A DNA stretch of 64,000 nt, taken from Quadrisphaera setariae. GTDB taxonomy: Bacteria; Actinomycetota; Actinomycetes; Actinomycetales; Quadrisphaeraceae. A program made the position numbers and the translations under genes. Positions 1 through 64,000 of this stretch are shown piece by piece; within the stretch, counting starts at the first letter, position 1; each line of letters starts with the position of its first letter. Under the pieces are notes generated by a model. It searched no databases. It was not told the origin of the DNA and saw nothing but the letters and a program-made list of their open reading frames with translations. Where the stretch lies: contig NZ_VKAC01000004.1 in assembly GCF_008041935.1 (NCBI RefSeq), positions 186,001-250,000 of the forward strand, written 5' to 3'.

Positions 1-864
1 CGCACCCGCGGTGAGGAGCTGGTCGCCCTGGCCCTGCTGACCAAGGAGGGAGTTCAAGGCCAGGGTCAGCGGCTGGTTCGGCCCGGGACCGATGAAGATC
101 AGCGCGACGAGCAGGTCGTTCCACACCCAGAGGAACTGGAAGATCGCGAACGACGCGAGAGCCGGCACCGACATCGGGATGATGAGCTTCCAGAAGGTCT
201 GGAAGTGGCTGGCGCCGTCGATCTTGGCGGACTCGAGGATCTCCTTGGGCAGCGTGGCCATGTAGTTGCGGATCAGGTAGATGGCCAGCGACATGCCGAA
301 CCCGATGTGCGCGCCCCACACGGCGATGAACTGCCCGTTGATGCCGAGCTGGCCGTAGATGTTCAGGATCGGCGCGAACGCCACCTGGTTGGGGACCACC
401 AGCAGCGCCACCACGAGCACGAGCAGGAGGTTCCGGAACGGGAACTCCATGAAGGTGAAGGCGTAGGCGGCGAACGCCGCGATGAGGATCGGGATGACGG
501 TCGCGGGGATCGAGATGGCCAACGAGTTGACGAACGCTTGCGCCATGGGCGCCCGCTCGAACACCTCGACGTAGTTCTGCACCGTGAGGCGGCTCAGCTG
601 CGACGGGCTGGTGAAGATCGTCCACCAGCCGCTGGCGGCTGCGTCGGTGCGGTCCCGCAGCGACGTCACCGCCAGCCCGAAGACGGGCAGGATCCACGCC
701 AGGCAGAGCAGGCCGATGACGACCCTGACCCAGATGGGCGCGGGACCTCCGACGTCCTCTCCGTGGCCGCCCCTGGCCGCCTTGCGAGGACGCAGGGCGC
801 GTGTGGACGGGTCCTTCGTCTGCCCCGGGTTCGACACGGGCGGGACGGTGGTGGACTGGCTCAT
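1..864 (-). CDS. Carbohydrate ABC transporter permease, MalG/AglG type (C-terminus cut by window edge)
   Basis: Inner-membrane permease of a sugar importer. I translated the minus strand from the ATG at 864; 288 codons are open to the window edge, so only the last few residues are missing. The first ~45 residues are polar, then hydrophobic segments follow, starting with WVRVVIGLLCLAWILP. A permease EAA loop is visible at about residues 200-225 (ESAKIDGAS followed by FWKLIIP); this loop contacts the ATPase. The start overlaps the stop of the upstream permease (ATGA, 861-864), so the two are translationally coupled. No ATPase gene is in the window; it may lie to the left or be a shared MsmK-type protein elsewhere. 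Substrate is inferred from the partners (alpha-glucoside type). Confidence 0.88.
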   Translation of the reverse strand, partial: MSQSTTVPPVSNPGQTKDPSTRALRPRKAARGGHGEDVGGPAPIWVRVVIGLLCLAWILPVFGLAVTSLRDRTDAAASGWWTIFTSPSQLSRLTVQNYVEVFERAPMAQAFVNSLAISIPATVIPILIAAFAAYAFTFMEFPFRNLLLVLVVALLVVPNQVAFAPILNIYGQLGINGQFIAVWGAHIGFGMSLAIYLIRNYMATLPKEILESAKIDGASHFQTFWKLIIPMSVPALASFAIFQFLWVWNDLLVALIFIGPGPNQPLTLALNSLLGQQGQGDQLLTAGA

Positions 865-1844
865 CGCGCGGCCTCCTCAGCCCGGAACTGGCGGATCTGG
901 TAGACGAGGAACGGCACGATCACCAGCATGAGGATGACCACGATGGCGGCCGCCTGGCCGGCGTCGCGGCTGACGAAGAGGGCCTGGTAGAAGTTCAGCG
1001 CGATGATGTTGGTGCCGAAGTTGCCGTTGGTCGCCACGTAGACGACGTCGAAGGTCTTCAGAACGCCGATCAGCACGGTGATGAACACGGTCAGCATGGT
1101 CGCCCGGATCTGCGGGATGACGATGCTGAAGAAGATCTTCCCCTCTCCGGCTCCGTCGATGCGGGCCGCTTCCAGGGTGTCTGTGGGCACGCCCTTGATG
1201 GCCGCCGACAGCAGGACCATGGCGAAGCCCGCCTGCGTCCACACGAGGATCACCATGAGCAGGAAGCTGTTGACCTTCCCGTCACTGAGCTGCAGCCAGT
1301 TGACGGGGTCTCCGCCGAACATCGTCCACACGGCGTTGAGCACGCCGGTCTGGCTCTGGTTGGCGGGCACCGCGTTGTAGACGAGCCTCCAGATGGCCAC
1401 GGCGCCGACGGCGCTGATGGCCAGCGGCAGGAAGATCAGGGTCTTGGAGAGCTTCTCGCCCGTCGGACGAAGGCGGTCAGCCAGCGTCGCGATGATGAGG
1501 CCGAAGACGATGGCGAAGGTCGGGACGATCAGGATCCAGAGGAAGGTGTTGATGAGCGTCGTCTGGAAACCGGGGGAACTCAAGAGCGCGGTGTAGTTGG
1601 CGAAGCCCACCCACGCGGTGCTGTTGCGGTTGGCGAAGCTGTAGATGACCGTCTGCACGAACGGGTAGATCAGGTAGAAGGCCAGCGCCGCGAAGGCCGG
1701 CAGGATGAAGACGTAGGGCTTGATGAGCTCCTGGGGCTTGCTGGGCAGGAGCTCGGTGAGCTTGTTGAGGATCCAGTAGAGGACGACGACGCCGGCGACT
1801 CCGCCGACGACCGCGATGAGCGCGTTCAAGATGGTGATGGTCAC
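861..1844 (-). CDS. Sugar ABC transporter permease, MalF/AglF type
   Basis: Second inner-membrane permease of the same importer, 327 residues. It has an N-terminal hydrophobic segment (LNALIAVVGGVAGVVVLYWI) before the usual six-helix permease core. The phrase PYVFILPA, then YPFVQTVIYSFANR with STAWVG, resembles AglF proteins of alpha-glucoside importers. The EAA loop is AARIDGAGEGKIFFSIVIP near residue 230. It lies 139 bp downstream of the binding-protein gene and overlaps the next permease by 4 bp. The alpha-glucoside assignment rests on remembered family resemblance and is less certain than the permease call. Confidence 0.88.
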   Translation of the reverse strand: MTITILNALIAVVGGVAGVVVLYWILNKLTELLPSKPQELIKPYVFILPAFAALAFYLIYPFVQTVIYSFANRNSTAWVGFANYTALLSSPGFQTTLINTFLWILIVPTFAIVFGLIIATLADRLRPTGEKLSKTLIFLPLAISAVGAVAIWRLVYNAVPANQSQTGVLNAVWTMFGGDPVNWLQLSDGKVNSFLLMVILVWTQAGFAMVLLSAAIKGVPTDTLEAARIDGAGEGKIFFSIVIPQIRATMLTVFITVLIGVLKTFDVVYVATNGNFGTNIIALNFYQALFVSRDAGQAAAIVVILMLVIVPFLVYQIRQFRAEEAAR

Positions 1845-1933
1845 GGGACCTCCACGTCCGGCGGACCAGATGACTGGTGGCGGCTGAGTGTGGCGGGTGG
1901 GCGCCTGTGGCGCCAGGCGAGCCCCCGAGCGGA

Positions 1934-1967
1934 CGGCGCCGGGCCCCTGACCAGGGACCCGGCGCCG
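1934..1967 (-). terminator. Hairpin between binding-protein and permease genes
   Basis: A 10-bp arm (CGGCGCCGGG), one mismatch and 4 further pairs enclose a 4-nt loop, immediately 3' of the binding-protein stop and 90 bp before the first permease. Such hairpins in sugar-importer operons usually act as partial terminators or 3' stabilisers, giving more binding protein than permease. There is no U-tract, so a read-through or processing role is more likely than full termination. Confidence 0.6.
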
Positions 1968-1983
1968 CCACGGGGAGGTTCGC

Positions 1984-3309
1984 TCAGCTGGTCGCGGGCC
2001 AGCTGGCCTCGATGTTGTCGAGGGCGGTCTTCTCGTCCTCCGAGCCGGAGATCCAGGCGGTCATCTCGCGCCAGAACGAACCCGACCCGACCTCACCAGG
2101 CATCTGGTCGGAGCCGTCGAAGACGAAGGCGGTCGAGTCGTAGGCGAAGCCGGCCATCTGCTTGGTCAGCTCGTTCGGGTAGTTGTTCTGGTCGAAGTCC
2201 TTGCGCGGCGAGATGAAGCCGTTGGCCTTGGCCCAGTCCGCGCCGAAGTCCTTGGACGCCATGTAGTTCATGATCTTCTTGGCGTTCTCGGAGTCGGTGA
2301 ACACGGACGCGAGGTCACCGCCGCCGAGGACGGGCTTGTCAGCGGCCGTCAGGCCCGGCATCGGGAAGACGCCGACCGTGCTGTCGAGGTTCTGCAGCAC
2401 GTTGTCGGGGAAGCCGCCGTCGCGGGCGACGAAGTTGCCCTGGCGGTACATGAAGCACTTCGGCGGGGTGTCGAACATCGGGTTGGCCGCAGTGGCGAAG
2501 TTGTTGCTCGCGATCGACTGGCGCCCGCCGTTGACGTTGCCCTCGGTGAGGAGCAGCTGGCTCATCGTGTCAGCGGCCTTGACCACCGGCTCGGAGTTGA
2601 AGGCGATCTTGTGGTCGACCCACTCGTTGTAGACCTCAGGGCCGTTCTGGATCAGCATGAGGTTCTCGATCCAGTCGGTGGCCGGCCAGCCGGTGGCCGC
2701 CGCCGACTCGATGCCGAAGCACCACGGAGCCGTCCCCGAGGACTTGATCTGGTTGGTGAGCTGGAGCAGTCCGTCCAGCGTGTCAGGCGCCTTGTAACCG
2801 GCCTGGTCGAAGGGGCCCTTGGGGTAGAAGACGATCGACTTGATGTTGAGGCTCATCGGCAGCGCGTACTGGACGCCGTCGATCTGGCCGGCCTGGACGA
2901 TGCCGGGGACCATCGCATCGAGGTTGGACTTGTCCACGACGTCCGTCAGCGGCGTCAGGTCGTCCTTGAAGGACTTCATGATGCCCGGCTGCGGGAAGAT
3001 CGCGATGTCCGGGGCGCTGTTGCCGGACACGCGGGTGGAGATGACGGTGTTGAAGTCCGGCGTGGGCTCGAACTTGACGTTGATGCCCTCAGCCTTGGCG
3101 AACTTGTTGATCTCCGCCTGGAACTGGTCCGAGCTCGAGTCCGTGAAGCCGTACATGATCGTGACGGTGCCGTCGCTGTCACCGCTGGCGCCGCCGCTGC
3201 CGCCGTTGCCACCGCCGGACTGCTGGAGGCAGCCGGCCGTGAGGACCGTGACGAGACCGGCGGTGAGCAGCGCGCCGACGGCGCGACCGTGACGTGACCT
3301 GATGCGCAT
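1984..3309 (-). CDS. Extracellular solute-binding lipoprotein of sugar ABC importer (AglE-like)
   Basis: Captures the sugar outside the membrane and delivers it to the two permeases downstream. The ATG at 3309 is chosen over an upstream in-frame start because AAGGAG lies 9 nt ahead and the protein then begins with a lipoprotein signal: MRIRSRHGRAVGALL, hydrophobic core, lipobox LTAGC with Cys27 as the lipidation site. A Gly/Ser-rich linker follows, then a type-1 binding fold of 441 residues in total. The segment SAPDIAIFPQPGIMKSF resembles alpha-glucoside-binding AglE proteins. It is the first gene of the operon and is divergent from the ROK regulator. Confidence 0.9.
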   Translation of the reverse strand: MRIRSRHGRAVGALLTAGLVTVLTAGCLQQSGGGNGGSGGASGDSDGTVTIMYGFTDSSSDQFQAEINKFAKAEGINVKFEPTPDFNTVISTRVSGNSAPDIAIFPQPGIMKSFKDDLTPLTDVVDKSNLDAMVPGIVQAGQIDGVQYALPMSLNIKSIVFYPKGPFDQAGYKAPDTLDGLLQLTNQIKSSGTAPWCFGIESAAATGWPATDWIENLMLIQNGPEVYNEWVDHKIAFNSEPVVKAADTMSQLLLTEGNVNGGRQSIASNNFATAANPMFDTPPKCFMYRQGNFVARDGGFPDNVLQNLDSTVGVFPMPGLTAADKPVLGGGDLASVFTDSENAKKIMNYMASKDFGADWAKANGFISPRKDFDQNNYPNELTKQMAGFAYDSTAFVFDGSDQMPGEVGSGSFWREMTAWISGSEDEKTALDNIEASWPATS

Positions 3310-3609
3310 TGCGTGGGCTCCTTCGTCCACCCGGGAGGGCTCCGCACCGACCTGCGGGCCCGTCGGCGGACTCGCGCCCGCCACTGGTCGCTGAGTTTTG
3401 CCTCAGATGCTCCGCAACGTCAACTGCAGATGCGAACGACCTGCGCCCCAGCCTGTTCGGGTCTGTGGGTTTCGGTGCGAAAGCGCCTGTTCGTGACCGT
3501 CCCGTGACCTTCCCGTGTCCAGACCGTGTCCGCCGCAGCCCCTCGCGCGGTTGACCGAGCTCGCTCGACGCTGGCACGTTTGCCCCCGCGCAACGGGACG
3601 AGGAGGTCC
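3310..3609. promoter_or_regulatory. Divergent control region between sugar importer and ROK regulator
   Basis: 300 bp without a convincing gene, between two divergent starts, so it must hold both promoters and probably the ROK operator. The least GC-rich part is around 3390-3480. Visible small repeats are CAGATGC twice (3407 and 3429 area) and CCCGTGACC-like direct repeats near 3500-3515. I cannot single out a -10/-35 pair or an operator with confidence. Confidence 0.5.
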
Positions 3610-4896
3610 GTGGACAGTCACAGCAGGGCCGCTCGACCAGCCCCTCCCCCGACCCCAGGAGCCGCAGGGGTCCGGCCGTGGCGCCCGCAGGCGGCCACCT
3701 CCCCAGTCTCCGAGCACCCGTCGGCCACCGCCACGGGAGCACCGGGCGCCGTGCACGACGTCGCCGTGGAGGTGCTGCGCCACGGACCGCTCCCCCGCAG
3801 CCAGCTCGCGCGGCGCCTCGGGCTGTCGGCCGGCAGCCTCACGCGCCTGTCCAAGCCGCTCATCGCCAGCGGTCTGCTCGTCGAGGCGCCGCCGGCCTCC
3901 GACCCCGAGACCCGCCGCCCGACGCGGCCGCTCGACGTCCCCGCCGACCGGCACCGCTTCGTGGGCGTCGACCTGTCCGCCGACGCCGCCTGGGGCGTCG
4001 TCACCGACCTGCGGGCCACCGTGCTCGCTCGCGAGGACGCCCCCCTGGTCGACAGGTCGCCGGCCGGCGTCGCCGACACCACCGCCCGCCTCGTGGCGTC
4101 CCTGGCCGCACGGGCCGGCGGGGTCGGTGCGGTCGAGGAGGTCGGCGTCTCCCTCGACGGCTACGTCGACGGCTACGGCGTGGTGCGCCGCGCCCCGCAG
4201 CTGGGGTGGGCCGCGCCGGTGGACCTCACCTCCACCCTCGAGGAGCGCCTCGGGCGGCGCGTCGTCGTCGGCAACGGCATGCACGCCTTCACGCAGACCG
4301 AGCACTGGTTCGGCGAGGGGCGGGCCACCACCTCCTTCGCCGTGCTGGCCGTGGGGGCGGGCATCGGCTACGGGCTGGTCATGCACGACGCCGTGGTCGA
4401 GACGCCCGACACCGCGCTGCACCTGCTGAGCCACCTCCCCATGGACGGCTCGGGTCCGCGCTGCCCGGCGGGGCACCGCGGCTGTGCGGCCTCGCTGCTG
4501 ACGCTGGGGGCCCTCGAAGCAGCGGCGCGCCTGGCGCTGGGCCGCCCGGCCACGGCCGCCCAGCTGCTCGCGCGGGCCTCTGCGGGCGACCCCGCCGCGC
4601 AGGTCGTCGTCGACGACGCGGCTCGGCACCTCGGCACGCTCGTCGCCGCCGTCGCGAGCTTCACGATGGTGGAGCGGATCCTGCTCACCGGCGACGCGGC
4701 GCCGGTCGCGACGGTCGGCCGAGCGGCGCTGGCCGAGGGCGTCCACGCGGCGCGCGACCCGGAGGCGTCAGCGGTGGACCTCGTCGTGCGCACCGACGAC
4801 TCCTCCGTCTGGGGCCGCGGCGCCGCAGGGATGGCTGTGCAGGCCTACGTGTCAGGGCCGGAGTGGCTCGCCCTGGAGGCCGCCGAGGCCGGCTGA
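3610..4896 (+). CDS. ROK-family transcriptional regulator
   Basis: DNA-binding sugar-responsive regulator, 428 residues from the GTG at 3610. That start is preceded by AGGAGG (close, 3 nt), and 28 codons of unlikely N-terminal sequence are dropped. An N-terminal winged helix (AVHDVAVEVLRHGPLPRSQL, then LARRLGLSAGSLTRL) is followed by an actin/ROK-like sugar-binding domain. The ROK zinc-type motif appears as CPAGHRGC near residue 290. Position directly divergent from the sugar importer suggests it represses that operon with the sugar as inducer; this is inferred from context. Confidence 0.85.
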   Translation: MDSHSRAARPAPPPTPGAAGVRPWRPQAATSPVSEHPSATATGAPGAVHDVAVEVLRHGPLPRSQLARRLGLSAGSLTRLSKPLIASGLLVEAPPASDPETRRPTRPLDVPADRHRFVGVDLSADAAWGVVTDLRATVLAREDAPLVDRSPAGVADTTARLVASLAARAGGVGAVEEVGVSLDGYVDGYGVVRRAPQLGWAAPVDLTSTLEERLGRRVVVGNGMHAFTQTEHWFGEGRATTSFAVLAVGAGIGYGLVMHDAVVETPDTALHLLSHLPMDGSGPRCPAGHRGCAASLLTLGALEAAARLALGRPATAAQLLARASAGDPAAQVVVDDAARHLGTLVAAVASFTMVERILLTGDAAPVATVGRAALAEGVHAARDPEASAVDLVVRTDDSSVWGRGAAGMAVQAYVSGPEWLALEAAEAG

Positions 4897-4975
4897 TGAC
4901 CAGGCGCGCCTGCTGCCGTTATCAGCACGCTCGTCAGGCGCACCGCGTGACGGCGAGGGGCGAGGAGGCGCAGTC

Positions 4976-5074
4976 CTCGTGGGGACGCAGAGTCCCAGTG
5001 GGGACGCAGAGCCCCGGCCCAGCGCGCCGCAGCCGGGACGGAGCGACCCCAACGGGATCCAGCGTCCCCACGAG
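4976..5074. repeat. Inverted and direct repeats in convergent gap
   Basis: CTCGTGGGGACGC at 4976-4988 is mirrored perfectly by GCGTCCCCACGAG at 5062-5074 (13 bp, 73-nt loop). Inside the left arm GTGGGGACGCAGAG occurs twice, at 4979 and 4998. The element lies between the ends of two convergent genes, so a terminator role is plausible. No coding sequence is evident in 4897-5173. Confidence 0.55.
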
Positions 5075-5173
5075 CAGCACTCCCGCCGGGGCTCGCACTG
5101 TCCAGCCCAGGACCGTGCGCCTCGCCTCGCGGCGTTCCGCTGCGAGCGTCGCAGCCCGCAGCCGACGCGGCGG

Positions 5174-6100
5174 TCAGCGGGTGGTGGCCGCCTGGCGGCC
5201 GGTGCGCTCGAGCAGCTCCGCGAGCGCGTCGCCGCCACCAGCACCCGCCGCGGTGGATGCGTCCCCCGACGCGGACGTCGGCCAGGTGCGGACGTGCGCC
5301 AGAGCACACGCGACGACGGCGGGGTCGAGAGTGGCGGCCGGGTCCGCCGCCCCGGAGGCCACGGCGACGTCCCAGGTGGCGCCGACCAGGTCGACGAGGA
5401 CGCCGTTCGCGCCGGCCTCGGCCACCTGCGCCACCTCGGAGGCTTCGGCGGTGGCCTCCGCGCCGTCTCCGGCGCCGGTCTCCAGCGACCGCGTCCAGGC
5501 CTCGAGCAGCGCCGCGAGGGCCTCGCGCCAGCCGGTCGCGGGGTCGGCGCCCAGCCCCCCGACGGCGCCGGCGACGACGTCGGCCACCGTCAGCGCGCCG
5601 CCCGGCGTCGTCGTCGTCCAGGTGGCGGAGGGCAGGGGTGCCAGCACGGCGGCGAGCCCCCCGGCCGCCACGGGCAGCAGCTGGCGGGCGGTGGTGCCGC
5701 GCAGCGCGAGCAGGGCCAGGGCGTAGGCCTCCTCGGCGTCGGCGGCGACCGTGGCCGCCACCACCTGCGCGGCGCCGCGGTCACGGCGGGTGGTCACGCC
5801 CCACTGCGCCCCTGCGGGCCGCAGGCAGACCATGGCGCCGCCGAGGTGCTCGCGCAGCTGCCCCTCGCGCGGCAGCCACAGCACCTCGGCGGCGTCGACG
5901 CTGTCCAGCGCCCACTCGGTGGTGCCGTTGAAGCCCAGCACCTGACCCGACGGCAGGTCGTGCGCCTCGATGGTCATGTCCGAGACGACGAAGACGACGT
6001 CGTCCATCTCGCGGTCGGGGATGACGAACCGGTCGCCCTTCGCGGGGCGCCACTGCAGGCCGGTGTCGCGCAGGGCGCGCGCCGTCGTCGTCGAGGTCAC
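5174..6100 (-). CDS. Conserved protein of unknown function
   Basis: 308 residues from a GTG start at 6100. The N-terminal third is well structured (GDRFVIPDREMDDVVFVVSD, then FNGTTEWALDSV and LWLPREGQLRE). The C-terminal half is alanine/valine-rich with low complexity. I recall similar actinobacterial proteins being labelled 'pilus assembly protein CpaE', but no CheY-like receiver or ParA motif is visible, so I do not adopt that name. No catalytic motif, signal peptide or membrane segment is evident. It converges on the ROK gene and is followed upstream by the DUF3072 gene with a 22-bp gap, which would allow co-transcription. Confidence 0.75.
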   Translation of the reverse strand: MTSTTTARALRDTGLQWRPAKGDRFVIPDREMDDVVFVVSDMTIEAHDLPSGQVLGFNGTTEWALDSVDAAEVLWLPREGQLREHLGGAMVCLRPAGAQWGVTTRRDRGAAQVVAATVAADAEEAYALALLALRGTTARQLLPVAAGGLAAVLAPLPSATWTTTTPGGALTVADVVAGAVGGLGADPATGWREALAALLEAWTRSLETGAGDGAEATAEASEVAQVAEAGANGVLVDLVGATWDVAVASGAADPAATLDPAVVACALAHVRTWPTSASGDASTAAGAGGGDALAELLERTGRQAATTR

Positions 6101-6122
6101 GACGGCGAGCCTGCCACGCGCG

Positions 6123-6395
6123 TCAGCCCTCGGAGACCCGGGAGCTGCGCGCCTTCAGCTCGTCGATCATCTCCGAGGCGTGCGCCTTGGTGAGGTCGTC
6201 GGGGACCTGCTCGCCGGCCTCGGTGGCCAGGGTGCTCAGGTAGCTGAGCTGCGCACCGGTGGCGGGCTCGTCACCGGTGACCCAGGTCTCCGGGTCCTTG
6301 ACCGCGGTCGGGTCGGCCTGCGAGCCGGTGCCGGCCTCGTCGGGCGAGGTCTGCGCGTGCGAGTGGGAGTCGTTCGAAGACGCGTTCTCGGTCAT
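6123..6395 (-). CDS. DUF3072-type small protein
   Basis: 90 residues from the ATG at 6395; longer upstream frames read into the neighbouring epimerase. The first ~45 residues are polar and disordered (Ser, Thr, His, Asp), followed by a compact C-terminal part: ATGAQLSYLSTLATEAGEQV, then DDLTKAHASEMIDELKA. This C-terminal pattern matches DUF3072, a short alpha-helical domain of unknown role in actinobacteria. It lies divergent from the epimerase gene, with about 58 bp between starts. Function unknown. Confidence 0.82.
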   Translation of the reverse strand: MTENASSNDSHSHAQTSPDEAGTGSQADPTAVKDPETWVTGDEPATGAQLSYLSTLATEAGEQVPDDLTKAHASEMIDELKARSSRVSEG

Positions 6396-6453
6396 GTGTC
6401 CGAACCTAGGGCGCCGGGTCGCGGTGCGCCCGTCGACGTGGTCGGCTCGCTGC

Positions 6454-7578
6454 ATGGCCTCCTCCCCCCGCTCGACGCCACGCAGGGTGCTCGTCACGGG
6501 CGCCACGGGCAACGTCGGCACAGCGCTCCTGCGCCGCCTGGCGCGCGAGGGCGTCACCGTGGCCGGGGTCGCGCGGCGCACGCCCGAGCAGCTCCCGCCA
6601 GCGGAGCGCTCGCCCGCCGCGCCGGTGCGCTGGCACGGCATCGACCTGTCGGCGTCCTGGGCCGCCGGGGCGCTGCGCGAGGCGATGGAGGGCGCCGACG
6701 CCGTCGTCCACCTCGCCTGGCGGATCCAGCCCAGCCACGACCGGGCCGCCATGCGCGCGGTCAACCTCGACGGCACCCGCGCCGTGCTCGACGCCGCTCG
6801 CGAGGCGCGGGTGCCGCACCTCGTGCACGCCTCCTCCACCGGCGTGTACGCCCCCGTCCCGGAAGCCGACCAGCGCAGCGGGCACAAGCCCGTGGTCGAC
6901 GAGTCGTGGCCGCGCACCGGGGTGCCGACGTCGGGCTACAGCCGCGACAAGGTCGACGCCGAGGACCTCCTCGACGCCTACGAGGCCGCCGGCTCCTCAC
7001 CGGTGGTCGCCCGCGTGCGCCCGGGGCTGGTGCTGCAGCGCGAGGCCGGCGCGGAGATCGCCCGCTACTTCGGCGGCCCGTTCCTGCCCGCGAGCCTGCT
7101 GGGAGGAGCAGGACGACGACGCGCGCGCGTCCTGCCCGTGCTGCCGCTGCCGGACGCCTTCGTCGCGCCGGTCGTCCACGCCGACGACCTCGCCGACGCC
7201 CTGTGGCACCTGCTCGCCGCGGGCCCGCAGCGGGCGAGGGGCGCCTACAACGTCGCCGCGGACGACGCGCTCGGCCCCGACGACATCGCCGCAGGCCTCG
7301 GCGCCCGCCGCCGCGTGGCCGCACCCGTGTCGCTCCTGCGCTCCGCGGCCGACGCCTCCTGGCGCGCCCGCCTGCAGCCCACCGACCCCGGCTGGGTGGA
7401 CCTCGCCGCGGGCACGCCGCTGCTGGACTGCTCCCGCCTCAAGGAGCTCGGCTGGAGACCCACGACGACGGCGAGGGCCGCCCTGGACGACCTCGTGTCC
7501 GGCATGCGCGCGGGTGAGGGCGCCGGGACGCCCGCCCTCGCGCCGCGCGGCGCGCTGCACGGGAGGGTCGCGGTGTGA
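6454..7578 (+). CDS. NAD-dependent epimerase/dehydratase (extended SDR)
   Basis: 374-residue extended short-chain dehydrogenase. The Rossmann NAD(P) motif is at the very N-terminus (VLVTGATGNVG, residues 11-21), which supports the ATG at 6454. The catalytic region contains HASSTGVY and, further on, GYSRDKVDAE, giving the Ser...YxxxK signature. Substrate cannot be read from sequence; nucleotide-sugar epimerases and related reductases share this fold. Its GTG TGA end overlaps the UdgX start (7575-7578), so the two are translationally coupled, though no common pathway is obvious. Confidence 0.85.
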   Translation: MASSPRSTPRRVLVTGATGNVGTALLRRLAREGVTVAGVARRTPEQLPPAERSPAAPVRWHGIDLSASWAAGALREAMEGADAVVHLAWRIQPSHDRAAMRAVNLDGTRAVLDAAREARVPHLVHASSTGVYAPVPEADQRSGHKPVVDESWPRTGVPTSGYSRDKVDAEDLLDAYEAAGSSPVVARVRPGLVLQREAGAEIARYFGGPFLPASLLGGAGRRRARVLPVLPLPDAFVAPVVHADDLADALWHLLAAGPQRARGAYNVAADDALGPDDIAAGLGARRRVAAPVSLLRSAADASWRARLQPTDPGWVDLAAGTPLLDCSRLKELGWRPTTTARAALDDLVSGMRAGEGAGTPALAPRGALHGRVAV

Positions 7579-8249
7579 GCACGTCACCGACGACACCGGC
7601 GGCAGGGCAGGTGGAGCGGCCCGGCGCGCAGGAGTGGGTGCCGGAGCGCGCCGAGGGCGTCGACGCGCTGCGAGCGGCAGCGCCGTCGTGCCGGGGCTGC
7701 GAGCTGTGGGAGCCCGCCACGCAGGTGGTGTTCTCCGCGGGCAGTCCGCACGCGAGCGTCGCGCTGGTCGGCGAGCAGCCGGGCGACCAGGAGGACCGGC
7801 GCGGCATCCCCTTCGTCGGCCCCGCCGGGCAGCTGCTCCAGCGGGCGCTGGAGGAGGCCGGGCTGGCACGCGACCAGGTCTACGTGACCAACGCCGTCAA
7901 GCACTTCCGCTTCACCCCGCGCGGCAACCGCCGCATCCACGCCACCCCCGAGGCCGCGCACATCACCGCGTGCAAGCCGTGGCTGGCCGAAGAGCTGCGG
8001 CTGGTGGACCCGCGCGTCGTCGTCCTGCTGGGGGCGACGGCCGCGAAGGCGCTCCTGGGGCCCGCCATCCGCATCGGGAAGGACCGCGGCCACCCCATCG
8101 AGCGCGAGACGACCCGGGGCACCAAGACGTTCTTCGTCACCACCCACCCCTCGGCGGTGCTGCGCACCCCCGAGGACGCCCGCGACGCCGCCTACGCGGC
8201 GCTCGTCGACGACCTGCGCGCCGTGGCGGGCCTGCTCAGCGGCTCCTGA
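7575..8249 (+). CDS. udgX: UdgX-type uracil-DNA glycosylase / covalent uracil-DNA binder
   Basis: Uracil-DNA glycosylase superfamily, 224 residues. Motif A is GEQPGDQED (residues 66-74), with Gln where family 4 enzymes also use GE(A/Q)PG. The defining UdgX loop is present: NRRIH (118-122), whose His in mycobacterial UdgX attacks the abasic sugar and stays covalently bound to the DNA. Fe-S ligands seen are Cys39, Cys42 and Cys133; His110 stands where family 4 proteins have a further Cys, as I recall for UdgX. C-terminal motif is THPSAVLR. The GTG start overlaps the epimerase stop. The biochemical claim is from the characterised family, not shown here. Confidence 0.9.
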   Translation: MSTSPTTPAAGQVERPGAQEWVPERAEGVDALRAAAPSCRGCELWEPATQVVFSAGSPHASVALVGEQPGDQEDRRGIPFVGPAGQLLQRALEEAGLARDQVYVTNAVKHFRFTPRGNRRIHATPEAAHITACKPWLAEELRLVDPRVVVLLGATAAKALLGPAIRIGKDRGHPIERETTRGTKTFFVTTHPSAVLRTPEDARDAAYAALVDDLRAVAGLLSGS

Positions 8250-8252
8250 GCA

Positions 8253-8900
8253 TCAGGCCAGCTCCCCCGCCTCGACGACCGCCTCGAGCCGGTCGCCGGG
8301 CGGGGCGAGCGGGCAGGCCCACTCCGGGTCGTACGCGCACGAGGGGTTGTAGAGGAAGTTGAGGTCGAGGACGAGGCGCTGGCCACCGTCCCCGTCGTCA
8401 TCCCCCTCCACCGCGCCGAGGTCGGCGCCCTTGACGGTGTCGAGCAGGTAGCGGCCGCCTCCGTAGCTGGTGGCGCCGGAGGAGCCGTCGCGCACGGGCA
8501 GCCAGACGCCGCCGCCGTACCCGGACAGCCACCACAGGTCGAGGGGCCCGAGCGGCGTGGCGGCCCGGCCCAGCCGCGTGAAGACGACCTCGCCGTCGGT
8601 GCCGGTGGTGACGCGCAGCTCGTGCCCGGGCTCCTCCGGGCCCGCACCCTCGAGGGGTGCGGTGAATCGCAGGTCCGGGTCGTAGGGGGCCACCGGCAGG
8701 CCGGTGCGGCGGCGGGGGTCGTCGGGCAGGAGCGGGGAGTCGACGTGGGTGGCGTACAGCTCGTCGCGCGCGGTGCGCCACAGCTCGTGCGCCTCGCGGG
8801 GACTGCGCCGCGCGGCCGTCTCGCGGACGTCGGCGTACAGCTGCGAGACGCGGCGTCGGTAGTCGAGCAGGCTCAGCGATCCGGTTCCCACACCGACCAC
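8253..8900 (-). CDS. DUF1684 domain protein
   Basis: About 215 residues, depending on start (GTG at 8900 or 8891; neither has a strong ribosome-binding site). The start of the domain is LLDYRRRVSQLYADVRE. The C-terminal part carries the DUF1684 hallmark FLYNPSCAYDPEWACPLAPP, with two cysteines, and LWWLSGYGGGVWLPVRD and GRYLLDTVKGADL earlier. The family is found widely in actinobacteria and proposed to bind a metal or small ligand; no activity is established that I know. Convergent with udgX, with only 3 bp between stops. Confidence 0.82.
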   Translation of the reverse strand: MVGVGTGSLSLLDYRRRVSQLYADVRETAARRSPREAHELWRTARDELYATHVDSPLLPDDPRRRTGLPVAPYDPDLRFTAPLEGAGPEEPGHELRVTTGTDGEVVFTRLGRAATPLGPLDLWWLSGYGGGVWLPVRDGSSGATSYGGGRYLLDTVKGADLGAVEGDDDGDGGQRLVLDLNFLYNPSCAYDPEWACPLAPPGDRLEAVVEAGELA

Positions 8901-8971
8901 TGTGGAGGCCGACTGCCCATGATCACGACCGGAGGGGCGCTGTCCCTGCAGCCGCACCGCCACGACCGCGG

Positions 8972-10219
8972 TCAGGACGGGGACGAGGGAGCGGTCTCGC
9001 CGGGGGGCAGCCACACCTGGCGCGCCAGCGGCACCCCCGCCTGGCGCAGCTGGTGGGCCAGCCCCACGCCGTCAGGTGCCCGCACCTCCGGCACCGCCGC
9101 CACGACCCCCGACCGCGCCGACCCCGAGACCGGCACCGGGAACACGTGCGAGAGCACCTGCTCGGCAGCCGTGAGCTGGCGGATCGCCACGGCCCGCACG
9201 TGCTGGGACTGCTCGCGGGCGAACTCGCCGTAGATCTCCGGGTCGTGCTGGCCGTCGTCACCGACGAGCAGCCACCGCACCTGCGGCAGCTCCTCGGCCA
9301 GGCGCCGCAGCGCCGCGCGCTTGTGCTCCTGCCCGCTGCGGAACCACCCGGTGTTGGTGGGGCCCCAGTCGGTGAGGAGCAGCGGACCGGCCGGGTAGCC
9401 GTGGCGCAGCATGAAGCGCGTGATGGTCGGGGCGGCGTTCCACGCACCCGTGGACAGGTAGAGCACCGGGGTGCCCTCGTGGGCCTCCGCCGCGGCCGTC
9501 AGCAGGTCGGCCATGCCCGGCACCGGGCTGCGGGCCTGCTCGTGCAGCACGAACGTGTTCCACGCGGCGATGAGGGGACGCGGCAGCGACGTGACCATGA
9601 CGGTGTCGTCGATGTCGGAGACCACGCCGTCGCGCTGGTCGGCCCCCACCACCGTGATGCGCGCCGTGGACGGCGCCCCGGTCCGCTCGTCGGCGTCCTC
9701 CTCGCCGGGCGGCGCGGTGGAGAACGTGACGTCGTGGACCCCGGGCGGCAGGTCCGAGGGGAGCCGCGCGTCGAGGTACCCGCCGCGCTCGGAGACGAGG
9801 CGGTGCGTGCGCTCCCCCACGGTCACCCAGACGGCCGTGCCCTCCACCGGCGCGGAGATGAACGCCCGCCAGCCGCGCAGCGCCGTCAGCGCCCGCTCCT
9901 TGAGCTGGTCGCGGTCGTAGGGCCCCACCCAGTCGCGCAGGGCCACCGGGTCGTAGGGCCCCTGGGGCACGGGCGTGCCCGCGTCGTCGTCGCCGTGCTC
10001 GGGTGGCCGGGTGGCCAGGACGCGACCCAGGACGCGCACCCACCCCTCCCCGCCGTAGGAGGCGTAGCCCAGCACGCGCGGCGTCCAGCCGCGGCGGCGC
10101 AGGTGCCCGGCCAGCAGCTTGTTCAGCCGGTCCTCGACCCGCGCAGCGGTGTGGCGCACGCGGGGGTGGTCGGCGGAGCGGTCTGCAGCGCGCGGGGCGC
10201 CAGGGCGTGCCGGGCTCAC
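8972..10219 (-). CDS. App1-like (DUF2183) phosphatase domain protein
   Basis: 415 residues from the GTG at 10219, which overlaps the HNH gene stop (GTGA, 10216-10219). The catalytic domain carries SDIDDTVMVT, a haloacid-dehalogenase-type DxDxT motif. Later come LYLSTGAWN, the Thr motif, HKRAALRRL with the conserved Lys, and LVGDDGQHDPEIY with the acidic pair. Yeast App1 with this domain is a Mg-dependent phosphatidate phosphatase; bacterial members are uncharacterised, so phosphatase activity is likely but substrate is open. No signal peptide is visible. A second App1-like gene lies at 29369-30481 with the same motif order. Confidence 0.87.
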   Translation of the reverse strand: MSPARPGAPRAADRSADHPRVRHTAARVEDRLNKLLAGHLRRRGWTPRVLGYASYGGEGWVRVLGRVLATRPPEHGDDDAGTPVPQGPYDPVALRDWVGPYDRDQLKERALTALRGWRAFISAPVEGTAVWVTVGERTHRLVSERGGYLDARLPSDLPPGVHDVTFSTAPPGEEDADERTGAPSTARITVVGADQRDGVVSDIDDTVMVTSLPRPLIAAWNTFVLHEQARSPVPGMADLLTAAAEAHEGTPVLYLSTGAWNAAPTITRFMLRHGYPAGPLLLTDWGPTNTGWFRSGQEHKRAALRRLAEELPQVRWLLVGDDGQHDPEIYGEFAREQSQHVRAVAIRQLTAAEQVLSHVFPVPVSGSARSGVVAAVPEVRAPDGVGLAHQLRQAGVPLARQVWLPPGETAPSSPS

Positions 10220-10668
10220 GGTCGGCGAGTCTGCCAGCCCTCGGCACCCCTCGGCCCGTCGACGGGGGCCGCCCGCGCCAACCGGCGCCGCTGCGCGGCG
10301 AGGTAGGGCCGGGCCCGGCGCTGCCCGCCCCGCGCGGCGATCGCGACCTCGAGGGCGTCCAGCGCGGCCCGCAGCGCGGCGGCGTCGGGGTGCCAGCCGC
10401 GACGCCCGCACTCCTCGAACCAGTCCGCCGGGGTCGTGTGGCCGCGCTGGCCGTTGCAGCGCGAGCAGGCCGCCACCTCGTTCTCCACCCAGCTCGGGCC
10501 GCCCTTGACGCGCGGCACGAGGTGGTCGGTGGTGGCGGGCACCAGCGGTCCGAACCGCCTGCCGCACCACAGGCACCGCCCGCCCTGCCTCGCCACCGCG
10601 AGCGCGAGCCGCTCGGCGCGGCCCGCCTGGTGGGAGGGCTGGCCGCCCGGCTGGAGGGCGGTGCTCAC
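10216..10668 (-). CDS. HNH endonuclease-type protein
   Basis: 150 residues with the zinc-linked HNH fold: CLWCGRRF (Cys pair), TTDHLVPRVKGGPSW (the DH dyad) and NEVAACSRCNGQRG (second Cys pair and Asn). This arrangement is that of small bacterial HNH nucleases of unknown target, many of them stand-alone housekeeping genes in actinobacteria. The C-terminal 60 residues are Arg/Ala-rich. The GTG start at 10668 lies immediately downstream, on the minus strand, of an 11-bp tandem repeat in which every unit contains GTGAGC, the same bases as this start. Coupled to the App1-like gene. Confidence 0.85.
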   Translation of the reverse strand: MSTALQPGGQPSHQAGRAERLALAVARQGGRCLWCGRRFGPLVPATTDHLVPRVKGGPSWVENEVAACSRCNGQRGHTTPADWFEECGRRGWHPDAAALRAALDALEVAIAARGGQRRARPYLAAQRRRLARAAPVDGPRGAEGWQTRRP

Positions 10669-10669
10669 C

Positions 10670-10757
10670 GGTCGCTCACCGGTCGCTCACCGGTCGCTCA
10701 CCGGTCGCTCACCGGTCGCTCACCGGTCGCTCACCGGTCGCTCACCGGTCGCTCACG
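10670..10757. repeat. Eight tandem copies of an 11-bp unit (VNTR)
   Basis: Unit GGTCGCTCACC (plus strand), seven perfect copies and an eighth with a final C to G change, filling the whole gap between the alcohol dehydrogenase stop (10753-10755, inside the last copy) and the HNH start. On the coding (minus) strand each unit reads GGTGAGCGACC, carrying a GTG and an overlapping TGA. Since 11 is not a multiple of 3, unit gain or loss does not alter either protein but changes spacing and potential starts. Confidence 0.95.
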
Positions 10758-11976
10758 GGTGGAAGACGACCTTGACCGCGCCGTCCTCCTTCTCCTGGAA
10801 GGTCTTGTACGCGGCGGGAGCGTCCTCCAGGGGCACGTGGTGGGTGGCGAAGCCCTCCACGCCGAGGGGGTCGTCGTCGCCGAGCAGCGGGAGGATCTCC
10901 GGCACCCAGCGGTGCACGTTGGCCTGCCCCATGCGCAGCTGCAGCTGCCGGTCGAACATGTAGAGCATCGGCATGGGGTCGGCGGCGCCGCCGTACACGC
11001 CGGACAGGGAGATGGTGCCGCCGCGGCGCACGAGGTCGACGGCGGAGTGCAGCGCGGTGAGCCGGTCCACGCCCATCGTGCGCATCATCCTCTCCGCGAC
11101 CGCGTCGGGCAGCCAGCCCACGAAGGTGTGGGCGGCCTTGGCGGCCGACCCGTGGGCCTCCATGCCGACGGCGTCGACGACGGCGTCGGCCCCGCGACCG
11201 GCGGTGAGGTCGCGCACGGCCCCGACGAGGTCGTCGGTGGCGCCGGGGTCGATGACCGTGGTGCCTCGGGCCTGCGCACGGGCGCGCCGCTCGGGGACCG
11301 GGTCGATGCCGATGACGGTGGAGACGCCCAGGTGGCGGGCCACGCGGGTGCACATGTCGCCGATGGGGCCGAGCCCGAGGACGACGAGGCTGTCGACGGC
11401 CGGCCCTGCGTCGGCGCCGCTGCCCGCCCCGCCGGTGCGGGGTCCGCTGACGCCGGCGTACCGGACGGCCTGCCACGCGGTGGGGAGCACGTCGGACAGG
11501 TAGAGGTAGCGCTCGTCGGACACCCCGTCCGGCACCTTGACGGGCCCGTACTGGGCCTGCGGCACGCGCAGGTACTCCGCCTGGCCGCCGGGCACCTGCC
11601 CGTAGAGCTTGGTGTAGCCGAAGAGGGACGCGCCGAAGCCGGTCTCGCGGTTCTGGGTGGTCTCGCACTGGCTCTGCAGCCCGGTGCGGCACATCGCGCA
11701 GTGCCCGCAGGAGATGTTGAACGGCACGACCACGCGGTCACCCGGCTTGATGTGGGTCACCTCCGCGCCGACCTCCTCCACGACACCCATGGGCTCGTGG
11801 CCGAGCACGTCACCGGGGTCGAGGAAGGGCCCCATCACCTCGTAGAGGTGCAGGTCGGAGCCGCACAGCCCGGTCGCCGTGATCCGCACCACCGCGTCGG
11901 TGGGCTGCTCGATGCGCGGGTCCGGGACGGTCTCCACGGAGACCTCGCGCTTGCCCTGCCAGGTGAGTGCTCGCAT
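10753..11976 (-). CDS. Zinc-dependent alcohol dehydrogenase (MDR family, formaldehyde-dehydrogenase-like)
   Basis: 407-residue medium-chain dehydrogenase. Catalytic zinc region GLCGSDLHLYE and GHEPMGVVEEVG; structural zinc loop CGHCAMCRTGLQSQC with four cysteines. The nucleotide-binding motif is VVLGLGPIGDM, followed by GIDPVPERR, whose acidic residue favours NAD. Length and the DLVRRGGTISLSGVYGG region resemble proteins annotated as glutathione-independent formaldehyde dehydrogenase-like; the true substrate is uncertain. The gene sits 9 bp after the phosphoesterase gene and leads into the tandem repeat and HNH gene. ATG at 11976 is preceded by a G-rich stretch. Confidence 0.88.
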   Translation of the reverse strand: MRALTWQGKREVSVETVPDPRIEQPTDAVVRITATGLCGSDLHLYEVMGPFLDPGDVLGHEPMGVVEEVGAEVTHIKPGDRVVVPFNISCGHCAMCRTGLQSQCETTQNRETGFGASLFGYTKLYGQVPGGQAEYLRVPQAQYGPVKVPDGVSDERYLYLSDVLPTAWQAVRYAGVSGPRTGGAGSGADAGPAVDSLVVLGLGPIGDMCTRVARHLGVSTVIGIDPVPERRARAQARGTTVIDPGATDDLVGAVRDLTAGRGADAVVDAVGMEAHGSAAKAAHTFVGWLPDAVAERMMRTMGVDRLTALHSAVDLVRRGGTISLSGVYGGAADPMPMLYMFDRQLQLRMGQANVHRWVPEILPLLGDDDPLGVEGFATHHVPLEDAPAAYKTFQEKEDGAVKVVFHP

Positions 11977-11985
11977 GACGGCCCC

Positions 11986-12555
11986 CTACCCCGCTGCGGC
12001 GCCCCCACGCGGCGGCAGGCGGTGCAGGACGACGTCGCGCAGCCCACCGGGCACCCCGCGGTCGGCGACGGCGGTCATGAAGGTGCACGCGGGCTGGCGG
12101 CGGCGGTCGGTGGGCGAGCCGGGGTTGAGCAGCCGCAGCGCCCCGCCGTCGGCACGCGCGGCGGTGCTGTCCCACGGGACGTGGCTGTGGCCGAACACGA
12201 GGACGTCGGCCGGGCGCTCCCCGCCGCCGAAGGCCGCCGCGCAGCGCCGCTCGCGCCCGCTGGCCGCTCCGGTCTCGTGGACGACGACGAGGCGCACCCC
12301 CTCGACGTCGTCCTGGGCGACCTCCGGCAGGCGGGCGTGCAGCTCGGGGCCGTCGTTGTTGCCCGCCACGCCCAGCAGCCGCGCCCCGGCGGCGGCGCAG
12401 CGCGCCTCGAGCTCGTCGAGGACGGCCTCGCCCACCCAGTCGCCGGCGTGGACGACGACGTCGGCCGCCTCGACGGCGGCGAGGACCTGCGGCGGCAGGG
12501 CGCGGGCGCGCACGGGCACGTGGGTGTCGGCGAGCAGGAGCAGACGGGTGGGCAC
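11986..12555 (-). CDS. Calcineurin-like metallophosphoesterase (YfcE/MJ0936 type)
   Basis: 189 residues with all dimetal phosphoesterase motifs in order: ADTH (DxH, residues 9-12), HAGDW (GD), GNND and FGHSHVPW (GH). The protein is short with no extra domain, like YfcE/MJ0936 phosphodiesterases, which cleave model diesters and possibly 2',3'-cyclic nucleotides. GTG at 12555 is the only suitable start. It begins a minus-strand run with the alcohol dehydrogenase and is divergent from serA, with 41 bp between start codons. Confidence 0.87.
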   Translation of the reverse strand: MPTRLLLLADTHVPVRARALPPQVLAAVEAADVVVHAGDWVGEAVLDELEARCAAAGARLLGVAGNNDGPELHARLPEVAQDDVEGVRLVVVHETGAASGRERRCAAAFGGGERPADVLVFGHSHVPWDSTAARADGGALRLLNPGSPTDRRRQPACTFMTAVADRGVPGGLRDVVLHRLPPRGGAAAG

Positions 12556-12596
12556 CCGCCATCCTGACCCGGACCGGTGCGGCAGGATGGACGCCC

Positions 12597-13814
12597 GTGA
12601 GCATCAGCCCTGGCCGCCCCGCGAGCGCGCTCCTGCTGGAGAACATCCACCCCCTCGCCGTCGACGTCCTCGGGCGCGCCGGAGTCTCCGTGCAGCAGCG
12701 CCCCGGAGCCCTGTCGGAGTCCGAGCTGGTCGAGGCCCTGCCCGGCGTCAAGCTGCTGGGCATCCGCTCGACCACCCACGTCACCGAGGCCGTGCTGGAC
12801 GCCGCGCCCGACCTGGAGGCCATCGGCGCCTTCTGCATCGGGACCAACCAGATCGACCTCGAGGCCGCCGCCGCGCGCGGTGTCGCCGTGTTCAACGCGC
12901 CCTTCTCCAACACCCGCTCCGTGGTGGAGCTGGTCATCGCCGAGGTCATCGCCCTGACCCGTCAGCTGACCGTGTTCGACAGCGCCCTGCACGCCGGGGT
13001 GTGGCAGAAGTCGGCGGCCGGCTCCCACGAGGTGCGCGGACGGACGCTGGGGATCATCGGCTACGGCAACATCGGCAGCCAGCTGTCCGTGGTGGCCGAG
13101 GCCCTCGGCATGCGCGTGGTCTTCTACGACACCGCCGAGAAGCTGGCCATGGGCAACGCCGTGCGGCTGTCGAGCATGGAGGAGGTGCTGGCCGTCGCCG
13201 ACGTCGTCACCCTCCACGTGGACGGCCGTGCCGGCAACGGCGGCCTGTTCGGCGCCGACCAGTTCGCGGCCATGAAGCCCGGCGCGATCTTCCTCAACCT
13301 CTCCCGCGGCTTCGTGGTGGACCACGGCGCCCTGCGCGACCACCTGGTCTCGGGACACCTGGCCGGCGCGGCGGTGGACGTGTTCGCCAACGAGCCGCGC
13401 CGCAACGGCGACCCCTTCGACTCCCGTCTGCGCGGCCTGCCCAACACCATCCTCACGCCGCACGTCGGCGGCTCCACCGAGGAGGCGCAGGAGGACATCG
13501 GCCGGTTCGTCGCCGGCAAGCTCCGCGACTACGCCGCGCACGGCAGCACCTCGCTGGCGGTGAACCTGCCGCAGGTCATCACCGACGCCGGCCACGGCAC
13601 GCGTCTGGGGCACCTGCACCAGAACGTCCCCGGCGTGCTCGCCACGGTGAACTCGGTGCTGGCGCACCACGGCGTCAACATCGTCGGGCAGTCGCTGACC
13701 ACCCGGGGACAGCTCGGCTACGTGGTCACCGACATCGCCAGCGCCGTGGAGCCCGCGGTGCTCGCCGAGCTGGGGTCCATGCCCGAGACGGTGCGCCTGC
13801 GCGTCCTGTCCTGA
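12597..13814 (+). CDS. serA: D-3-phosphoglycerate dehydrogenase
   Basis: First enzyme of serine biosynthesis, oxidising 3-phosphoglycerate with NAD. 405 residues, the length of the E. coli-type enzyme rather than the longer mycobacterial type. N-terminal substrate domain with IRSTTHVTE and GAFCIGTNQID; NAD domain GIIGYGNIGSQ near residue 150; catalytic His in TPHVGGSTEEAQ; C-terminal ACT domain with HQNVPGVLATVNSVL and HHGVNIVGQSL, the serine-feedback site. The GTG start gives a short N-terminus. A strong hairpin follows the stop. Confidence 0.93.
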   Translation: MSISPGRPASALLLENIHPLAVDVLGRAGVSVQQRPGALSESELVEALPGVKLLGIRSTTHVTEAVLDAAPDLEAIGAFCIGTNQIDLEAAAARGVAVFNAPFSNTRSVVELVIAEVIALTRQLTVFDSALHAGVWQKSAAGSHEVRGRTLGIIGYGNIGSQLSVVAEALGMRVVFYDTAEKLAMGNAVRLSSMEEVLAVADVVTLHVDGRAGNGGLFGADQFAAMKPGAIFLNLSRGFVVDHGALRDHLVSGHLAGAAVDVFANEPRRNGDPFDSRLRGLPNTILTPHVGGSTEEAQEDIGRFVAGKLRDYAAHGSTSLAVNLPQVITDAGHGTRLGHLHQNVPGVLATVNSVLAHHGVNIVGQSLTTRGQLGYVVTDIASAVEPAVLAELGSMPETVRLRVLS

Positions 13815-13836
13815 GGTCGCGGCTCCCCGACGACCC

Positions 13837-13882
13837 GACGACGAGGGCCCCGGGCGCAGCAGCGCTCGGGGCCCTTCGTCGT
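13837..13882 (+). terminator. Hairpin terminator after serA
   Basis: About 20 paired bases (GACGACGAGGGCCCC against GGGGCCCTTCGTCGTC, with one bulge) around an AGCA loop, starting 22 bp after the serA stop and ending in TTCGTCGTC. It may serve both serA and the small minus-strand ORF that ends at 13952. Confidence 0.75.
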
Positions 13883-13951
13883 CACCGGACCGCGAGGACT
13901 CGCGCAACCGGTGGAGGTGGTGCTGGCGTCGGCCGGTGGTCCGGCCGGGCG

Positions 13952-14068
13952 TCAGATGCGGACGCGGCGGGGGTTGGCCAGTGGCGTCCAGTCGGGGTGC
14001 TGCTCGCCCGCGGTGTCGTCGGTGCGGGTCTCGTCGACGGGAGCGGTGGTGTCGGTGGTCGGTGCCAT
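13952..14068 (-). CDS. Small 38-residue protein, unknown
   Basis: An ATG at 14068 with a consensus AGGAGG 7 nt upstream opens 38 codons. The protein starts MAPTTDTTAPVDETRTDD and ends TPLANPRRVRI: an acidic, Thr/Asp-rich N-terminal half and a basic C-terminus with one Trp. The ribosome-binding site is among the best in the window, which argues for translation. No membrane segment. It is divergent from the hydrolase-ABC operon and convergent with serA. It could be a small regulatory protein or a precursor peptide; no modifying enzyme is adjacent, so the second idea is weak. Confidence 0.6.
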   Translation of the reverse strand: MAPTTDTTAPVDETRTDDTAGEQHPDWTPLANPRRVRI

Positions 14069-14571
14069 GTCGTGCCTCCTGGGAACGGGTGGGTCCAGCG
14101 GCCGGGTCTCGCGGTGTGTCGCGGGGCCGGCGGGTCTCGCCGGCTCCACGGTGGATCCGATGCCTGGACAGCACCTGCGCGCCAGCGCTTGTTCCCCTGT
14201 CGTCCGCGTGCCGTGCGTCTGCCGTGCGCGTCGTCTGACCGGGGAGGTGCCACCAGGTCACCCATCGTGACCGTGATCGCGGGGCCGCGCCACCTCCCAC
14301 ACCGAGATCGGTGGCACCGACAGCCCCGAGGTGGTGGACGTCACAGGCGTTCGGCACCACCCCGTCACGCAGAGTCACAGATCGTTGCGCTGGGCCTGGT
14401 CGGGTCGAGGACGACGTGCTCGCCGTCGACCGGCCGGAGGCCCGACGGCCTCCCGCGCCGGCGCCGGGCGGCGGGTCCCTGCGCGCCGGGAGCCCCGCCG
14501 CAGTGCATGCTCTCGACGAGGCGAGATCGCCGGCCTGGAGCACGGCCGGCGGGCCCGAGCAGGAGGTTCCC
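14069..14571. promoter_or_regulatory. 500-bp leader region upstream of the hydrolase-ABC operon
   Basis: No convincing gene. The plus-strand RNA of 14241-14298 can fold into a closed three-way shape: GGGAGGTG (14242-14249) with CACCTCCC (14291-14298), enclosing GGTCAC/GTGACC (14256-14272) and CGCGG/CCGCG (14278-14289). A further hairpin CACCGA/TCGGTG follows at about 14299-14313. The region must also hold the promoters of both divergent genes. I do not recognise a known riboswitch. Confidence 0.45.
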
Positions 14572-14610
14572 GTGTCCCGGGTGCACGTCCCCGTGAGTCC
14601 CACCCCGTGA
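14572..14610 (+). CDS. Putative 12-residue leader peptide coupled to hydrolase-ABC gene
   Basis: GTG at 14572 has AGGAGG 5 nt ahead and reads VSRVHVPVSPTP, then TGA at 14608. That TGA overlaps the GTG (14607) taken as the start of the large downstream gene, which itself lacks a good ribosome-binding site. The layout suggests ribosomes load on the leader and re-initiate at the overlap. It is rich in Val, Pro and Ser with no run of a regulatory amino acid. Confidence 0.4.
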   Translation: MSRVHVPVSPTP

Positions 14611-17600
14611 GGGGCGCACGCCCCTGGCGTCCCCGCCTGGTCGCCGCCGCCGCGGCGGCGCTGGTCGGTCTCGGAGCGCTCGGCGCCGCCGGGCCGGCGG
14701 CGGCCAGCTCCACCAGCCCGAGCGCCAGTCCCAGCAGCACCCCCACCGACACCCCGGTCGAGGGCGTCCGCGAGGAGCCGCTGACGGTCCCCGTGGGCCC
14801 GGAGCCGGGCGGCGCGCAGGTCACGATCGACGCGACGCTCTACGAGCCGGACGCCGCCAGCCAGGCGTCCCCTTCGCCGGCTGTGCTGCTGGCCCACGGC
14901 TTCGGCGGGTCCAAGGCCGACCTCGCAGCCCAGGGCCGCTCGCTCGCGCAGGCGGGGTACGTGGCGCTGGCCTACACCGCGCGCGGCTTCGGCGCCTCCG
15001 GCGGGAACGTCCACCTGGACGACCCCGACTACGAGGTGGCCGACGCCCGCGCCCTGGTGGACCTGCTCGCTCAGCGCCCCGAGGTCCAGCAGGACGGCCC
15101 CGGCGACCCCCGCGTCGGCGTGGCCGGCGCCTCCTACGGCGGCGCGGTGGGCCTGCTGCTCGCCGGCACCGACCCCCGGGTCGACGCGGTCGCCTCGGGA
15201 ATCACGTGGTCGGACCTGTCCTCCGCGCTCGACCCGCAGGCCGCGCAGGGGCAGTCCGGCGGCGTCTTCAAGGCGGGGTGGGCCTCGCAGCTGCTGACCA
15301 GCCTCACGGGCAGCGCGCTCGACAGCGCCCGCTCCGCCACCTCGGCGACGGCGACGGCGACGGCGAGCGGCACGAGCGGTGGTGGCACCGGCGGCGGTGC
15401 CCAGCTGGGCGTCTCCACGGCCGCGTGCGGGCGCCTGGCCCCGGACCTGTGCCGCGGCTACCTGCAGGCCGCCGAGACCGGCGTGGTGCCGGACTCGCTG
15501 CGCGCGCAGCTGGCCCGCTCGGCACCGGCGGCCGTGCTGCCGGACAGCCGCGCCGCGGTGCTGCTGGTGCAGGGCGAGGGCGACTCCCTGTTCGGCCTGG
15601 GCGACTCCCTCACCAACGCCGAGGCCGCTCAGCGCTCGGGCGCACCGGTGTCGGTGGCGTGGGTGGGGGGCGGTCACGACGGCGGCTTCGACGGCGCCGC
15701 CTTCGACGACCGCGCCCGGACCTGGTTCGACGAGCACCTGCGCGCAGGAGCGTCCGCGGGTGCCCAGACCGGGGAGCCGGCGGGGTCCGGGGAGTCGGCG
15801 GGCGACCCGACGGCGGCGTTCTCCGTGGCCGTGCCGCGGCAGAGCCTCTTCGGAGGGCGCGGCGGCGGGGGTGGTGGCGGCGGGTCGACGCCCGACGAGC
15901 GGACGCTCGACGCGGTGCCACCGCTGGCGGGGACGGCTCAGCAGATGGCCCTGTCCCCCGCAGCCCCGTCCGGGCAGCAGGGCCGGCAGGGCCAGGGCGG
16001 GCAGCAGGCCCAGCAGGGCCCGCAGCTCGTCCTGTCACCCGCCGGAGGGCGCCCCGCGGCCATGACGGCCCTGCCGGGCCTGGGCGACGTCGCCTCCCTG
16101 GTCGGGCTGGCCGCCGGCGGCGGCTTCAGCACCGCCGTGCTCCCCGGCCAGGCGGCGGTGTTCGAGACCGAGCCGCTCGAGCAGCCGCTCACACTGCTCG
16201 GGGCGTCGTCGGTGCGGCTGTCGGTGACGTCGAACACCGACGACGCCGTGCTCTTCGCGTCCCTGTCCGACGTCAGCCCGGACGGCAGCACCGCGCTGCC
16301 CTCGGGTCTGGTGGCGCCGCTGCGCGTGACCACGACGCCGGGGCAGCCGACCACCGTGGACGTCTCGCTGCCGGCCGTGGTCCGCGACGTCGCCGCCGGT
16401 CACCGGCTGCGCCTGGTGGTGGCCACCACCGACTCCGCGTACGCGGTGCCCACCGACCCGCGCGTCTACGGCGTCGGCCTCGCCGACGGCCAGCTCGCCG
16501 TGGCGGCGGCGCCCGCCGCCATCAGCGAGCCGACGGGCGACTCCGTCGACGTGCCGTGGGCGCACGTGCTCGCCCTGGCCGGCGTGGTGCTCGCGGCGCT
16601 GGCGCTGGCGCTGGTCGACGCGGCCCGCCGCCGTCGTCGTCCTGCTGCCGGCGGCGCCCACGACGGCGCGCTGGAAACGACCGGTGCTGGCCGAGGTGAC
16701 CTCGACGACGTGGTGCTCGAGGTCAGCGGCCTGGAGAAGGTCTACGGCGACGGGTTCCGCGCGGTCGACGGGGTGTCGTTCACCGTGCGCCGCGGGCAGG
16801 TGGTCGGACTGCTCGGTCCCAACGGCGCCGGCAAGACCACCACGCTGCGCATGCTCATGGGCCTGCTCCGGCCGAGCGCCGGGTCGCTGGAGGTGCTCGG
16901 GCAGCGCGTCAAGCCCGGGTCGCCGGTGCTGGCGCGAGTCGGGGCGCTCGTGGAGGGACCCGGGTTCCTGCCGCACCTGTCGGGGCTGGCGAACCTGCGG
17001 CTGTTCTGGGCGTCCACCGGGCGCCCGGCGGCCGACGCGCGCTTCGAGGAGGCCCTCGAGGTCGCCGGGCTCGGCGACGCCGTGCACCGGCGCGTGCGCG
17101 GCTACAGCCAGGGCATGCGGCAGCGGCTGGGCATCGCCCAGGCGATGCTCGGCTTCCCCGACCTGCTCGTGCTCGACGAGCCCACCAACGGCCTCGACCC
17201 GCCGCAGATCACCGCCATGCGCCAGGTGCTGCGCGACTACGCCGCCACCGGCCGCACGGTGCTCGTGTCCTCCCACCTGCTCTCGGAGGTGGAGGCCACC
17301 TGCAGCCACGCGGTGGTGATGGCGCGCGGGAGGGTGCTGGCGGCGGGGTCGGTGGCCGAGCTGGTCGCGGGGTCGGGCGAGGTGCTGGTGAGCGTGGGCG
17401 AGGGGCAGGTGGACCGGGCCGTGGAGGTGCTGCGCGAGGTGCTGGGGCGCGACGACGACGGCGGGCGCGTGCTGGGCGTCCGCGACGGCGGCGTGCTCGT
17501 CGCGCCGGGGGCGTCCGGGACGGGCGGGCTGGTGGCGGCGCTGGTCGCCTCCGGAGTGCAGGTGGACCTCGTGGTGCCGCAGCGGCACCTGGAGGAGGTC

Positions 17601-17627
17601 TTCCTCGAGCTGGTGGCCGCCCCGTGA
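14607..17627 (+). CDS. Secreted S15-type alpha/beta hydrolase fused to an ABC ATPase
   Basis: 1006 residues combining two normally separate proteins. Residues ~8-35 form a signal or anchor (LVAAAAAALVGLGALG). A Ser-rich linker leads to an alpha/beta hydrolase with nucleophile motif GASYGG, acid in QGEGDSLFG and His in GGGHDGGFDG, then Gly/Gln-rich linkers and a PepX-C-like beta-sandwich (VFETEPLEQPLTLLG). A single membrane segment (VLALAGVVLAALALAL) and a basic stop (RRRRR) precede a full ATPase: GPNGAGKTT, YSQGMRQRLGIAQAM, LLVLDEPTNGLDP, SSHLLSEVE. The hydrolase should be outside and the ATPase inside. It is coupled by GTGA overlap to the permease that follows. Start choice is uncertain (upstream frame stays open). 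Confidence 0.85.
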   Translation: MRGARPWRPRLVAAAAAALVGLGALGAAGPAAASSTSPSASPSSTPTDTPVEGVREEPLTVPVGPEPGGAQVTIDATLYEPDAASQASPSPAVLLAHGFGGSKADLAAQGRSLAQAGYVALAYTARGFGASGGNVHLDDPDYEVADARALVDLLAQRPEVQQDGPGDPRVGVAGASYGGAVGLLLAGTDPRVDAVASGITWSDLSSALDPQAAQGQSGGVFKAGWASQLLTSLTGSALDSARSATSATATATASGTSGGGTGGGAQLGVSTAACGRLAPDLCRGYLQAAETGVVPDSLRAQLARSAPAAVLPDSRAAVLLVQGEGDSLFGLGDSLTNAEAAQRSGAPVSVAWVGGGHDGGFDGAAFDDRARTWFDEHLRAGASAGAQTGEPAGSGESAGDPTAAFSVAVPRQSLFGGRGGGGGGGGSTPDERTLDAVPPLAGTAQQMALSPAAPSGQQGRQGQGGQQAQQGPQLVLSPAGGRPAAMTALPGLGDVASLVGLAAGGGFSTAVLPGQAAVFETEPLEQPLTLLGASSVRLSVTSNTDDAVLFASLSDVSPDGSTALPSGLVAPLRVTTTPGQPTTVDVSLPAVVRDVAAGHRLRLVVATTDSAYAVPTDPRVYGVGLADGQLAVAAAPAAISEPTGDSVDVPWAHVLALAGVVLAALALALVDAARRRRRPAAGGAHDGALETTGAGRGDLDDVVLEVSGLEKVYGDGFRAVDGVSFTVRRGQVVGLLGPNGAGKTTTLRMLMGLLRPSAGSLEVLGQRVKPGSPVLARVGALVEGPGFLPHLSGLANLRLFWASTGRPAADARFEEALEVAGLGDAVHRRVRGYSQGMRQRLGIAQAMLGFPDLLVLDEPTNGLDPPQITAMRQVLRDYAATGRTVLVSSHLLSEVEATCSHAVVMARGRVLAAGSVAELVAGSGEVLVSVGEGQVDRAVEVLREVLGRDDDGGRVLGVRDGGVLVAPGASGTGGLVAALVASGVQVDLVVPQRHLEEVFLELVAAP

Positions 17628-18526
17628 ACGACCCCGTGAGCGACCCCGTGAGCGGCATGAGCAGCAGCACCACCACGACGACGAGCGGGGCGGCGGGTGC
17701 GGGGTCGCGCGGCAGCGCGCTGCCGCTGCGGGTGGAGGTGGCGCGGCAGCTGTCGCGCGTGCGCACCCGCTGGGTGGGCGTGCTCGTCGTGGCGCTCCCG
17801 CTGCTGCTGGTCGCGGCGTTCGCCCTCGGCGGGGAGGACGACCCGGCCGACGGCAGCGCGTCCTTCGTGGACCTCGCCACCTCCAGCGCCGTGAACTTCG
17901 CGGTGTTCGCGCTGCTGGCCGCCTCGGGCTTCCTCTTCGTCGTCCTGGTGGCGCTCTTCGCGGGCGACACCGTGGCGGCCGAGGCCAGCTGGTCGTCCCT
18001 GCGCTACCTGCTCGCGGCGCCCGTGGGGCGGCGGCGGCTGCTCGCGGTGAAGGCGGTGGTGGCGGCGGCGTCCTCGACGCTGGGGATCGTGGCGTTCATC
18101 GCCGTCTGCCTGCTCATCGGGGTGGTCGCGTACGGCTGGGGACCGCTGACCAGCCCGCTCGGTGACGCCCTCGGCGGCTGGGAGGCGCTGGGGCGCCTCG
18201 GGTTGGCGACGGCGTACGTGGTGGTGCAGCTGTCGTGGGTGGGGGCGCTGGCGTTCTGGCTGGGCACGCGCACCGACGCGCCGCTGGGCGCCGTGGGCGG
18301 CGCGGTGCTGGCGAACATCCTCTCCGCGATCCTCGCGTCCATCACGGCCCTCGGTGACCTGCGCGCGTGGCTGCCCACGTACGACGCCGGCGCGTGGACG
18401 GCGCTGCTGCAGCCGGCGGTGGTCTGGGACGACATGGTCCGAGGGCTGGCGACGTCGCTCATCCTCACGGTGGTGTTCGGGGTGCTCGCGGTCATCGGCT
18501 TCGAGCGCAAGGACGTCACCAGCTGA
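17624..18526 (+). CDS. ABC-2 type transporter permease
   Basis: 300-residue membrane protein, partner of the fused ATPase. About six hydrophobic segments: VGVLVVALPLLLVAAFALG, then FAVFALLAASGFLFVVLVAL, STLGIVAFIAVCLLIGVVAY, AYVVVQLSWVGALAFWLG, an ANILSAILASITAL segment, and SLILTVVFGVLAVIGF. SWSSLRYLLAAPVGRRRLL is the typical ABC-2 (Nat/Bcr-like) loop. The N-terminus contains a repeated GTG-start-like stretch (GTGAACGACCCC, then GTGAGCGACCCC), so the exact start is ambiguous by up to 11 codons. Direction (export likely) is inferred from the ABC-2 class. Confidence 0.87.
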   Translation: MNDPVSDPVSGMSSSTTTTTSGAAGAGSRGSALPLRVEVARQLSRVRTRWVGVLVVALPLLLVAAFALGGEDDPADGSASFVDLATSSAVNFAVFALLAASGFLFVVLVALFAGDTVAAEASWSSLRYLLAAPVGRRRLLAVKAVVAAASSTLGIVAFIAVCLLIGVVAYGWGPLTSPLGDALGGWEALGRLGLATAYVVVQLSWVGALAFWLGTRTDAPLGAVGGAVLANILSAILASITALGDLRAWLPTYDAGAWTALLQPAVVWDDMVRGLATSLILTVVFGVLAVIGFERKDVTS

Positions 18527-18542
18527 CGCCGGTCCCCCTCGA

Positions 18543-18606
18543 CGCAGCCGGGCGCCCGGTTGCGGTTCCCGCTCCCTCAGGGACCGCGACCGGGCGCCCG
18601 GCTGCG
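18543..18606 (+). terminator. Long inverted repeat after the hydrolase-ABC operon
   Basis: Arms of about 26 bp (CGCAGCCGGGCGCCCGGT paired with ACCGGGCGCCCGGCTGCG, extended by GCGGT/ACCGC) around a ~10-nt loop. It starts 17 bp after the permease stop and separates the ABC operon from the formate dehydrogenase operon. No U-tract follows. Confidence 0.75.
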
Positions 18607-18689
18607 GTGCGGAGCAGGACTTCCATGATCGCCGCAGGTCAGAGGGGGGCTGCCGTTGCCGGGCGAGCGGGCGCGTGGTCTGCTGAGCC

Positions 18690-21600
18690 GTGGCCATCGA
18701 CGAGGGACGTCGGGCGAGCACTCCGCCGCAAGGGCGGGCGCGCTCGCTGGGACAGCGCGTGACCGGGCTGTGGCCGGTGCTGCGCCAGGTGACGGGCAGC
18801 GACAAGACGGCGCACGGCGCCGCCGTGCGCACCGCGCACACCGATGCGATCACCGCCCGCACCGAGACCGCCGACCGCGTGGTCAAGAGCGTCTGCCCGT
18901 TCTGCGCGGTCGGCTGCGGCCAGGACGTCTACGTGAAGGACGAGCAGGTCGTCCAGATCGAGGGCGACCCCGACTCCCCCATCAGCCGCGGGCGCCTGTG
19001 CCCCAAGGGCAGCGCCAGCAAGAGCCTCGTCACCTCCCCCACGCGCGTCACCACGGTGCGCTACCGGCGCCCGGGCGGCACCGACTGGGAGGACCTGCCG
19101 CTGGCGACGGCCATGGACATGATCGCCGACCGCGTGCTGCAGGCCCGCCACGACGGCTGGCAGGAGCTCGACGACCGCGGCCGCAAGCTCCGCCGCACGA
19201 TGGGCTTCGCGAGCCTGGGCGGCGCGACCCTCGACAACGAAGAGAACTACCTCATGAAGAAGCTGTACACCGCCCTCGGCGCTGTGCAGATCGAGAACCA
19301 GGCCCGGATATGACACTCCTCCACGGTCCCCGGTCTGGGGACCTCGTTCGGCCGCGGAGGGGCCACCACCTTCCTCCAGGACCTCGTCAACGCTGACTGC
19401 ATCCTCATCCAGGGCAGCAACATGGCCGAGGCGCACCCGGTGGGCTTCCAGTGGGTGATGGAGGCCAAGCGCCGCGGGGCGAAGGTCATCCACGTCGACC
19501 CGCGGTTCACGCGGACCTCGGCCGTGGCCGACCTGCACGTGCCGCTGCGCGCGGGCACGGACATCGCCTTCCTCGGCGGGCTGGTCAACCACGTGCTCGC
19601 CAACGACGCGTACTTCCACGACTACGTGGTGGCGTACACCAACGCCGCCTCGATCGTCGGCGAGGAGTACCGCGACACCGAGGACCCCGAGGAGGACGGC
19701 CCGTCCACCGACCCGACCGGCCTGTTCTCCGGCTGGGACGAGGACAGCCGCAGCTACGACCCGTCGACCTGGGCCTACCAGGACGCGAAGGACGTCGCGG
19801 CCGCCGGTGACCGCAGCCCGAGCGGTCGCAGCAGCGGCGGCACCCAGGGCGGGGAGACCCACAAGGCCACCGCTGGTGGGGACGCCTACGGCAGCGGCGG
19901 CGCCACCATCGGCTCCAAGCCCGACCGCGACGAGACGCTGCAGCACCCGCGCACGGTGTTCCAGATCCTCAAGCGGCACTTCGCCCGCTACACCCCGGAG
20001 ATGGTGGAGCGGATCTGCGGCACCCCGCAGGACGCCTTCCTGCAGGTCGCCCGGGCGCTGGTGGAGAACTCCGGCCGCGAGCGCACCACGGCGCTGGCGT
20101 ACGCGGTGGGCTGGACGCACCACTCCCAGGGCGCGCAGTACATCCGCACGTCGGCGATCCTGCAGACGCTGCTGGGCAACATCGGCCGCCCCGGCGGCGG
20201 GATCCTCGCGCTGCGCGGGCACGCCAGCATCCAGGGCTCCACCGACATCCCCACGCTGTTCAACCTGTGGTCGGGCTACCTGCCCATGCCGAAGGCGGGC
20301 CAGGACGACGTCGACTCCTACGTCGGCTCCTCCGAGGACCTCGCCGGGTTCTGGGGCAACATGCGCGACTACAGCGTCAGCCTGCTGAAGTCGTGGTGGG
20401 GTGACGCGGCCCAGCCCGAGAACGACTTCGCGTTCGACTACATGCCGCGCATCTCCGGCGACCACGGCACGTACCGCACGGTCATGGACATGGTCGACGG
20501 GAAGGTCGACGGGTACTTCCTGCTGGGGCAGAACCCCGCGGTCGGCTCGGCGAACGCCCGGCTGCAGCGCCTGGGCATGGCCAACCTCAAGTGGCTCGTG
20601 GTCCGCGACCTGCAGATGATCGAGTCGGCCACGTTCTGGAAGGACGGGCCGGAGGTCGAGACCGGCGAGCTGCGCACCGAGGACGTCGGCACCGAGGTGT
20701 TCTTCCTCCCCGCGGCCAGCCACGTGGAGAAGGCCGGCACGTTCACCCAGACGCAGCGGCTGCTGCAGTGGCGCCACCAGGCGGTGTCCCCGCCGGGCGA
20801 GTCGCGCAGCGAGCTGTGGTTCTACTGGCAGCTCGGGCGCATCCTGCGGGAGAAGCTCGCCGCGTCCACCGACCCGCGCGACAGGCCGCTGCTCGACCTG
20901 ACCTGGGACTACCCCGTCCACGAGGACGAGTTCGGCCCCGCGTCGGACCCGCTGAGCTGGGAGCCCGACGGCGAGGCGGTGCTGCGCGAGATCAGCGGCA
21001 CCGAGACCCACCTCGACGACGACGGCACCGTGGTCGACCGGGCGCTGTCGTCCTACACGGAGCTCAAGTCCGACGGGACCACGCGCTCGGGCTGCTGGAT
21101 CTACTGCGGCGCGTACGCGGACGAGGTCAACCAGACCGCTCGGCGTCGTCCCGGTCGTGAGCAGGACTGGACGGCCGCGGAGTGGGGCTGGGCCTGGCCG
21201 ATGAACCGCCGCCAGCTGTACAACCGCGCCTCGGCGGACCCGCAGGGCAGGCCCTGGAGCGAGCGCAAGGCGCTCGTCTGGTGGGACGAGACGGCCGGCG
21301 AGGACGGGAAGGGCCGCTGGGTGGGGCACGACGTGCCCGACTTCGAGGCCACCAAGCCGCCGTCGTACGTGCCGCCGGCCGGCTCGAGGGGTCCGGCGGC
21401 CATCGCCGGCCGCGACCCGTTCATCATGCAGGCGGACGGCAAGGCGTGGCTGTTCGCGCCGTCCGGAGTGGTCGACGGTCCGCTGCCCACCCACTACGAG
21501 GGCGCGGAGTCGCCCGTGGGCAACCCGCTGCACCCGAACCGGGTCTACAACCCGGCCCGCCGGGCGTTCCCCCGGCCGGGCAACCGCGGGGTGCCGACGC

Positions 21601-22163
21601 GCTCGGACGTCTACCCGTTCGTGTTCACCACCTACCGGCTCACCGAGCACCACACGGCGGGCGGCATGAGCCGCACGCTGCCGTACCTGTCGGAGCTGCA
21701 GCCGGAGATGTTCATCGAGGTCTCCGCGGAGCTGGCGCGCGAGCGCGGGCTGGAGCACCAGGGGTGGGCGACCATCGTCACGCCGCGCAGCGCCATCGAG
21801 GCGCGCGTCATGGTCACGCCGCGCATCCGCCCGCTGCGGCTGCCCGGAGGCGGCGAGGACGGCAGCGAGGTGCAGGTGGTGCACCAGGTGGGCATCCCGT
21901 GGCACTGGGGGCCGAACGGCATCAGCCGCGGTGACGCCGCCAACGAGCTGGTGGAGATCCTCCTGGACCCGAACACGCACATCCAGGACAAGGTCGGGGC
22001 GTGCGACGTCGTCCCCGGACGGCGTCCGCGCGGGCCCGCGCTCGTGGAGTTCGTGGCGCAGCGCCGCGCCGCGGCCGGGCTGCCGACCGACGACGACGTC
22101 CCCTCCCTCCGCGGCGGAGCCGAGCTCGACGCGGAACCGAACGACGGGCGGAACACCCCATGA
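18690..22163 (+). CDS. fdnG: Selenocysteine formate dehydrogenase, catalytic subunit
   Basis: Oxidises formate to CO2 at a Mo/W-bis-MGD centre. It must be read as one 1157-residue protein through the in-frame TGA at 19311-19313 (Sec208): the frame resumes directly and the flanks (ENQARI before, HSSTVPGLGTSFGRGG after) match FDH-N/O at the Sec site. Cys69, 72, 76 and 104 bind a 4Fe-4S cluster (CPFCAVGC, then RLCPKG). A Gly/Ser-rich insert lies at about residues 371-413. The C-terminal domain has the molybdopterin-binding pattern HHTAGGMSR and WHWGPNGISRGDAANE. No twin-arginine signal precedes the cluster, unlike E. coli FdnG. GTG start 18690; ATGA overlap with the next gene. Confidence 0.94.
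19311..19343 (+). promoter_or_regulatory. Selenocysteine UGA codon and bacterial SECIS hairpin
   Basis: UGA at 19311-19313 is followed by a perfect 7-bp stem, GGTCCCC (19325-19331) with GGGGACC (19337-19343), closing the loop GGTCT (19332-19336). Exactly 18 nt separate the UGA from the loop, the same as in E. coli fdhF as I recall it, and the loop matches the GGUCU recognised by SelB there. It lies inside the coding sequence, as bacterial SECIS elements do. Confidence 0.93.
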
Positions 22164-23134
22164 CGAGCACCACCCCGCGCCAGACCGGCGAGGAGTACGA
22201 CCCCGCGTCGCACTCCGGGTACGGCGAGGACCACCCGCCCCGCATGGGCTTCTTCACCGACACCTCCGTCTGCATCGGCTGCAAGGCCTGCGAGGTGGCG
22301 TGCAAGGAGTGGAACGAGGTCCCGGCCACCGGCGAGATGGACCTCACGGGCTGGTCGTACGACAACTCCTCGATGCTCGGCGCGAGCACGTGGCGGCACG
22401 TCGCGTTCATCGAGCAGGCAGCGCCGGCTGCCACCGAGCCGCAGAACGCGAAGCCCGCGGTCTCCCTCGGCATGCCGAGCATCCGCCCGGAGGGCTTCCT
22501 CGAGCCCGAGGTCACCCGCCCTCCGCACGAGAGCGCTGGTGAGCAGGGTCCGTCCGGCTCCATCGAGGGCGTGCGGTGGCTCATGAGCTCCGACGTGTGC
22601 AAGCACTGCACGCACGCGGCCTGCCTGGACGTCTGCCCCACGGGCGCGCTGTTCCGCACGGAGTTCGGCACCGTCGTCGTCCAGGACGACGTCTGCAACG
22701 GCTGCGGCTACTGCGTCTCCGCGTGCCCCTACGGCGTCATCGGCAAGCGCGAGTCCACGGGCCGGGCCCACAAGTGCACGCTCTGCTACGACCGGATCGG
22801 CGCCGACAAGCAGCCCGCGTGCGCGACGGCCTGCCCCACGGAGTCCATCCAGTACGGACCGCTGGACGAGCTGCGCGAGCGCGCCGACGCGCGCCTGGCC
22901 GAGCTGCAGGCGAAGGGCGAGCCGAAGGCGCAGCTGTACGGCCGCGACCCGCACGACGGCGTCGGCGGTGACGGGGCGTTCTTCCTGCTCCTGGACGACC
23001 CGGAGGTCTACGGCCTCCCGCCGGACCCGGTGGTGACGACGAAGGCGCTGCCGTCGATGTGGCGGCACGCCGCGGCCGCCGCCGGGGCGCTGTTCGGCGT
23101 GGTGGCGCTCTCCTTCCTGGGGCGCAGGCCGTGA
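22160..23134 (+). CDS. fdhB: Formate dehydrogenase iron-sulfur (beta) subunit
   Basis: 324-residue four-cluster ferredoxin subunit passing electrons from FdnG to the membrane partner. Four Cys groups are visible: CIGCKACEVAC, CKHCTHAACLDVC, CNGCGYCVSAC and CTLCYDRIG with CATAC. The C-terminus has one likely membrane helix (AAAAAGALFGVVALSFLG), as in FdnH. ATG 22160 overlaps the fdnG stop (ATGA), and the stop overlaps the next start (GTGA), so the three subunits are translationally coupled. A longer open frame upstream reads into fdnG and is rejected. Confidence 0.93.
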   Translation: MTSTTPRQTGEEYDPASHSGYGEDHPPRMGFFTDTSVCIGCKACEVACKEWNEVPATGEMDLTGWSYDNSSMLGASTWRHVAFIEQAAPAATEPQNAKPAVSLGMPSIRPEGFLEPEVTRPPHESAGEQGPSGSIEGVRWLMSSDVCKHCTHAACLDVCPTGALFRTEFGTVVVQDDVCNGCGYCVSACPYGVIGKRESTGRAHKCTLCYDRIGADKQPACATACPTESIQYGPLDELRERADARLAELQAKGEPKAQLYGRDPHDGVGGDGAFFLLLDDPEVYGLPPDPVVTTKALPSMWRHAAAAAGALFGVVALSFLGRRP

Positions 23135-24291
23135 GCACCGGTGGGGTCGGCGACGGCGGGAAGGGCGCTGAGCACCCCAGCGAGCAGGGCGCTCCCCGGG
23201 CGACGACGCAGGGTGTCGGCGACCGCCCGCGCCGGCGCCGCGGGGCCGAGTCCGTCGTCGTCCCCGACGCCGACTTCCAGTCGTACTACGGCCGCCAGGT
23301 CATCCACACCCCCGTGTGGGAGGTGCCGCAGGTGCCGGGCTACCTCTACCTGGGCGGCATGAGCGGGGCGGCGTCCGTGATGGGCGCGCTGGCGGACGCC
23401 ACCGGCCGTCCGGCGCTGGCGAAGGTGGGGCGCCTGGCGGCCTCGGGCGGGTCCGTCGTGTCGGTGGTCCTGCTCATCGACGACCTCGGCGTGCCCACCC
23501 GGTTCCTCAACATGCTGCGGGTGGTCAAGTGGACCTCACCGCTGAGCGTGGGCTCGTGGATCCTCATGCCGTTCTCCACCGGCGCGGGCCTCGCCGCCGT
23601 GCACGAGCTGTCCGGCGTCGTCCTGCCGCTGGTGCGGAAGGTGGCCGGCCAGCGGCTCGGCCACCTCGCCGAGGTGGTGCTGCCGGTGGCCGGGCGGCTC
23701 GGCGGCGTGGGCTCGGCGCTGTTCGGACCGCCGCTGGCCACGTACACCGCCGTCCTCATCGCCGACACCGCCGTGCCCGCGTGGCACTCGGTCTACCCCG
23801 AGCTGCCGTTCGTCTTCGCCGCCTCGGGCGCCGCGAGCGCGGGCGGCATCGGGATGGTGGCGGCGCCGGTGGGAGAAGCTGGACCGGCGCGGCGCATGGG
23901 GGCGCTGGGAGCGGTCGCGGAGCTGGCGCTGAGCCGCCGCATGGAGCACCGCATCGGGATGATCGGTGAGGCGTACCGCACTGGTAGGGCGGGCGTGCTG
24001 CTCCGGCTGAGCCGCGTCGCCATGGCCGGTGGGGCGGCCGGAGCGCTGGCGAGCGACCTGCCGGTGTGGCCGAGGACGGCGAGGGCGCAGCGGGCGCGAC
24101 GCGTGGTGTCGGTGGTCGGCGGGGCGCTGCTCAACGCCGGGGCGGCGCTGACGCGGTTCGGGGTGTACGAGGCGGGGATGATCTCCGCGCGCGACCCGAA
24201 GTACACGGTGGTGCCGCAGCGCGAGCGCCTCGACGCCCGCCGCGAGGGCCGCGAGCCCGACCCGCACCTGGCACCGGAGACGGCGCCCTGA
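23131..24291 (+). CDS. nrfD: NrfD-type polytopic membrane subunit of formate dehydrogenase
   Basis: 386 residues with a hydrophilic N-terminal ~65 residues, then about eight to ten membrane segments. The entry motif is YYGRQVIHTPVWEVPQVPGY followed by LGGMSGAASVMGAL, typical of NrfD/PsrC quinone-interacting subunits. It replaces the cytochrome b (FdnI) of the E. coli enzyme, and no heme-ligand pattern is needed. It likely passes electrons between the FdhB clusters and the quinone pool. GTG 23131 overlaps the fdhB stop. The C-terminus (KYTVVPQRERLDARREG) is polar and cytoplasmic by charge. Confidence 0.9.
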   Translation: MSTGGVGDGGKGAEHPSEQGAPRATTQGVGDRPRRRRGAESVVVPDADFQSYYGRQVIHTPVWEVPQVPGYLYLGGMSGAASVMGALADATGRPALAKVGRLAASGGSVVSVVLLIDDLGVPTRFLNMLRVVKWTSPLSVGSWILMPFSTGAGLAAVHELSGVVLPLVRKVAGQRLGHLAEVVLPVAGRLGGVGSALFGPPLATYTAVLIADTAVPAWHSVYPELPFVFAASGAASAGGIGMVAAPVGEAGPARRMGALGAVAELALSRRMEHRIGMIGEAYRTGRAGVLLRLSRVAMAGGAAGALASDLPVWPRTARAQRARRVVSVVGGALLNAGAALTRFGVYEAGMISARDPKYTVVPQRERLDARREGREPDPHLAPETAP

Positions 24292-24386
24292 GATCGGGCG
24301 CAGAAGTCGGGTGAGCCGGTAGTGGTCATGGAAACCCCGGGTAGAGGACCTGTGACCGTGACCGCTCTGCTCCACGGAGGTCTCCT

Positions 24387-24932
24387 GTGGCTCGCAACAC
24401 CTTCTCCCGCTCCCTGCACGACGTCGGCCTGGCCGCCTGGTTCGGCGGCACCCTGGCGAACGCCGTCGCCCTGAACGCCGCCGCTGGCGAGGCCGACGAG
24501 AAGGACGCCGGCCGCGTCACGAACGCCGGCTGGAACCGGTGGACGCCCGTGAACGCCGTCGCGATCGGCGCGCACCTGGTGGGGTCGGTCGGTCAGCTCG
24601 CCGGCAACAGCAGCCGCCTGGCCGCGCAGCCGGGCGTCAAGACGATGTCGGCGGTGAAGACCGTGGTGACCGTCGCAGCCCTGGGCGCCACCGCGTACTC
24701 GCGGGCGCTGGGCAAGGTGGTCGACGCCGCGGGCGACCCGCGCGTCAAGGGCGGCACCAAGCCGTCCCGGCGCACCCCGGCCGAGGTGGTCGAGGCCCAG
24801 GGCAAGCTCGACCTCATGCAGTGGGTCATCCCCGCGCTGACCGGCACGCTCGTGGTGATCAGCTCCTTCGCGGGCGAACAGCAGCGCGCCTCCGAGGTGC
24901 TGCCCGGCGTCACGGGCGCCAACCGCCGCTGA
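24387..24932 (+). CDS. Unknown membrane-associated protein downstream of formate dehydrogenase
   Basis: 181 residues from a GTG with GGAGG 7 nt upstream. Motifs: SLHDVGLAAWFGGTLANAVA at the N-terminus, TNAGWNRWTPVNAVAIGAHL, a Val/Ala-rich segment VKTVVTVAALGATAYSRALG, and a last hydrophobic stretch WVIPALTGTLVVISSFAGEQ. Two to four short membrane helices are possible. No cofactor motif or cysteine. It lies 95 bp after nrfD on the same strand and before a strong terminator, so it is probably the last gene of the formate dehydrogenase operon. I do not recognise the family; a role in assembly or quinone coupling is only suggested by position. Confidence 0.8.
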   Translation: MARNTFSRSLHDVGLAAWFGGTLANAVALNAAAGEADEKDAGRVTNAGWNRWTPVNAVAIGAHLVGSVGQLAGNSSRLAAQPGVKTMSAVKTVVTVAALGATAYSRALGKVVDAAGDPRVKGGTKPSRRTPAEVVEAQGKLDLMQWVIPALTGTLVVISSFAGEQQRASEVLPGVTGANRR

Positions 24933-24980
24933 CTCCACCCCCCTCCGTGATCATGGGCGATCGGAACACCTGAGAGAGTC

Positions 24981-25060
24981 GCAGCGTCGGGCGTCCGCGC
25001 AGCGTCAGGTCACCGGGGCTGGACCCGGTGACCTGACGCTGCGGCGGCGCCCGGCGCTGC
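24981..25060. terminator. Bidirectional terminator, ~37-bp arms
   Basis: A perfect 20-bp inner arm (24998-25017 with 25024-25043, containing CAGCGTCAGGTCACCGGG) around a 6-nt loop, extended by a second nearly complementary block (24981-24997 with 25044-25060). It lies in the gap between the convergent formate dehydrogenase operon and selD. The gap also has CCATGATCAC-like motifs on both sides (24947, 25083, 25113), the first in inverted orientation. Confidence 0.8.
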
Positions 25061-25141
25061 GACCACCTGCAGTGCGCCAACACCCATGATCACCACGAGT
25101 CGTGCACGCAGCGCCCATGATCGCGAAGAGGGCGAGCGGGG

Positions 25142-26209
25142 TCAGCGGACGACGACGACGGCCCCGTCCGCCCGGCGCGGCACCAGCTCCCCCACCAGCG
25201 CCGAGCCGGGCAGGGCCGCGGTGAGGTCGGCCGCCACGAGCAGGCCTCCGGAGGTCTGCGCGTCGGCGAGCAGCAGCAGCTCGTCCTCGTCGACCCCGGG
25301 ACCGGTGGACAGGTGCGGCCGCACCCACGCGAGGTTGCGCCGCGACCCGCCGGGCACGTACCCCTGAGCCATCGACGAGCGCACGCCGCCGAGGTAGGGG
25401 ACGGCCGCCGCGTCGACCACCGCCGTCACCCCGGACGCCCGCGCCAGCTTGTACAGGTGGCCCAGCAGACCGAAGCCCGTGACGTCAGTGGCGGCGCGCG
25501 CACCGACGGCCAGCGCCGCACGGGAGGCGTCGCGGTTGAGGGTGGCCATCACCGCGACCGCTTCCTCGAACACCTCCCCCGTCGCCTTGTGGCGGTTGTT
25601 GAGCACCCCGAGGCCCAGCGGCTTGGTCAGCGTCAGCGCCAGCCCGGCCTCGCCGGCGTCGTTGCGCAGCAGGTGCGCCGGGTCGGCCAGGCCGGTCACG
25701 GCCATGCCGTACTTCGGCTCGGGGTCGTCCACCGAGTGGCCGCCGGCCACGAAGCAGCCCGCGGCGCGCGCTGCGTCGAGCCCCCCGCGCAGCACCTCAG
25801 CGGCCAGCTCCACCGGCAGCGGTGCCTCGCCCGTGCGCGGCCAGCACAGGAGGTTCAGCGCCACCAGCGGGTCGGCGCCCATCGCGTACACGTCGGACAG
25901 GGCGTTGGTGGCGGCGATGCGGCCCCAGTCGTAGGCGTCGTCGACCACGGGCGTGAAGAAGTCGGTGGTCGACACCACGGCCTTCCCGCCGGCCGCCTCC
26001 GAGGGCAGGACGACGACGGCCGCGTCGTCGCCGTCGTCGAGGCCCACGAGGAGCTCCGCGCCGGCCACGGCGGGTGCGCCGGGCTGCCGGCCGACGAGCC
26101 CCGCGACGGCGGCCTCCAGCTCACCGGGCGGGATCTTGCAGGCGCATCCCCCGCCGTGCGCGTAGCTCGTCAGCCTGCGGGTCGTCGGCGTGGTGCCGGT
26201 GGTGCTCAT
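25142..26209 (-). CDS. selD: Selenophosphate synthase
   Basis: Makes selenophosphate, the selenium donor for Sec-tRNA, from selenide and ATP. 355 residues, usual SelD length. The N-terminal active-site loop is HGGGCACKIPP with Cys22 and Lys25; this protein has Cys where some SelD proteins carry Sec, so it does not depend on itself. Other features: DDAAVV metal/ATP motif, TTDFFTPVVDD, TNALSDVYAMGADP, GGHSVDDPEPKYG and TDVTGFGLLGH. ATG 26209 is divergent from selC, whose tRNA starts 76 bp away, so a shared control region is likely. Confidence 0.95.
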   Translation of the reverse strand: MSTTGTTPTTRRLTSYAHGGGCACKIPPGELEAAVAGLVGRQPGAPAVAGAELLVGLDDGDDAAVVVLPSEAAGGKAVVSTTDFFTPVVDDAYDWGRIAATNALSDVYAMGADPLVALNLLCWPRTGEAPLPVELAAEVLRGGLDAARAAGCFVAGGHSVDDPEPKYGMAVTGLADPAHLLRNDAGEAGLALTLTKPLGLGVLNNRHKATGEVFEEAVAVMATLNRDASRAALAVGARAATDVTGFGLLGHLYKLARASGVTAVVDAAAVPYLGGVRSSMAQGYVPGGSRRNLAWVRPHLSTGPGVDEDELLLLADAQTSGGLLVAADLTAALPGSALVGELVPRRADGAVVVVR

Positions 26210-26285
26210 CCCGCACGGTAGGCACGCCCGTTCCGGCTTAGCCTGTCGGAACGGTGCTGCCCCGCCTCGTGCGGGACGGCGCCGG

Positions 26286-26378
26286 GGAGGCGTCTGCTCA
26301 CCTGGTGGGAGTCGCGGCCTTCAAAGCCGACGAGACCGAGCACCTCGGTCTGGCGGGTTCGATCCCCGTCCGCCTCCG
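26286..26378 (+). tRNA. selC: tRNA-Sec (anticodon TCA)
   Basis: 93-nt tRNA. Acceptor GGAGGCG (26286-26292) pairs with CGCCTCC (26371-26377), discriminator G at 26378, no encoded CCA. Anticodon loop CTTCAAA sits between CGGC and GCCG. The long variable arm is a perfect 8-bp stem, AGACCGAG (26333-26340) with CTCGGTCT (26344-26351), loop CAC. T loop TTCGATC. Acceptor plus T stem give 13 pairs, best drawn here as 7+6 because the eighth acceptor pair would be T-C. It is divergent from selD and upstream of a GPP34 gene. Confidence 0.95.
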
Positions 26379-26391
26379 CTAGCGTCGTGGT

Positions 26392-27084
26392 GTGCTCATC
26401 GCTGAGGACCTCACCCTGCTGCTGCTCGACGACGTCAAGGGCACCTGGCTCCTCGACGGGTCCCACCGCGGACCGGTGCTGGCCGGCGCGGTGCTCACGG
26501 AGCTGGTGCTGGCCGGCAGGCTCCAGCCCGAGCCCGGCCCGGACGGTCGGCAGCCCGGGCCGAAGGCGAAGCTCGTCGTCGTCGACGACGCTCCCCTGGG
26601 CGATCCCGTGCTCGACGCAGCGCTGCGGCGGATCGGTGCCCGGCGCCCCAGCCGCGCCGACGCGCTGCTGGGACCGGTGGCCAAGGACCTCGAGCACGAG
26701 CTGGTGAGCCGCCTGACCGCCTCCGGCGCCATCACCGCGCGCCAGGAGACGGTGCTGCTGTTCTTCCCGCGCACCACCCACCCCGCCGCGGACCCGACGG
26801 CTGAGCGGTCGGTGCGCGACCGCGTGGCCAGCGCGCTGCGCGGCGGGCGCGCCGACGACCAGCGCACCGCCGCGCTGGTGGCGCTGCTCAGCGTGTCGGG
26901 CAGGCTGCCGAAGGTCGTCGACCCGGCCTCGGTGGGTCTGGAGAAGAAGGAGCTGGTCGCGGCCGGAAGGGCCGTGGCGGCCGACGACAGGATCGCCGGG
27001 GGCGTCAAGAGCGCCCTCGCCTCGGTGGACGCCGCCGTGATGGCGGCGATCATCGTGCCCGTGGTGGTGACCGGCTCGAGCTGA
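26392..27084 (+). CDS. GPP34 (GOLPH3/Vps74-like) family protein
   Basis: 230 residues starting with the family hallmark LIAEDLTLLLLDD, then a helical body: GAVLTELVLAGRL, LGDPVLDAALRRI, DLEHELVSRLTASGAI, ERSVRDRVASALRGG and RTAALVALLSVSGRLPKV. Eukaryotic GOLPH3 binds phosphoinositides on Golgi membranes; bacterial copies are common in actinobacteria and their role is unknown, perhaps membrane-lipid binding. The GTG start lies 13 bp after selC, so its transcript may include the tRNA. The tRNA link looks positional, not functional. Confidence 0.88.
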   Translation: MLIAEDLTLLLLDDVKGTWLLDGSHRGPVLAGAVLTELVLAGRLQPEPGPDGRQPGPKAKLVVVDDAPLGDPVLDAALRRIGARRPSRADALLGPVAKDLEHELVSRLTASGAITARQETVLLFFPRTTHPAADPTAERSVRDRVASALRGGRADDQRTAALVALLSVSGRLPKVVDPASVGLEKKELVAAGRAVAADDRIAGGVKSALASVDAAVMAAIIVPVVVTGSS

Positions 27085-27133
27085 GCCGTCCGCTGACCGG
27101 GGTCGACGGGCTGGCCTCCACCAGCGCACGGGC

Positions 27134-27757
27134 TCACGGCCCGGCGTGGGGCCCGAGGAGCTGGCTGATCTCGTCAGCCGCGAGCTCCAGGTCGGTCACC
27201 AGCGACGGCACCCGTTCCAGGTGGTCCACCAGTGACGGCGCCAGCACCCGGTGCAGGTCGTCGTCGGCGCCGAAGGTGATGAGCTGCCCGGCCGTGCCGA
27301 GCGCGTCGGGGTCGAGGTCGAGGCCGACGTGGTTGCCGCTGCCGTCGTGCGTGAGCGGGACCCACCCGGGCAGCCAGCACCTCGAGCGCACGAAGCCCTC
27401 CGGCTCCGAGCCGGCCGGTTCGTCCGCGTCCGGTCCGAGGTCGAGCGACGCCCACTGGTCCCACTGGCGCAGGACCTCCTCCAACGGCAGCAGCGCCAGT
27501 CCGGCGACCAGGCCGTGGGCGCCCCTCCTGCGCGCGTCCACCTCCTGTCCGTCGTGCAGGAGGTAGAAGGCGGTCACGTCCGGCGGCAGGCGGCGCCCGA
27601 GGTGCTGCTCGACGGCGTCGAGCTGCGCGCGGGTCGCAGCCGGCCGCAGCAGCAGGTCAGCGGCTGCCGCGACCGCCACCCGCTCCAGGGCCGCCAGCAC
27701 GCGCTCGGCGGCGTCGCCCCCGTCCCGGACCGCCGGACTGCTGGCCTCGCGGGTCAT
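27134..27757 (-). CDS. SMI1/KNR4-type protein
   Basis: 207 residues from the ATG at 27757 (an in-frame ATG 12 bp upstream is possible). The SUKH-like pattern is visible: DAVEQHLGRRLPPDVTAFYL, LHDGQEVDARR, LLPLEEVLRQWDQW, and WLPGWVPLTHDGSGNHVGLD with a Trp-Pro turn and Asp-rich end. SMI1/KNR4 proteins include many immunity proteins of polymorphic toxins, but no toxin gene is adjacent, so this may be an orphan or housekeeping member. Convergent with GPP34. No signal peptide. Confidence 0.8.
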   Translation of the reverse strand: MTREASSPAVRDGGDAAERVLAALERVAVAAAADLLLRPAATRAQLDAVEQHLGRRLPPDVTAFYLLHDGQEVDARRRGAHGLVAGLALLPLEEVLRQWDQWASLDLGPDADEPAGSEPEGFVRSRCWLPGWVPLTHDGSGNHVGLDLDPDALGTAGQLITFGADDDLHRVLAPSLVDHLERVPSLVTDLELAADEISQLLGPHAGP

Positions 27758-27794
27758 GCGGACCAGCATGCCCGGTCGTCGTGCCGGGCTCGCG

Positions 27795-28466
27795 CTAGCC
27801 GGGCGACGAGCCCCCGCCGGGCAGCGGCGGCTGCCGCGGTCCCGGGAGGTCGATCCGGCGGACCACCCCCACCATCCGCAGCCCGAAGCACAGCCCCGCA
27901 GCGACGAGCGCCCACACCGACCCGACCCCGACGACGTCGGTGTGCGTCACCTGGGCGCTCAGGACGACGACGGTCGCCGCCAGCAGCGCCGGCACGGCGT
28001 ACAGGCCGGAGCTGAGCACCTGGGGCGTGCGGCCGGTGAGGAGGTCGCGCAGGGTGCCCCCGCCGATGGCCGTCAGGCCCCCCAGCAGGACCGACTGGAC
28101 CGGGCCCAGACCCGCGGCGAGCGCCGTGCCGGTCCCGGTGACGGCGAACAGCGACAGGCCCGCGGCGTCGAGCACGGTGAGGCTGCGGGCCACGCGGCGC
28201 CTGCCCATGCGGTGGCCGAACAGGCAGACGAGCACGCCGCCGGTGGCGGCGACGGCGAGGTAGCGCCAGTCCGAGAAGGTCGCCGGCGGGACCCTGCCGA
28301 TGAGCAGGTCGCGCATGATGCCGCCGCCGAGGGCGGTGATGACGCCCAGCGTGACGACCCCCACCACGTCGAGGCGCGCGGTGCGCGAGGCGGTCAGCGC
28401 CCCGTCGACGGCGAAGGCGAGCACGCCGATGAGGTCGAGCACGAGGAGGAGGGTGGAGCCGGGCAC
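27795..28466 (-). CDS. UPF0126/TRIC-type membrane protein (YicG-like)
   Basis: 223 residues with about seven membrane helices in two similar halves: ITALGGGIMRDLLIGRVPP in the first and LTAIGGGTLRDLLTGRTPQ in the second. The internal duplication and GGGxxRDLLxGR motif are diagnostic for the UPF0126 (TRIC-like) family, proposed trimeric cation or small-solute channels; YicG has been linked to glycine transport. C-terminus is Pro/Gly-rich and probably cytoplasmic. GTG 28466 is divergent from the phosphotransferase gene, with about 20 bp between starts. Confidence 0.87.
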   Translation of the reverse strand: MPGSTLLLVLDLIGVLAFAVDGALTASRTARLDVVGVVTLGVITALGGGIMRDLLIGRVPPATFSDWRYLAVAATGGVLVCLFGHRMGRRRVARSLTVLDAAGLSLFAVTGTGTALAAGLGPVQSVLLGGLTAIGGGTLRDLLTGRTPQVLSSGLYAVPALLAATVVVLSAQVTHTDVVGVGSVWALVAAGLCFGLRMVGVVRRIDLPGPRQPPLPGGGSSPG

Positions 28467-28486
28467 GCCGTCATCGTCCCGCGTCG

Positions 28487-29296
28487 GTGAGGAAGGGGTG
28501 GCCGGGTCGACCGGCCCGCCTGCAGGATCGGGAGGTGGCTGGGCCGGAGGTGCAGGTGGTCGTCGCCCACCGGGCGCGCGCGACGCTGCGGGTCGGTGAC
28601 GTGTTCCTCAAGGTCGACCCCGACCGCGCCGGCATCGACGCGGAGGTCGCGGCGATGGCCGCCGTCGCCGTCCCCACCCCGCGGGTGCTGTGGCGCGAGC
28701 ACCCCGTGCTGGCGCTCGAGCGGGTGCCCGGCACGGCGCTGGGGACGTTCGGTGGCGCCACGCCGGTGGGCGCTGCGGCGTGGACGGCGGCGGGCGCCGC
28801 GGTGCGCAGCGTCCACGAGACACCCCTGCGGGCAGCGGGCGCAGAGGCTGCTGCCAGCGCGTCCGTCCCCTCCGCGGACCGCCTCGACGACGCGTGCGCC
28901 TGGTTCGCCGCGCGCGGCCTCCTCCCCGACGGGGTGCTGGAGCGCAACCGCCGGCTGGGGCAGCAGGTGCTGGGCTCGCCCCGCCGGGCGTTCGTCCACG
29001 GCGACCTGCAGCCCGACCACGTCTTCGTGGACGAGGACGACCGCGTCACCGGCGTCATCGACTGGTCCGGCGCCGGAGCCGGCGACCCGCTGCTCGACCT
29101 GGCGGTGCTCACCCTCGGACACCCGCAGCACCTCGGCGACGTCGTCGCCGGGTACGGACGCGACGTCGAGCTGCCGGCGGTCCGGGCGTGGTGGGCCTAC
29201 CGCTGCCTCACGGCCGTCCCGTGGCTCGCGGAGCACGGCTTCGGCCCGCCGGAGACCTACCCCGAGACGGCGGTGCTCCTGCGGGACGGCGGCTGA
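28487..29296 (+). CDS. APH-type phosphotransferase family protein
   Basis: 269 residues with the aminoglycoside-phosphotransferase/choline-kinase-like fold. The ATP site begins with RVGDVFLKVD. The catalytic block is FVHGDLQPDHVFVDEDD followed by GVIDWSGAGAGDPLLDLA, giving the HGDxxxxN-like loop (His-Asp present, His replacing the usual Asn) and the IDW metal motif. Substrate unknown; this family covers antibiotics, sugars and choline-like compounds. Start is uncertain: GTG 28487 or GTG 28535. I see no resistance-cassette context. Confidence 0.82.
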   Translation: MRKGWPGRPARLQDREVAGPEVQVVVAHRARATLRVGDVFLKVDPDRAGIDAEVAAMAAVAVPTPRVLWREHPVLALERVPGTALGTFGGATPVGAAAWTAAGAAVRSVHETPLRAAGAEAAASASVPSADRLDDACAWFAARGLLPDGVLERNRRLGQQVLGSPRRAFVHGDLQPDHVFVDEDDRVTGVIDWSGAGAGDPLLDLAVLTLGHPQHLGDVVAGYGRDVELPAVRAWWAYRCLTAVPWLAEHGFGPPETYPETAVLLRDGG

Positions 29297-29368
29297 CGGG
29301 TCGTCGGTCCGCCGAGGTTCCCGGCTGCCCGAGAGGTCGATCCTCGGACGCGCCCGCAGACTCGACCG

Positions 29369-30481
29369 GTGAGCGGACCCGGAGACCGGCCCCTGCCCGA
29401 GCCCTCCGAGCCGGGCGCGGCGCTCGACCCGCTCCCGACCTCCCGCCTCGGGGCTGCCCTCTTCCGCTTCGGCCGGGCGCGCCGCGACGTCCTCGCCACC
29501 GTCCTGCAGCAGCGCGGCTGGAGCTGCGCCGTGCTGCCCTACCCGGGGTACGGCACGGGCGGGCGGGTCAGGGTGCTCGCTCGCGTCGTCCTGGCCCCGC
29601 CGGGCCGCGAGCCGAGCGCGGTCCGGGGCGTCGCGGCCTGGCGGCGGCTGCTGACGCTGCAGCGCTCCCGGGTCGTCGTGGACGTCTCCGGTGACGGCCT
29701 GGACGGGGTGCACCGGGTCCGCAGCGGTCCAGGGGGCTTCATCGACGAGGTGCTGCCGTGGAGCGCGGAGCCCGGTCCGCACCGCGTGAGCTTCCGGGTC
29801 GGGGACCGACCTGCGGTGGAGTCCGTGGTGCACGTCGCCGACCCGGGCGCGCGCACGGGCGTCGTCTGCGACATCGACGACACCACGCTGGTGACCGGTC
29901 TGCGCCACCCCGTCCGCGCCGCGTGGCAGACCATGACCCGGGCGTTCGCCCAGCGGGTCCCCGTGGAGGGCATGGCCGACCTCCTCACCGCTGCACACGC
30001 CCAGCACGGCAGCCAGGACAGCCCGGTCGTCTACCTCAGCACGGGCCCGTGGAACTTCAACGGGCCGCTGGCCCGCTTCCTCGACCGCTGCGGGTTCCCC
30101 GCCGGTCCCCTGCTCCAGACCCAGTGGAGCCCCACCACCCAGGGGTTCTTCCGCGACGGCCGCGCCCACAAGCGGCGCAGCCTGCAGCGGCTGCGGGCGG
30201 ACTTCCCCGACGTCCGCTGGCTCCTGGTGGGGGACGACGGCGAGCACGACCCGGCGATCTACGCGGACTTCGCCCGCGAGCACCCGCAGCACGTCCTGGC
30301 CGTCGCGCTGCGCCAGGTCGGTGCCAGCGCCCGTGGGGGGACCGGCGCTCAGGGGGCCGTCGGTGCGGTGCCGGTGGTGGCGGCGCCCGACGGACACCTC
30401 CTCGGCCAGCGCCTCAGCGCCGCGCTCTCGCCGGGTGCTGCCACCGCCCGTGAGGAGGGGCGCTCCGGAGGCGCCGCCTGA
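29369..30481 (+). CDS. App1-like (DUF2183) phosphatase domain protein, second copy
   Basis: 370 residues with the same motif order as the gene at 8972-10219: CDIDDTTLVTG (DxDxT), VVYLSTGPWNFNG, HKRRSLQRL and LLVGDDGEHDPAIY. An N-terminal domain of ~130 residues precedes it (PYPGYGTGGRVRVLARVVL), also shared with the first copy. Probable Mg-dependent phosphatase of the HAD group with unknown substrate. GTG 29369. It lies 22 bp upstream of selA on the same strand and may be co-transcribed with selAB, though no functional link to selenium is known. Confidence 0.85.
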   Translation: MSGPGDRPLPEPSEPGAALDPLPTSRLGAALFRFGRARRDVLATVLQQRGWSCAVLPYPGYGTGGRVRVLARVVLAPPGREPSAVRGVAAWRRLLTLQRSRVVVDVSGDGLDGVHRVRSGPGGFIDEVLPWSAEPGPHRVSFRVGDRPAVESVVHVADPGARTGVVCDIDDTTLVTGLRHPVRAAWQTMTRAFAQRVPVEGMADLLTAAHAQHGSQDSPVVYLSTGPWNFNGPLARFLDRCGFPAGPLLQTQWSPTTQGFFRDGRAHKRRSLQRLRADFPDVRWLLVGDDGEHDPAIYADFAREHPQHVLAVALRQVGASARGGTGAQGAVGAVPVVAAPDGHLLGQRLSAALSPGAATAREEGRSGGAA

Positions 30482-30503
30482 GACGCCTTCCTAGGGTGGG
30501 GCG

Positions 30504-32099
<1,596 letters not shown>

Positions 32100-34085
32100 G
32101 TGCACGTCGTCGCCACCGCCGGGCACGTCGACCACGGCAAGTCCGCCCTGCTGCGGGCGCTGACCGGCACCGACCCCGACCGCCTCGCCGAGGAGCAGCG
32201 GCGCGGCATGACCACCGACCTCGGCTTCGTGCACACCCGCGTGAGCGTCGCCGGCGACGGTGACAGCGACGGCTGCGAAGACGTGGCGTTCGTCGACGTC
32301 CCCGGTCACGAGCGGTTCGTGCCGACCATGCTCGCCGGCGTCGGCCAGGTGACGGCCGTGCTGCTCGTCGTGGCCGCTGACGGAGGGTGGATGCCGCAGA
32401 CCACCGAGCACCTCGATGCCCTGGCCGCCCTCGGCGTGCGCCGGGGCCTGCTGGTGGTCTCCCGCGCCGACCTCGCCGACCGCACCCAGCGCGACCAGGT
32501 CCTCGCCCGCGCCACCACCGAGCTCGAGGGCACCGGCCTGGAGGACCTCGTGCGCGTCGAGGCCAGCGCCGTCACCGGCGAGGGGCTGCCCCAGCTGCGC
32601 GACGCCCTCTCCCGCGTGCTGGCCGGCGCCCCGCGGCCCGACCCCGACAGCCCCGTGCGCCTGTGGGTGGACCGCAGCTTCACCGTCCGCGGCGCGGGCA
32701 CGGTGGTCACAGGCACCCTGGCGGCCGGCACGGTGACGGCCGGCGACGAGCTCGTGCTGCCGGACGGCACCGCCGTCGTCGTCCGCGGTCTGCAGAGCCT
32801 CGACGCGCCGGTCGCGGCGGCCACCGGCCCGGCGCGCGTGGCGCTCAACCTGCGCGGAGTGGCCCCGGCGGCTGTCCGACGCGGCACCGCGCTGGGCGCC
32901 CCCGGCACCACCACGACGACGACGAGCGCCGACGTCCGCCTGCTGCCCGTCCCCGGCCGCACCGCCGCTCGCGGCGATGGTCGTGGTGGTGGTCGTGGCC
33001 GCGGGCTCGGCGGGGAAGACCGCTGGCCCGAGCACCTCGTGCTGCACCTCGGGACGGCGGCGGTGCCCGTGCGGGTTCGCCCCCTCGGCCCGGCGGGCAG
33101 CGGGCCCGACGGTGATCGCGTCGGGCAGCACGGCGGTCATGTGCGCCTGTCGCTGGCCACCGCGCTGCCGCTGCGCGCGGGAGACCGCGCACTGGTCCGC
33201 GACCCGGGCGGCCACCGGGTGCTGGCCGCCGCGCTCGTGCTGGACCCTGCTCCCCCGCCGCTGGCGCGGCGCGGCTCAGCCCGCGAGCGCGCGGGCGTGC
33301 TGGTGGCCGTGTCCGAGGAGGCGGTGCTGCGCGGGGACCCCGCCGGCGAGCTGGAGCGCCGCGGTCAGACCACCCGCTCCGCGCTGCGCGCCCTGGGGCT
33401 GCGCGCCGCCGAGGTGGAGGCGCTGGCAGCGGTGGCCGGGGTGCTCGCCGACGGGGACCACCTCCTGTCGCCCGTGCTCGCCGGCGCCCTGCGCGGTCGG
33501 CTGCCCGGCGAGCTGGCGGCGCACCGGCGAGAGCACCCTCTGGAGCCGGGCCCGCCGGTGGAGGTGGTGAGGCGCCGGCTCGGACTCGCCTCACCGGGGC
33601 TCGTGGCAGCGCTCGTCGGCTCCTGGTCCGCGGGTGGCTCTCCGGTGGCGGTGCGCGACGGGCGCCTCGTCGACGCGACGGCGCCGGCGGGAGCGGCGCT
33701 GCCGCCCGCCGTGCAGCGGGCGGTGGCCGCGGTGCTCGGCGACCTGGAGCGCGCCCCGTACGGCGCTCCGGAGGCGCACCGGCTGCGCGAGCTCGGGCTG
33801 GGTCCCCGGGAGCTGGCGGCGGCCGTGCGCTCGGGCGAGCTGGAGCGCGTGGCCGAGGGCCTCTACCTGACCGCCGGCGCCGCGCTCGCGGCGCCCGCGG
33901 TGCTGGCAGAGCGGCTGGAGGACCCCTCGGCCGCGTTCACGGCCAGCGAGGCGCGGCGGGCCCTGGACACCACGCGCCGCGTCGTCGTCCCGCTCCTGGA
34001 GCTGCTGGACCGCCGCGGCGCCACCCGACGCCTGCCCGACGGCACCCGCGTGCTGCTCCGTGCGGGTGGTGCGGCCGACGCCTGA
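32100..34085 (+). CDS. selB: Selenocysteine-specific elongation factor
   Basis: Delivers Sec-tRNA-Sec to the ribosome at a UGA followed by a SECIS hairpin. 661 residues. GTPase motifs: GHVDHGKS (8-15), EEQRRGMTTDLGF (switch I, typical of SelB), DVPGHE (66-71) and SRAD in the NKxD position. EF-Tu-like domains 2-3 follow (GAGTVVTGTLAAGTV), then a linker rich in Gly/Arg at about residues 285-310 and C-terminal winged helices that bind the SECIS loop (ERRGQTTRSALRALGL region and later). Its target in this window is the fdnG SECIS at 19325-19343. Confidence 0.95.
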   Translation: MHVVATAGHVDHGKSALLRALTGTDPDRLAEEQRRGMTTDLGFVHTRVSVAGDGDSDGCEDVAFVDVPGHERFVPTMLAGVGQVTAVLLVVAADGGWMPQTTEHLDALAALGVRRGLLVVSRADLADRTQRDQVLARATTELEGTGLEDLVRVEASAVTGEGLPQLRDALSRVLAGAPRPDPDSPVRLWVDRSFTVRGAGTVVTGTLAAGTVTAGDELVLPDGTAVVVRGLQSLDAPVAAATGPARVALNLRGVAPAAVRRGTALGAPGTTTTTTSADVRLLPVPGRTAARGDGRGGGRGRGLGGEDRWPEHLVLHLGTAAVPVRVRPLGPAGSGPDGDRVGQHGGHVRLSLATALPLRAGDRALVRDPGGHRVLAAALVLDPAPPPLARRGSARERAGVLVAVSEEAVLRGDPAGELERRGQTTRSALRALGLRAAEVEALAAVAGVLADGDHLLSPVLAGALRGRLPGELAAHRREHPLEPGPPVEVVRRRLGLASPGLVAALVGSWSAGGSPVAVRDGRLVDATAPAGAALPPAVQRAVAAVLGDLERAPYGAPEAHRLRELGLGPRELAAAVRSGELERVAEGLYLTAGAALAAPAVLAERLEDPSAAFTASEARRALDTTRRVVVPLLELLDRRGATRRLPDGTRVLLRAGGAADA

Positions 34086-34139
34086 GCGGCGCCGGGTCTC
34101 CGGCGGCGCAAGGTCCTCCGTGCGCGTGCCGATCGCGAG

Positions 34140-36899
34140 GTGGTGGCGGGGCGACGAGGCGCTGGGCGCCCGGTGTGGCAGCACCTGGCGGTGCTCGCCG
34201 TGCTGCCTCTGCTCGCCACGGCGCTGCTGGGCGCAGAGGCCGTGCGGGTGCGCGCCGAGGAGGTCGCCCACGTCCGGACCGCTCAGCAGCAGCTGGAGGC
34301 GAGCCGGCAGCTCGACGCGCTGCGCCGCGCCGTCGACCAGGAGGTGCTCCCCACGCTCGCGCTGGCCGTGGCCCGCGACCCGGTGGCCTCCGCCCGCGCG
34401 GGCTTCGACGTCGGTGGCACCGCCGAGCGGCTGCTGGCCGACGGCCCGGCGGCGCAGGCGGCCGCCCGCGCCGCCACCGACGCCGCGCTGGACGCGGTGG
34501 ACCAGGGCCGGGCGGCGCCGGCGGCGCAGCTGGCGCGCTCGCAGCTGCGCCTCGTGCGCGAGGCCGCCGACCAGGGCACGCCCAGCCCCGACACCCTCTC
34601 CTGGTGCTACCTGCAGGCCTCCGACGCGCTCCTGGTGGCCGAGCGCGGTGCCGCGGTGCGCGCCGGGAGCGCGGGGCTGCGCGCGCACAGCGCGGTGGCC
34701 GTCAACGACGTCGGGCTGGTGGTCGAGCTCACCGGCCTGGCCAGCCGGCAGCTGCCCCTGCTCTTCACCGCCGCGGTGCTCCCCGTGAACCTGCGCGGGC
34801 CCGTGATGCGGAAGTGGCGCGGCGTCTCCGGCAGCTACGACCTGCAGACCGGTGCCGCCTCGGGTCTGTCCACCGCGCAGCTGCGCGCCAGCTGGACCGC
34901 TGCCGTCAGCGACCTGCGCCACGAGCGCCTGGGGCACCAGCTGGGCGCGTCCGACGCGCTCACCCGCGGTGCTCCTGGGGAGCTGACGCCCACGTCACTG
35001 CTGCTGCTGCGGCAGTCGAGCGCCGAGCGCGACCTGGCGCTGTCCCGGGTGCTCGACCAGGCGCTGGCGGGCGCGACCGCGGCGTCGTCGGCGGAGCTGG
35101 CGACCAGCGAGCGCGCCCTGGCCCTGACGGTGGCCCTGTGCCTGACGGCCCTGGCGACCTCCGCGGTGACGACCGTGGTGCTCGCGCGACGCCTCAGCGG
35201 TTCCCTGCGGCACCTCGCGGCGGCCGCCCGCAGCGCGCTGGAGGGCTCACCGCTGGCCCGCCGGGTGAGCGGGCCCCGCGAGGTGCGCGACGCCGGGGAC
35301 GCCCTGGAGAGCACCGCCGCCGGGCTGCGCCGGGTGGGCGAGCAGGTGGAGGCCGTCGCCCGGGGAGACCTCGCCGCCGCCCTGGCCCTCCCGGCCGCTC
35401 CCGGGCGGCTGGGACGGGCGGTGCAGACCTCGGTGGAGGCGGTGGTGCACGCCGTGGAGGCCCGCGACGCGCTGCGCGCCGAGCTCGTCCACCGCGCCTC
35501 CCACGACCCGCTCACGGGACTCGCCAACCGCGCGACGGTGCTCGCCGAGCTCGCCGCGGCGCTGGAGGTCGTCACAGCGCTCGCGCAGACGAGCGGACCG
35601 TCCGCCGGGGTGGCCCCCGCGGCGCCCGAGCCGGTGGCGGTGCTGTTCGTGGACCTCGACGGGTTCAAGCGCGTCAACGACCGCTGCGGCCACGCCGCTG
35701 GTGACGTCGTCCTGAGGACCGTGGCCGCCCGGCTCGTCGCGCAGGTGCGCACCGGGGACCTCGTGGCGCGCCTGGGCGGGGACGAGTTCGTGGTGCTGGT
35801 CCGCGGCGCGGAGCTGCCCGACGTCGTCGAGCTCGGGCGGCGGCTGGTCGAGGCCGTGCGCGAGCCCGTGCCGCTGGGGGCGGACGAGCCGGCGCAGTCG
35901 GTCGGCGCCAGCGTGGGCGTGGCGCTGTCGGCGGGCGCTCAGGACGACGACGCGTCCCGCGCCGGAGCGCGCCTGCTGGCCGAGGCCGACACGGCCGTCT
36001 ACCGCGCCAAGCGCGCGGGCCGGGGCCGGGTGGTCGTCTTCGACGGGGAGCTGCGCCGCGAGGAGGCCGAGCGCGCACGGCTCGTCACGGAGGTCCGCGC
36101 AGCGCTCGCCGCCGGTGACCTGGCGCTGCGGTGGGAGCCCGTCGCCAGCACCGCCGACGGCGCTCTGCTGGCGTGGCACGCCCTGCCGCACTGGGCGCGG
36201 CCCGGTGGCGGCTCGGTGCCGGCCTCGCGCTTGGTGGCCGCCGTGCAGGAGGCCGGCGCCGACCGCGAGCTCGGACGGTGGCTGCTCGGGGCGGCCCTGG
36301 CGCAGGCCGCGGCGTGGCGCAGCTGCGGGGCCGCGGGCTTCGGCGCCGAGCGGGCGCCGGTGGTCGCCGTCGCCGTCACCGACCGCCACGCCTGCGACCA
36401 GCGCCTCCTGGACGACGTCACCGACGCGCTGGTCGCCGCGGACGTGCCGCCCGAGTCGCTGACCGTCATCGCCGGCGAGTCAGCGGTGGGTGCTGACCCC
36501 GCGGCGTCGTGGCACCTGGGGGCGCTGCGCGCGATGGGCGTGAGGATCGCGGTGATCGGGGTGGGCAGCACCCCCGTGTGCGACCTGCCGGCGCTGCCGG
36601 CGCACGCCGTGTCGCTGTCGGAGGAGCTCACCACCTCCGACGACCCGGTCCACCACCGCGTCGTGGAGCTCCTCGCGGTGGCGGCGCGCTCGGTCGGCGC
36701 CGACGTGGTGGCCACGGGCGTGGCCACCACCGGACAGCTCGGGAGGGCGCGGGCCGCCGGTGCCCACGCGGTCCGCGGGCCGCTCGTGGGACGCCCGATG
36801 ACGGCCGAGCAGGCCGCCGCGCTGCCGCTGCCGCTCCCCCTGCCGGTCGCGGCGGCGCCAGCGACGAGGAGCGCGGTGCCGGTCAGCTCGCCGGTGTGA
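34140..36899 (+). CDS. Membrane GGDEF diguanylate cyclase with degenerate EAL domain
   Basis: 919 residues. A membrane helix at ~13-35 and another at ~320-345 flank a ~290-residue periplasmic or external sensor with a nitrate/nitrite-sensing-like helical look. A HAMP-like linker follows (SGPREVRDAGDALESTAAGL), then GGDEF: SHDPLTGLANRATV, DLDGFKRVNDRCGHAAGD and RLGGDEFVVLV at ~545, catalytically complete. The C-terminal EAL-like domain lacks the key residues: the EAL position reads WHALPHW and the DDFGTG loop reads VIGVGST, so c-di-GMP hydrolysis is not expected. GTG start 34140. Its end overlaps the convergent phosphoribosyltransferase gene by 17 bp. Confidence 0.87.
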   Translation: MVAGRRGAGRPVWQHLAVLAVLPLLATALLGAEAVRVRAEEVAHVRTAQQQLEASRQLDALRRAVDQEVLPTLALAVARDPVASARAGFDVGGTAERLLADGPAAQAAARAATDAALDAVDQGRAAPAAQLARSQLRLVREAADQGTPSPDTLSWCYLQASDALLVAERGAAVRAGSAGLRAHSAVAVNDVGLVVELTGLASRQLPLLFTAAVLPVNLRGPVMRKWRGVSGSYDLQTGAASGLSTAQLRASWTAAVSDLRHERLGHQLGASDALTRGAPGELTPTSLLLLRQSSAERDLALSRVLDQALAGATAASSAELATSERALALTVALCLTALATSAVTTVVLARRLSGSLRHLAAAARSALEGSPLARRVSGPREVRDAGDALESTAAGLRRVGEQVEAVARGDLAAALALPAAPGRLGRAVQTSVEAVVHAVEARDALRAELVHRASHDPLTGLANRATVLAELAAALEVVTALAQTSGPSAGVAPAAPEPVAVLFVDLDGFKRVNDRCGHAAGDVVLRTVAARLVAQVRTGDLVARLGGDEFVVLVRGAELPDVVELGRRLVEAVREPVPLGADEPAQSVGASVGVALSAGAQDDDASRAGARLLAEADTAVYRAKRAGRGRVVVFDGELRREEAERARLVTEVRAALAAGDLALRWEPVASTADGALLAWHALPHWARPGGGSVPASRLVAAVQEAGADRELGRWLLGAALAQAAAWRSCGAAGFGAERAPVVAVAVTDRHACDQRLLDDVTDALVAADVPPESLTVIAGESAVGADPAASWHLGALRAMGVRIAVIGVGSTPVCDLPALPAHAVSLSEELTTSDDPVHHRVVELLAVAARSVGADVVATGVATTGQLGRARAAGAHAVRGPLVGRPMTAEQAAALPLPLPLPVAAAPATRSAVPVSSPV

Positions 36900-37365
36900 C
36901 CGGCCCCTGCGCCGACCAGGGGAAGTCGATCCACCGGTCGGTGCGCTTCCAGACGTACTCGCACTGCACGATCGAGCGGGGCTTGTCGTAGATCACCGCG
37001 GACCTGACCTCGCTGACGTGCCCGGCGCAGAAGTCGAGCACCATGCGCAGCGTGCGGCCGGAGTCGGCGACGTCGTCGACGACGAGCACGCGGCTGCCGG
37101 CGATGTCCACGGCCTGCAGCACCGGCGGCAGCACCACCGGCACGGGGAGGCGCTCGTCCACGCCCGTGTAGAACTCGACGTTCATCACGGCGGTGTTCTT
37201 CACGCCGAGCGCGTAGGCGATGGCACCGCCGGGCACGAGGCCTCCGCGGGCGATCGCGAGCACCACCTCGGGCTCGTAGCCGCTGTCGGCGACCTGCTGC
37301 GCGAGCTCGCGCGCGGCCGTGCCGAACAGGTCCCAGGTGAGCACCTCGCGCGGCGCGGTGGTCAT
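36883..37365 (-). CDS. Phosphoribosyltransferase (purine PRTase-like)
   Basis: 160 residues from the ATG at 37365; GTG 37392 is an alternative 9 codons upstream. The PRPP-binding loop is VLVVDDVADSGRTLRM (residues ~90-105), preceded by VLAIARGGLVPGGAIAYALG and followed by IYDKPRSIVQCEYVWKRTDRWIDFPW. This resembles Gpt/hypoxanthine-xanthine type PRTases of archaea and actinobacteria. Likely role is purine-base salvage with PRPP; exact base preference cannot be read. It converges on the GGDEF gene with a 17-bp overlap and lies 37 bp downstream of the Nei gene on the same strand. Confidence 0.85.
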   Translation of the reverse strand: MTTAPREVLTWDLFGTAARELAQQVADSGYEPEVVLAIARGGLVPGGAIAYALGVKNTAVMNVEFYTGVDERLPVPVVLPPVLQAVDIAGSRVLVVDDVADSGRTLRMVLDFCAGHVSEVRSAVIYDKPRSIVQCEYVWKRTDRWIDFPWSAQGPVTPAS

Positions 37366-37402
37366 CTCGCCGCTCGTCTGGCCGGTCGTCACGAGCGCCA
37401 GC

Positions 37403-38305
37403 CTAGGGCTGGGCCCTCGGCCGCAGGGGCTGCCCGGTCCGCCCGGTCTGCGGGGTCTGCAGCGGGGAGGGGCCGGGCTGGCAGTGGGGGCACCACCACG
37501 TGCGGCGGCGGACGCCCGCGGCGGCGTCGTCGTCCTCCGGGACACCTGCCACCTCCGCGACCACCTCCACCCGGGTGCCGCAGCGGCGGCACGGCTGCCC
37601 GGCCCGGCCGGCCACCCAGTGCTCCTGCCCGGGGCGGGTGTTTCCGGTGGTCACCTGGTAGCCGGTGACCCCGGCCGCTGAGGCCCTCAGGGCGCGCGCC
37701 GCCCTCACCACGAGGCGCGCCACCCCGGCCTCGCCCAGCTCGGCCACGGGCGTCCACGGGCTGCGACCGGTGAGGAAGCACAGCTCGTTGGCCCACAGGT
37801 TGCCCAGCCCTGCCACGAGGCGCTGGTCGAGCAGGGCCGCGGCCAGCGGGCGGGACGGTTCACCGGCGAGGCGCGCCGCGGCGGCCGGGACGTCGAGGTC
37901 GGGGTCGAGCAGGTCCGGGCCCAGGTGCCCGGTGGCGCGGTGCTCGTCGGCGGTGCGCAGCAGCTCCACCACGGGCATCCGCAGCCCCGCGGCGGTGCGC
38001 TGCTCGTCGGTGACCAGCAGCACGCGGACGTCCGGGAGGAGCCGTGCGGGCAGCCGCTTGCCGGGGCCGAGCAGCGCCCAGTCGCCGTCCATGAGCAGGT
38101 GCGTGTGCAGGGTGAGGGCCTCACCGGCGAGGTCGAACCGCGTCAGGAGGTGCTTGCCGTGGGTGGCGACGCCGAGGACGCGGGCGCCGGCCAGGTCTGC
38201 GGTGGCGTGCGCGGGGACGTTCAGCCGGCCGTGGACCAGGGTGCGGCCCTCGAGCAGCGGGCGCAGGCGCCGCGCGAGCCGCGCGACGGTGTCTCCCTCG
38301 GGCAC
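37403..38305 (-). CDS. nei2: Fpg/Nei-family DNA glycosylase (endonuclease VIII-like)
   Basis: Base-excision repair glycosylase/AP lyase for oxidised bases, 300 residues. The N-terminal MPEGDT places the catalytic Pro2 (after Met removal) and Glu3, with MPEGDTV typical of Nei. HGKHLLTRF and THLLMDGDW follow. The helix-two-turn-helix is LLDQRLVAGLGNLWANELCF, and the zinc finger is CRRCGTRV with CPHCQ. Similar to mycobacterial Nei2. The C-terminal ~20 residues after the zinc finger are Pro/Thr/Gln-rich. It is a DNA-repair companion to udgX in the window, though distant. Confidence 0.9.
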   Translation of the reverse strand: MPEGDTVARLARRLRPLLEGRTLVHGRLNVPAHATADLAGARVLGVATHGKHLLTRFDLAGEALTLHTHLLMDGDWALLGPGKRLPARLLPDVRVLLVTDEQRTAAGLRMPVVELLRTADEHRATGHLGPDLLDPDLDVPAAAARLAGEPSRPLAAALLDQRLVAGLGNLWANELCFLTGRSPWTPVAELGEAGVARLVVRAARALRASAAGVTGYQVTTGNTRPGQEHWVAGRAGQPCRRCGTRVEVVAEVAGVPEDDDAAAGVRRRTWWCPHCQPGPSPLQTPQTGRTGQPLRPRAQP

Positions 38306-38353
38306 CCCTCGATCCTCACCCGCCGCGCCGCGCGCGGCGACCCCGGTCCAGCG

Positions 38354-39808
38354 TCAGTCGCGCGACGAGGGGTCCGCCAGGCGGACGGCGGCCACGCACG
38401 AGGTGGCACCGGCTTCACCGGCCAGGCGCAGCGCCTCCAGGACCAGCGAGGGCTCGTGCTCGACGGCCCGCCGTGCCGCCCGCGCCCGCGCCAGCTCGGC
38501 GATCCGGGCCGCGGGCTGCGGCGCACCGTGCAGCAGGAGCACCGCCACGAGCGCGACCGCAGAACCGGTGACGGCCAGACCCGCTCCCACCACCATCGTG
38601 GCCCGCAGCCCGAAGCCCGCCGCCAGCACCTGCGCCCCTGCAGCGGCGCCCAGCGCGTTGGCGGCGTTGAAGGCCGCCTGGTTGAACGCCGAGGCCATGA
38701 GCCCGGACCCGGGAGCCACGGAGATCGTCCGGTTCATGAGCGCCGGGCCCACGAAGAACGCCAGCACGGCGAAGACGACGAGACCCACCAGCGCACCCGC
38801 CGGGGAGCCCGACAGGACCAGCAGCAGCAGGCAGGACAGGCCCAGCCCGAGCAGGCCCAGCACCACGGCGGCCTCGGGGAACCTGTCCGCCGTGCGGCCG
38901 CCGAGCAGGGTCCCCGCGACGGTGCCCAGGCCGTAGACGACGAGCACCCACGCGACCGCGCCGGCGGAGAAGCCGGCGACGTCGGTGAGGATCGGCGCGA
39001 CGTAGCTGTAGACGGCGAAGAGGCCGCCGGTGCCGATGGCGGTGGCGGCCAGCGTCAGCAGCACCTGCGGTCGGGCGAGGTCGGCCATCTCCTGGCGCAG
39101 CGGGGTGGCGGTGTCGCGGCGCAGCGGCACCCAGCGCAGCACCGCGAGCGCCGTCGCCACGCCGAGCAGGCCGATGGCGGCGAACGCCCAGCGCCAGCCG
39201 AGGTGCTGGCCGAGCAGCGTGCCGAACGGCACGCCCAGCACCTGCGCGACGGTGAGGCCGGTGAAGACCCGGCTGATGGCGGAGGCCGCCTTGCCGGGGG
39301 CCGCGAGGCGGCTGGCCACCACCGCCGCGACGCCGAAGAACGAGCCGTGCGACAGCCCCGTGACGAACCGGCCCACCAGGAGTCCGTCGTAGCCCGGCGC
39401 CAGCGCTGTGACGGCGTGGCCGAGCACGAACAGCGCCATCAGCCCGGTGAGCACGCGCTGGTGGGGGAAGCGGGTGGACAGCGCCGTGAGCGTCGGGGCG
39501 CCGGCGACGACGCCGAGCGCGTACGCCGAGATCGCGTACCCGACCGCCGGCACGGAGACGCGCAGGTCGGCGGCGACCTGCGGCAGCAGGCCCATCATGA
39601 GGAACTCGGTGGAGCCGATGGCGAAGGCGCCGATGGCCAGAGCGAGCAGGGCCGGTCCGGGCCGGGCGGCGGCGGGGGGCCCCTCGGACGAGCTCGGGGC
39701 GTGCTGGGGTGCGTCCACGGCGTGCGCGGCCTCCGGTCTGGCGTGCTGGTCTGCGTGCAGCCCTGCGGGCAGGGGGTCGGGTCGGCTGCGCTGTCGTCCC
39801 GCTGCCAT
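38354..39808 (-). CDS. MFS transporter, DHA1 (AraJ/YdhP-like) family
   Basis: 484 residues with twelve likely membrane helices beginning at ALLALAIGAFAIGSTEFLMMGLLP, the characteristic first helix of the AraJ/YdhP/NepI branch. Motif A-like LSTRFPHQRVL and RFVTGLSHGSFFGVAAVVAS are present. The first ~50 residues are hydrophilic and may indicate that the true start is further in. The C-terminal ~60 residues form a polar Ala/Arg-rich tail, unusual for this family. Drug or sugar export is the usual role; substrate unknown. Divergent from the PPOX gene with 23 bp between starts. Confidence 0.87.
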   Translation of the reverse strand: MAAGRQRSRPDPLPAGLHADQHARPEAAHAVDAPQHAPSSSEGPPAAARPGPALLALAIGAFAIGSTEFLMMGLLPQVAADLRVSVPAVGYAISAYALGVVAGAPTLTALSTRFPHQRVLTGLMALFVLGHAVTALAPGYDGLLVGRFVTGLSHGSFFGVAAVVASRLAAPGKAASAISRVFTGLTVAQVLGVPFGTLLGQHLGWRWAFAAIGLLGVATALAVLRWVPLRRDTATPLRQEMADLARPQVLLTLAATAIGTGGLFAVYSYVAPILTDVAGFSAGAVAWVLVVYGLGTVAGTLLGGRTADRFPEAAVVLGLLGLGLSCLLLLVLSGSPAGALVGLVVFAVLAFFVGPALMNRTISVAPGSGLMASAFNQAAFNAANALGAAAGAQVLAAGFGLRATMVVGAGLAVTGSAVALVAVLLLHGAPQPAARIAELARARAARRAVEHEPSLVLEALRLAGEAGATSCVAAVRLADPSSRD

Positions 39809-39831
39809 CTTCCCAGCCCTAGGCTGCCGCT

Positions 39832-40305
39832 GTGGCCACCCACGCCGAAGCCGCTGACTCCGCGGCGCTCATCGCTCTGAGCCGGAACAGCTACGTCCGC
39901 CTGACCACGTTCCGCCGCAGCGGCGCACCCGTCCCCACCCCGGTGTGGGTGGTGGCCGACAGGTCCGCGCTCGGCGGGCGCGACGGGGACCTGCTCGTCA
40001 TCACGGGCGCCCAGGCCGGCAAGGTCAAGCGCCTGCGCCACAACGGCCGGGTGCTGCTGGTGCCGTGCGACCGCCGCGGCACCCCCCGCCCCGGCGCGAC
40101 CGAGCTGGAGGCCCTCGCCGAGGTGGTGGTCGACCCGGCCGTCGTCCGCCGGCTGCGCCTGCTCGTGCAGATCAAGCACCCGCTGCTGGGCAGGGTCCTG
40201 CTCGGCGGTCAGCGCGCGGGTGCCGCGGCGGCGCGCAGGCGCGGCAGGACGCCGCCGGAGCAGGTCGCGCTGCGCATCCACCCGCTGCAGCCCCGGGAGT
40301 CCTAG
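39832..40305 (+). CDS. PPOX-class (split-barrel) flavin/F420-dependent oxidoreductase
   Basis: 157 residues of the FMN/F420-binding split-barrel fold: RNSYVRLTTFRRSGAPVPTP and VWVVADRS at the N-terminus, GKVKRLRHNGRVLLVPCD in the middle, and EVVVDPAVVRRL. Such PPOX-type proteins in actinobacteria usually bind F420 or FMN and reduce or shuttle various compounds; no specific substrate can be named. The C-terminal QVALRIHPLQPRE closes the barrel. GTG 39832. The aldo/keto reductase follows 74 bp downstream on the same strand. Confidence 0.85.
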   Translation: MATHAEAADSAALIALSRNSYVRLTTFRRSGAPVPTPVWVVADRSALGGRDGDLLVITGAQAGKVKRLRHNGRVLLVPCDRRGTPRPGATELEALAEVVVDPAVVRRLRLLVQIKHPLLGRVLLGGQRAGAAAARRRGRTPPEQVALRIHPLQPRES

Positions 40306-40379
40306 CCCGCAGTCCCAGCCGCCCGGTCCCCGCCGCCTCGGCGTGCGGGACCGCGCCAGCAGGCGCAGCGTGGGGAGGC

Positions 40380-41402
40380 GTGGACACCCGCACACTGGGA
40401 CGCACCGGCGTCCAGGTCAGCCCGCTCTGCCTCGGCGCCATGATGTTCGGCGCGTGGGGCAACCCCGACCACGACGACTCGATCCGCATCATCCACCGCG
40501 CGCTCGACGCGGGCATCAGCTTCGTGGACACGGCCGACGTGTACGCGCAGGGCGAGAGCGAGGAGATCGTCGGCAAGGCCCTCGCGGGACGGCGCGACGA
40601 GGTGGTGCTCGCCACCAAGGCCCACGGCCAGATGGGCGACGGCGCCAACCGGCAGGGCAACTCCCGGCGCTGGCTCGTGCGCGCCGTCGAAGACAGCCTG
40701 CGCCGCCTGCAGACGGACTGGATCGACCTCTACCAGGTCCACCGGCCCGACCCCACCGTCGAGACCGAGGAGACCCTGGCAGCGCTCACGGACCTGCAGC
40801 GCGCGGGGAAGATCCGGTACTTCGGCTCCTCGACGTTCCCCGCCCACGAGGTGGTGGAGGGGCAGTGGATCGCCAAGGAGCGCGGGCTGTCGCGGTACGT
40901 CACCGAGCAGCCGCCGTACTCGGTCCTCGTGCGCGGCGTCGAGCGCGACGTGCTGCCCGTCGCGCAGCAGCACGGCCTGGGCGTGCTGCCGTGGAGCCCG
41001 CTGGCCGGCGGCTGGCTCACCGGGCGCTACCGCAGGGGTCAGGAGGCGCCGACGTCGTCGCGGGCCCAGCGCACCCCGGCGCGGTTCGACCTGTCGACAC
41101 CGGAGAACCAGCGCAAGCTCGACGCCGCCGAGGCCCTGGCCGTCCTGGCCGACGAGGCCGGGGTGTCGCTGGTCCACCTGGCGCTCGCGTTCGTGCTGCG
41201 CCACCCGGCCGTGACCAGCCCGATCATCGGGCCGCGCACGATGGAGCAGCTGGAGAGCCAGCTCGGCGCCGTCGACGTCGTGCTCACCGACGACGTCCTC
41301 GACCGGATCGACGAGATCGTGCCGCCGGGGACCACCCTCGCCTCCGCCGACGCCGGCTACGTCCCGCCGTCGCTCACCGACGCCTCGCTGCGCCGCCGCT
41401 GA
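40380..41402 (+). CDS. Aldo/keto reductase
   Basis: 340-residue TIM-barrel NADPH-dependent reductase. The GTG at 40380 gives the canonical N-terminus (DTRTLGRTGVQVSPLCLGAM) and has a GGGGAGG just upstream. Catalytic tetrad: Asp and Tyr in VDTADVYAQGES, Lys in VVLATKAHG and His in YQVHRPDP. C-terminal NADP-binding part SPIIGPRTMEQLESQLGAV. Resembles the AKR11/YajO group acting on aldehydes and quinones; substrate unknown. Followed by a long inverted repeat shared with the convergent formaldehyde dehydrogenase. Confidence 0.9.
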   Translation: MDTRTLGRTGVQVSPLCLGAMMFGAWGNPDHDDSIRIIHRALDAGISFVDTADVYAQGESEEIVGKALAGRRDEVVLATKAHGQMGDGANRQGNSRRWLVRAVEDSLRRLQTDWIDLYQVHRPDPTVETEETLAALTDLQRAGKIRYFGSSTFPAHEVVEGQWIAKERGLSRYVTEQPPYSVLVRGVERDVLPVAQQHGLGVLPWSPLAGGWLTGRYRRGQEAPTSSRAQRTPARFDLSTPENQRKLDAAEALAVLADEAGVSLVHLALAFVLRHPAVTSPIIGPRTMEQLESQLGAVDVVLTDDVLDRIDEIVPPGTTLASADAGYVPPSLTDASLRRR

Positions 41403-41440
41403 GCCCGCCGTCGGCGCCGACCCCCGGCGCCGGACGGGCG

Positions 41441-41519
41441 CGTGACGCCGGACGTGCAGAAGTCCTCGGTGGGAACTCCTCAGCCCCGCTCGGCGGGGTT
41501 CTGCACGTCCGGCGTCACG
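41441..41519. terminator. Bidirectional terminator with 21-bp perfect arms
   Basis: CGTGACGCCGGACGTGCAGA plus A (41441-41461) is exactly complementary to 41499-41519. The 37-nt loop contains an inner hairpin CCCCGC/GCGGGG. It sits between the convergent aldo/keto reductase and formaldehyde dehydrogenase genes. Its loop contains GTGGGAACTCCTCAGC, nearly repeated at about 50263-50278. Confidence 0.8.
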
Positions 41520-41532
41520 GCCGGCGGTCGGG

Positions 41533-42747
41533 TCAGCGCTTGATGACGCCGTGCGGGTCGAGCACGTACTTCTTGGCGGCGCCCTTGTCGAAGTCGGCGT
41601 AGCCCTGGGGCGCCTCCTCCAGCGAGATCGGCGTGGCGTTGACGGCCTTCGCGATCTGCACCCGGTCGTGGAGGATCGCCATCATCAGGCCGCGGTGGTA
41701 CTTCATCACCGGGCACTGCCCCGTGGTGAAGGACAGCGACTTGGCCCAGCCCGTGCCGAGGTCGAGGGAGAGCGCTCCGCGCTTGGCGGCGTCATCCACA
41801 CCGCCCGGGTCACCGGTGACGTACAGGCCCGGGATGCCCATCGCACCACCGGCCGCGGTGATCTCCATGAGGGAGTTCAGCACCGTGGCCGGGGCCTCCG
41901 TGCCGGCGCCGGAGCCGTGGCCGCGGGCCTCGAAGCCCACGGCGTCGACGCCGCAGTCGACCTCGGGGACGCCGAGGATCTGCTCGATCTGGTCCTTCGG
42001 GTCTCCCTGGGAGACGTCGACGGTCTCGCAGCCGAAGGCGCGCGCCGCGGCGAGGCGGTCCTCGTTGAGGTCACCGACGATGACGACGGCGGCACCCAGC
42101 AGCTGGGCACCAGCCGCCGCGGCCAGCCCCACGGGGCCGGCGCCGGCGATGTAGACCGTGCTCCCCACGCCCACGCCCGCGGTGACGCAGCCGTGGAAGC
42201 CGGTCGGGAAGATGTCCGACAGCATCGTCAGGTCGAGGATCTTCTCCATCGCCTGGTCCTTGTCCGGGAACTTCAGCAGGTTCCAGTCCGCGTAGGGCAC
42301 GAGGACGTACTCGGCCTGGCCACCGACCCAGCCACCCATGTCGACGTACCCGTACGCCGAGCCGGGGCGGTCGGGGTTGACGTTGAGGCAGATGCCGGTC
42401 TTGCGCTCCTTGCAGTTGCGACAGCGGCCGCACGCGATGTTGAAGGGGACCGAGACGAGGTCGCCCACCTTGATGAACTCGACGTCCGGGCCGACCTCGA
42501 CCACCTCGCCGGTGATCTCGTGGCCCAGGACCAGGCCCTCGGGGGCGGTGGTGCGGCCGCGGACCATGTGCTGGTCGGACCCGCAGATGTTGGTGGAGAC
42601 GGTCTTGAGGATGACGCCGTGGCGCACCGGCCGCCCCACGTTGGCGGGGTTGACGCCCGGACCGTCCTTGAGCTCGAAGGTCGGGTAGTCGATGTCGACG
42701 ACGTCGACACCGTGTCCGTTGTAGGCCACAGCGCGGTTGCTGCTCAT
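41533..42747 (-). CDS. fdhA: Glutathione-independent formaldehyde dehydrogenase
   Basis: Zinc NAD-dependent dehydrogenase turning formaldehyde into formate. 404 residues from the ATG at 42747 (GGAG upstream); the longer open frame is rejected. It resembles Pseudomonas putida PFDH closely: FELKDGPGVNPANVGRPVRH, NICGSDQHMVRGRT (catalytic zinc), GHEITGEVVEVGPDVEF, structural zinc CGRCRNCKERKTGIC, and NAD motif YIAGAGPVGLAAAAGAQLLG with GDLNEDRL. The C-terminal loop region YVTGDPGGVDDAAKRG is also typical. The product formate is the substrate of the selenoprotein at 18690-22163. Confidence 0.92.
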   Translation of the reverse strand: MSSNRAVAYNGHGVDVVDIDYPTFELKDGPGVNPANVGRPVRHGVILKTVSTNICGSDQHMVRGRTTAPEGLVLGHEITGEVVEVGPDVEFIKVGDLVSVPFNIACGRCRNCKERKTGICLNVNPDRPGSAYGYVDMGGWVGGQAEYVLVPYADWNLLKFPDKDQAMEKILDLTMLSDIFPTGFHGCVTAGVGVGSTVYIAGAGPVGLAAAAGAQLLGAAVVIVGDLNEDRLAAARAFGCETVDVSQGDPKDQIEQILGVPEVDCGVDAVGFEARGHGSGAGTEAPATVLNSLMEITAAGGAMGIPGLYVTGDPGGVDDAAKRGALSLDLGTGWAKSLSFTTGQCPVMKYHRGLMMAILHDRVQIAKAVNATPISLEEAPQGYADFDKGAAKKYVLDPHGVIKR

Positions 42748-42853
42748 GCACGCTCCCGAGGTGAGCCGGGCACCCGCGTCACCGCTGACGCCGACGTCCC
42801 GGTGGCTCCGACCGTAGAGGGCCGACTCCTCTCGTTCAACACCGGGGGGCCTG

Positions 42854-42880
42854 TGATGCATCAGAGGAACATCAGATGTT
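42854..42880. promoter_or_regulatory. Candidate operator: two adjacent palindromes upstream of fdhA
   Basis: TGATGCATCA (42854-42863, perfect) and AACATCAGATGTT (42868-42880, perfect, odd centre) lie in an AT-richer patch about 107 bp upstream of the fdhA start and 68 bp upstream of the DUF2945 start. The two share ATCA/TGAT half-sites. They suit a dimeric repressor or activator, but no regulator gene is adjacent. Confidence 0.5.
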
Positions 42881-42947
42881 GATCTTCCGGTGGTCAGCCG
42901 AACGGGTGCCGCAGGTGTGGACGGCCGCGCACGGGGCAGGAGGGGGC

Positions 42948-43163
42948 ATGGCTGAAGAGCAGACCTTCCGCAAGGGTGACGACGTCGAGTGGTCGTCCCA
43001 CGGCAGCACGGTCGAGGGCACGGTGGAGAAGAAGATCACGGACGACACGAAGGCCGCCGGCCGTCAGGTGCGCGCCAGCGACGACGATCCGCAGTACCTC
43101 GTCAAGAGCGACAAGACCGGGAAGGAGGCCGTCCACAAGCCGGAGTCCCTCGACGAGGCCTGA
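42948..43163 (+). CDS. DUF2945 (HVA1/tudor-like) small protein
   Basis: 71 residues from the ATG at 42948, preceded by AGGAGGGGG. The fold signature is FRKGDDVEWSSHGSTVEGTV, EKKITDDTKAAGRQVRAS and DPQYLVKSDKTGKEAVHKPE, the DUF2945/HVA1 small beta-barrel found in many bacteria and fungi. Binding partner unknown; probably cytoplasmic. It is divergent from fdhA and convergent with the MaoC gene. Confidence 0.88.
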   Translation: MAEEQTFRKGDDVEWSSHGSTVEGTVEKKITDDTKAAGRQVRASDDDPQYLVKSDKTGKEAVHKPESLDEA

Positions 43164-43181
43164 CCGCTCCTTCCTCGGTGG

Positions 43182-43226
43182 TCGTGGGCGCTGGCCACCC
43201 TCGACCCGGGTGGCCAGCGCCCACGA
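43182..43226. terminator. Bidirectional terminator hairpin
   Basis: TCGTGGGCGCTGGCCACCC (43182-43200) pairs perfectly with 43208-43226, with a 7-nt loop. It lies between the convergent DUF2945 and MaoC genes and ends in the recurring motif CCACGATCAC. Confidence 0.8.
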
Positions 43227-44267
43227 TCACGACGTGGACCGCAGGGGGGCAGCGGTGGCGGTCAGGTGCACGCGGTCGCCCGGCAGCGGGACGCCCGAGC
43301 GGACGGCCAGCGACCACCCGCCCTCGGCGGTCCCAGCGCCGAGGGGCTCCGCGCACAGGGCAGCGCGCGAGCCGAGCAGCAGCGGCGAGCCCCACCGGGC
43401 GCGCACCTCGACGGTGGGCCCGAGCCGGTGCTCCACCTGCCCCACCGCACGGGTCAGCGTCCACACGCCGTGCGCGATGGTGCCCCGGAAGCCGAAGGCC
43501 TTCGCCGCGAGACCCGACAGGTGGATCGGGTTCACGTCGCCGCTGACGGCGGCGTAGCGCCGACCGGCGCCGGTGGGCACGCGCCAGCGGGCCACCGTCC
43601 GGGTCGCCGGTTCCGGCAGGTCGAGGTCGGTGCTCGTCGGACCGCCGCTGGCGTCGACGGGGGCGCTGGCGTCCGGGCTGCCCGCGGAGGCGCCGCGGGC
43701 GAGGTAGCCGCTGGTGCCCTCCCACACCACCTCACCGCCGGCGGCGGTGAGCGTGGAGTCCAGCTCGACGACGACGCCCTTCGCGTGCGGCAGCGGTCCG
43801 CGCGCCACCACGCGCACGTCCACGCGCTCCCCGGGTGCGAGGGGCCGGTGCTGGCGCACCACCTGCGTGACGTGCACGAGACCGGGCAGCGGCAGCGGGA
43901 ACTCCTCGGCGGAGAGCAGCTGCAGCTGCGCGCCGAAGGCCAGCAGGTGCGGCCCGAGCACGGGGAGCACCGGGCGCAGGGGCACCCCGGTGGCGCGCGC
44001 CAGCGCCGCGGCGCGATCGGCCCCCACAGCCACCCCCGGGTGCACGAGCACCGCGGGAGCACCGCCCGGCCCGTGGGGCAGGACCAGCGGCTCCCCCGCC
44101 GCAGCCCGAGCCCGCGCAGCGGCGCCCTTGCGGCGCGCTGACAGCACCGCCCGCGCGTACACCCGCGTGAGCGACCTGCCCGACCCCGAGCCACCAGCCC
44201 CGGCGCCAGCCCCACCGCCACCAGACCCGGCGGCACCAGCGGGGGCCACCGGGCTCTGCCCGCTCAC
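43227..44267 (-). CDS. MaoC-type (R)-specific enoyl hydratase / hydroxyacyl dehydratase (HtdX-like)
   Basis: 346-residue double-hotdog protein. The catalytic hydratase-2 motif is YAAVSGDVNPIHLSGLAAKA followed by GFRGTIAHGVWTL, giving the Asp-His dyad. The N-terminal half carries a degenerate hotdog (VTQVVRQHRPLAPGERVDV). The first ~30 residues are a Gly/Ala/Ser-rich stretch of uncertain reality. It hydrates or dehydrates acyl-CoA or acyl-ACP intermediates. GTG 44267 overlaps the fabG stop, and the order MaoC-FabG-thiolase matches mycobacterial htdX-fabG4-fadA2. Confidence 0.87.
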   Translation of the reverse strand: MSGQSPVAPAGAAGSGGGGAGAGAGGSGSGRSLTRVYARAVLSARRKGAAARARAAAGEPLVLPHGPGGAPAVLVHPGVAVGADRAAALARATGVPLRPVLPVLGPHLLAFGAQLQLLSAEEFPLPLPGLVHVTQVVRQHRPLAPGERVDVRVVARGPLPHAKGVVVELDSTLTAAGGEVVWEGTSGYLARGASAGSPDASAPVDASGGPTSTDLDLPEPATRTVARWRVPTGAGRRYAAVSGDVNPIHLSGLAAKAFGFRGTIAHGVWTLTRAVGQVEHRLGPTVEVRARWGSPLLLGSRAALCAEPLGAGTAEGGWSLAVRSGVPLPGDRVHLTATAAPLRSTS

Positions 44268-45724
44268 GCGCCCACCAGCGCCTGGCCGCAGACCCGGACC
44301 ACCTGGCCGGTGACACCGGCGCTGGCCGGCTCGGCGAGCCAGGCGACGGTCTCGGCGACGTCGACCGGCAGCCCGCCCTGCTGCAGGCTCGCGGTGCGCC
44401 GCCCCAGCTGCCGCAGCAGCGGTGGGATCCTCGCCGTCATCTCGGTCTCGATGAACCCCGGTGCCACCGCGTTGGCCGTCGCGCCGACCTCCGCGAGCCG
44501 CGGCGCGAGCGCCCGCACCATGCCGGCGACACCCGCCTTCGAGGCGGCGTAGTTGGCCTGCCCGCGGTTGCCCGCCAACCCGGACGTCGAGGAGACGCCC
44601 ACCACGCGCGCGCCCTGCCCGAGCAGCCCCGCGTCCAGCAGCGCGTCGGTCAGGCGCAGCGGGGCCGCGAGGTTGACGCCCAGCACGGCCTCCCAGCGGG
44701 CGGCGTCGAGGTTGACCAGCAGCCGGTCACGGGTGATCCCGGCGTTGTGGACGACGACGAGGCGGCCGGTCGCGGACCCACCCAGCGCCCGCTGCAGGTG
44801 CTCGACCAGCCGCGACGGCGCGTCGGGGGCCGTGACGTCGAGCGCCAGCGCCTGCCCGCGCACGTCGTTGGCGGTGCGGGCGAGGTCGCCGCTGGCGGCC
44901 GGCACGTCCACGGCGACCACGTGGGCGCCCTGTCGGGCGAGCACGTGCGCCGTGGCCCGGCCGATGCCGCGGGCAGCCCCCGTGACGACGGCCACGCTCC
45001 CGTCCAGCGGTCGCTCGGCTCCGCGGCGCGCGTCGTCGTCGTCCTGGGCGGCCCCCCAGGACGACGGCCGCACCGACGGCGCGGGGGCGATGTCGACGAC
45101 CTGCCCGTCGACGAACGCCGAGCGCGCGGAGGCGAAGAAGCGCAGCGGCCCGTCGAGGTCCGCGGGGCCGGCGCCGGGGGCGAGGCGGAGCAGGTCGGCG
45201 GTGGCGCCGGCGCGCAGCTCCTTGCCGACCGTGCGGACGATCCCCTCCAGGCCCTGCTGGACGGCGGCGGCCTCCACGCGGTCGACGCCGTCGAGGTGGG
45301 CCGGGGTGCGGCCCACGAGCAGCACCCGGGCGCTGGGTCCGAGGCGGCGCACGGCGGGGCCGAGGGCCAGGCCCAGGGCGGCGAGGTCGCCGACGCGGGT
45401 GGCGCCGGTGGCGTCGACGACCACCGCGCCGAGGCGCGCCTGCGCGGGCACGTCGGGGAGGTCGAGGTGGACCTCGGCGCCGGCCCGCGCCAGCAGCGAG
45501 GCGAGCGCCCCACCGGCCTCGCGGGTGCGGAACGCGGAGGCGCCGGAGCCGGTGGTCAGCAGGAGCGCGGGGCCGTCCAGCAACGGCGCGCCGGCCTCGT
45601 GGCGCCGCAGCACCGCCGGGCGCGGCAGCCCCAGCTTCCGGGCGGCCACCGCACCGGGCCCCGTGCGGACCAGCTCCGCGTAGACGTCCCTCACCTGCGA
45701 GCCCCGGGCCGGCCGCGCGCTCAC
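44264..45724 (-). CDS. High-molecular-weight 3-oxoacyl-ACP/CoA reductase (FabG4-type)
   Basis: 486 residues: an N-terminal ~210-residue Rossmann-like domain without a clear cofactor motif (LLDGPALLLTTGSGASAF, ARVLLVGRTPAHLDGVDR), then an SDR domain with VAVVTGAARGIGRATAHVLA, VVHNAGITRDRLL and catalytic Ser-Tyr-Lys (VGVSSTSGLAGNRGQANYAASKAG). This two-domain design is that of M. tuberculosis FabG4, which reduces 3-oxoacyl-CoA with NADH. The GTG at 45724 overlaps the thiolase stop, so three genes are coupled in order thiolase, reductase, dehydratase. Confidence 0.9.
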   Translation of the reverse strand: MSARPARGSQVRDVYAELVRTGPGAVAARKLGLPRPAVLRRHEAGAPLLDGPALLLTTGSGASAFRTREAGGALASLLARAGAEVHLDLPDVPAQARLGAVVVDATGATRVGDLAALGLALGPAVRRLGPSARVLLVGRTPAHLDGVDRVEAAAVQQGLEGIVRTVGKELRAGATADLLRLAPGAGPADLDGPLRFFASARSAFVDGQVVDIAPAPSVRPSSWGAAQDDDDARRGAERPLDGSVAVVTGAARGIGRATAHVLARQGAHVVAVDVPAASGDLARTANDVRGQALALDVTAPDAPSRLVEHLQRALGGSATGRLVVVHNAGITRDRLLVNLDAARWEAVLGVNLAAPLRLTDALLDAGLLGQGARVVGVSSTSGLAGNRGQANYAASKAGVAGMVRALAPRLAEVGATANAVAPGFIETEMTARIPPLLRQLGRRTASLQQGGLPVDVAETVAWLAEPASAGVTGQVVRVCGQALVGA

Positions 45725-47103
45725 GCCGCCTCCAGCGCCATGACCACGCCCTGTCCGCCCGCGGCGCAGACGGAGATGAGCGCGCGGGGCTTCCCGCCCG
45801 CGCCGGCGCCGCGGGTCCCCTGCTGCTGGGCGAGCTGGTGCAGCTGCTTGGCGGCGGTGGCGAGCACGCGACCGCCGGTCGCGGCGAACGGGTGACCGGT
45901 GGCCAGGGAGGAGCCGACGGGGTTGAGGCGCGTCCTGTCGACGGCGCCCAAGGCCGGGCGTCCGAGCCGCTCGCGGCAGAACTCCTCGGACTCCCACGCG
46001 GCCAGGGTGGCGAGCACGGTGGAGGCGAAGGCCTCGTGGACCTCGAGGACGTCGGCGTCCTGGAGGGTCCAGCCGATCCTGTCGAGCAGGCGCGGCATGG
46101 CGTAGACCGGCGCGGTGAGCAGGCCGTCGGTGCCGGTGACGAAGTCGACCGCGGCGGACTCCGCGTCGACCACGCGCGCCAGCACGGGCAGCTGGTGGGC
46201 CGCCGCCCACTCGCGGCTGGCCAGCAGGACGACGGCGGCGCCGTCGGTCAGGGGCGTGGAGTTGCCGGCGGTCATGCTGGCGGCACCGGGCTGCTCAGCG
46301 GGCAGGTCGCGCCCGAACACGGGCTTCAGCGCGGCGAGCGCTTCCACGGTGGTGGAGGGACGCAGCACGTCGTCGCGGCGCAGGCCCAGGCAGCTGGTGA
46401 CGAGGTCGTCGAAGAAGCCCTCGTCCCAGGCCCTCGCCAGCGCCTGGTGGCTGCGGGCCGCCAGCCCGTCCTGCGCGGCGCGGCTGACGCCCCAGGCGGC
46501 GGCGGTCAGCGCCGCGTGCTCGCCCATCGACAGACCGGTGCGGGGCTCGGCGTTGCGCGGCGCGTCGACGCGCAGCGCGCTGGGGCGCAGGCCCGCGAGC
46601 GCCTTGAGGCGCTGCCCCGCTGACCGCGCGGCCCGTGCGGCGAGCAGCGTGCGGCGCAGGTCGTCGCCGACGGCGAGCGGCGCGTCGCTGGCGGAGTCGG
46701 CTCCCCCGGCGATGCCGGACTCGACCTGCCCGACGCGGATGGCGTTGGCCACGATGACCGCGGCCTCCAGGCCGGTGGCGCACGCCATCGACAGGTCGGT
46801 GGTGGGGGTGGTGGGCGCGAGAGCGCTGGACAGCAGGGCCTCGCGGGTGAGGTTGAGGTCGGTGCTGTGGCGCAGGACGGACCCGGCGACCACGGTGCCC
46901 AGGCGCTGGCCCGCCAGGCCGGTGCGCGCGGTGAGCCCGTCCAGCGCCGCGGCGAGGAGGTCCTGGCTGGACGCGCGCGCGTAGGCGCGCCCGGCGCGGG
47001 AGAAGGGGGTGCGGTCCGCGGCGACGACCACGGCGTCGCGCAGCCCCGGCCCCGGTGTCGGTGGCGCCGAGGAGGCGGGGGCGGGGGCGTTGGAGGTGGC
47101 CAC
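45721..47103 (-). CDS. Acetyl-CoA C-acetyltransferase / 3-ketoacyl-CoA thiolase (FadA2-like)
   Basis: 460 residues, first gene of the minus-strand acyl operon. Catalytic Cys in SMACATGLEA, His in NPVGSSLATGHPFAATGG and second Cys in SVCAAGGQGVVM. MTAGNSTPLTDGA and EVHEAFA are also typical. FadI/FadA2-like by length and context. It cleaves 3-ketoacyl-CoA with CoA or makes acetoacetyl-CoA. Together with the reductase and dehydratase it could run beta-oxidation or the reverse. Divergent from the TetR gene, with a palindromic site between. Confidence 0.9.
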   Translation of the reverse strand: MATSNAPAPASSAPPTPGPGLRDAVVVAADRTPFSRAGRAYARASSQDLLAAALDGLTARTGLAGQRLGTVVAGSVLRHSTDLNLTREALLSSALAPTTPTTDLSMACATGLEAAVIVANAIRVGQVESGIAGGADSASDAPLAVGDDLRRTLLAARAARSAGQRLKALAGLRPSALRVDAPRNAEPRTGLSMGEHAALTAAAWGVSRAAQDGLAARSHQALARAWDEGFFDDLVTSCLGLRRDDVLRPSTTVEALAALKPVFGRDLPAEQPGAASMTAGNSTPLTDGAAVVLLASREWAAAHQLPVLARVVDAESAAVDFVTGTDGLLTAPVYAMPRLLDRIGWTLQDADVLEVHEAFASTVLATLAAWESEEFCRERLGRPALGAVDRTRLNPVGSSLATGHPFAATGGRVLATAAKQLHQLAQQQGTRGAGAGGKPRALISVCAAGGQGVVMALEAA

Positions 47104-47113
47104 CCGACGACGG

Positions 47114-47164
47114 TACCGGCAGGAGCGGTCTATCCGGTACTGGAGGTAGCGGGTACTGCCGGTA
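47114..47164. promoter_or_regulatory. Probable TetR operator / divergent promoter
   Basis: TACCGGCAG (47114-47122) and CTGCCGGTA (47156-47164) are a perfect 9-bp inverted repeat, with GGTACTG occurring twice in between (47136 and 47152 area). It fills the 79-bp gap between the thiolase and TetR starts, as expected for an autoregulated divergent operator. Confidence 0.6.
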
Positions 47165-47182
47165 TCGGGTTACGCTCGCCCC

Positions 47183-48037
47183 GTGACCGGCACCGCGACG
47201 ACGCCCCCGCCGGTGGGCGCTGCCCCGGCGCCGGCCGTGCCCGCCGCCGCCCCTGTCGCCGACGGACGCAGCACCCGCTGGGAGGCGCACCGCCGCGCCC
47301 GCCGCGAGGAGCTGGTCCAGGCCGCGCTGCGCGCCATCACCCAGCACGGCCCCGGCGTGGGCGTCGACGAGATCGCCGCCGCCGCCGGCACCAGCAAGAC
47401 CGCGCTCTACCGGCACTTCGCCGACAAGGAGCAGCTCTACCTCGCCGTCGCCGACCGCGTGAGCCGCCGCATCCTGCGCGACCTGGTGGCCGCCGCCAGC
47501 GAGCACGTCCGCCCGCGCGCGGCGCTCGGAGCGGTCATCGCCACCTACCTGCGCCTGGTCGAGCACGACCCCGACGTCTACTGGTTCGTCACCCGCGGCG
47601 CCGGCTCGATGGCCACCAGCAGCTCCAGCGCCGCAGGAGGCGCCTCCGACCCGCTGGCCGGGCTGACGCAGGCCGTCAGCGCCGAGTTCGCCCGGTCCAT
47701 CGCCCGCCAGCTGCGCGCCGCCGGCCTCGACGCCGCGACCGCCGAGCCGTGGGCCCACGGCCTGGTGGGCATGGTCCGCGCCGCCGCCGACCACTGGATG
47801 GGCACGCCGGTGCCCGAGGGCGGGCGGCGCACGCCGGCCGCCGTGCTCGCGGAGCAGCTCACCGCGCTGGCCTGGGGTGGGCTGTCGCGCGCTCCGCTCG
47901 CGTCGTCGTCGTCCTCCACGACGGCGACGACGACGGGCGCAGCCAGCGACGTCCGCACAGCCCCCGCAGCACAGCAGACCCCGCAGACCGACCGCCGAGA
48001 CCCGGCGGCCCAGCACCACCTGGAGGAGACGCCATGA
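47183..48037 (+). CDS. TetR-family transcriptional regulator
   Basis: 284 residues. After ~30 Pro/Ala-rich residues the TetR helix-turn-helix appears: ALRAITQHGPGVGVDEIAAA followed by AGTSKTALYRHFADKEQLYL. The ligand-binding part follows (DPDVYWFVTRGAG). The C-terminal ~50 residues are low-complexity Ser/Thr/Gln. GTG 47183. The gene is divergent from the thiolase operon and coupled to the acyl-CoA dehydrogenase by ATGA overlap, so it likely represses both arms in response to an acyl-CoA; this is inferred. Confidence 0.88.
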   Translation: MTGTATTPPPVGAAPAPAVPAAAPVADGRSTRWEAHRRARREELVQAALRAITQHGPGVGVDEIAAAAGTSKTALYRHFADKEQLYLAVADRVSRRILRDLVAAASEHVRPRAALGAVIATYLRLVEHDPDVYWFVTRGAGSMATSSSSAAGGASDPLAGLTQAVSAEFARSIARQLRAAGLDAATAEPWAHGLVGMVRAAADHWMGTPVPEGGRRTPAAVLAEQLTALAWGGLSRAPLASSSSSTTATTTGAASDVRTAPAAQQTPQTDRRDPAAQHHLEETP

Positions 48038-50175
48038 GCAGCCCCACCACGCAGAGCGCGGCCCGCGAGAGCAGCACCACCGCCGACGTGGCCGCCGGCG
48101 TCGCTGCTGAGGTGGCAGAGACCGCCGACGGCGCGCCCAGCCGCCTCGACGGCCAGGGCGAGGGCGAGGCGGGGCACGTCTGGCCGGTCGACCCCGAGCA
48201 GCTGGCCGCCGACCCGCGCGCGGTGCAGAAGGTGCTCGACGGGCGGTGGGCGCACGTGCGCGACCGCGCCCGCGACACCATCCCGGCGCAGTGGTGCGAG
48301 CCGACGGACCACCTCTCCACCGAGGAGCACCGCAGGGTGACGCTGGAGCGCCTGCGGGACATCGTCCCCACCGGCGAGCACCGGTACGGCTTCGCGGCCA
48401 GCGCCACCGGCGGTCTCGGCGGCGACAGCGTCGGCGCGCAGACGGTGAACTTCGAGATGCTCGGCCACGCCGACCTGTCGCTGACCATCAAGGCCGGCGT
48501 GCAGTGGGGCCTGTTCGCCGGGTCCATCCAGGCCCTGGGCACCGCCAAGCACCACGAGAGGTACCTGCGCGACGCCGTCGAGCTGGACCTGCTCGGCTGC
48601 TTCGCCATGACCGAGACCGGGCACGGCTCCGACGTCGCCAACCTGCGCACCACCGCCACCTACGACGAGGCCACGCACGAGTTCGTCGTCCACTCCCCCG
48701 GGCCCGAGGCCCGCAAGGACTACATCGGCAACGCCGCCCGCGACGCCCGCCTGGCCGTGGTGTACGCCCAGCTGGTCACCAAGGGCGAGCGGCACGGCGT
48801 GCACGCCGTGCTCGTGCCGATCCGCGACGAGGCCGGGAACGCGCTGCCGGGCGTCACCCTGACCGACTGCGGCCGCAAGATGGGCCTCAACGGCGTGGAC
48901 AACGGCCGGATCGTGTTCGACCAGGTCCGCGTGCCGCGCGAGAACCTCCTGGACCGCTACGGCCAGGTGGCCGAGGACGGCACCTACACGTCCTCGATCA
49001 CCAACCCCAACGCCCGCTTCTTCACCACGCTCGGTGCGCTGGTGAAGGGCCGCGTCTGCATCGGCGCCGCCGCGCTGGCCGCCGCCAAGAGCGGTCTGGC
49101 CATCGCGGTGACGCACGCCGAGCGGCGCGCGCAGTTCCCCAAGGCCGGGGGCGCGGAGGGCGAGGAGGTCACCCTCCTCGACTACCGCACCCACCAGCGC
49201 CGGCTGCTGCCGCTGCTGGCCTCCTCGGCGGTGTACGCCCTCGCCCAGGACGACGTCGTCGCCGAGCTGCACCGGGTCACCAACCCCGTGCTGCTGGGCG
49301 CCGCCCCCGCCCCGGGCCCCCAGAAGGCGCTGGAGGCCAGGGCCGCGGGCATGAAGGCGCTGCTCACCTGGCACGCCACCCGCTCCCTGCAGGAGGCGCG
49401 CGAGGCGTGCGGTGGCTCCGGGTTCCTCTCGGAGAACCGGATCGCCCAGCTCAAGGGCGACACCGACGTCTTCACCACCTTCGAGGGCGACAACACCGTC
49501 CTCATGCAGCTGCTCGGCAAGCACCTGCTCTCCGAGCACCGCGACAGCCTCAAGGGCGCCGGGAAGATCGGGCAGGCCAAGGCCGTGACCACGTCCCTGG
49601 TGGACGCCTACGCCGGTCGCACGCCCGCCCGCGCCGTCGCCGGCTTCGTCGGCGAGGTGGTGACCGACATCTCCGCGCTGCGCCAGCGCACGGAGAAGAA
49701 GCAGGGGGCCACCGACGACGCAGACCCGGAGCTCTTCGACCGGGCGTGGCAGCTGCGGGTGCTGGAGCACCGCGAGCGCCGCACGCTGGAGAGCCTGGCG
49801 CTGCGCATGCGCAAGCGGGCGCAGGCCGGGCAGGACGGCTTCACCGTGATGAACGAGGTGCAGGACCACCTCGTGCTCGCCGCCCGGGCCCACCTCGACG
49901 CGTGGGTGGCCCGCACGGCCGACGCGGCGATCTCCCGCGCCGAGGACGAGCGCGCCAGGGTGCTCCTCTCGCGTCTGCTGGACCTGCACGTGCTCTCGCT
50001 GGTGGAGGCCGAGCGCGGCTGGTACCTGGAGCGCGGGCTCATCACGCCCGGGCGCAGCCGTGACCTGACCACCGCGGTGAACGCGCTGTGCGCGCAGGTG
50101 CGGCCGCACGCGCTGCGCGTGGTGGACGCCTTCGGGCTGCCCGAGGGCTGGCTGGGCGCCCACATCGCCAGCTGA
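48034..50175 (+). CDS. Acyl-CoA dehydrogenase / acyl-CoA oxidase-like flavoprotein
   Basis: 713 residues, longer than ordinary acyl-CoA dehydrogenases (~380-600). The FAD-binding signature GCFAMTETGHGSDVANLRTT is the acyl-CoA oxidase form, and GCGGSGF-like EACGGSGFLSEN plus TTFEGDNTVLMQLL mark the C-terminal FAD/active-site region with a Glu. A long helical C-terminal domain (residues ~500-713) also fits oxidases. It introduces the 2,3-double bond in acyl-CoA; whether oxygen or ETF accepts electrons is unknown. First ~45 residues are disordered. The ATG overlaps the TetR stop. Confidence 0.87.
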   Translation: MSSPTTQSAARESSTTADVAAGVAAEVAETADGAPSRLDGQGEGEAGHVWPVDPEQLAADPRAVQKVLDGRWAHVRDRARDTIPAQWCEPTDHLSTEEHRRVTLERLRDIVPTGEHRYGFAASATGGLGGDSVGAQTVNFEMLGHADLSLTIKAGVQWGLFAGSIQALGTAKHHERYLRDAVELDLLGCFAMTETGHGSDVANLRTTATYDEATHEFVVHSPGPEARKDYIGNAARDARLAVVYAQLVTKGERHGVHAVLVPIRDEAGNALPGVTLTDCGRKMGLNGVDNGRIVFDQVRVPRENLLDRYGQVAEDGTYTSSITNPNARFFTTLGALVKGRVCIGAAALAAAKSGLAIAVTHAERRAQFPKAGGAEGEEVTLLDYRTHQRRLLPLLASSAVYALAQDDVVAELHRVTNPVLLGAAPAPGPQKALEARAAGMKALLTWHATRSLQEAREACGGSGFLSENRIAQLKGDTDVFTTFEGDNTVLMQLLGKHLLSEHRDSLKGAGKIGQAKAVTTSLVDAYAGRTPARAVAGFVGEVVTDISALRQRTEKKQGATDDADPELFDRAWQLRVLEHRERRTLESLALRMRKRAQAGQDGFTVMNEVQDHLVLAARAHLDAWVARTADAAISRAEDERARVLLSRLLDLHVLSLVEAERGWYLERGLITPGRSRDLTTAVNALCAQVRPHALRVVDAFGLPEGWLGAHIAS

Positions 50176-50196
50176 CGCAGAAGGCGCCCCTTCGCC

Positions 50197-50239
50197 GCAG
50201 TTGACGCCCCATCAGCACCCTTGATGGGGCGTCAGCTGC
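50197..50239. terminator. Hairpin between acyl-CoA dehydrogenase and sirtuin
   Basis: GCAGTTGACGCCCCATCA pairs with TGATGGGGCGTCAGCTGC (one G-T wobble), loop of about 7 nt, between convergent genes. Good bidirectional terminator candidate. Confidence 0.75.
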
Positions 50240-50272
50240 ATCCACGGGGCGGAAGCTGCACTGGGAACTCCC

Positions 50273-51196
50273 TCAGCGGGACGCGGCGAGGGCCTCGGCG
50301 GGTTCAGCGCTGTCGTCGTCGGGCTGGGATGCCAGGTCCGAGACCAGCTGCGGGAGCAGCTCCTGAACGGGAGCGGCCACCTTGAGCACCGGGTCGCCGT
50401 CCGCGCGGGTGGCGCCGTCGGTGACCACCGCCACCGGCTGGCCCCGCCGCACCGCAGCGCGCACGAACCGGTACCCGCTCATGACCGTCAGCGACGAGCC
50501 CAGCACCAGCAGCGCGGGGGCCAGCTCCAGCAGGTCGTAGGCGCGCTCGACGCGGTCCTTCGGGACCGGCTCGCCGAAGTAGACGACGTCCGGCTTGAGG
50601 GTGCCGACCTCGCACACCGGGCACGGGACCACCACGAACGAGGCCACGAGGTCCTCGGGGAGGTCGACGTCGCCGTCGGGGTTGACCCGCAGCTCGTCCG
50701 CCACCGACTCCGCCGCCTCGGCGAAGCCGGGGTTGGCAGAGCGCAGCCGCCGGTCCATCTGCACGCGCGGCACCACCGCGCCGCAGTCGAGGCAGACCAC
50801 CCGCGCGAGCGTCCCGTGCAGCTCGAGCACCCGGCCGCTGCCGGCGGCCTGGTGCAGCCCGTCGACGTTCTGCGTCACCACCGCGCCCACGGCACCGGAG
50901 CGCTGCAGGTCGGCGACCGCGGCGTGGGCGGCGTTGGGCCGGGCGGTGGCGATCTGCCACCAGCCCACGTAGGAGCGGGCCCAGTAGCGGCGGCGGCCCT
51001 CGGGGTCGTGCAGGAACTCCTCGTACCGCATCGGGGAGCCCTTGCGCTGGGACCCGGTCGGCCCGCGGTAGTCGGGGATGCCCGACGCCGTGGACATGCC
51101 GGCGCCGGTGAGCGCCATGACACCGCGCCCGGAGGCCCGGGCGGAGGCCAGCAGCGCGACCAGCTCCTCGACGGACCCGGCGGGGAGCTCGCTCAC
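50273..51196 (-). CDS. Sir2-family NAD-dependent protein deacylase
   Basis: 307 residues. NAD motif GAGMSTASGIPDYRG (~residues 31-45), QNVDGLHQAAG, catalytic His in VLELHGTLARVVC, zinc ligands CLDCG and CPVCEVG, then FGEPVPKDRVERA, LGSSLTVMSGYRFV. The long spacer between Cys pairs and the STASGIPDYR form suggest a class II (SIRT4-like) enzyme. It removes acyl groups from lysines using NAD; acyl preference unknown. GTG 51196. Convergent with the acyl-CoA dehydrogenase gene. Confidence 0.9.
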   Translation of the reverse strand: MSELPAGSVEELVALLASARASGRGVMALTGAGMSTASGIPDYRGPTGSQRKGSPMRYEEFLHDPEGRRRYWARSYVGWWQIATARPNAAHAAVADLQRSGAVGAVVTQNVDGLHQAAGSGRVLELHGTLARVVCLDCGAVVPRVQMDRRLRSANPGFAEAAESVADELRVNPDGDVDLPEDLVASFVVVPCPVCEVGTLKPDVVYFGEPVPKDRVERAYDLLELAPALLVLGSSLTVMSGYRFVRAAVRRGQPVAVVTDGATRADGDPVLKVAAPVQELLPQLVSDLASQPDDDSAEPAEALAASR

Positions 51197-51278
51197 CGGA
51201 TCACGCTAAGCCAGCACCGATGACTCCCGCGCGCCCGGACGGTCACACTCCACAGGACCGAGAGGAAGGACGACGAAC

Positions 51279-51773
51279 ATGCCCGAGATGGTGACGTGCC
51301 TGTGGTTCGACGGGGCGGCGGAGGAGGCCGCCCGCCGCTACACCGAGCTGTTCCCGAACAGCTCCGTCGACGCGGTGGTCCGCTCCCCCGCCGACAACCC
51401 CAGCGTCTCCGAGGGGGCGGTGCTCACCGTCGAGTTCACCCTCGACGGCCGGCGCTTCCTGGGGCTGAACGGCGGGCCGGCGTTCACGCCCGACGAGGCC
51501 GTGAGCATCCAGGTGCACACCTCCGACCAGGCCGAGACCGACCACTACTGGGACGGGCTCATCGCCGACGGGGGCGAGGAGAGCCAGTGCGGGTGGCTCA
51601 AGGACCCGTGGGGCTTCTCCTGGCAGGTGGTCCCGAAGCGGCTGACCGAGCTCATGGCCGACCCGGACCCCGACCGGGCGCGCGCCGCGATGCAGTCGAT
51701 GATGACCATGCAGCGCATCGACGTGGCGGAGCTGGAGCGGGCGGTCGCGGCGCTGCCGCCGTCGTCGTCCTGA
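51279..51773 (+). CDS. VOC/PhnB-type protein
   Basis: 164-residue vicinal-oxygen-chelate protein of the PhnB/'3-demethylubiquinone methyltransferase-like' group: TCLWFDGAAEEAARRYTELF at the N-terminus, LTVEFTLDGRRFLGLNGGP, and CGWLKDPWGFSWQVVPKRL with the second-half motif. Members lack methyltransferase features despite the old name. The function is unknown, perhaps binding a small metal-ligand. Good ribosome-binding site (AGAGGAAGG) before ATG 51279. Divergent from the sirtuin gene. Confidence 0.88.
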   Translation: MPEMVTCLWFDGAAEEAARRYTELFPNSSVDAVVRSPADNPSVSEGAVLTVEFTLDGRRFLGLNGGPAFTPDEAVSIQVHTSDQAETDHYWDGLIADGGEESQCGWLKDPWGFSWQVVPKRLTELMADPDPDRARAAMQSMMTMQRIDVAELERAVAALPPSSS

Positions 51774-51819
51774 TCGGCTGACCAGGACGACGACGGCGGC
51801 GGAGCCAGCGAGCGGGTCC

Positions 51820-51975
51820 TCAGGCCCCGGCGCTGCCCGGCTCCGGCGGGGACACCTCACCGGCCTGCAGCTCCTGGAGCTCGCGCTCCGGCGTCTCCGC
51901 CGCGGCCGGGTCCGCGTTCGCGCCGGGGAGCCCTCCGGTCTTGCCGACTCCCTGCTCGTGGGTGCTCTCGCTCAT
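51820..51975 (-). CDS. Small acidic 51-residue protein, unknown
   Basis: ATG at 51975 reads MSESTHEQGVGKTGGLPGAN and then an acidic, helical-looking stretch (TPERELQELQAGEVSPPEP) to a TGA at 51820. AGGAGG lies just before the start but only 1 nt away, which is closer than ideal. Gly/Pro/Glu-rich, no membrane segment or cysteine. Divergent from the SpoIIE phosphatase with 26 bp between starts. Codon usage matches neighbours. Likely real but not certain. Confidence 0.5.
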   Translation of the reverse strand: MSESTHEQGVGKTGGLPGANADPAAAETPERELQELQAGEVSPPEPGSAGA

Positions 51976-52001
51976 GCCTCCTGCCTACAGCTCCCAGCCT
52001 C

Positions 52002-53150
52002 GTGCGGCACGCTGAGGGCGTGGGCGGGGGCATCGGCGCAGGCGCGGACGACGAGCACGTGCTGCTGCGCCCCACCCGGCGCTGGCTGTGGATCGGGGTG
52101 GCGGCCTGCGCCGGGCTCGCGGTGACCGACCTCGTCTCCGGCGAGCTCAGCGGAGACCCGGGTGCGGCGAACATCGGGGGCGCGTTCGCGCTGGCCCCCA
52201 CGCTCACGGCCATCGGCGGGGCCCGCTGGCACGTGGTGGTGGTGGGGCTGCTGGCCACCCTGGTGGCGCTGTGGACGTGCCTGGTGGACGGCACCCCGCC
52301 CCTGACCACGCTGGTGAGCTGCGCCGTGGTGGCGCTGTCGACGGCGGTGGTGGCCGTGGTGGCGGGGGTGCGCCGCTCCCACCTGGCGCAGCTGCAGGAC
52401 CGCCGCCAGGCCGCGCGCACGCTGCAGTCGGCGATGCTCACGCACCTGCCGCAGCCGCGCGGCCTGCAGCTGGCCAGCCGCTACACCCCGGCGAGCTCCG
52501 GAGACCAGGTGGGCGGCGACTGGTACGACGCCCTCGTGGACGCCTCCGGCGCCACCACCCTGGTCATCGGCGACGTCATGGGCCACGACATCCGCGCCGC
52601 CGCCACCATGGGGCAGGTGCGCGCGGTGCTGCGCGCCTACGCCGTGGAGGGCGGGCAGGAGCCGTCGGCGCTCATCGCCCGCACCGAGACCGCCCTGGAC
52701 GCCCTCGGCCTGGACGTCATGGCCACGCTGGTGGTGGCCCGGGTGGACCCGCCGGAGACCCCCGGAGGCCCGCGGTGCCTGGTGTGGAGCAGCGCCGGCC
52801 ACCCGCCGCCGGTGCTGCTGCGCACCGGACCGGACGGACGGGCGCACGCGTCCGTGGTGCCCACCAGCGGCGGGGAGCCCGGGCCCGACGTCATGGTGGG
52901 CGTGGTGCCCGGGTCGCCCCGCCGCGACCACCGCTGCAGCCTGCCGCCCGGCGCCACGCTGCTGCTGCACACCGACGGCCTGGTCGAGCGGCGCGACGCC
53001 GACCTGGAGCAGGGCACGGCCGCGCTGCTCGCCGAGCTGGAGCGCGAGGGGCACCGCGACCTCGACGACCTGCTCGACACCGCGCTGCCCGACCTGCTGC
53101 ACGGGCACCACGACGACGACGTCGCGGTGCTCGCCGTCCGCACGTCCTGA
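52002..53150 (+). CDS. Membrane SpoIIE-type (PP2C) serine phosphatase
   Basis: 382 residues. About three or four N-terminal membrane helices (WLWIGVAACAGLAVTDL; VVVVGLLATLVALWTCL; LVSCAVVALSTAVVAVVAG), then a short coiled linker (LQDRRQAARTLQSAMLTHLP) and the phosphatase domain: GDQVGGDWYDA, IGDVMGHDIRAAA, VWSSAGHPPPVLL, HTDGLVERR and DDVAVLAVR, all metal-binding positions present. RsbU/SpoIIE enzymes dephosphorylate anti-anti-sigma factors; no sigma or anti-sigma gene is adjacent. GTG 52002 or GTG 52020. Confidence 0.88.
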   Translation: MRHAEGVGGGIGAGADDEHVLLRPTRRWLWIGVAACAGLAVTDLVSGELSGDPGAANIGGAFALAPTLTAIGGARWHVVVVGLLATLVALWTCLVDGTPPLTTLVSCAVVALSTAVVAVVAGVRRSHLAQLQDRRQAARTLQSAMLTHLPQPRGLQLASRYTPASSGDQVGGDWYDALVDASGATTLVIGDVMGHDIRAAATMGQVRAVLRAYAVEGGQEPSALIARTETALDALGLDVMATLVVARVDPPETPGGPRCLVWSSAGHPPPVLLRTGPDGRAHASVVPTSGGEPGPDVMVGVVPGSPRRDHRCSLPPGATLLLHTDGLVERRDADLEQGTAALLAELEREGHRDLDDLLDTALPDLLHGHHDDDVAVLAVRTS

Positions 53151-53210
53151 CCCGCCGCCGGAAAACCCGCGGGCCCCCCGTCGCCTCCGCCGCCTACCCT
53201 GGACGGCGAG

Positions 53211-56200
53211 ATGACGACGACGACAGCGGGCCCCGACCCCGACGTGCTGCGCAGCGGGCTCGTGGCCACCACCCTCCGCGACGAGCGCCGCCTGGGGCGG
53301 CGCCTGGACGGCGCAGAGCGCGCCAAGGGTCCCCGGCGGGCCCAGCAGCTGGCCGAGGTGGCCGAGCAGGTGGTCGCCGCGCAGGGGCGCCTGGCCTCGC
53401 GGGCTGCGTCCGCGGACGCGCTGGTCGGCTCCCTCACCTACCCCGACCTGCCCGTCAGCGCCCGGCGCGACGACATCGCCGCCGCCATCGCCGGACACCA
53501 GGTGGTCGTCGTCGCCGGCGAGACCGGCTCGGGCAAGACCACGCAGCTGCCGAAGATCTGCCTGGAGCTGGGCCGCGGCGTCCGCGGCCTCGTCGGGCAC
53601 ACCCAGCCGCGGCGCATCGCCGCCCGAGCGGTGGCCGAGCGCGTGGCCGACGAGCTGGGCGGTGAGGTCGGCGGCGCGGTCGGCTACGCCGTGCGGTTCA
53701 CCGACGAGGTCGGCCCGGACAGCCTCGTGAAGCTCATGACCGACGGCATCCTCCTGGCCGAGGTCCAGCGCGACCCGGACCTGCTCGCCTACGACACGAT
53801 CATCATCGACGAGGCGCACGAGCGGTCCCTCACCATCGACTTCCTCCTGGGGTACCTGCACCGGCTGCTGCCGCGCCGCCCGGACCTCAAGGTGGTCATC
53901 ACCTCCGCGACCATCGACCCGCAGCGCTTCGCCGACCACTTCTCGACCGTGGCGGGCGAGGTGCCGGTGGTGGAGGTCTCCGGGCGCACGTTCCCGGTGG
54001 AGGTCCGCTACCGCCCGCTCAGCCTGGACGAGACCCCCCTCGACGACGATGCAGCGGACGACGGCTCCGACGACGACGGCGAGTCCCTCGAGGCCGACCC
54101 CGACGACGCGCGGCGCGGCGGCGGAGCCTCGGGCTCTGCTGACAGGGACCAGACCGAGGGCGTGGTCGACGCCGTCGCCGAGCTCACCGCGCTGGGCGAC
54201 GGTGACGTGCTCGTGTTCCTCTCCGGCGAGCGCGACATCCGCGACACCGCCGACGCGCTGACCGCCGCGATCGAGCGCGGCGAGGTCCCCGGACTGCGTC
54301 CGGCGGGCTCGGGGGGCGCAGGCGCCACGGAGGTGCTGCCGCTGTTCGGCCGCCTGTCGGCAGCCGACCAGCACCGGGTGTTCTCCAAGCCCGGCGCGGG
54401 CACCTCGCGGCGCATCGTGCTGGCCACGAACGTGGCCGAGACGTCGCTGACCGTTCCTGGCATCCGGTACGTCGTCGACACCGGCACCGCCCGCATCTCG
54501 CGGTACTCCGCGCGCACCAAGGTGCAGCGCCTGCCCATCGAGCCGGTGAGCCAGGCGAGCGCCGCACAGCGCTCCGGCCGGTGCGGTCGCGTGGCCGACG
54601 GCGTGGCGATCCGCCTGTACTCCGAACGCGACTTCGAGTCGCGTCCCCGGTTCACCCAGCCCGAGGTGCAGCGCACGTCGCTGGCCAGCGTCATCCTGCA
54701 GATGGCCTCCCTCGGCCTGGGCGCGGTGGAGGACTTCCCCTTCCTCGACGCCCCCGACCGCCGCCAGGTGCGCGACGGCCTCGCGCTGCTGCACGAGCTC
54801 GGCGCGATCGACACCGCCACGCCGGAGGGGAACCCCCGCCTGACGGAGGTCGGCAAGCGGCTGGCGCAGGTGCCGGCCGACCCGCGCTTCGCGCGGATGC
54901 TGCTCCAGGCCGACCGCGAGGGCGTCGTCCCCGAGCTGCTCGTGCTCGTGGCGTCCCTGTCGGTGCAGGACGTGCGCGAGCGCCCCCTGGAGAACGCCGA
55001 CGCCGCCCGCGAGAGCCACCGGCGCTTCGCCGACGAGCACTCCGACTTCGTCTCCACGCTGAACCTGTGGAAGCACCTGACGGAGCAGGCCGCCGAGAGG
55101 TCGTCGTCGTCGTTCCGGCGGATGTGCAAGGCGGAGTTCCTCCACCACCTGAGGATCCGCGAGTGGCAGGACGTCCACGCGCAGCTGCGGCGGGTGCTGC
55201 GCGGGCTGGGCGTCTCCACGCCCAGCGGGGCGGAGAGCGCCCGCGTGCGGACGGGCGAGGAGCTGGAGCCCGTGCGGGCGCAGGTGCACGCCGCACTGCT
55301 CGCGGGACTGCTGACGCAGGTGGGCAGCAAGGACCTGCGCGCCGAGGAGAAGAACGGGCAGGCTCGGGGGGGCCGCGACGGCGGTCGGGACGGGGCTTGC
55401 GAGGTGCGGCGCCGCGGGCCGGCGGAGTACGTCGGGGCCCGCGGCACGCGGTTCGCCATCGCCCCCGGGTCGGTGCTCGCCAAGCGGTCGCCGAGCTGGG
55501 TGGTGGCCGCCGAGCTGGTGGAGACCTCGCGGCTGTGGGCGCGCGTGGTGGCCCGGGTCGACCCCGAGCAGGTGGAAGCCCTCGCCGAGCACCTCGTGGT
55601 GCGGAGCCACTCGGAGCCGCGCTGGAGCAAGCAGCGCGGCGCGGCCGTGGCCACCGAGCGGGTCACGCTCTACGGCCTGCCGCTGGTGGCCGGGCGCACG
55701 GTGCCGCTGGCCCGCCTCGACCCGGTGGCTGCCCGCGACCTCTTCATCCGCCACGCCCTCGTGGGCGGGGAGTGGGACGCGCGGGGCGCCGCCGTGGCCT
55801 TCGTCGACGCCAACGCCGCCGTGGCGCGCGACGTCGAGGAGCTGCAGGCCCGCACCCGCCGCCGCGACCTGCGCGTCGACGACGAGGCCCTGGTCGCCTT
55901 CTACGACGCCCGGCTGCCCGCCGACGCCACCAGCGCCCGCGCCTTCGAGGCGTGGTGGCGCCGCGAGCGCCGCACCCGCCCCGACCTGCTGACGCTGACC
56001 GTCGCGGACCTCACCACCGGTGAAGCCGACGTGGAGGACGCCCCGACGTCGTGGAGCTCGGGCAGCTTCGACCTGTCGCTGAGCTACCGGTTCGACCCGC
56101 ACGCCGCCGACGACGGCGTCACCGTCCACGTGCCGCTCGCCGTGCTCGCGCAGGTCCCCGAGACCGGGCTGGACTGGGGCGTGCCCGCGTGGCGCACCGA

Positions 56201-57521
56201 GCTGGTGACGGCGCTGCTGCGGGCGCTGCCCAAGCCGGTCAGGGTGCAGCTCGTACCCGTCCCGGACACGGCCCGCGAGGTGGCCGCGGCGCTGCCGGAC
56301 GTCCCGCCGCCGGGCGTGAGGCTCGTCGAGGCGGTGGGCGAGGTGCTGCGGGCGCGCCGCGGCGTCGTCGTGCCAGCGGAGGCGTGGGACGCGGCGCGCC
56401 TGGCGGAGACCGCACCGCACCTGCTGCCGACGTACGCCCTGGAGGACGCCGACGGGCGCGTCGTCGCCACCGGCAAGGACCTCGCCGCGCTGCGGGAGAG
56501 GACCGCCGGGGCCCAGCGCGCCGCCGTCGTCCAGGCGGTGACGGCGGGCGCACGCGCGTCGGGGCAGCAGCTGGAGCACGAGGCGCTGACCTCGTGGCCC
56601 GCTGGACTGGTGCTCGCCGAGCAGGTGGAGACCGCCGCGCCCGACGGTCGGCCGGTGGTCGGGTTCCCGAGCCTCGTCGTGGAGCGGTGGTCCGCAGGGT
56701 CGAAGGGGGCGGCGAAGGGGAAGGAGGGCGGCGAGCGCCGCATCGCGGTGCGCGTGCTCGCCACCGAGGCCGAGGCTCGCGCCGCCCACCCGCGGGGCGT
56801 GGCGCGCCTGGCGCGGCTCGTGCTGGCCAACCCCACCAAGTCGCTGCTGGACGGGCTGGGGACGCCGGGGCGCCTTGCGCTGGCGCGCTCTCCGCACGGC
56901 ACGGTGGAGGCGCTGCTGGCGGACTGCGCCGATGCCGCTGTCGACCACCTCGTCGGCGCCCGTGCTCCCGGCGGCGGGCTCGGCGTCCGCGACGCCGACG
57001 CGTTCGACGCGCTGCTGCGCGCCGTGCGCCCCGACCTGCTCGCCACGACGCAGCAGGTGCTGGGCCTGGTGCAGCGGGTGCTGAAGTCGGCCCGCGACGT
57101 GGAGCACGTCCTCGACAGGACGCCCGCCTCGCTGCCGCTGATCGCCTCACTGGCCGACGTGCGCGCGCAGCTCGGGGTGCTCGTGCACGCCGGGTTCGTC
57201 GCCGAGGCGGGGCTGGAGCGGCTGCCCGACGTGCAGCGCTACCTGCGCGCGCTGCTGCGGCGGCTCGAGGTCCTCGGCGGGGCCGGTGCTGCCCAGGCGG
57301 CCCAGCGCGACCGCGACCGCACCGGCGTCGTCCAGCGGCTCGAGGCGGACCTCGACCGTGCGGTGGCCGCGCTGCCGTCGGCCCGCCGCGACGCCGCCGA
57401 GGTGCGCGCGGTGCGCTGGCAGCTGCAGGAGCTGCGCGTCAGCCTCTTCGCGCAGACGGTGGGGGCGAGCGGCCCGGTGAGCGAGAAGCGCGTCTCCGCC
57501 GCCATCACCGCCCTCCGCTGA
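53211..57521 (+). CDS. hrpA: ATP-dependent RNA helicase HrpA
   Basis: 1436-residue DEAH-box helicase. Motifs: GETGSGKTTQ (I, ~residue 102), HTQPRRIAARAVAER (Ia), DEAHER (II), SATIDPQRF (III), LVFLSGERDIRD region, ATNVAETSLTVPGI (V) and QRSGRCGRVADG (VI). An acidic, low-complexity insert (DDDAADDGSDDDGESLEADP, ~residue 280) interrupts the helicase core. Ratchet and OB domains follow, then the long C-terminal DUF3418 typical of HrpA, with a Gly/Arg-rich insert near residue 720. E. coli HrpA is involved in mRNA processing and ribosome rescue. ATG 53211 with upstream AACCC, weak ribosome-binding site. Confidence 0.92.
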   Translation: MTTTTAGPDPDVLRSGLVATTLRDERRLGRRLDGAERAKGPRRAQQLAEVAEQVVAAQGRLASRAASADALVGSLTYPDLPVSARRDDIAAAIAGHQVVVVAGETGSGKTTQLPKICLELGRGVRGLVGHTQPRRIAARAVAERVADELGGEVGGAVGYAVRFTDEVGPDSLVKLMTDGILLAEVQRDPDLLAYDTIIIDEAHERSLTIDFLLGYLHRLLPRRPDLKVVITSATIDPQRFADHFSTVAGEVPVVEVSGRTFPVEVRYRPLSLDETPLDDDAADDGSDDDGESLEADPDDARRGGGASGSADRDQTEGVVDAVAELTALGDGDVLVFLSGERDIRDTADALTAAIERGEVPGLRPAGSGGAGATEVLPLFGRLSAADQHRVFSKPGAGTSRRIVLATNVAETSLTVPGIRYVVDTGTARISRYSARTKVQRLPIEPVSQASAAQRSGRCGRVADGVAIRLYSERDFESRPRFTQPEVQRTSLASVILQMASLGLGAVEDFPFLDAPDRRQVRDGLALLHELGAIDTATPEGNPRLTEVGKRLAQVPADPRFARMLLQADREGVVPELLVLVASLSVQDVRERPLENADAARESHRRFADEHSDFVSTLNLWKHLTEQAAERSSSSFRRMCKAEFLHHLRIREWQDVHAQLRRVLRGLGVSTPSGAESARVRTGEELEPVRAQVHAALLAGLLTQVGSKDLRAEEKNGQARGGRDGGRDGACEVRRRGPAEYVGARGTRFAIAPGSVLAKRSPSWVVAAELVETSRLWARVVARVDPEQVEALAEHLVVRSHSEPRWSKQRGAAVATERVTLYGLPLVAGRTVPLARLDPVAARDLFIRHALVGGEWDARGAAVAFVDANAAVARDVEELQARTRRRDLRVDDEALVAFYDARLPADATSARAFEAWWRRERRTRPDLLTLTVADLTTGEADVEDAPTSWSSGSFDLSLSYRFDPHAADDGVTVHVPLAVLAQVPETGLDWGVPAWRTELVTALLRALPKPVRVQLVPVPDTAREVAAALPDVPPPGVRLVEAVGEVLRARRGVVVPAEAWDAARLAETAPHLLPTYALEDADGRVVATGKDLAALRERTAGAQRAAVVQAVTAGARASGQQLEHEALTSWPAGLVLAEQVETAAPDGRPVVGFPSLVVERWSAGSKGAAKGKEGGERRIAVRVLATEAEARAAHPRGVARLARLVLANPTKSLLDGLGTPGRLALARSPHGTVEALLADCADAAVDHLVGARAPGGGLGVRDADAFDALLRAVRPDLLATTQQVLGLVQRVLKSARDVEHVLDRTPASLPLIASLADVRAQLGVLVHAGFVAEAGLERLPDVQRYLRALLRRLEVLGGAGAAQAAQRDRDRTGVVQRLEADLDRAVAALPSARRDAAEVRAVRWQLQELRVSLFAQTVGASGPVSEKRVSAAITALR

Positions 57522-57824
57522 CCCCTCGCCCCACCCCTGCGGCCCCGACCCCGACCCCTGTCACGATCACGCACCTGCGCGCCACGACCCCGGCACCCCA
57601 CCGCCGGGAGTGACGCTCGGCCGCATGATCGTGGAGGCGGTCAGCGGCGGCGGACCAGGGCGTTGAGCACGACGACGGCAGCATCCGGCCGGCAGCGCTC
57701 GTCGTCGTCCCGCTCCGACCGCGGTGGGGGCGGAGGGTGCGGGCGGGTGTCGTCGTGGTGCGCGTGCCAGCCAGGCTGGGCGGGACGGCTGGTCGGCGGC
57801 TCGCCGGCGACGTGCCCGGGTGCG
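57522..57824. other. Intergenic region without convincing gene
   Basis: 303 bp between the hrpA stop and the end of the minus-strand gene. It contains CACGATCACG (57562) and GCATGATCGTGG (57623), members of a motif repeated in other gaps of the window. A minus-strand frame ending at 57641 (…VVVLNALVRRR) is open but has no credible start or ribosome-binding site. Confidence 0.4.
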
Positions 57825-58358
57825 TCAGGAGGACGCGGGCTCCGGAGCGAGCTCAGCAGGCGGAGTCGCCGAGGGCGCGGTCTCCCCGTCCGGCGAGCTG
57901 GGTGCGGCGGTGGGCGGGTCGCTCCTGCGCGTGGCCCCGGCGTCCTCGCCGAGCAGGAGCCGGAGCTGCTGCTCGTCGGTCTGGCCGGGGTCCTCCCCCA
58001 GCACCCCGCCGGCGGTGGCGCCCTCCGGGAGGGTCGTCCGGTCGGCAGGGCCCCCGGCGGAGCGGTCACCGGTCGGGACGGCGGTCGCTCCCCAGCCGTC
58101 ACCGGAGCTCTCCGCAGGAGTCTGCGCGTCGCTCGGTGAGGTGGTCGCCGCAGCCGTCGGTGCGCGGCCGGCGGTGTCACCCGGGGAGGACTCCGCGGTC
58201 GGAGCTGCGGTGCTGAGCGGCGCCTGCCACCCGCTCCAGGCCGGTGTGTGGGCGATGGTCAGCGCGTGGCCGACCAGCCAGCCGCAGGCCGCCGTGCCGA
58301 CGATCGCCCCCGTGCCGAGGACGGCGGCACGCACCACACCCGCGATCAGCGACGCCAC
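57825..58358 (-). CDS. Putative single-pass membrane protein with disordered extracellular tail
   Basis: 177 residues from the GTG at 58358, chosen because GGAG lies 5 nt upstream; the frame stays open to a GTG at 58415. A membrane helix at the N-terminus (LIAGVVRAAVLGTGAIVGTA, GWLVGHALTIA) is followed by a long Ser/Thr/Pro/Glu/Asp-rich tail without structure (TAAATTSPSDAQTPAESSGD). No enzyme motif. Composition fits many actinobacterial secreted or cell-wall proteins. It could be spurious; codon pattern is the main support. Confidence 0.5.
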   Translation of the reverse strand: MASLIAGVVRAAVLGTGAIVGTAACGWLVGHALTIAHTPAWSGWQAPLSTAAPTAESSPGDTAGRAPTAAATTSPSDAQTPAESSGDGWGATAVPTGDRSAGGPADRTTLPEGATAGGVLGEDPGQTDEQQLRLLLGEDAGATRRSDPPTAAPSSPDGETAPSATPPAELAPEPASS

Positions 58359-58505
58359 GCCCGCTCCACTCCGTCCGCGCTCCGCGCTCCGCGCGGTCCG
58401 GCGGCTTCTCCTCACCGGCAGCGATCACCGTGACGCGCTGCGTGAGCGCCGTCCAGCCGCGCTCGGCCGTCAGTGGCCCGGTGGCCGTCTCACGTCATCC
58501 GCTCG

Positions 58506-58557
58506 GCGGTCCCGCGTCCGCGCGGCGGTCTGCAGCCGAGCGCGGACGCGGGACCGC
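58506..58557. terminator. Terminator hairpin with 18-bp perfect arms
   Basis: GCGGTCCCGCGTCCGCGC (58506-58523) is exactly complementary to 58540-58557, with a 16-nt loop. It lies 4 bp after the stop of the minus-strand ScyE-like gene. Confidence 0.8.
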
Positions 58558-58561
58558 GGCG

Positions 58562-59689
58562 TCACAGGGCGGTGAACGCGCTCTTGCGGACCTCGGCCAC
58601 CACGCCGACCGGCGGTGCGCCAGCCGGTGTGGTGCCGAACTGGCCCGCGACGCTCCACGCGGTGGTGTAGAGCGCGCCGTCCCTCCACTGCAGGCCCAGC
58701 GGCATCGTCACCTGCGCCGCAGAGCGCCGGCCGTCCGGTGCGACCGCGACGATCCGGCCGATGGTCGAGGGGTCGAAGCCGGCCGGAGGCGGTCCGTCCT
58801 GAGGGGGTGCCCCCTCGAGCAGCTCGCTGACGTAGACGGTGCCGTCGTCGCCCACGGCCACCCCGGTGGGGCCGGTGAAGCCGGTGATCTCGCGCACCTG
58901 GTGGCCCGTGCGGTCGAGCACGTAGACGCGGCCCTCGCCGGGCACCTCCGCGGTGAGCGCGGCGACGTAGACCTTCCCACCCGGGCCGTAGGAGAGCCCG
59001 GTGGGGACGGAGTCGCAGCCCGTGAGGCTGCCGTTGTTCGGCACCCCGGCGCAGGCCCCGGTGGTCACGGTGGGCGGCACGAAGAAGGTGCTGACCCGCC
59101 CGTCCGCGGCCACCGCCAGCACGTCGTTCGCACCGCCGTCGGCCACGTACGCCAGCGGCGCGTGCTTCCCGCTGCCGGCCAGCACCGAGAACGGGTTGGA
59201 CAGGGCGTCCGGTGCAGCCTGGTCCTGCCCGTCGGGGTTGGTGCTCTTCTCGTAGCCGAGCAGGTCCACCAGCGCGCGCAGCTGGCCGGGAGGCCCGGCG
59301 TACAGGGTCGCCTGCCCCGCGACGGCGGGGGCGTCGGGTGCCCCGCCGGAGGTCAGCGCGAGCACGGTGCGCCCGGAGGTGTCAGCGGCCGCCAGGCCCG
59401 GCTGCGTCGCGAGCACGCGCTGCCCGCCGGCTCCCGGTCCCTCGACGCGCGTCACCTCACCGGTGCCCTGCTCGGCCACCACGAGACGCCCGCGACCGTC
59501 GAACCTCACGCTCCACGGGTCGGACAGCCCCGACGCGACCACCTCCACCGGTGGCCCTGCGTCGTGGTGACCCCCTCCGTGGCGGCCGTGGGCTCCGGCC
59601 GGTGGTGCCAGCAGCACCAGCGCGGACCCGACCGCCGCGGCGGAGAGCACCGCCCTCGCGCGCCTGGACCGCGCACTCGTCACCAGCAT
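58562..59689 (-). CDS. Secreted NHL/ScyD-ScyE-type beta-propeller protein
   Basis: 375 residues from the ATG at 59689, giving a clean signal peptide (ARAVLSAAAVGSALVLLAPPAGA) after basic residues. The body has repeated propeller blades: GLSDPWSVRFDGRGRLVVAE, NNGSLTGCDSVPTGLSYGPG, VYVAALTAEVPGEGRVYVLD, TGPTGVAVGDDGTVYVSELL. This is the ScyD/ScyE family pattern, common in actinobacteria as exported proteins of unknown role. A His/Gly-rich stretch (HGRHGGGHH) directly after the signal could bind metal. Terminated by the hairpin at 58506. Confidence 0.86.
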   Translation of the reverse strand: MLVTSARSRRARAVLSAAAVGSALVLLAPPAGAHGRHGGGHHDAGPPVEVVASGLSDPWSVRFDGRGRLVVAEQGTGEVTRVEGPGAGGQRVLATQPGLAAADTSGRTVLALTSGGAPDAPAVAGQATLYAGPPGQLRALVDLLGYEKSTNPDGQDQAAPDALSNPFSVLAGSGKHAPLAYVADGGANDVLAVAADGRVSTFFVPPTVTTGACAGVPNNGSLTGCDSVPTGLSYGPGGKVYVAALTAEVPGEGRVYVLDRTGHQVREITGFTGPTGVAVGDDGTVYVSELLEGAPPQDGPPPAGFDPSTIGRIVAVAPDGRRSAAQVTMPLGLQWRDGALYTTAWSVAGQFGTTPAGAPPVGVVAEVRKSAFTAL

Positions 59690-59871
59690 CCGGACCACCC
59701 CCTCGTGGCCGGGACCCCACGTCCCGGGACGGCCCACCAGGATCCTCACAGCGGACCCCCAGCAACAGGGGCCCACCACCCTGGCGCGACGGGACCCCCC
59801 GGGAGCACGATGAGCGGTTGGCCGCGCTCACCGCGCGGTGGACTCCCTCGACCGCCGCAGGGGCGTCGCCC

Positions 59872-60150
59872 TCAGGACGAGCCGCTCCCGGCGTGGGTGA
59901 TCACACCGACGGTCAGCAGCACGAGGAACAGCGCCACCGCTGCGGCCGAGGTGAAGAACCCCGCCAGGACCGTCTTCGGGTTGCTCGCATCCCCGTCGAT
60001 GACGCGCCGGCGCGCCCGCACCGCGAGCCACACGCCGACCCCGCCACCCAGCAGCAGCACGGGCACGACCACGCCCAGCAGCAGCGAGACCAGCCCCACC
60101 GCCAGCGAGACCGTCCCCAGCCCGTTGTTCTCGCCCGGCACCCTCGGCAC
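59872..60150 (-). CDS. Small DUF4190-like membrane protein
   Basis: 92 residues with two membrane helices: GTVSLAVGLVSLLLGVVVPV and VLAGFFTSAAAVALFLVLLT, separated by a basic loop (RARRRVIDGDASNPKT). This matches DUF4190-type small membrane proteins. Function unknown; possibly two-helix membrane scaffolds. GTG 60150. It lies 61 bp downstream of the M3 peptidase on the same strand. Confidence 0.75.
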   Translation of the reverse strand: MPRVPGENNGLGTVSLAVGLVSLLLGVVVPVLLLGGGVGVWLAVRARRRVIDGDASNPKTVLAGFFTSAAAVALFLVLLTVGVITHAGSGSS

Positions 60151-60211
60151 GCCGCCCCCTGACCGTCGTCGTCCTGCTGTGGTCCGCCAGCCCTCGGGGC
60201 GGGCGACCGGC

Positions 60212-62332
60212 TCAGGAGCCGGTGGCGGCCAGGCCGCGGCGCTGCAGCAGCGGCTCCACGCGCGGGTCGCGGCCCCGGAACGCGCGGTAGGCGGCGGCGA
60301 GGTCGACCGTGCCGCCGCGCGCGAGGACCTCGCGGGCGAACGCGGCCCCGTTCTCGCGGCGCATGCCGCCGTTCTCGGAGAACCACTCGACGGTGTCGGC
60401 GTCGAGCACCTCGCTCCACAGGTAGGAGTAGTACCCGGCCGAGTAGCCGCCGGAGAAGACGTGGTTGAAGTACGTGGAGCGGTAGCGCGGAGGCACCAGC
60501 TCCAGCGCGATGCCGCGGCGCTCCAGCGCAGCCGCCTCGAACGCCTCGACGTCGTCCGCCGCCACGGACTCCCCGGGGGCCAGCTGGTGCCACGCCTGGT
60601 CGAGCAGCATCGCCGCGACGATCTCGGTGGTGGCGAAGCCCTCGCCGTAGGAGCGCGACGCCAGCAGGGCCTGCACCTGCTCCTCGGGGAGCGGCTCGCC
60701 GGTCTCCACGTGGCGCGCGTAGGCGGGCAGCAGCGCCGGGCCCCACGCCCACACCTCGTTCACCTGGGAGGGGAACTCCACGAAGTCGCGCGGCACGGTG
60801 GTGCCGGACAGCCGCGGGTAGCGGACGTCGGAGAGCAGTCCGTGCAGCGCGTGCCCGAACTCGTGGAAGGCGGTCTCCACCTCCTCGACGGTGAGCAGCG
60901 CCGGCTCGCCGTCGGGCGGGCGGGGCACGTTGAGGTTGTTGACGACGACGGGACGCGATGACCGCGCGGGCCGGCCCCCGGCACCGGGGAGGGCGACCTG
61001 GTCGACGTAGTTGCTCATCCACGCGCCGCCGCGCTTGGACTCGCGGGCGAAGAAGTCGCCCAGGAACAGCCCGACGGACGCGCCGCCCTCGTCGAAGACC
61101 TCCCAGGTTCGCACGTCGGGGTGGTAGGTCGGCAGGTCCGGACGCTCGGTGAAGGTGAGGCCGTACAGCGCGGTGGCGGCGGCGAAGACGCCGCGGGTGA
61201 TGACGGCGTCCAGCTCGAAGTACGGCTTGAGCTCGGACGGGTCGAGGCTGAACCGGCGTGCGCGCACGCGCGCGGCCGCCCACGCCCAGTCCCACGGGCG
61301 CAGCTGCGCGTCAGCGTCCCCGCCGACGCCCCCGCCGGCGGCGCGCAGCTCCTCGGCGAGCTCCAGCGCCTCCCCGCGGGCGTTGCTCACCGCGGCCGGG
61401 ACCACGGACGTGAGCAGGTCCATGACCGCTTCCACCGAGGGGGCGGTGGCGTCCTCCAGCACGTGCTCGGCGTGGTGCGCCGCCCCGAGCAGGCCGGCGC
61501 GCTCAGCGCGCAGCGCCGCGATCCGCACCAGCAGCGGGCGCGTGTCGTGCTCGCCGCCGAGGCCGCGCGTGGTCGAGGCGCGGAAGACGCGCTCGCGCAG
61601 GCCGCGGTGGTCCAGGGACGCCAGCACCGGCTGGTCGGTGGGCAGCGACAGCGGCAGCACCCAGCCGTCCAGTCCGCGCGCGACCGCGGCCTGCGCGGCC
61701 GCCGAGCGCTCGCCAGCCGACAGGCCCGCGAGCTCGGCCTGGTCGGTGACGTGGACGGCGGCGGCGTTGGTGGCGGCCAGCAGCTCGGTGCCGAACTGCG
61801 TGGTCAGCCGCGACAGCTCCCCGTTGAGCTCGCGCAGCCGCACCTTGGCGTCGTCGTCGAGACCGGCCCCCGCGCGGGCGAGGTCCCGGTACCAGCGCTC
61901 CAGCACGGCCCGCTGCTCGTCGTCGAGCACGGTGCCGTCGGCGTCCGGGGCGCCGCCTGCGCACCGGTCGCGGACCGCTGCCAGGCGGGCGAACAGCCGC
62001 GGGTCGAGGTGGATCGCGTCACCGTGGGCGCTCAGCTCCGGCGCCAGCTCCGCCTCGACGGCGCGCAGCGCGTCGTCGGAGTGCGAGGAGACGAGGTTGT
62101 AGAAGGCGTTCGCGGCCCGGGCCAGCAGCTCACCGGAGGCCTCGAGAGCCCCGACGGTGTTCTCGAACGTCGCCGGCTCGCCGCCCGTGGCCACGGCCTC
62201 GACCTCCGCGCGCTGCTGGGCCATGCCCTCGCGCAGCGCCGGCGCGAAGTGCTCCGTGCGCAGGACGTCGAACGGCGGCAGCCCGTGCGGCAGGGTGCTC
62301 GGCGCGGCCAGGGGGTTGGTGGGGTCCAGCAC
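60212..62332 (-). CDS. M3-family zinc metallopeptidase (oligopeptidase A/Dcp-like)
   Basis: 706 residues, standard size for cytoplasmic M3 oligopeptidases. N-terminal LAAPSTLPHGLPPFDVLRTE is typical for Dcp/OpdA. The zinc-binding motif is FHEFGHALHGLL (~residue 470) with the third ligand Glu further along (EFPSQVNEVWAW). The C-terminal PPRYRSTYFNHVFSGGYSAG motif shapes the substrate site. It degrades short peptides in the cytosol. No signal peptide. ATG or GTG at 62332. Confidence 0.9.
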   Translation of the reverse strand: MLDPTNPLAAPSTLPHGLPPFDVLRTEHFAPALREGMAQQRAEVEAVATGGEPATFENTVGALEASGELLARAANAFYNLVSSHSDDALRAVEAELAPELSAHGDAIHLDPRLFARLAAVRDRCAGGAPDADGTVLDDEQRAVLERWYRDLARAGAGLDDDAKVRLRELNGELSRLTTQFGTELLAATNAAAVHVTDQAELAGLSAGERSAAAQAAVARGLDGWVLPLSLPTDQPVLASLDHRGLRERVFRASTTRGLGGEHDTRPLLVRIAALRAERAGLLGAAHHAEHVLEDATAPSVEAVMDLLTSVVPAAVSNARGEALELAEELRAAGGGVGGDADAQLRPWDWAWAAARVRARRFSLDPSELKPYFELDAVITRGVFAAATALYGLTFTERPDLPTYHPDVRTWEVFDEGGASVGLFLGDFFARESKRGGAWMSNYVDQVALPGAGGRPARSSRPVVVNNLNVPRPPDGEPALLTVEEVETAFHEFGHALHGLLSDVRYPRLSGTTVPRDFVEFPSQVNEVWAWGPALLPAYARHVETGEPLPEEQVQALLASRSYGEGFATTEIVAAMLLDQAWHQLAPGESVAADDVEAFEAAALERRGIALELVPPRYRSTYFNHVFSGGYSAGYYSYLWSEVLDADTVEWFSENGGMRRENGAAFAREVLARGGTVDLAAAYRAFRGRDPRVEPLLQRRGLAATGS

Positions 62333-62472
62333 CCTGGCGACGCTATCCCAGCGTCCCGCCCCCCAGCACGACCGCGCCGCAGGCCCCTCAGCAGCGGCCG
62401 TTGGGGTGGACCTGCGCCCCGGGGAGCGGGTCGGGTGCCACGACAGCGGTAGGGATGGAGGTGGGCGTGCCG

Positions 62473-63408
62473 ATGGGTGTGCCAGCAGGGACGCCCGCGA
62501 GACGGGCGGCCCCGAGGACGACGACGGCGGGGGCTCGTGTGGACGGCGTGGTGTGGACGAGGCGCGCGGTGCTCGCCGGCGCGGGGCTCGCGGCGGTCGG
62601 GGCCGCGGCTGCGGGCGCCGGTCCGCTGGTGCCGTCGGCGCGGGCGGCTGCCGCCCCCGACGTCGACCAGCTGCTGGCCACCCCGGGGTTCGTGGTGGCC
62701 CACCGCGGCGGCTCGCGGGACTGGCCGGAGATGTCGGCGTTCGCCTACACCAGCGCCGCTGCGCTCGGCGCCGACGCGCTGGAGCTGTCGCTGTCGCGCA
62801 CCTCCGACGGGGTGTGGTTCGGCCTGCACGACGGCACCCTCGACAGGACCTCCGGCACGCAGGGCTTCAAGGCCTCCGAGCACACCTGGGCCGAGGTGGC
62901 CTCCTACCGGATCAGCCCGTCGACCACCCGGGACCGCACCCAGGCCAAGCGCCCCTACGCGCGCCTGGAGGAGCTGCTGGAGCGGTGGGGTGGACGGCGC
63001 GTGCTCTTCGTCGACCCCAAGGCGGCCAGCGCCAGGTTCCACCCCGAGCTCGTGGCGGCGCTGCGCAAGGTGCCCTCCTCCCAGGACTGGGTGGTGGCCA
63101 AGGCACCGGTCGACACCACGTGGTGGGCCGACGCCGCCCGTCGCGAGGGCTGGCGCAGCTGGGGGTTCTTCTGGGCCAAGGACCTCGACGCCGACCCCGG
63201 CCTCCTCGCCCGCACCGCGGGCGCGTGGGACCTGCTCGGCATGGACGTCGACGCCCCCGACGCTCGCTGGAAGCAGGTGCTGGACCTCGGCGCACCGGTC
63301 ATGGCGCACGTGCTGACCTCATCGAGGCAGCTCGAGCGGGCCCGCGCGCTGGGAGCCGCCGGCGTCATGGTGTCGGACCTGGTGGCGGTGCTGCCGGCGC
63401 GCCGCTGA
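62473..63408 (+). CDS. Tat-exported glycerophosphodiester phosphodiesterase-like protein
   Basis: 311 residues if started at the ATG 62473 (GGAGG 11 nt upstream); GTG 62539 would also leave a full signal. A twin-arginine signal is visible: TRRAVLAGAGLAAVGAAAAG. The GDPD fold has VVAHRGGSRDWPEMS (catalytic His-Arg), ALELSLSRTSDGVWFGLHDGTLDRTS (Glu, His) and VLFVDPKA. The WP(E/N)xS form after HRGG is the expected one. It hydrolyses glycerophosphodiesters to glycerol-3-phosphate outside the cell, or is a relaxed member. Divergent from the M3 gene. Confidence 0.87.
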   Translation: MGVPAGTPARRAAPRTTTAGARVDGVVWTRRAVLAGAGLAAVGAAAAGAGPLVPSARAAAAPDVDQLLATPGFVVAHRGGSRDWPEMSAFAYTSAAALGADALELSLSRTSDGVWFGLHDGTLDRTSGTQGFKASEHTWAEVASYRISPSTTRDRTQAKRPYARLEELLERWGGRRVLFVDPKAASARFHPELVAALRKVPSSQDWVVAKAPVDTTWWADAARREGWRSWGFFWAKDLDADPGLLARTAGAWDLLGMDVDAPDARWKQVLDLGAPVMAHVLTSSRQLERARALGAAGVMVSDLVAVLPARR

Positions 63409-63483
63409 GGCCTCCCGACCGGCCCCGCAGCCCCGCCCGGCGCCGACGTGCCGGACGGGGTGAGCGGGTCCACCATGTGCGCC

Positions 63484-64000
63484 ATGCCTCCCGCGTCATC
63501 GTCGACAGCGGCCTCCGGCCACAGCGGTCACAGCGGTCACACCGGTCACCGAGGGCCCCGGGCCCAGGGCTCGGGCCGGTCCCCCGGAGCGGACGCCCGG
63601 CGCGGCGCCCGCCAGGCCCGCGAGCGCCTGGAACCCGTGGCCCGCGCGGGCTTCGTGGTCTCGGGGCTCCTGCACGTGCTCATCGGCGCGCTCGCGGTCC
63701 GCATCGCCCTCGGTGGCGGCTCGGGTGGCAGCGCGGACTCCAGCGGCGCCCTCGGTGAGGTGGCCCGCACCCCCTTCGGGGCCTTCGCCCTGTGGGCGGC
63801 CGTGGTCGCCCTGGCCGCGCTGGGGCTGTGGCAGCTGCTCGACGGCGCGCTCGAGGCCCGCGCGAAGGAGGCGAAGGAGGCCGCCAAGGGCCTCGGCCAG
63901 GGCGTGGTCTTCCTGGCGCTGGCCGGGACGGCCCTGACGTTCGCGCGCGGCGGGTCGTCGTCGTCGGAGTCCTCCACCGACGACGCCACCGCCACGCTCA
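63484..64000 (+). CDS. DUF1206 membrane protein (C-terminus cut by window edge)
   Basis: 172 codons from the ATG at 63484 to the edge. The N-terminus contains a His/Gly/Ser repeat (GHSGHSGHTGH, encoded by a 9-bp DNA repeat), then the DUF1206 pattern: VARAGFVVSGLLHVLIGALA with the family GxxxxGxxH helix, then FALWAAVVALAALGLWQLLDG and a third segment GVVFLALAGTALTF. DUF1206 proteins normally have about six helices in three repeats; here three are seen, so roughly half is present. Function unknown. Confidence 0.85.
   Translation, partial: MPPASSSTAASGHSGHSGHTGHRGPRAQGSGRSPGADARRGARQARERLEPVARAGFVVSGLLHVLIGALAVRIALGGGSGGSADSSGALGEVARTPFGAFALWAAVVALAALGLWQLLDGALEARAKEAKEAAKGLGQGVVFLALAGTALTFARGGSSSSESSTDDATATL

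Follow-up and report, generated by a model that had tools for sequence, protein, structure and literature searches.

The analysed window, a 64,000-nt stretch of Quadrisphaera setariae DNA, contains a gene that joins an esterase/lipase-like serine hydrolase to a complete ABC ATPase through a single predicted membrane helix, followed directly by a gene for an ABC-2 permease. This fusion and its permease occur together in many genera across several classes of Actinomycetota. The reading favored here, tentatively and at a little under even confidence, is that they form an ABC-2 machine in which the permease's export cargo is cleaved by the surface esterase.

The fusion gene (14607..17627; all coordinates are window positions on the (+) strand) is an uninterrupted open frame from 14607 to the stop codon at 17625-17627, encoding 1006 aa, with an uncertain exact start codon. 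The open frame, Pfam matches and a whole-protein structure model (mean pLDDT 79.4, pTM 0.62) yield the order signal peptide or anchor, alpha/beta hydrolase, PepX_C jelly roll, one membrane helix, ABC ATPase and C-terminal extension. The two halves are modeled as separate folds connected by low-confidence segments. At the N-terminus, a signal peptide or anchor (14607..14708) is predicted from hydropathy, where a hydrophobic segment at residues 11-29 precedes an AAASS-like cleavage site assigned by eye; the model places a low-confidence helix at residues 9-24. The earlier note had proposed a single polypeptide, to be refuted by a sequencing error or missed stop between about 16620 and 16700. Throughout that region, the third-position G+C signal stays in the same frame, and many independent genomes have the gene in the same unbroken frame. 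The fusion is not a sequencing artefact, because numerous actinobacterial genera, and genomes outside the class, carry it as well, and the probability that a frameshift or missed stop merged two genes is negligible. The production of two proteins from the one gene was also rejected: there is no conserved internal start for a separate ATPase, and Shine-Dalgarno-like starts were found in the linker at 4 of 33 loci, compared to 6% of equal-sized control windows.

The alpha/beta hydrolase domain (residues 53-385, 14763..15761) was delineated from its Peptidase_S15 match (residues 72-233, 3e-13), a Hydrolase_4 match, its catalytic triad, the ectodomain model (pLDDT 85.6) and its fold match. The triad consists of Ser176 (15132-15134), Asp326 (15582-15584) and His357 (15675-15677), and all three residues are conserved without exception in 45 of 45 fusions and in 28 of 28 fusions of a second set, which takes in eight from outside the class. 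In a printed alignment read by eye, these residues align with the Ser, Asp and His of lipase PaL. The domain also contains a Cys274/Cys282 pair. It is followed by a PepX_C-type beta jelly roll (core residues 511-632, 16137..16502), which is modeled as mostly beta; its PepX_C match (residues 454-618, 2e-21) begins N-terminal of the core. The S15 and PepX_C matches above the Pfam cut-offs, the Ser-Asp-His triad and the fold match together place the ectodomain among S15/CocE-type hydrolases.

The earlier note's designation of an S15-type hydrolase with a PepX-C-like domain is upheld at the level of Pfam family, though its peptidase sense is too specific. By fold, lipase PaL ranks first, followed by cocaine esterase, and then by alpha-amino-acid ester hydrolase and X-prolyl dipeptidyl peptidase; by profile, the order is PaL, several single-domain alpha/beta hydrolases and then cocaine esterase. 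X-prolyl dipeptidyl peptidase (PepX) has an N-terminal helical domain. The narrow sense of S15 was rejected, as PaL and CocE outrank PepX and the model has no large N-terminal helical domain. Because PaL and CocE are the nearer relatives, an esterase or lipase chemistry is likelier than that of a prolyl peptidase, as judged from sequence and model. In the single annotated fusion record that was inspected, the database name is only 'alpha/beta fold hydrolase'.

Hydropathy, charge bias and a modeled helix at residues 651-675 locate the single membrane helix (16557..16631), whose inner flank is Arg-rich. Every one of the 33 aligned fusions has, between PepX_C and the ATPase, a segment whose hydrophobicity exceeds a fixed threshold; it is weakest in two of them (L090 and L039). 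Averaged across the fusion alignment, net charge is about -0.9 next to the helix on its outer side and +3.2 on its inner side, which fits a hydrolase outside the membrane and an ATPase inside; this topology is strongly predicted from sequence. The ABC ATPase (nucleotide-binding domain; residues 702-922, 16710..17372) has an ABC_tran match at residues 721-861 (6e-30) and carries all motifs of its class: Walker A (GPNGAGKT, 16815-16838), the signature (YSQGM), Walker B/DEP and the H-loop are each invariant in 33 of 33 fusions. Its C-terminal extension (residues 923-1006, 17373..17624) was delimited by the model, Foldseek and the span of the DrrA profile.

The permease gene (17624..18526, 300 aa) shares four bases (GTGA) with the fusion's stop codon. 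Its product matches ABC2_membrane_2 (PF12679; 8e-11, 42.1 against a cut-off of 27.2) and has about six or seven hydrophobic segments; the family match and a hydropathy profile of about six helices identify it as an ABC-2 permease. Among the fusion loci fetched with long flanks, a same-strand permease adjoins the fusion in 29 of 29, 10 of 10 and 17 of 17 cases, and the 4-base overlap is present at 21 of 29 loci, using start positions from the analysis's own gene caller. Overall, these results agree with the earlier note's description of an exported hydrolase, one membrane helix and a complete cytoplasmic ATPase, with an ABC-2 permease directly downstream, where export and topology stand as predictions. 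The complex is probably a heterotetramer, (fusion)2(permease)2.

The expectation that the architecture exists in other actinobacteria proved correct, and its occurrence is patchy: the fusion is found in 21 of 149 genomes in the order. Weaker relatives of the hydrolase lack the ATPase. In quick trees of the hydrolase half and of the ATPase half, a single branch (97, 99) sets the fusions apart from the other sequences, as expected of one old fusion. The coding sequences place both halves under purifying selection: in each of four comparisons within a genus, dN/dS is below 0.42 for the hydrolase, PepX_C and the ATPase. The patchy distribution makes a universal housekeeping cargo unlikely. A core housekeeping role, which retention in 1.3 Mb genomes had suggested, was dropped, as only 12 of 61 genomes in that small-genome family have the fusion (E <= 1e-60).

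Among 29 loci, the fusion and permease alone are common to all, with no conserved cargo gene or regulator nearby. Further, Pfam scans of 40 neighbor proteins, from the window and eight other loci, revealed neither an NRPS/PKS cluster nor a cargo gene or biosynthetic cluster that recurs across families. An S9 peptidase gene is near the pair at 15 of the 29 loci (14 Pseudonocardiaceae and one Nakamurella), a TerC gene at 15 of 29 (Pseudonocardiaceae), and a loose cluster of membrane-transporter-like genes, named by eye and 30-36% identical, lies kilobases away at four loci from three families. Other neighbors vary: serA-like and formate dehydrogenase genes in the window, a nitrate-sensing kinase in Micromonospora, a VWA protein in a large-genome family (f37), and arginase, decarboxylase and DUF305 genes in one small genome. 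A role in anti-phage defence was rejected; the best stretches of the PADLOC matches all lie in the ATPase region, with none for the permease.

In the proposed export-then-cleavage mechanism, the fusion's single helix would tether the outside hydrolase to the ATPase that powers the permease. The permease would export or flip outward what is most likely a small molecule, acylated or with an ester or amide cap, and the tethered hydrolase would cleave it at its exit, thereby trapping, activating or releasing it. The earlier note's suggestion that a cargo is processed or released as it leaves is a reasonable inference; we infer both the direction of export and the coupling of cleavage to transport. 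The invariant triad, the invariant ATPase motifs, the partner permease, the dN/dS values and the trees count in its favor, while the missing recurrent cargo gene, the patchy distribution and the weakly constrained junction count against it. A precedent exists in the ZmaM/PamJ/EdeA-type proteins, where, according to the available portions of the sources, an extracytoplasmic prodrug peptidase is fused to ABC-transporter parts (PMC9889268, PMC4234257).

A possible but unlikely alternative is control from the inside out, where the ATPase cycle, acting through the permease and membrane helix, repositions the surface hydrolase or alters its activity and moves no cargo, as in FtsEX and NosDFY. FtsEX acts on peptidoglycan hydrolases and NosDFY on its periplasmic partner NosD. 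In particular, NosF is the best Foldseek match to the ATPase and extension, with alignments of 305-315 columns, about the length of both together; however, another ABC ATPase, TM0544, is at least as similar (36% identity, against 32-34% for NosF). Similarly, NosY is the sole solved structure matched by the permease profile, though not significantly (E = 0.1). ABC-2 permeases mostly export or flip substrates, which counts against such control. Just 15-28 residues of stalk separate the jelly roll from the membrane, and the median length of the inner linker is 18 residues, which speaks for such control, but the linker spans 16-34 residues in 31 of 33 fusions and reaches 65 and 104 in the other two, a poor rod. 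Moreover, apart from the N-terminus, no part is under weaker constraint than the stalk, helix and linker (dN/dS 0.41-0.90, four within-genus comparisons), a pattern more in keeping with a tether than with a finely tuned coupling element. Mechanotransmission in MacB, as the available part of its description presents it (PMC10094684), speaks for this alternative.

It is doubtful that the ABC-2 module is primarily a motor, feeding or mechanically gating its covalently attached extracellular esterase; if so, the hydrolase would be an integral moving component of an ABC machine in several Actinomycetota classes. An equally doubtful proposal is envelope lipid or glycolipid handling, with the permease moving an acylated component of the envelope, and the lipase-like domain removing acyl groups from it or from an outer-leaflet neighbor. 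PaL's place as nearest relative by fold and profile supports this proposal, as does the presence of the fusion even in 1.3-1.4 Mb genomes, in one of which six scanned neighbors included no secondary-metabolite genes. ABCA lipid transporters are the ATPase's top PDB sequence matches, but such similarity is generic for its ATPase class, and the patchiness among close relatives (2 of 5 genomes in one small-genome genus) argues against a core envelope function.

Least probable of the functional readings, and improbable in itself, is that the tether only anchors the hydrolase while the partner transporter independently exports something unrelated. The loosely conserved stalk, helix and linker and the low-confidence joins between separate folds would fit; yet the anchor chosen is an ATPase rather than any other, and no unfused hydrolase adjoins a permease of the same family in the examined loci, many with about 1.5 kb of flank.

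Compared with known systems, the fusion resembles the type II prodrug-activating peptidases ZmaM, PamJ and EdeA in that a single polypeptide contains both an extracytoplasmic serine hydrolase and parts of an ABC transporter. As far as the source excerpts describe them, the ZmaM-type peptidase is a PF00144 domain of the beta-lactamase superfamily, followed in PamJ by nine membrane helices and an ABC domain, and is encoded in NRPS clusters (PMC9889268, PMC4234257). The fusion instead has a CocE/PaL-like hydrolase with PepX_C, one membrane helix, a separate ABC-2 permease and no recurring NRPS cluster; membership was rejected, since the ten Pfam families listed for it include an alpha/beta hydrolase and no PF00144. 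NosDFY shares an ATPase whose C-terminal extension aligns in the model, a separate permease and an extracytoplasmic partner, but its permease similarity is not significant, and NosD, a protein of its own, is not a hydrolase. FtsEX with RipC/EnvC-type partners is, in the available parts of its description, an ABC machine governing an extracytoplasmic hydrolase, like the inside-out control considered above. It has another permease class, and its hydrolase is not covalently attached. DrrAB-type exporters share the two-gene ATPase/permease layout, and the NCBIfam drrA model (TIGR01188) matches residues 711-1002 at 181.8 bits, below its curated cut-off of 312.45; we know of no hydrolase in DrrA. 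Across the ectodomain, CocE, PaL (8yzn), alpha-amino acid ester hydrolase and X-prolyl dipeptidyl peptidase have the same alpha/beta hydrolase and jelly roll, without an ABC part and at 11-21% identity (Foldseek). No description of an S15/CocE-ABC fusion was found in the titles and abstract openings of open-licence literature among the matches listed. Extracytoplasmic enzymes tied to ABC machines are already known in a few forms, as ZmaM-type prodrug peptidases and FtsEX partners; the fusion and its permease are a structurally independent further design, in which one helix serves as the tether and the layout comprises two genes, with a patchy occurrence in several classes of the phylum. Should the exported molecule be what the hydrolase acts on, the substrate chemistry of that enzyme would provide a direct handle on the transporter's cargo.

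The fusion gene occupies positions 14607-17627 of the forward strand as a single open frame of 1006 aa, and its G+C by codon position keeps one frame through the junction between hydrolase and ATPase, switching only at the permease, which bears out the earlier note's reading of one polypeptide rather than two genes. Pfam places Peptidase_S15 at residues 72-233, PepX_C at 454-618 and ABC_tran at 721-861; the permease gene (17624-18526, forward strand, a 300-aa frame matching ABC2_membrane_2) starts inside the last bases of the fusion gene. Where exactly the fusion gene starts is uncertain: its GTG at 14607 is overlapped by a frame of 12 codons (14572-14610) that has a good ribosome site, is a possible leader or true start region, and was not seen in the related upstream stretches inspected. 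Further, a short block like GCAGGGCATGCTCTCGAC, at about 14500-14530, recurs by eye upstream of the fusion within the genus (loci L022, L025, L011 and L023) and is a possible promoter or operator.

The architecture is real and general. A scan of public genomes returned 40 loci. Each of the first 28 (L022-L049) is a fusion (28/28); these come from actinobacterial records and span Quadrisphaera, Nocardioides, Micromonospora, Amycolatopsis, Actinokineospora, Arsenicicoccus, Asanoa, Actinosynnema, Humibacillus, Nakamurella and other genera; the remaining 12 match one half only. Whole-genome searches with the hydrolase half, counting the window's own genome, found 11 of 13 genomes positive in the family, every one fused, and, at E <= 1e-10, 26 of the order's 149 (21 fused, 5 unfused). 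At E <= 1e-20, 35 of 118 genomes in the class were positive; their 29 new loci comprise 19 fused, 9 unfused and one (L119) assigned to neither, with five genomes lacking a readable locus, and two genomes scored unfused in this count (G204 and G170) yet carry the fusion elsewhere. Across the phylum, 32 of 198 genomes were positive at the same threshold, and their 23 new loci include 15 that are not fused and 8 fusions, all outside the class. The predicted presence in other actinobacteria holds. In a family with small genomes, 12 of 61 were positive at E <= 1e-60, and occurrence is therefore patchy; in one positive member, G174, ABC_tran matches 42 times within a genome of 1.3 Mb. The organism name of L025, a record labeled Streptomyces sp. 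NP160, is probably wrong, because it clusters with Quadrisphaera in both the hydrolase and ATPase trees and shares several neighbor genes with the window.

The ABC-2 permease that the earlier note placed next to the fusion proved a constant partner, lying downstream on the same strand in 29/29, 10/10 and 17/17 loci, with a 4-base overlap in 21 of the 29 according to starts from a simple gene caller. Apart from this pair, no gene is present in more than 15 of the 29 loci; a TerC gene occurs in 15 Pseudonocardiaceae, and a loose cluster of transporter-like genes in four loci. A peptidase gene of family S9 (prolyl oligopeptidase-type), divergently oriented (L028, 2558-4513; L048, 1610-3610; 13 further loci), is found in 14 Pseudonocardiaceae, near the fusion with the TerC gene between them where gene order was tested, and in one Nakamurella, where it directly adjoins the fusion in divergent orientation (approximately 50% identity); it may reflect shared ancestry or be a functional partner. 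In an annotated Tsukamurella record, the two genes are named 'alpha/beta fold hydrolase' and 'ABC transporter permease'.

Elsewhere in the window, a molybdopterin enzyme resembling formate dehydrogenase (18690-22163; Pfam on 19422-22160) carries a TGA codon in frame at 19311-19313, with surroundings typical of selenocysteine formate dehydrogenases. Nearby are a tRNA-Sec gene, an AIRS-family (SelD-like) gene, SelA and SelB (25142-26209, 26286-26379 and 30504-34085), a complete-looking selenocysteine gene set. Two genes carry an APP1 phosphatidate phosphatase catalytic domain (8972-10159 and 29369-30481).

Fused sequences fall on one side of a single branch both in the hydrolase tree (60 fused, 11 stand-alone; SH-aLRT 97) and in the ATPase tree (59 fused, 17 unfused; SH-aLRT 99). 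Rows entered the hydrolase tree only if their match covered at least 400 residues of that half, and the ATPase tree only if it covered at least about 170. A single origin is favored rather than proven, because these are quick trees whose unfused ATPases come mostly from the window's own genome and sit on long branches. Five weaker hydrolase loci (28-40% identity) lack both the ATPase part and an adjoining permease of this family; one of them, L086, has a different ABC gene nearby on the opposite strand. An ATPase-less relative in Segniliparus rugosus (L051, 6046-7685) reads as two overlapping frames, through a genuine split of the gene or an error in the frame.

The fusion begins with a hydrophobic N-terminus and continues through hydrolase and jelly roll to a further hydrophobic segment, which 33 of 33 aligned fusions share; the flank on the inner side is positively charged and leads into the ATPase. 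The full-length AlphaFold model, built from 31 sequences (mean pLDDT 79.4, pTM 0.62), has helices at 9-24 and 651-675, an ectodomain at 54-632, and the ATPase from 702, then the C-terminal extension; a model of the ectodomain only, built from 34 sequences including three stand-alone relatives, reached pLDDT 85.6 and pTM 0.87. Its top Foldseek match is lipase PaL (8yzn; E 7e-32, TM 0.76 on target), followed in order by cocaine esterase, alpha-amino acid ester hydrolase and X-prolyl dipeptidyl peptidase. PaL also leads the profile search (3e-36), where single-domain alpha/beta hydrolases (an MHETase, PET46) outrank cocaine esterase (about 1e-10). Kinship to PaL and CocE favors small acylated molecules, cleaved at an ester or amide bond, as candidate substrates. 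The ATPase half is nearest to NosF by fold.

Both ends look active from their conserved residues. Ser176, Asp326 and His357, which by eye align with the Ser-Tyr-Gly, Asp-Ser-Leu-Phe and His positions of PaL, are invariant in 45 fusions (50 locus ids, some loci under two ids, less five without a gene over 850 aa), in a chosen set of 33, and in a further 28 (the window plus 27 others, with frames chosen by their sequence motifs at Walker A and surrounding Ser176; none of the 27 failed). Neither Cys274 nor Cys282 varies in the first two sets, and in the third each is kept by 26 of the 28. The Walker A, signature, Walker B and H-loop residues are invariant in the 33; among the 28, the Walker A Lys is present in all and later ATPase residues in 16/16, since 12 loci end earlier. 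In four within-genus comparisons, dN/dS was 0.07-0.15 for the ATPase, 0.09-0.41 for its extension, 0.10-0.39 for PepX_C, 0.18-0.41 for the hydrolase, and 0.75-1.43 for the N-terminus.

No description of the fusion's function was found in the literature searched, among the matches listed. An ABC machine comprises two ATPases and two permeases, and the fusion and permease would therefore form a 2:2 complex. The simplest reading of an outer hydrolase and an inner ATPase that both look active, together with an ABC-2 permease, is that the permease would export a cargo, which the hydrolase would then cleave. The main rival is inside-out control of the surface enzyme by the ATPase, which would parallel NosDFY, FtsEX (PMC11627006, PMC10694151) or MacB (PMC10094684). 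The junction is loosely conserved (stalk, helix and linker, dN/dS 0.41-0.90), and the inner linker, with a median of 18 residues, spans 16-34 in 31 of 33 fusions and 65 and 104 in the other two; these features speak more for a tether than a rigid lever, and do not decide the matter. For export followed by cleavage, ZmaM/PamJ/EdeA-type proteins, which join a prodrug peptidase to parts of an ABC transporter, offer a precedent (PMC9889268, PMC4234257). Extracytoplasmic hydrolases linked to ABC machines are already known, and the fusion is a variant of that arrangement.
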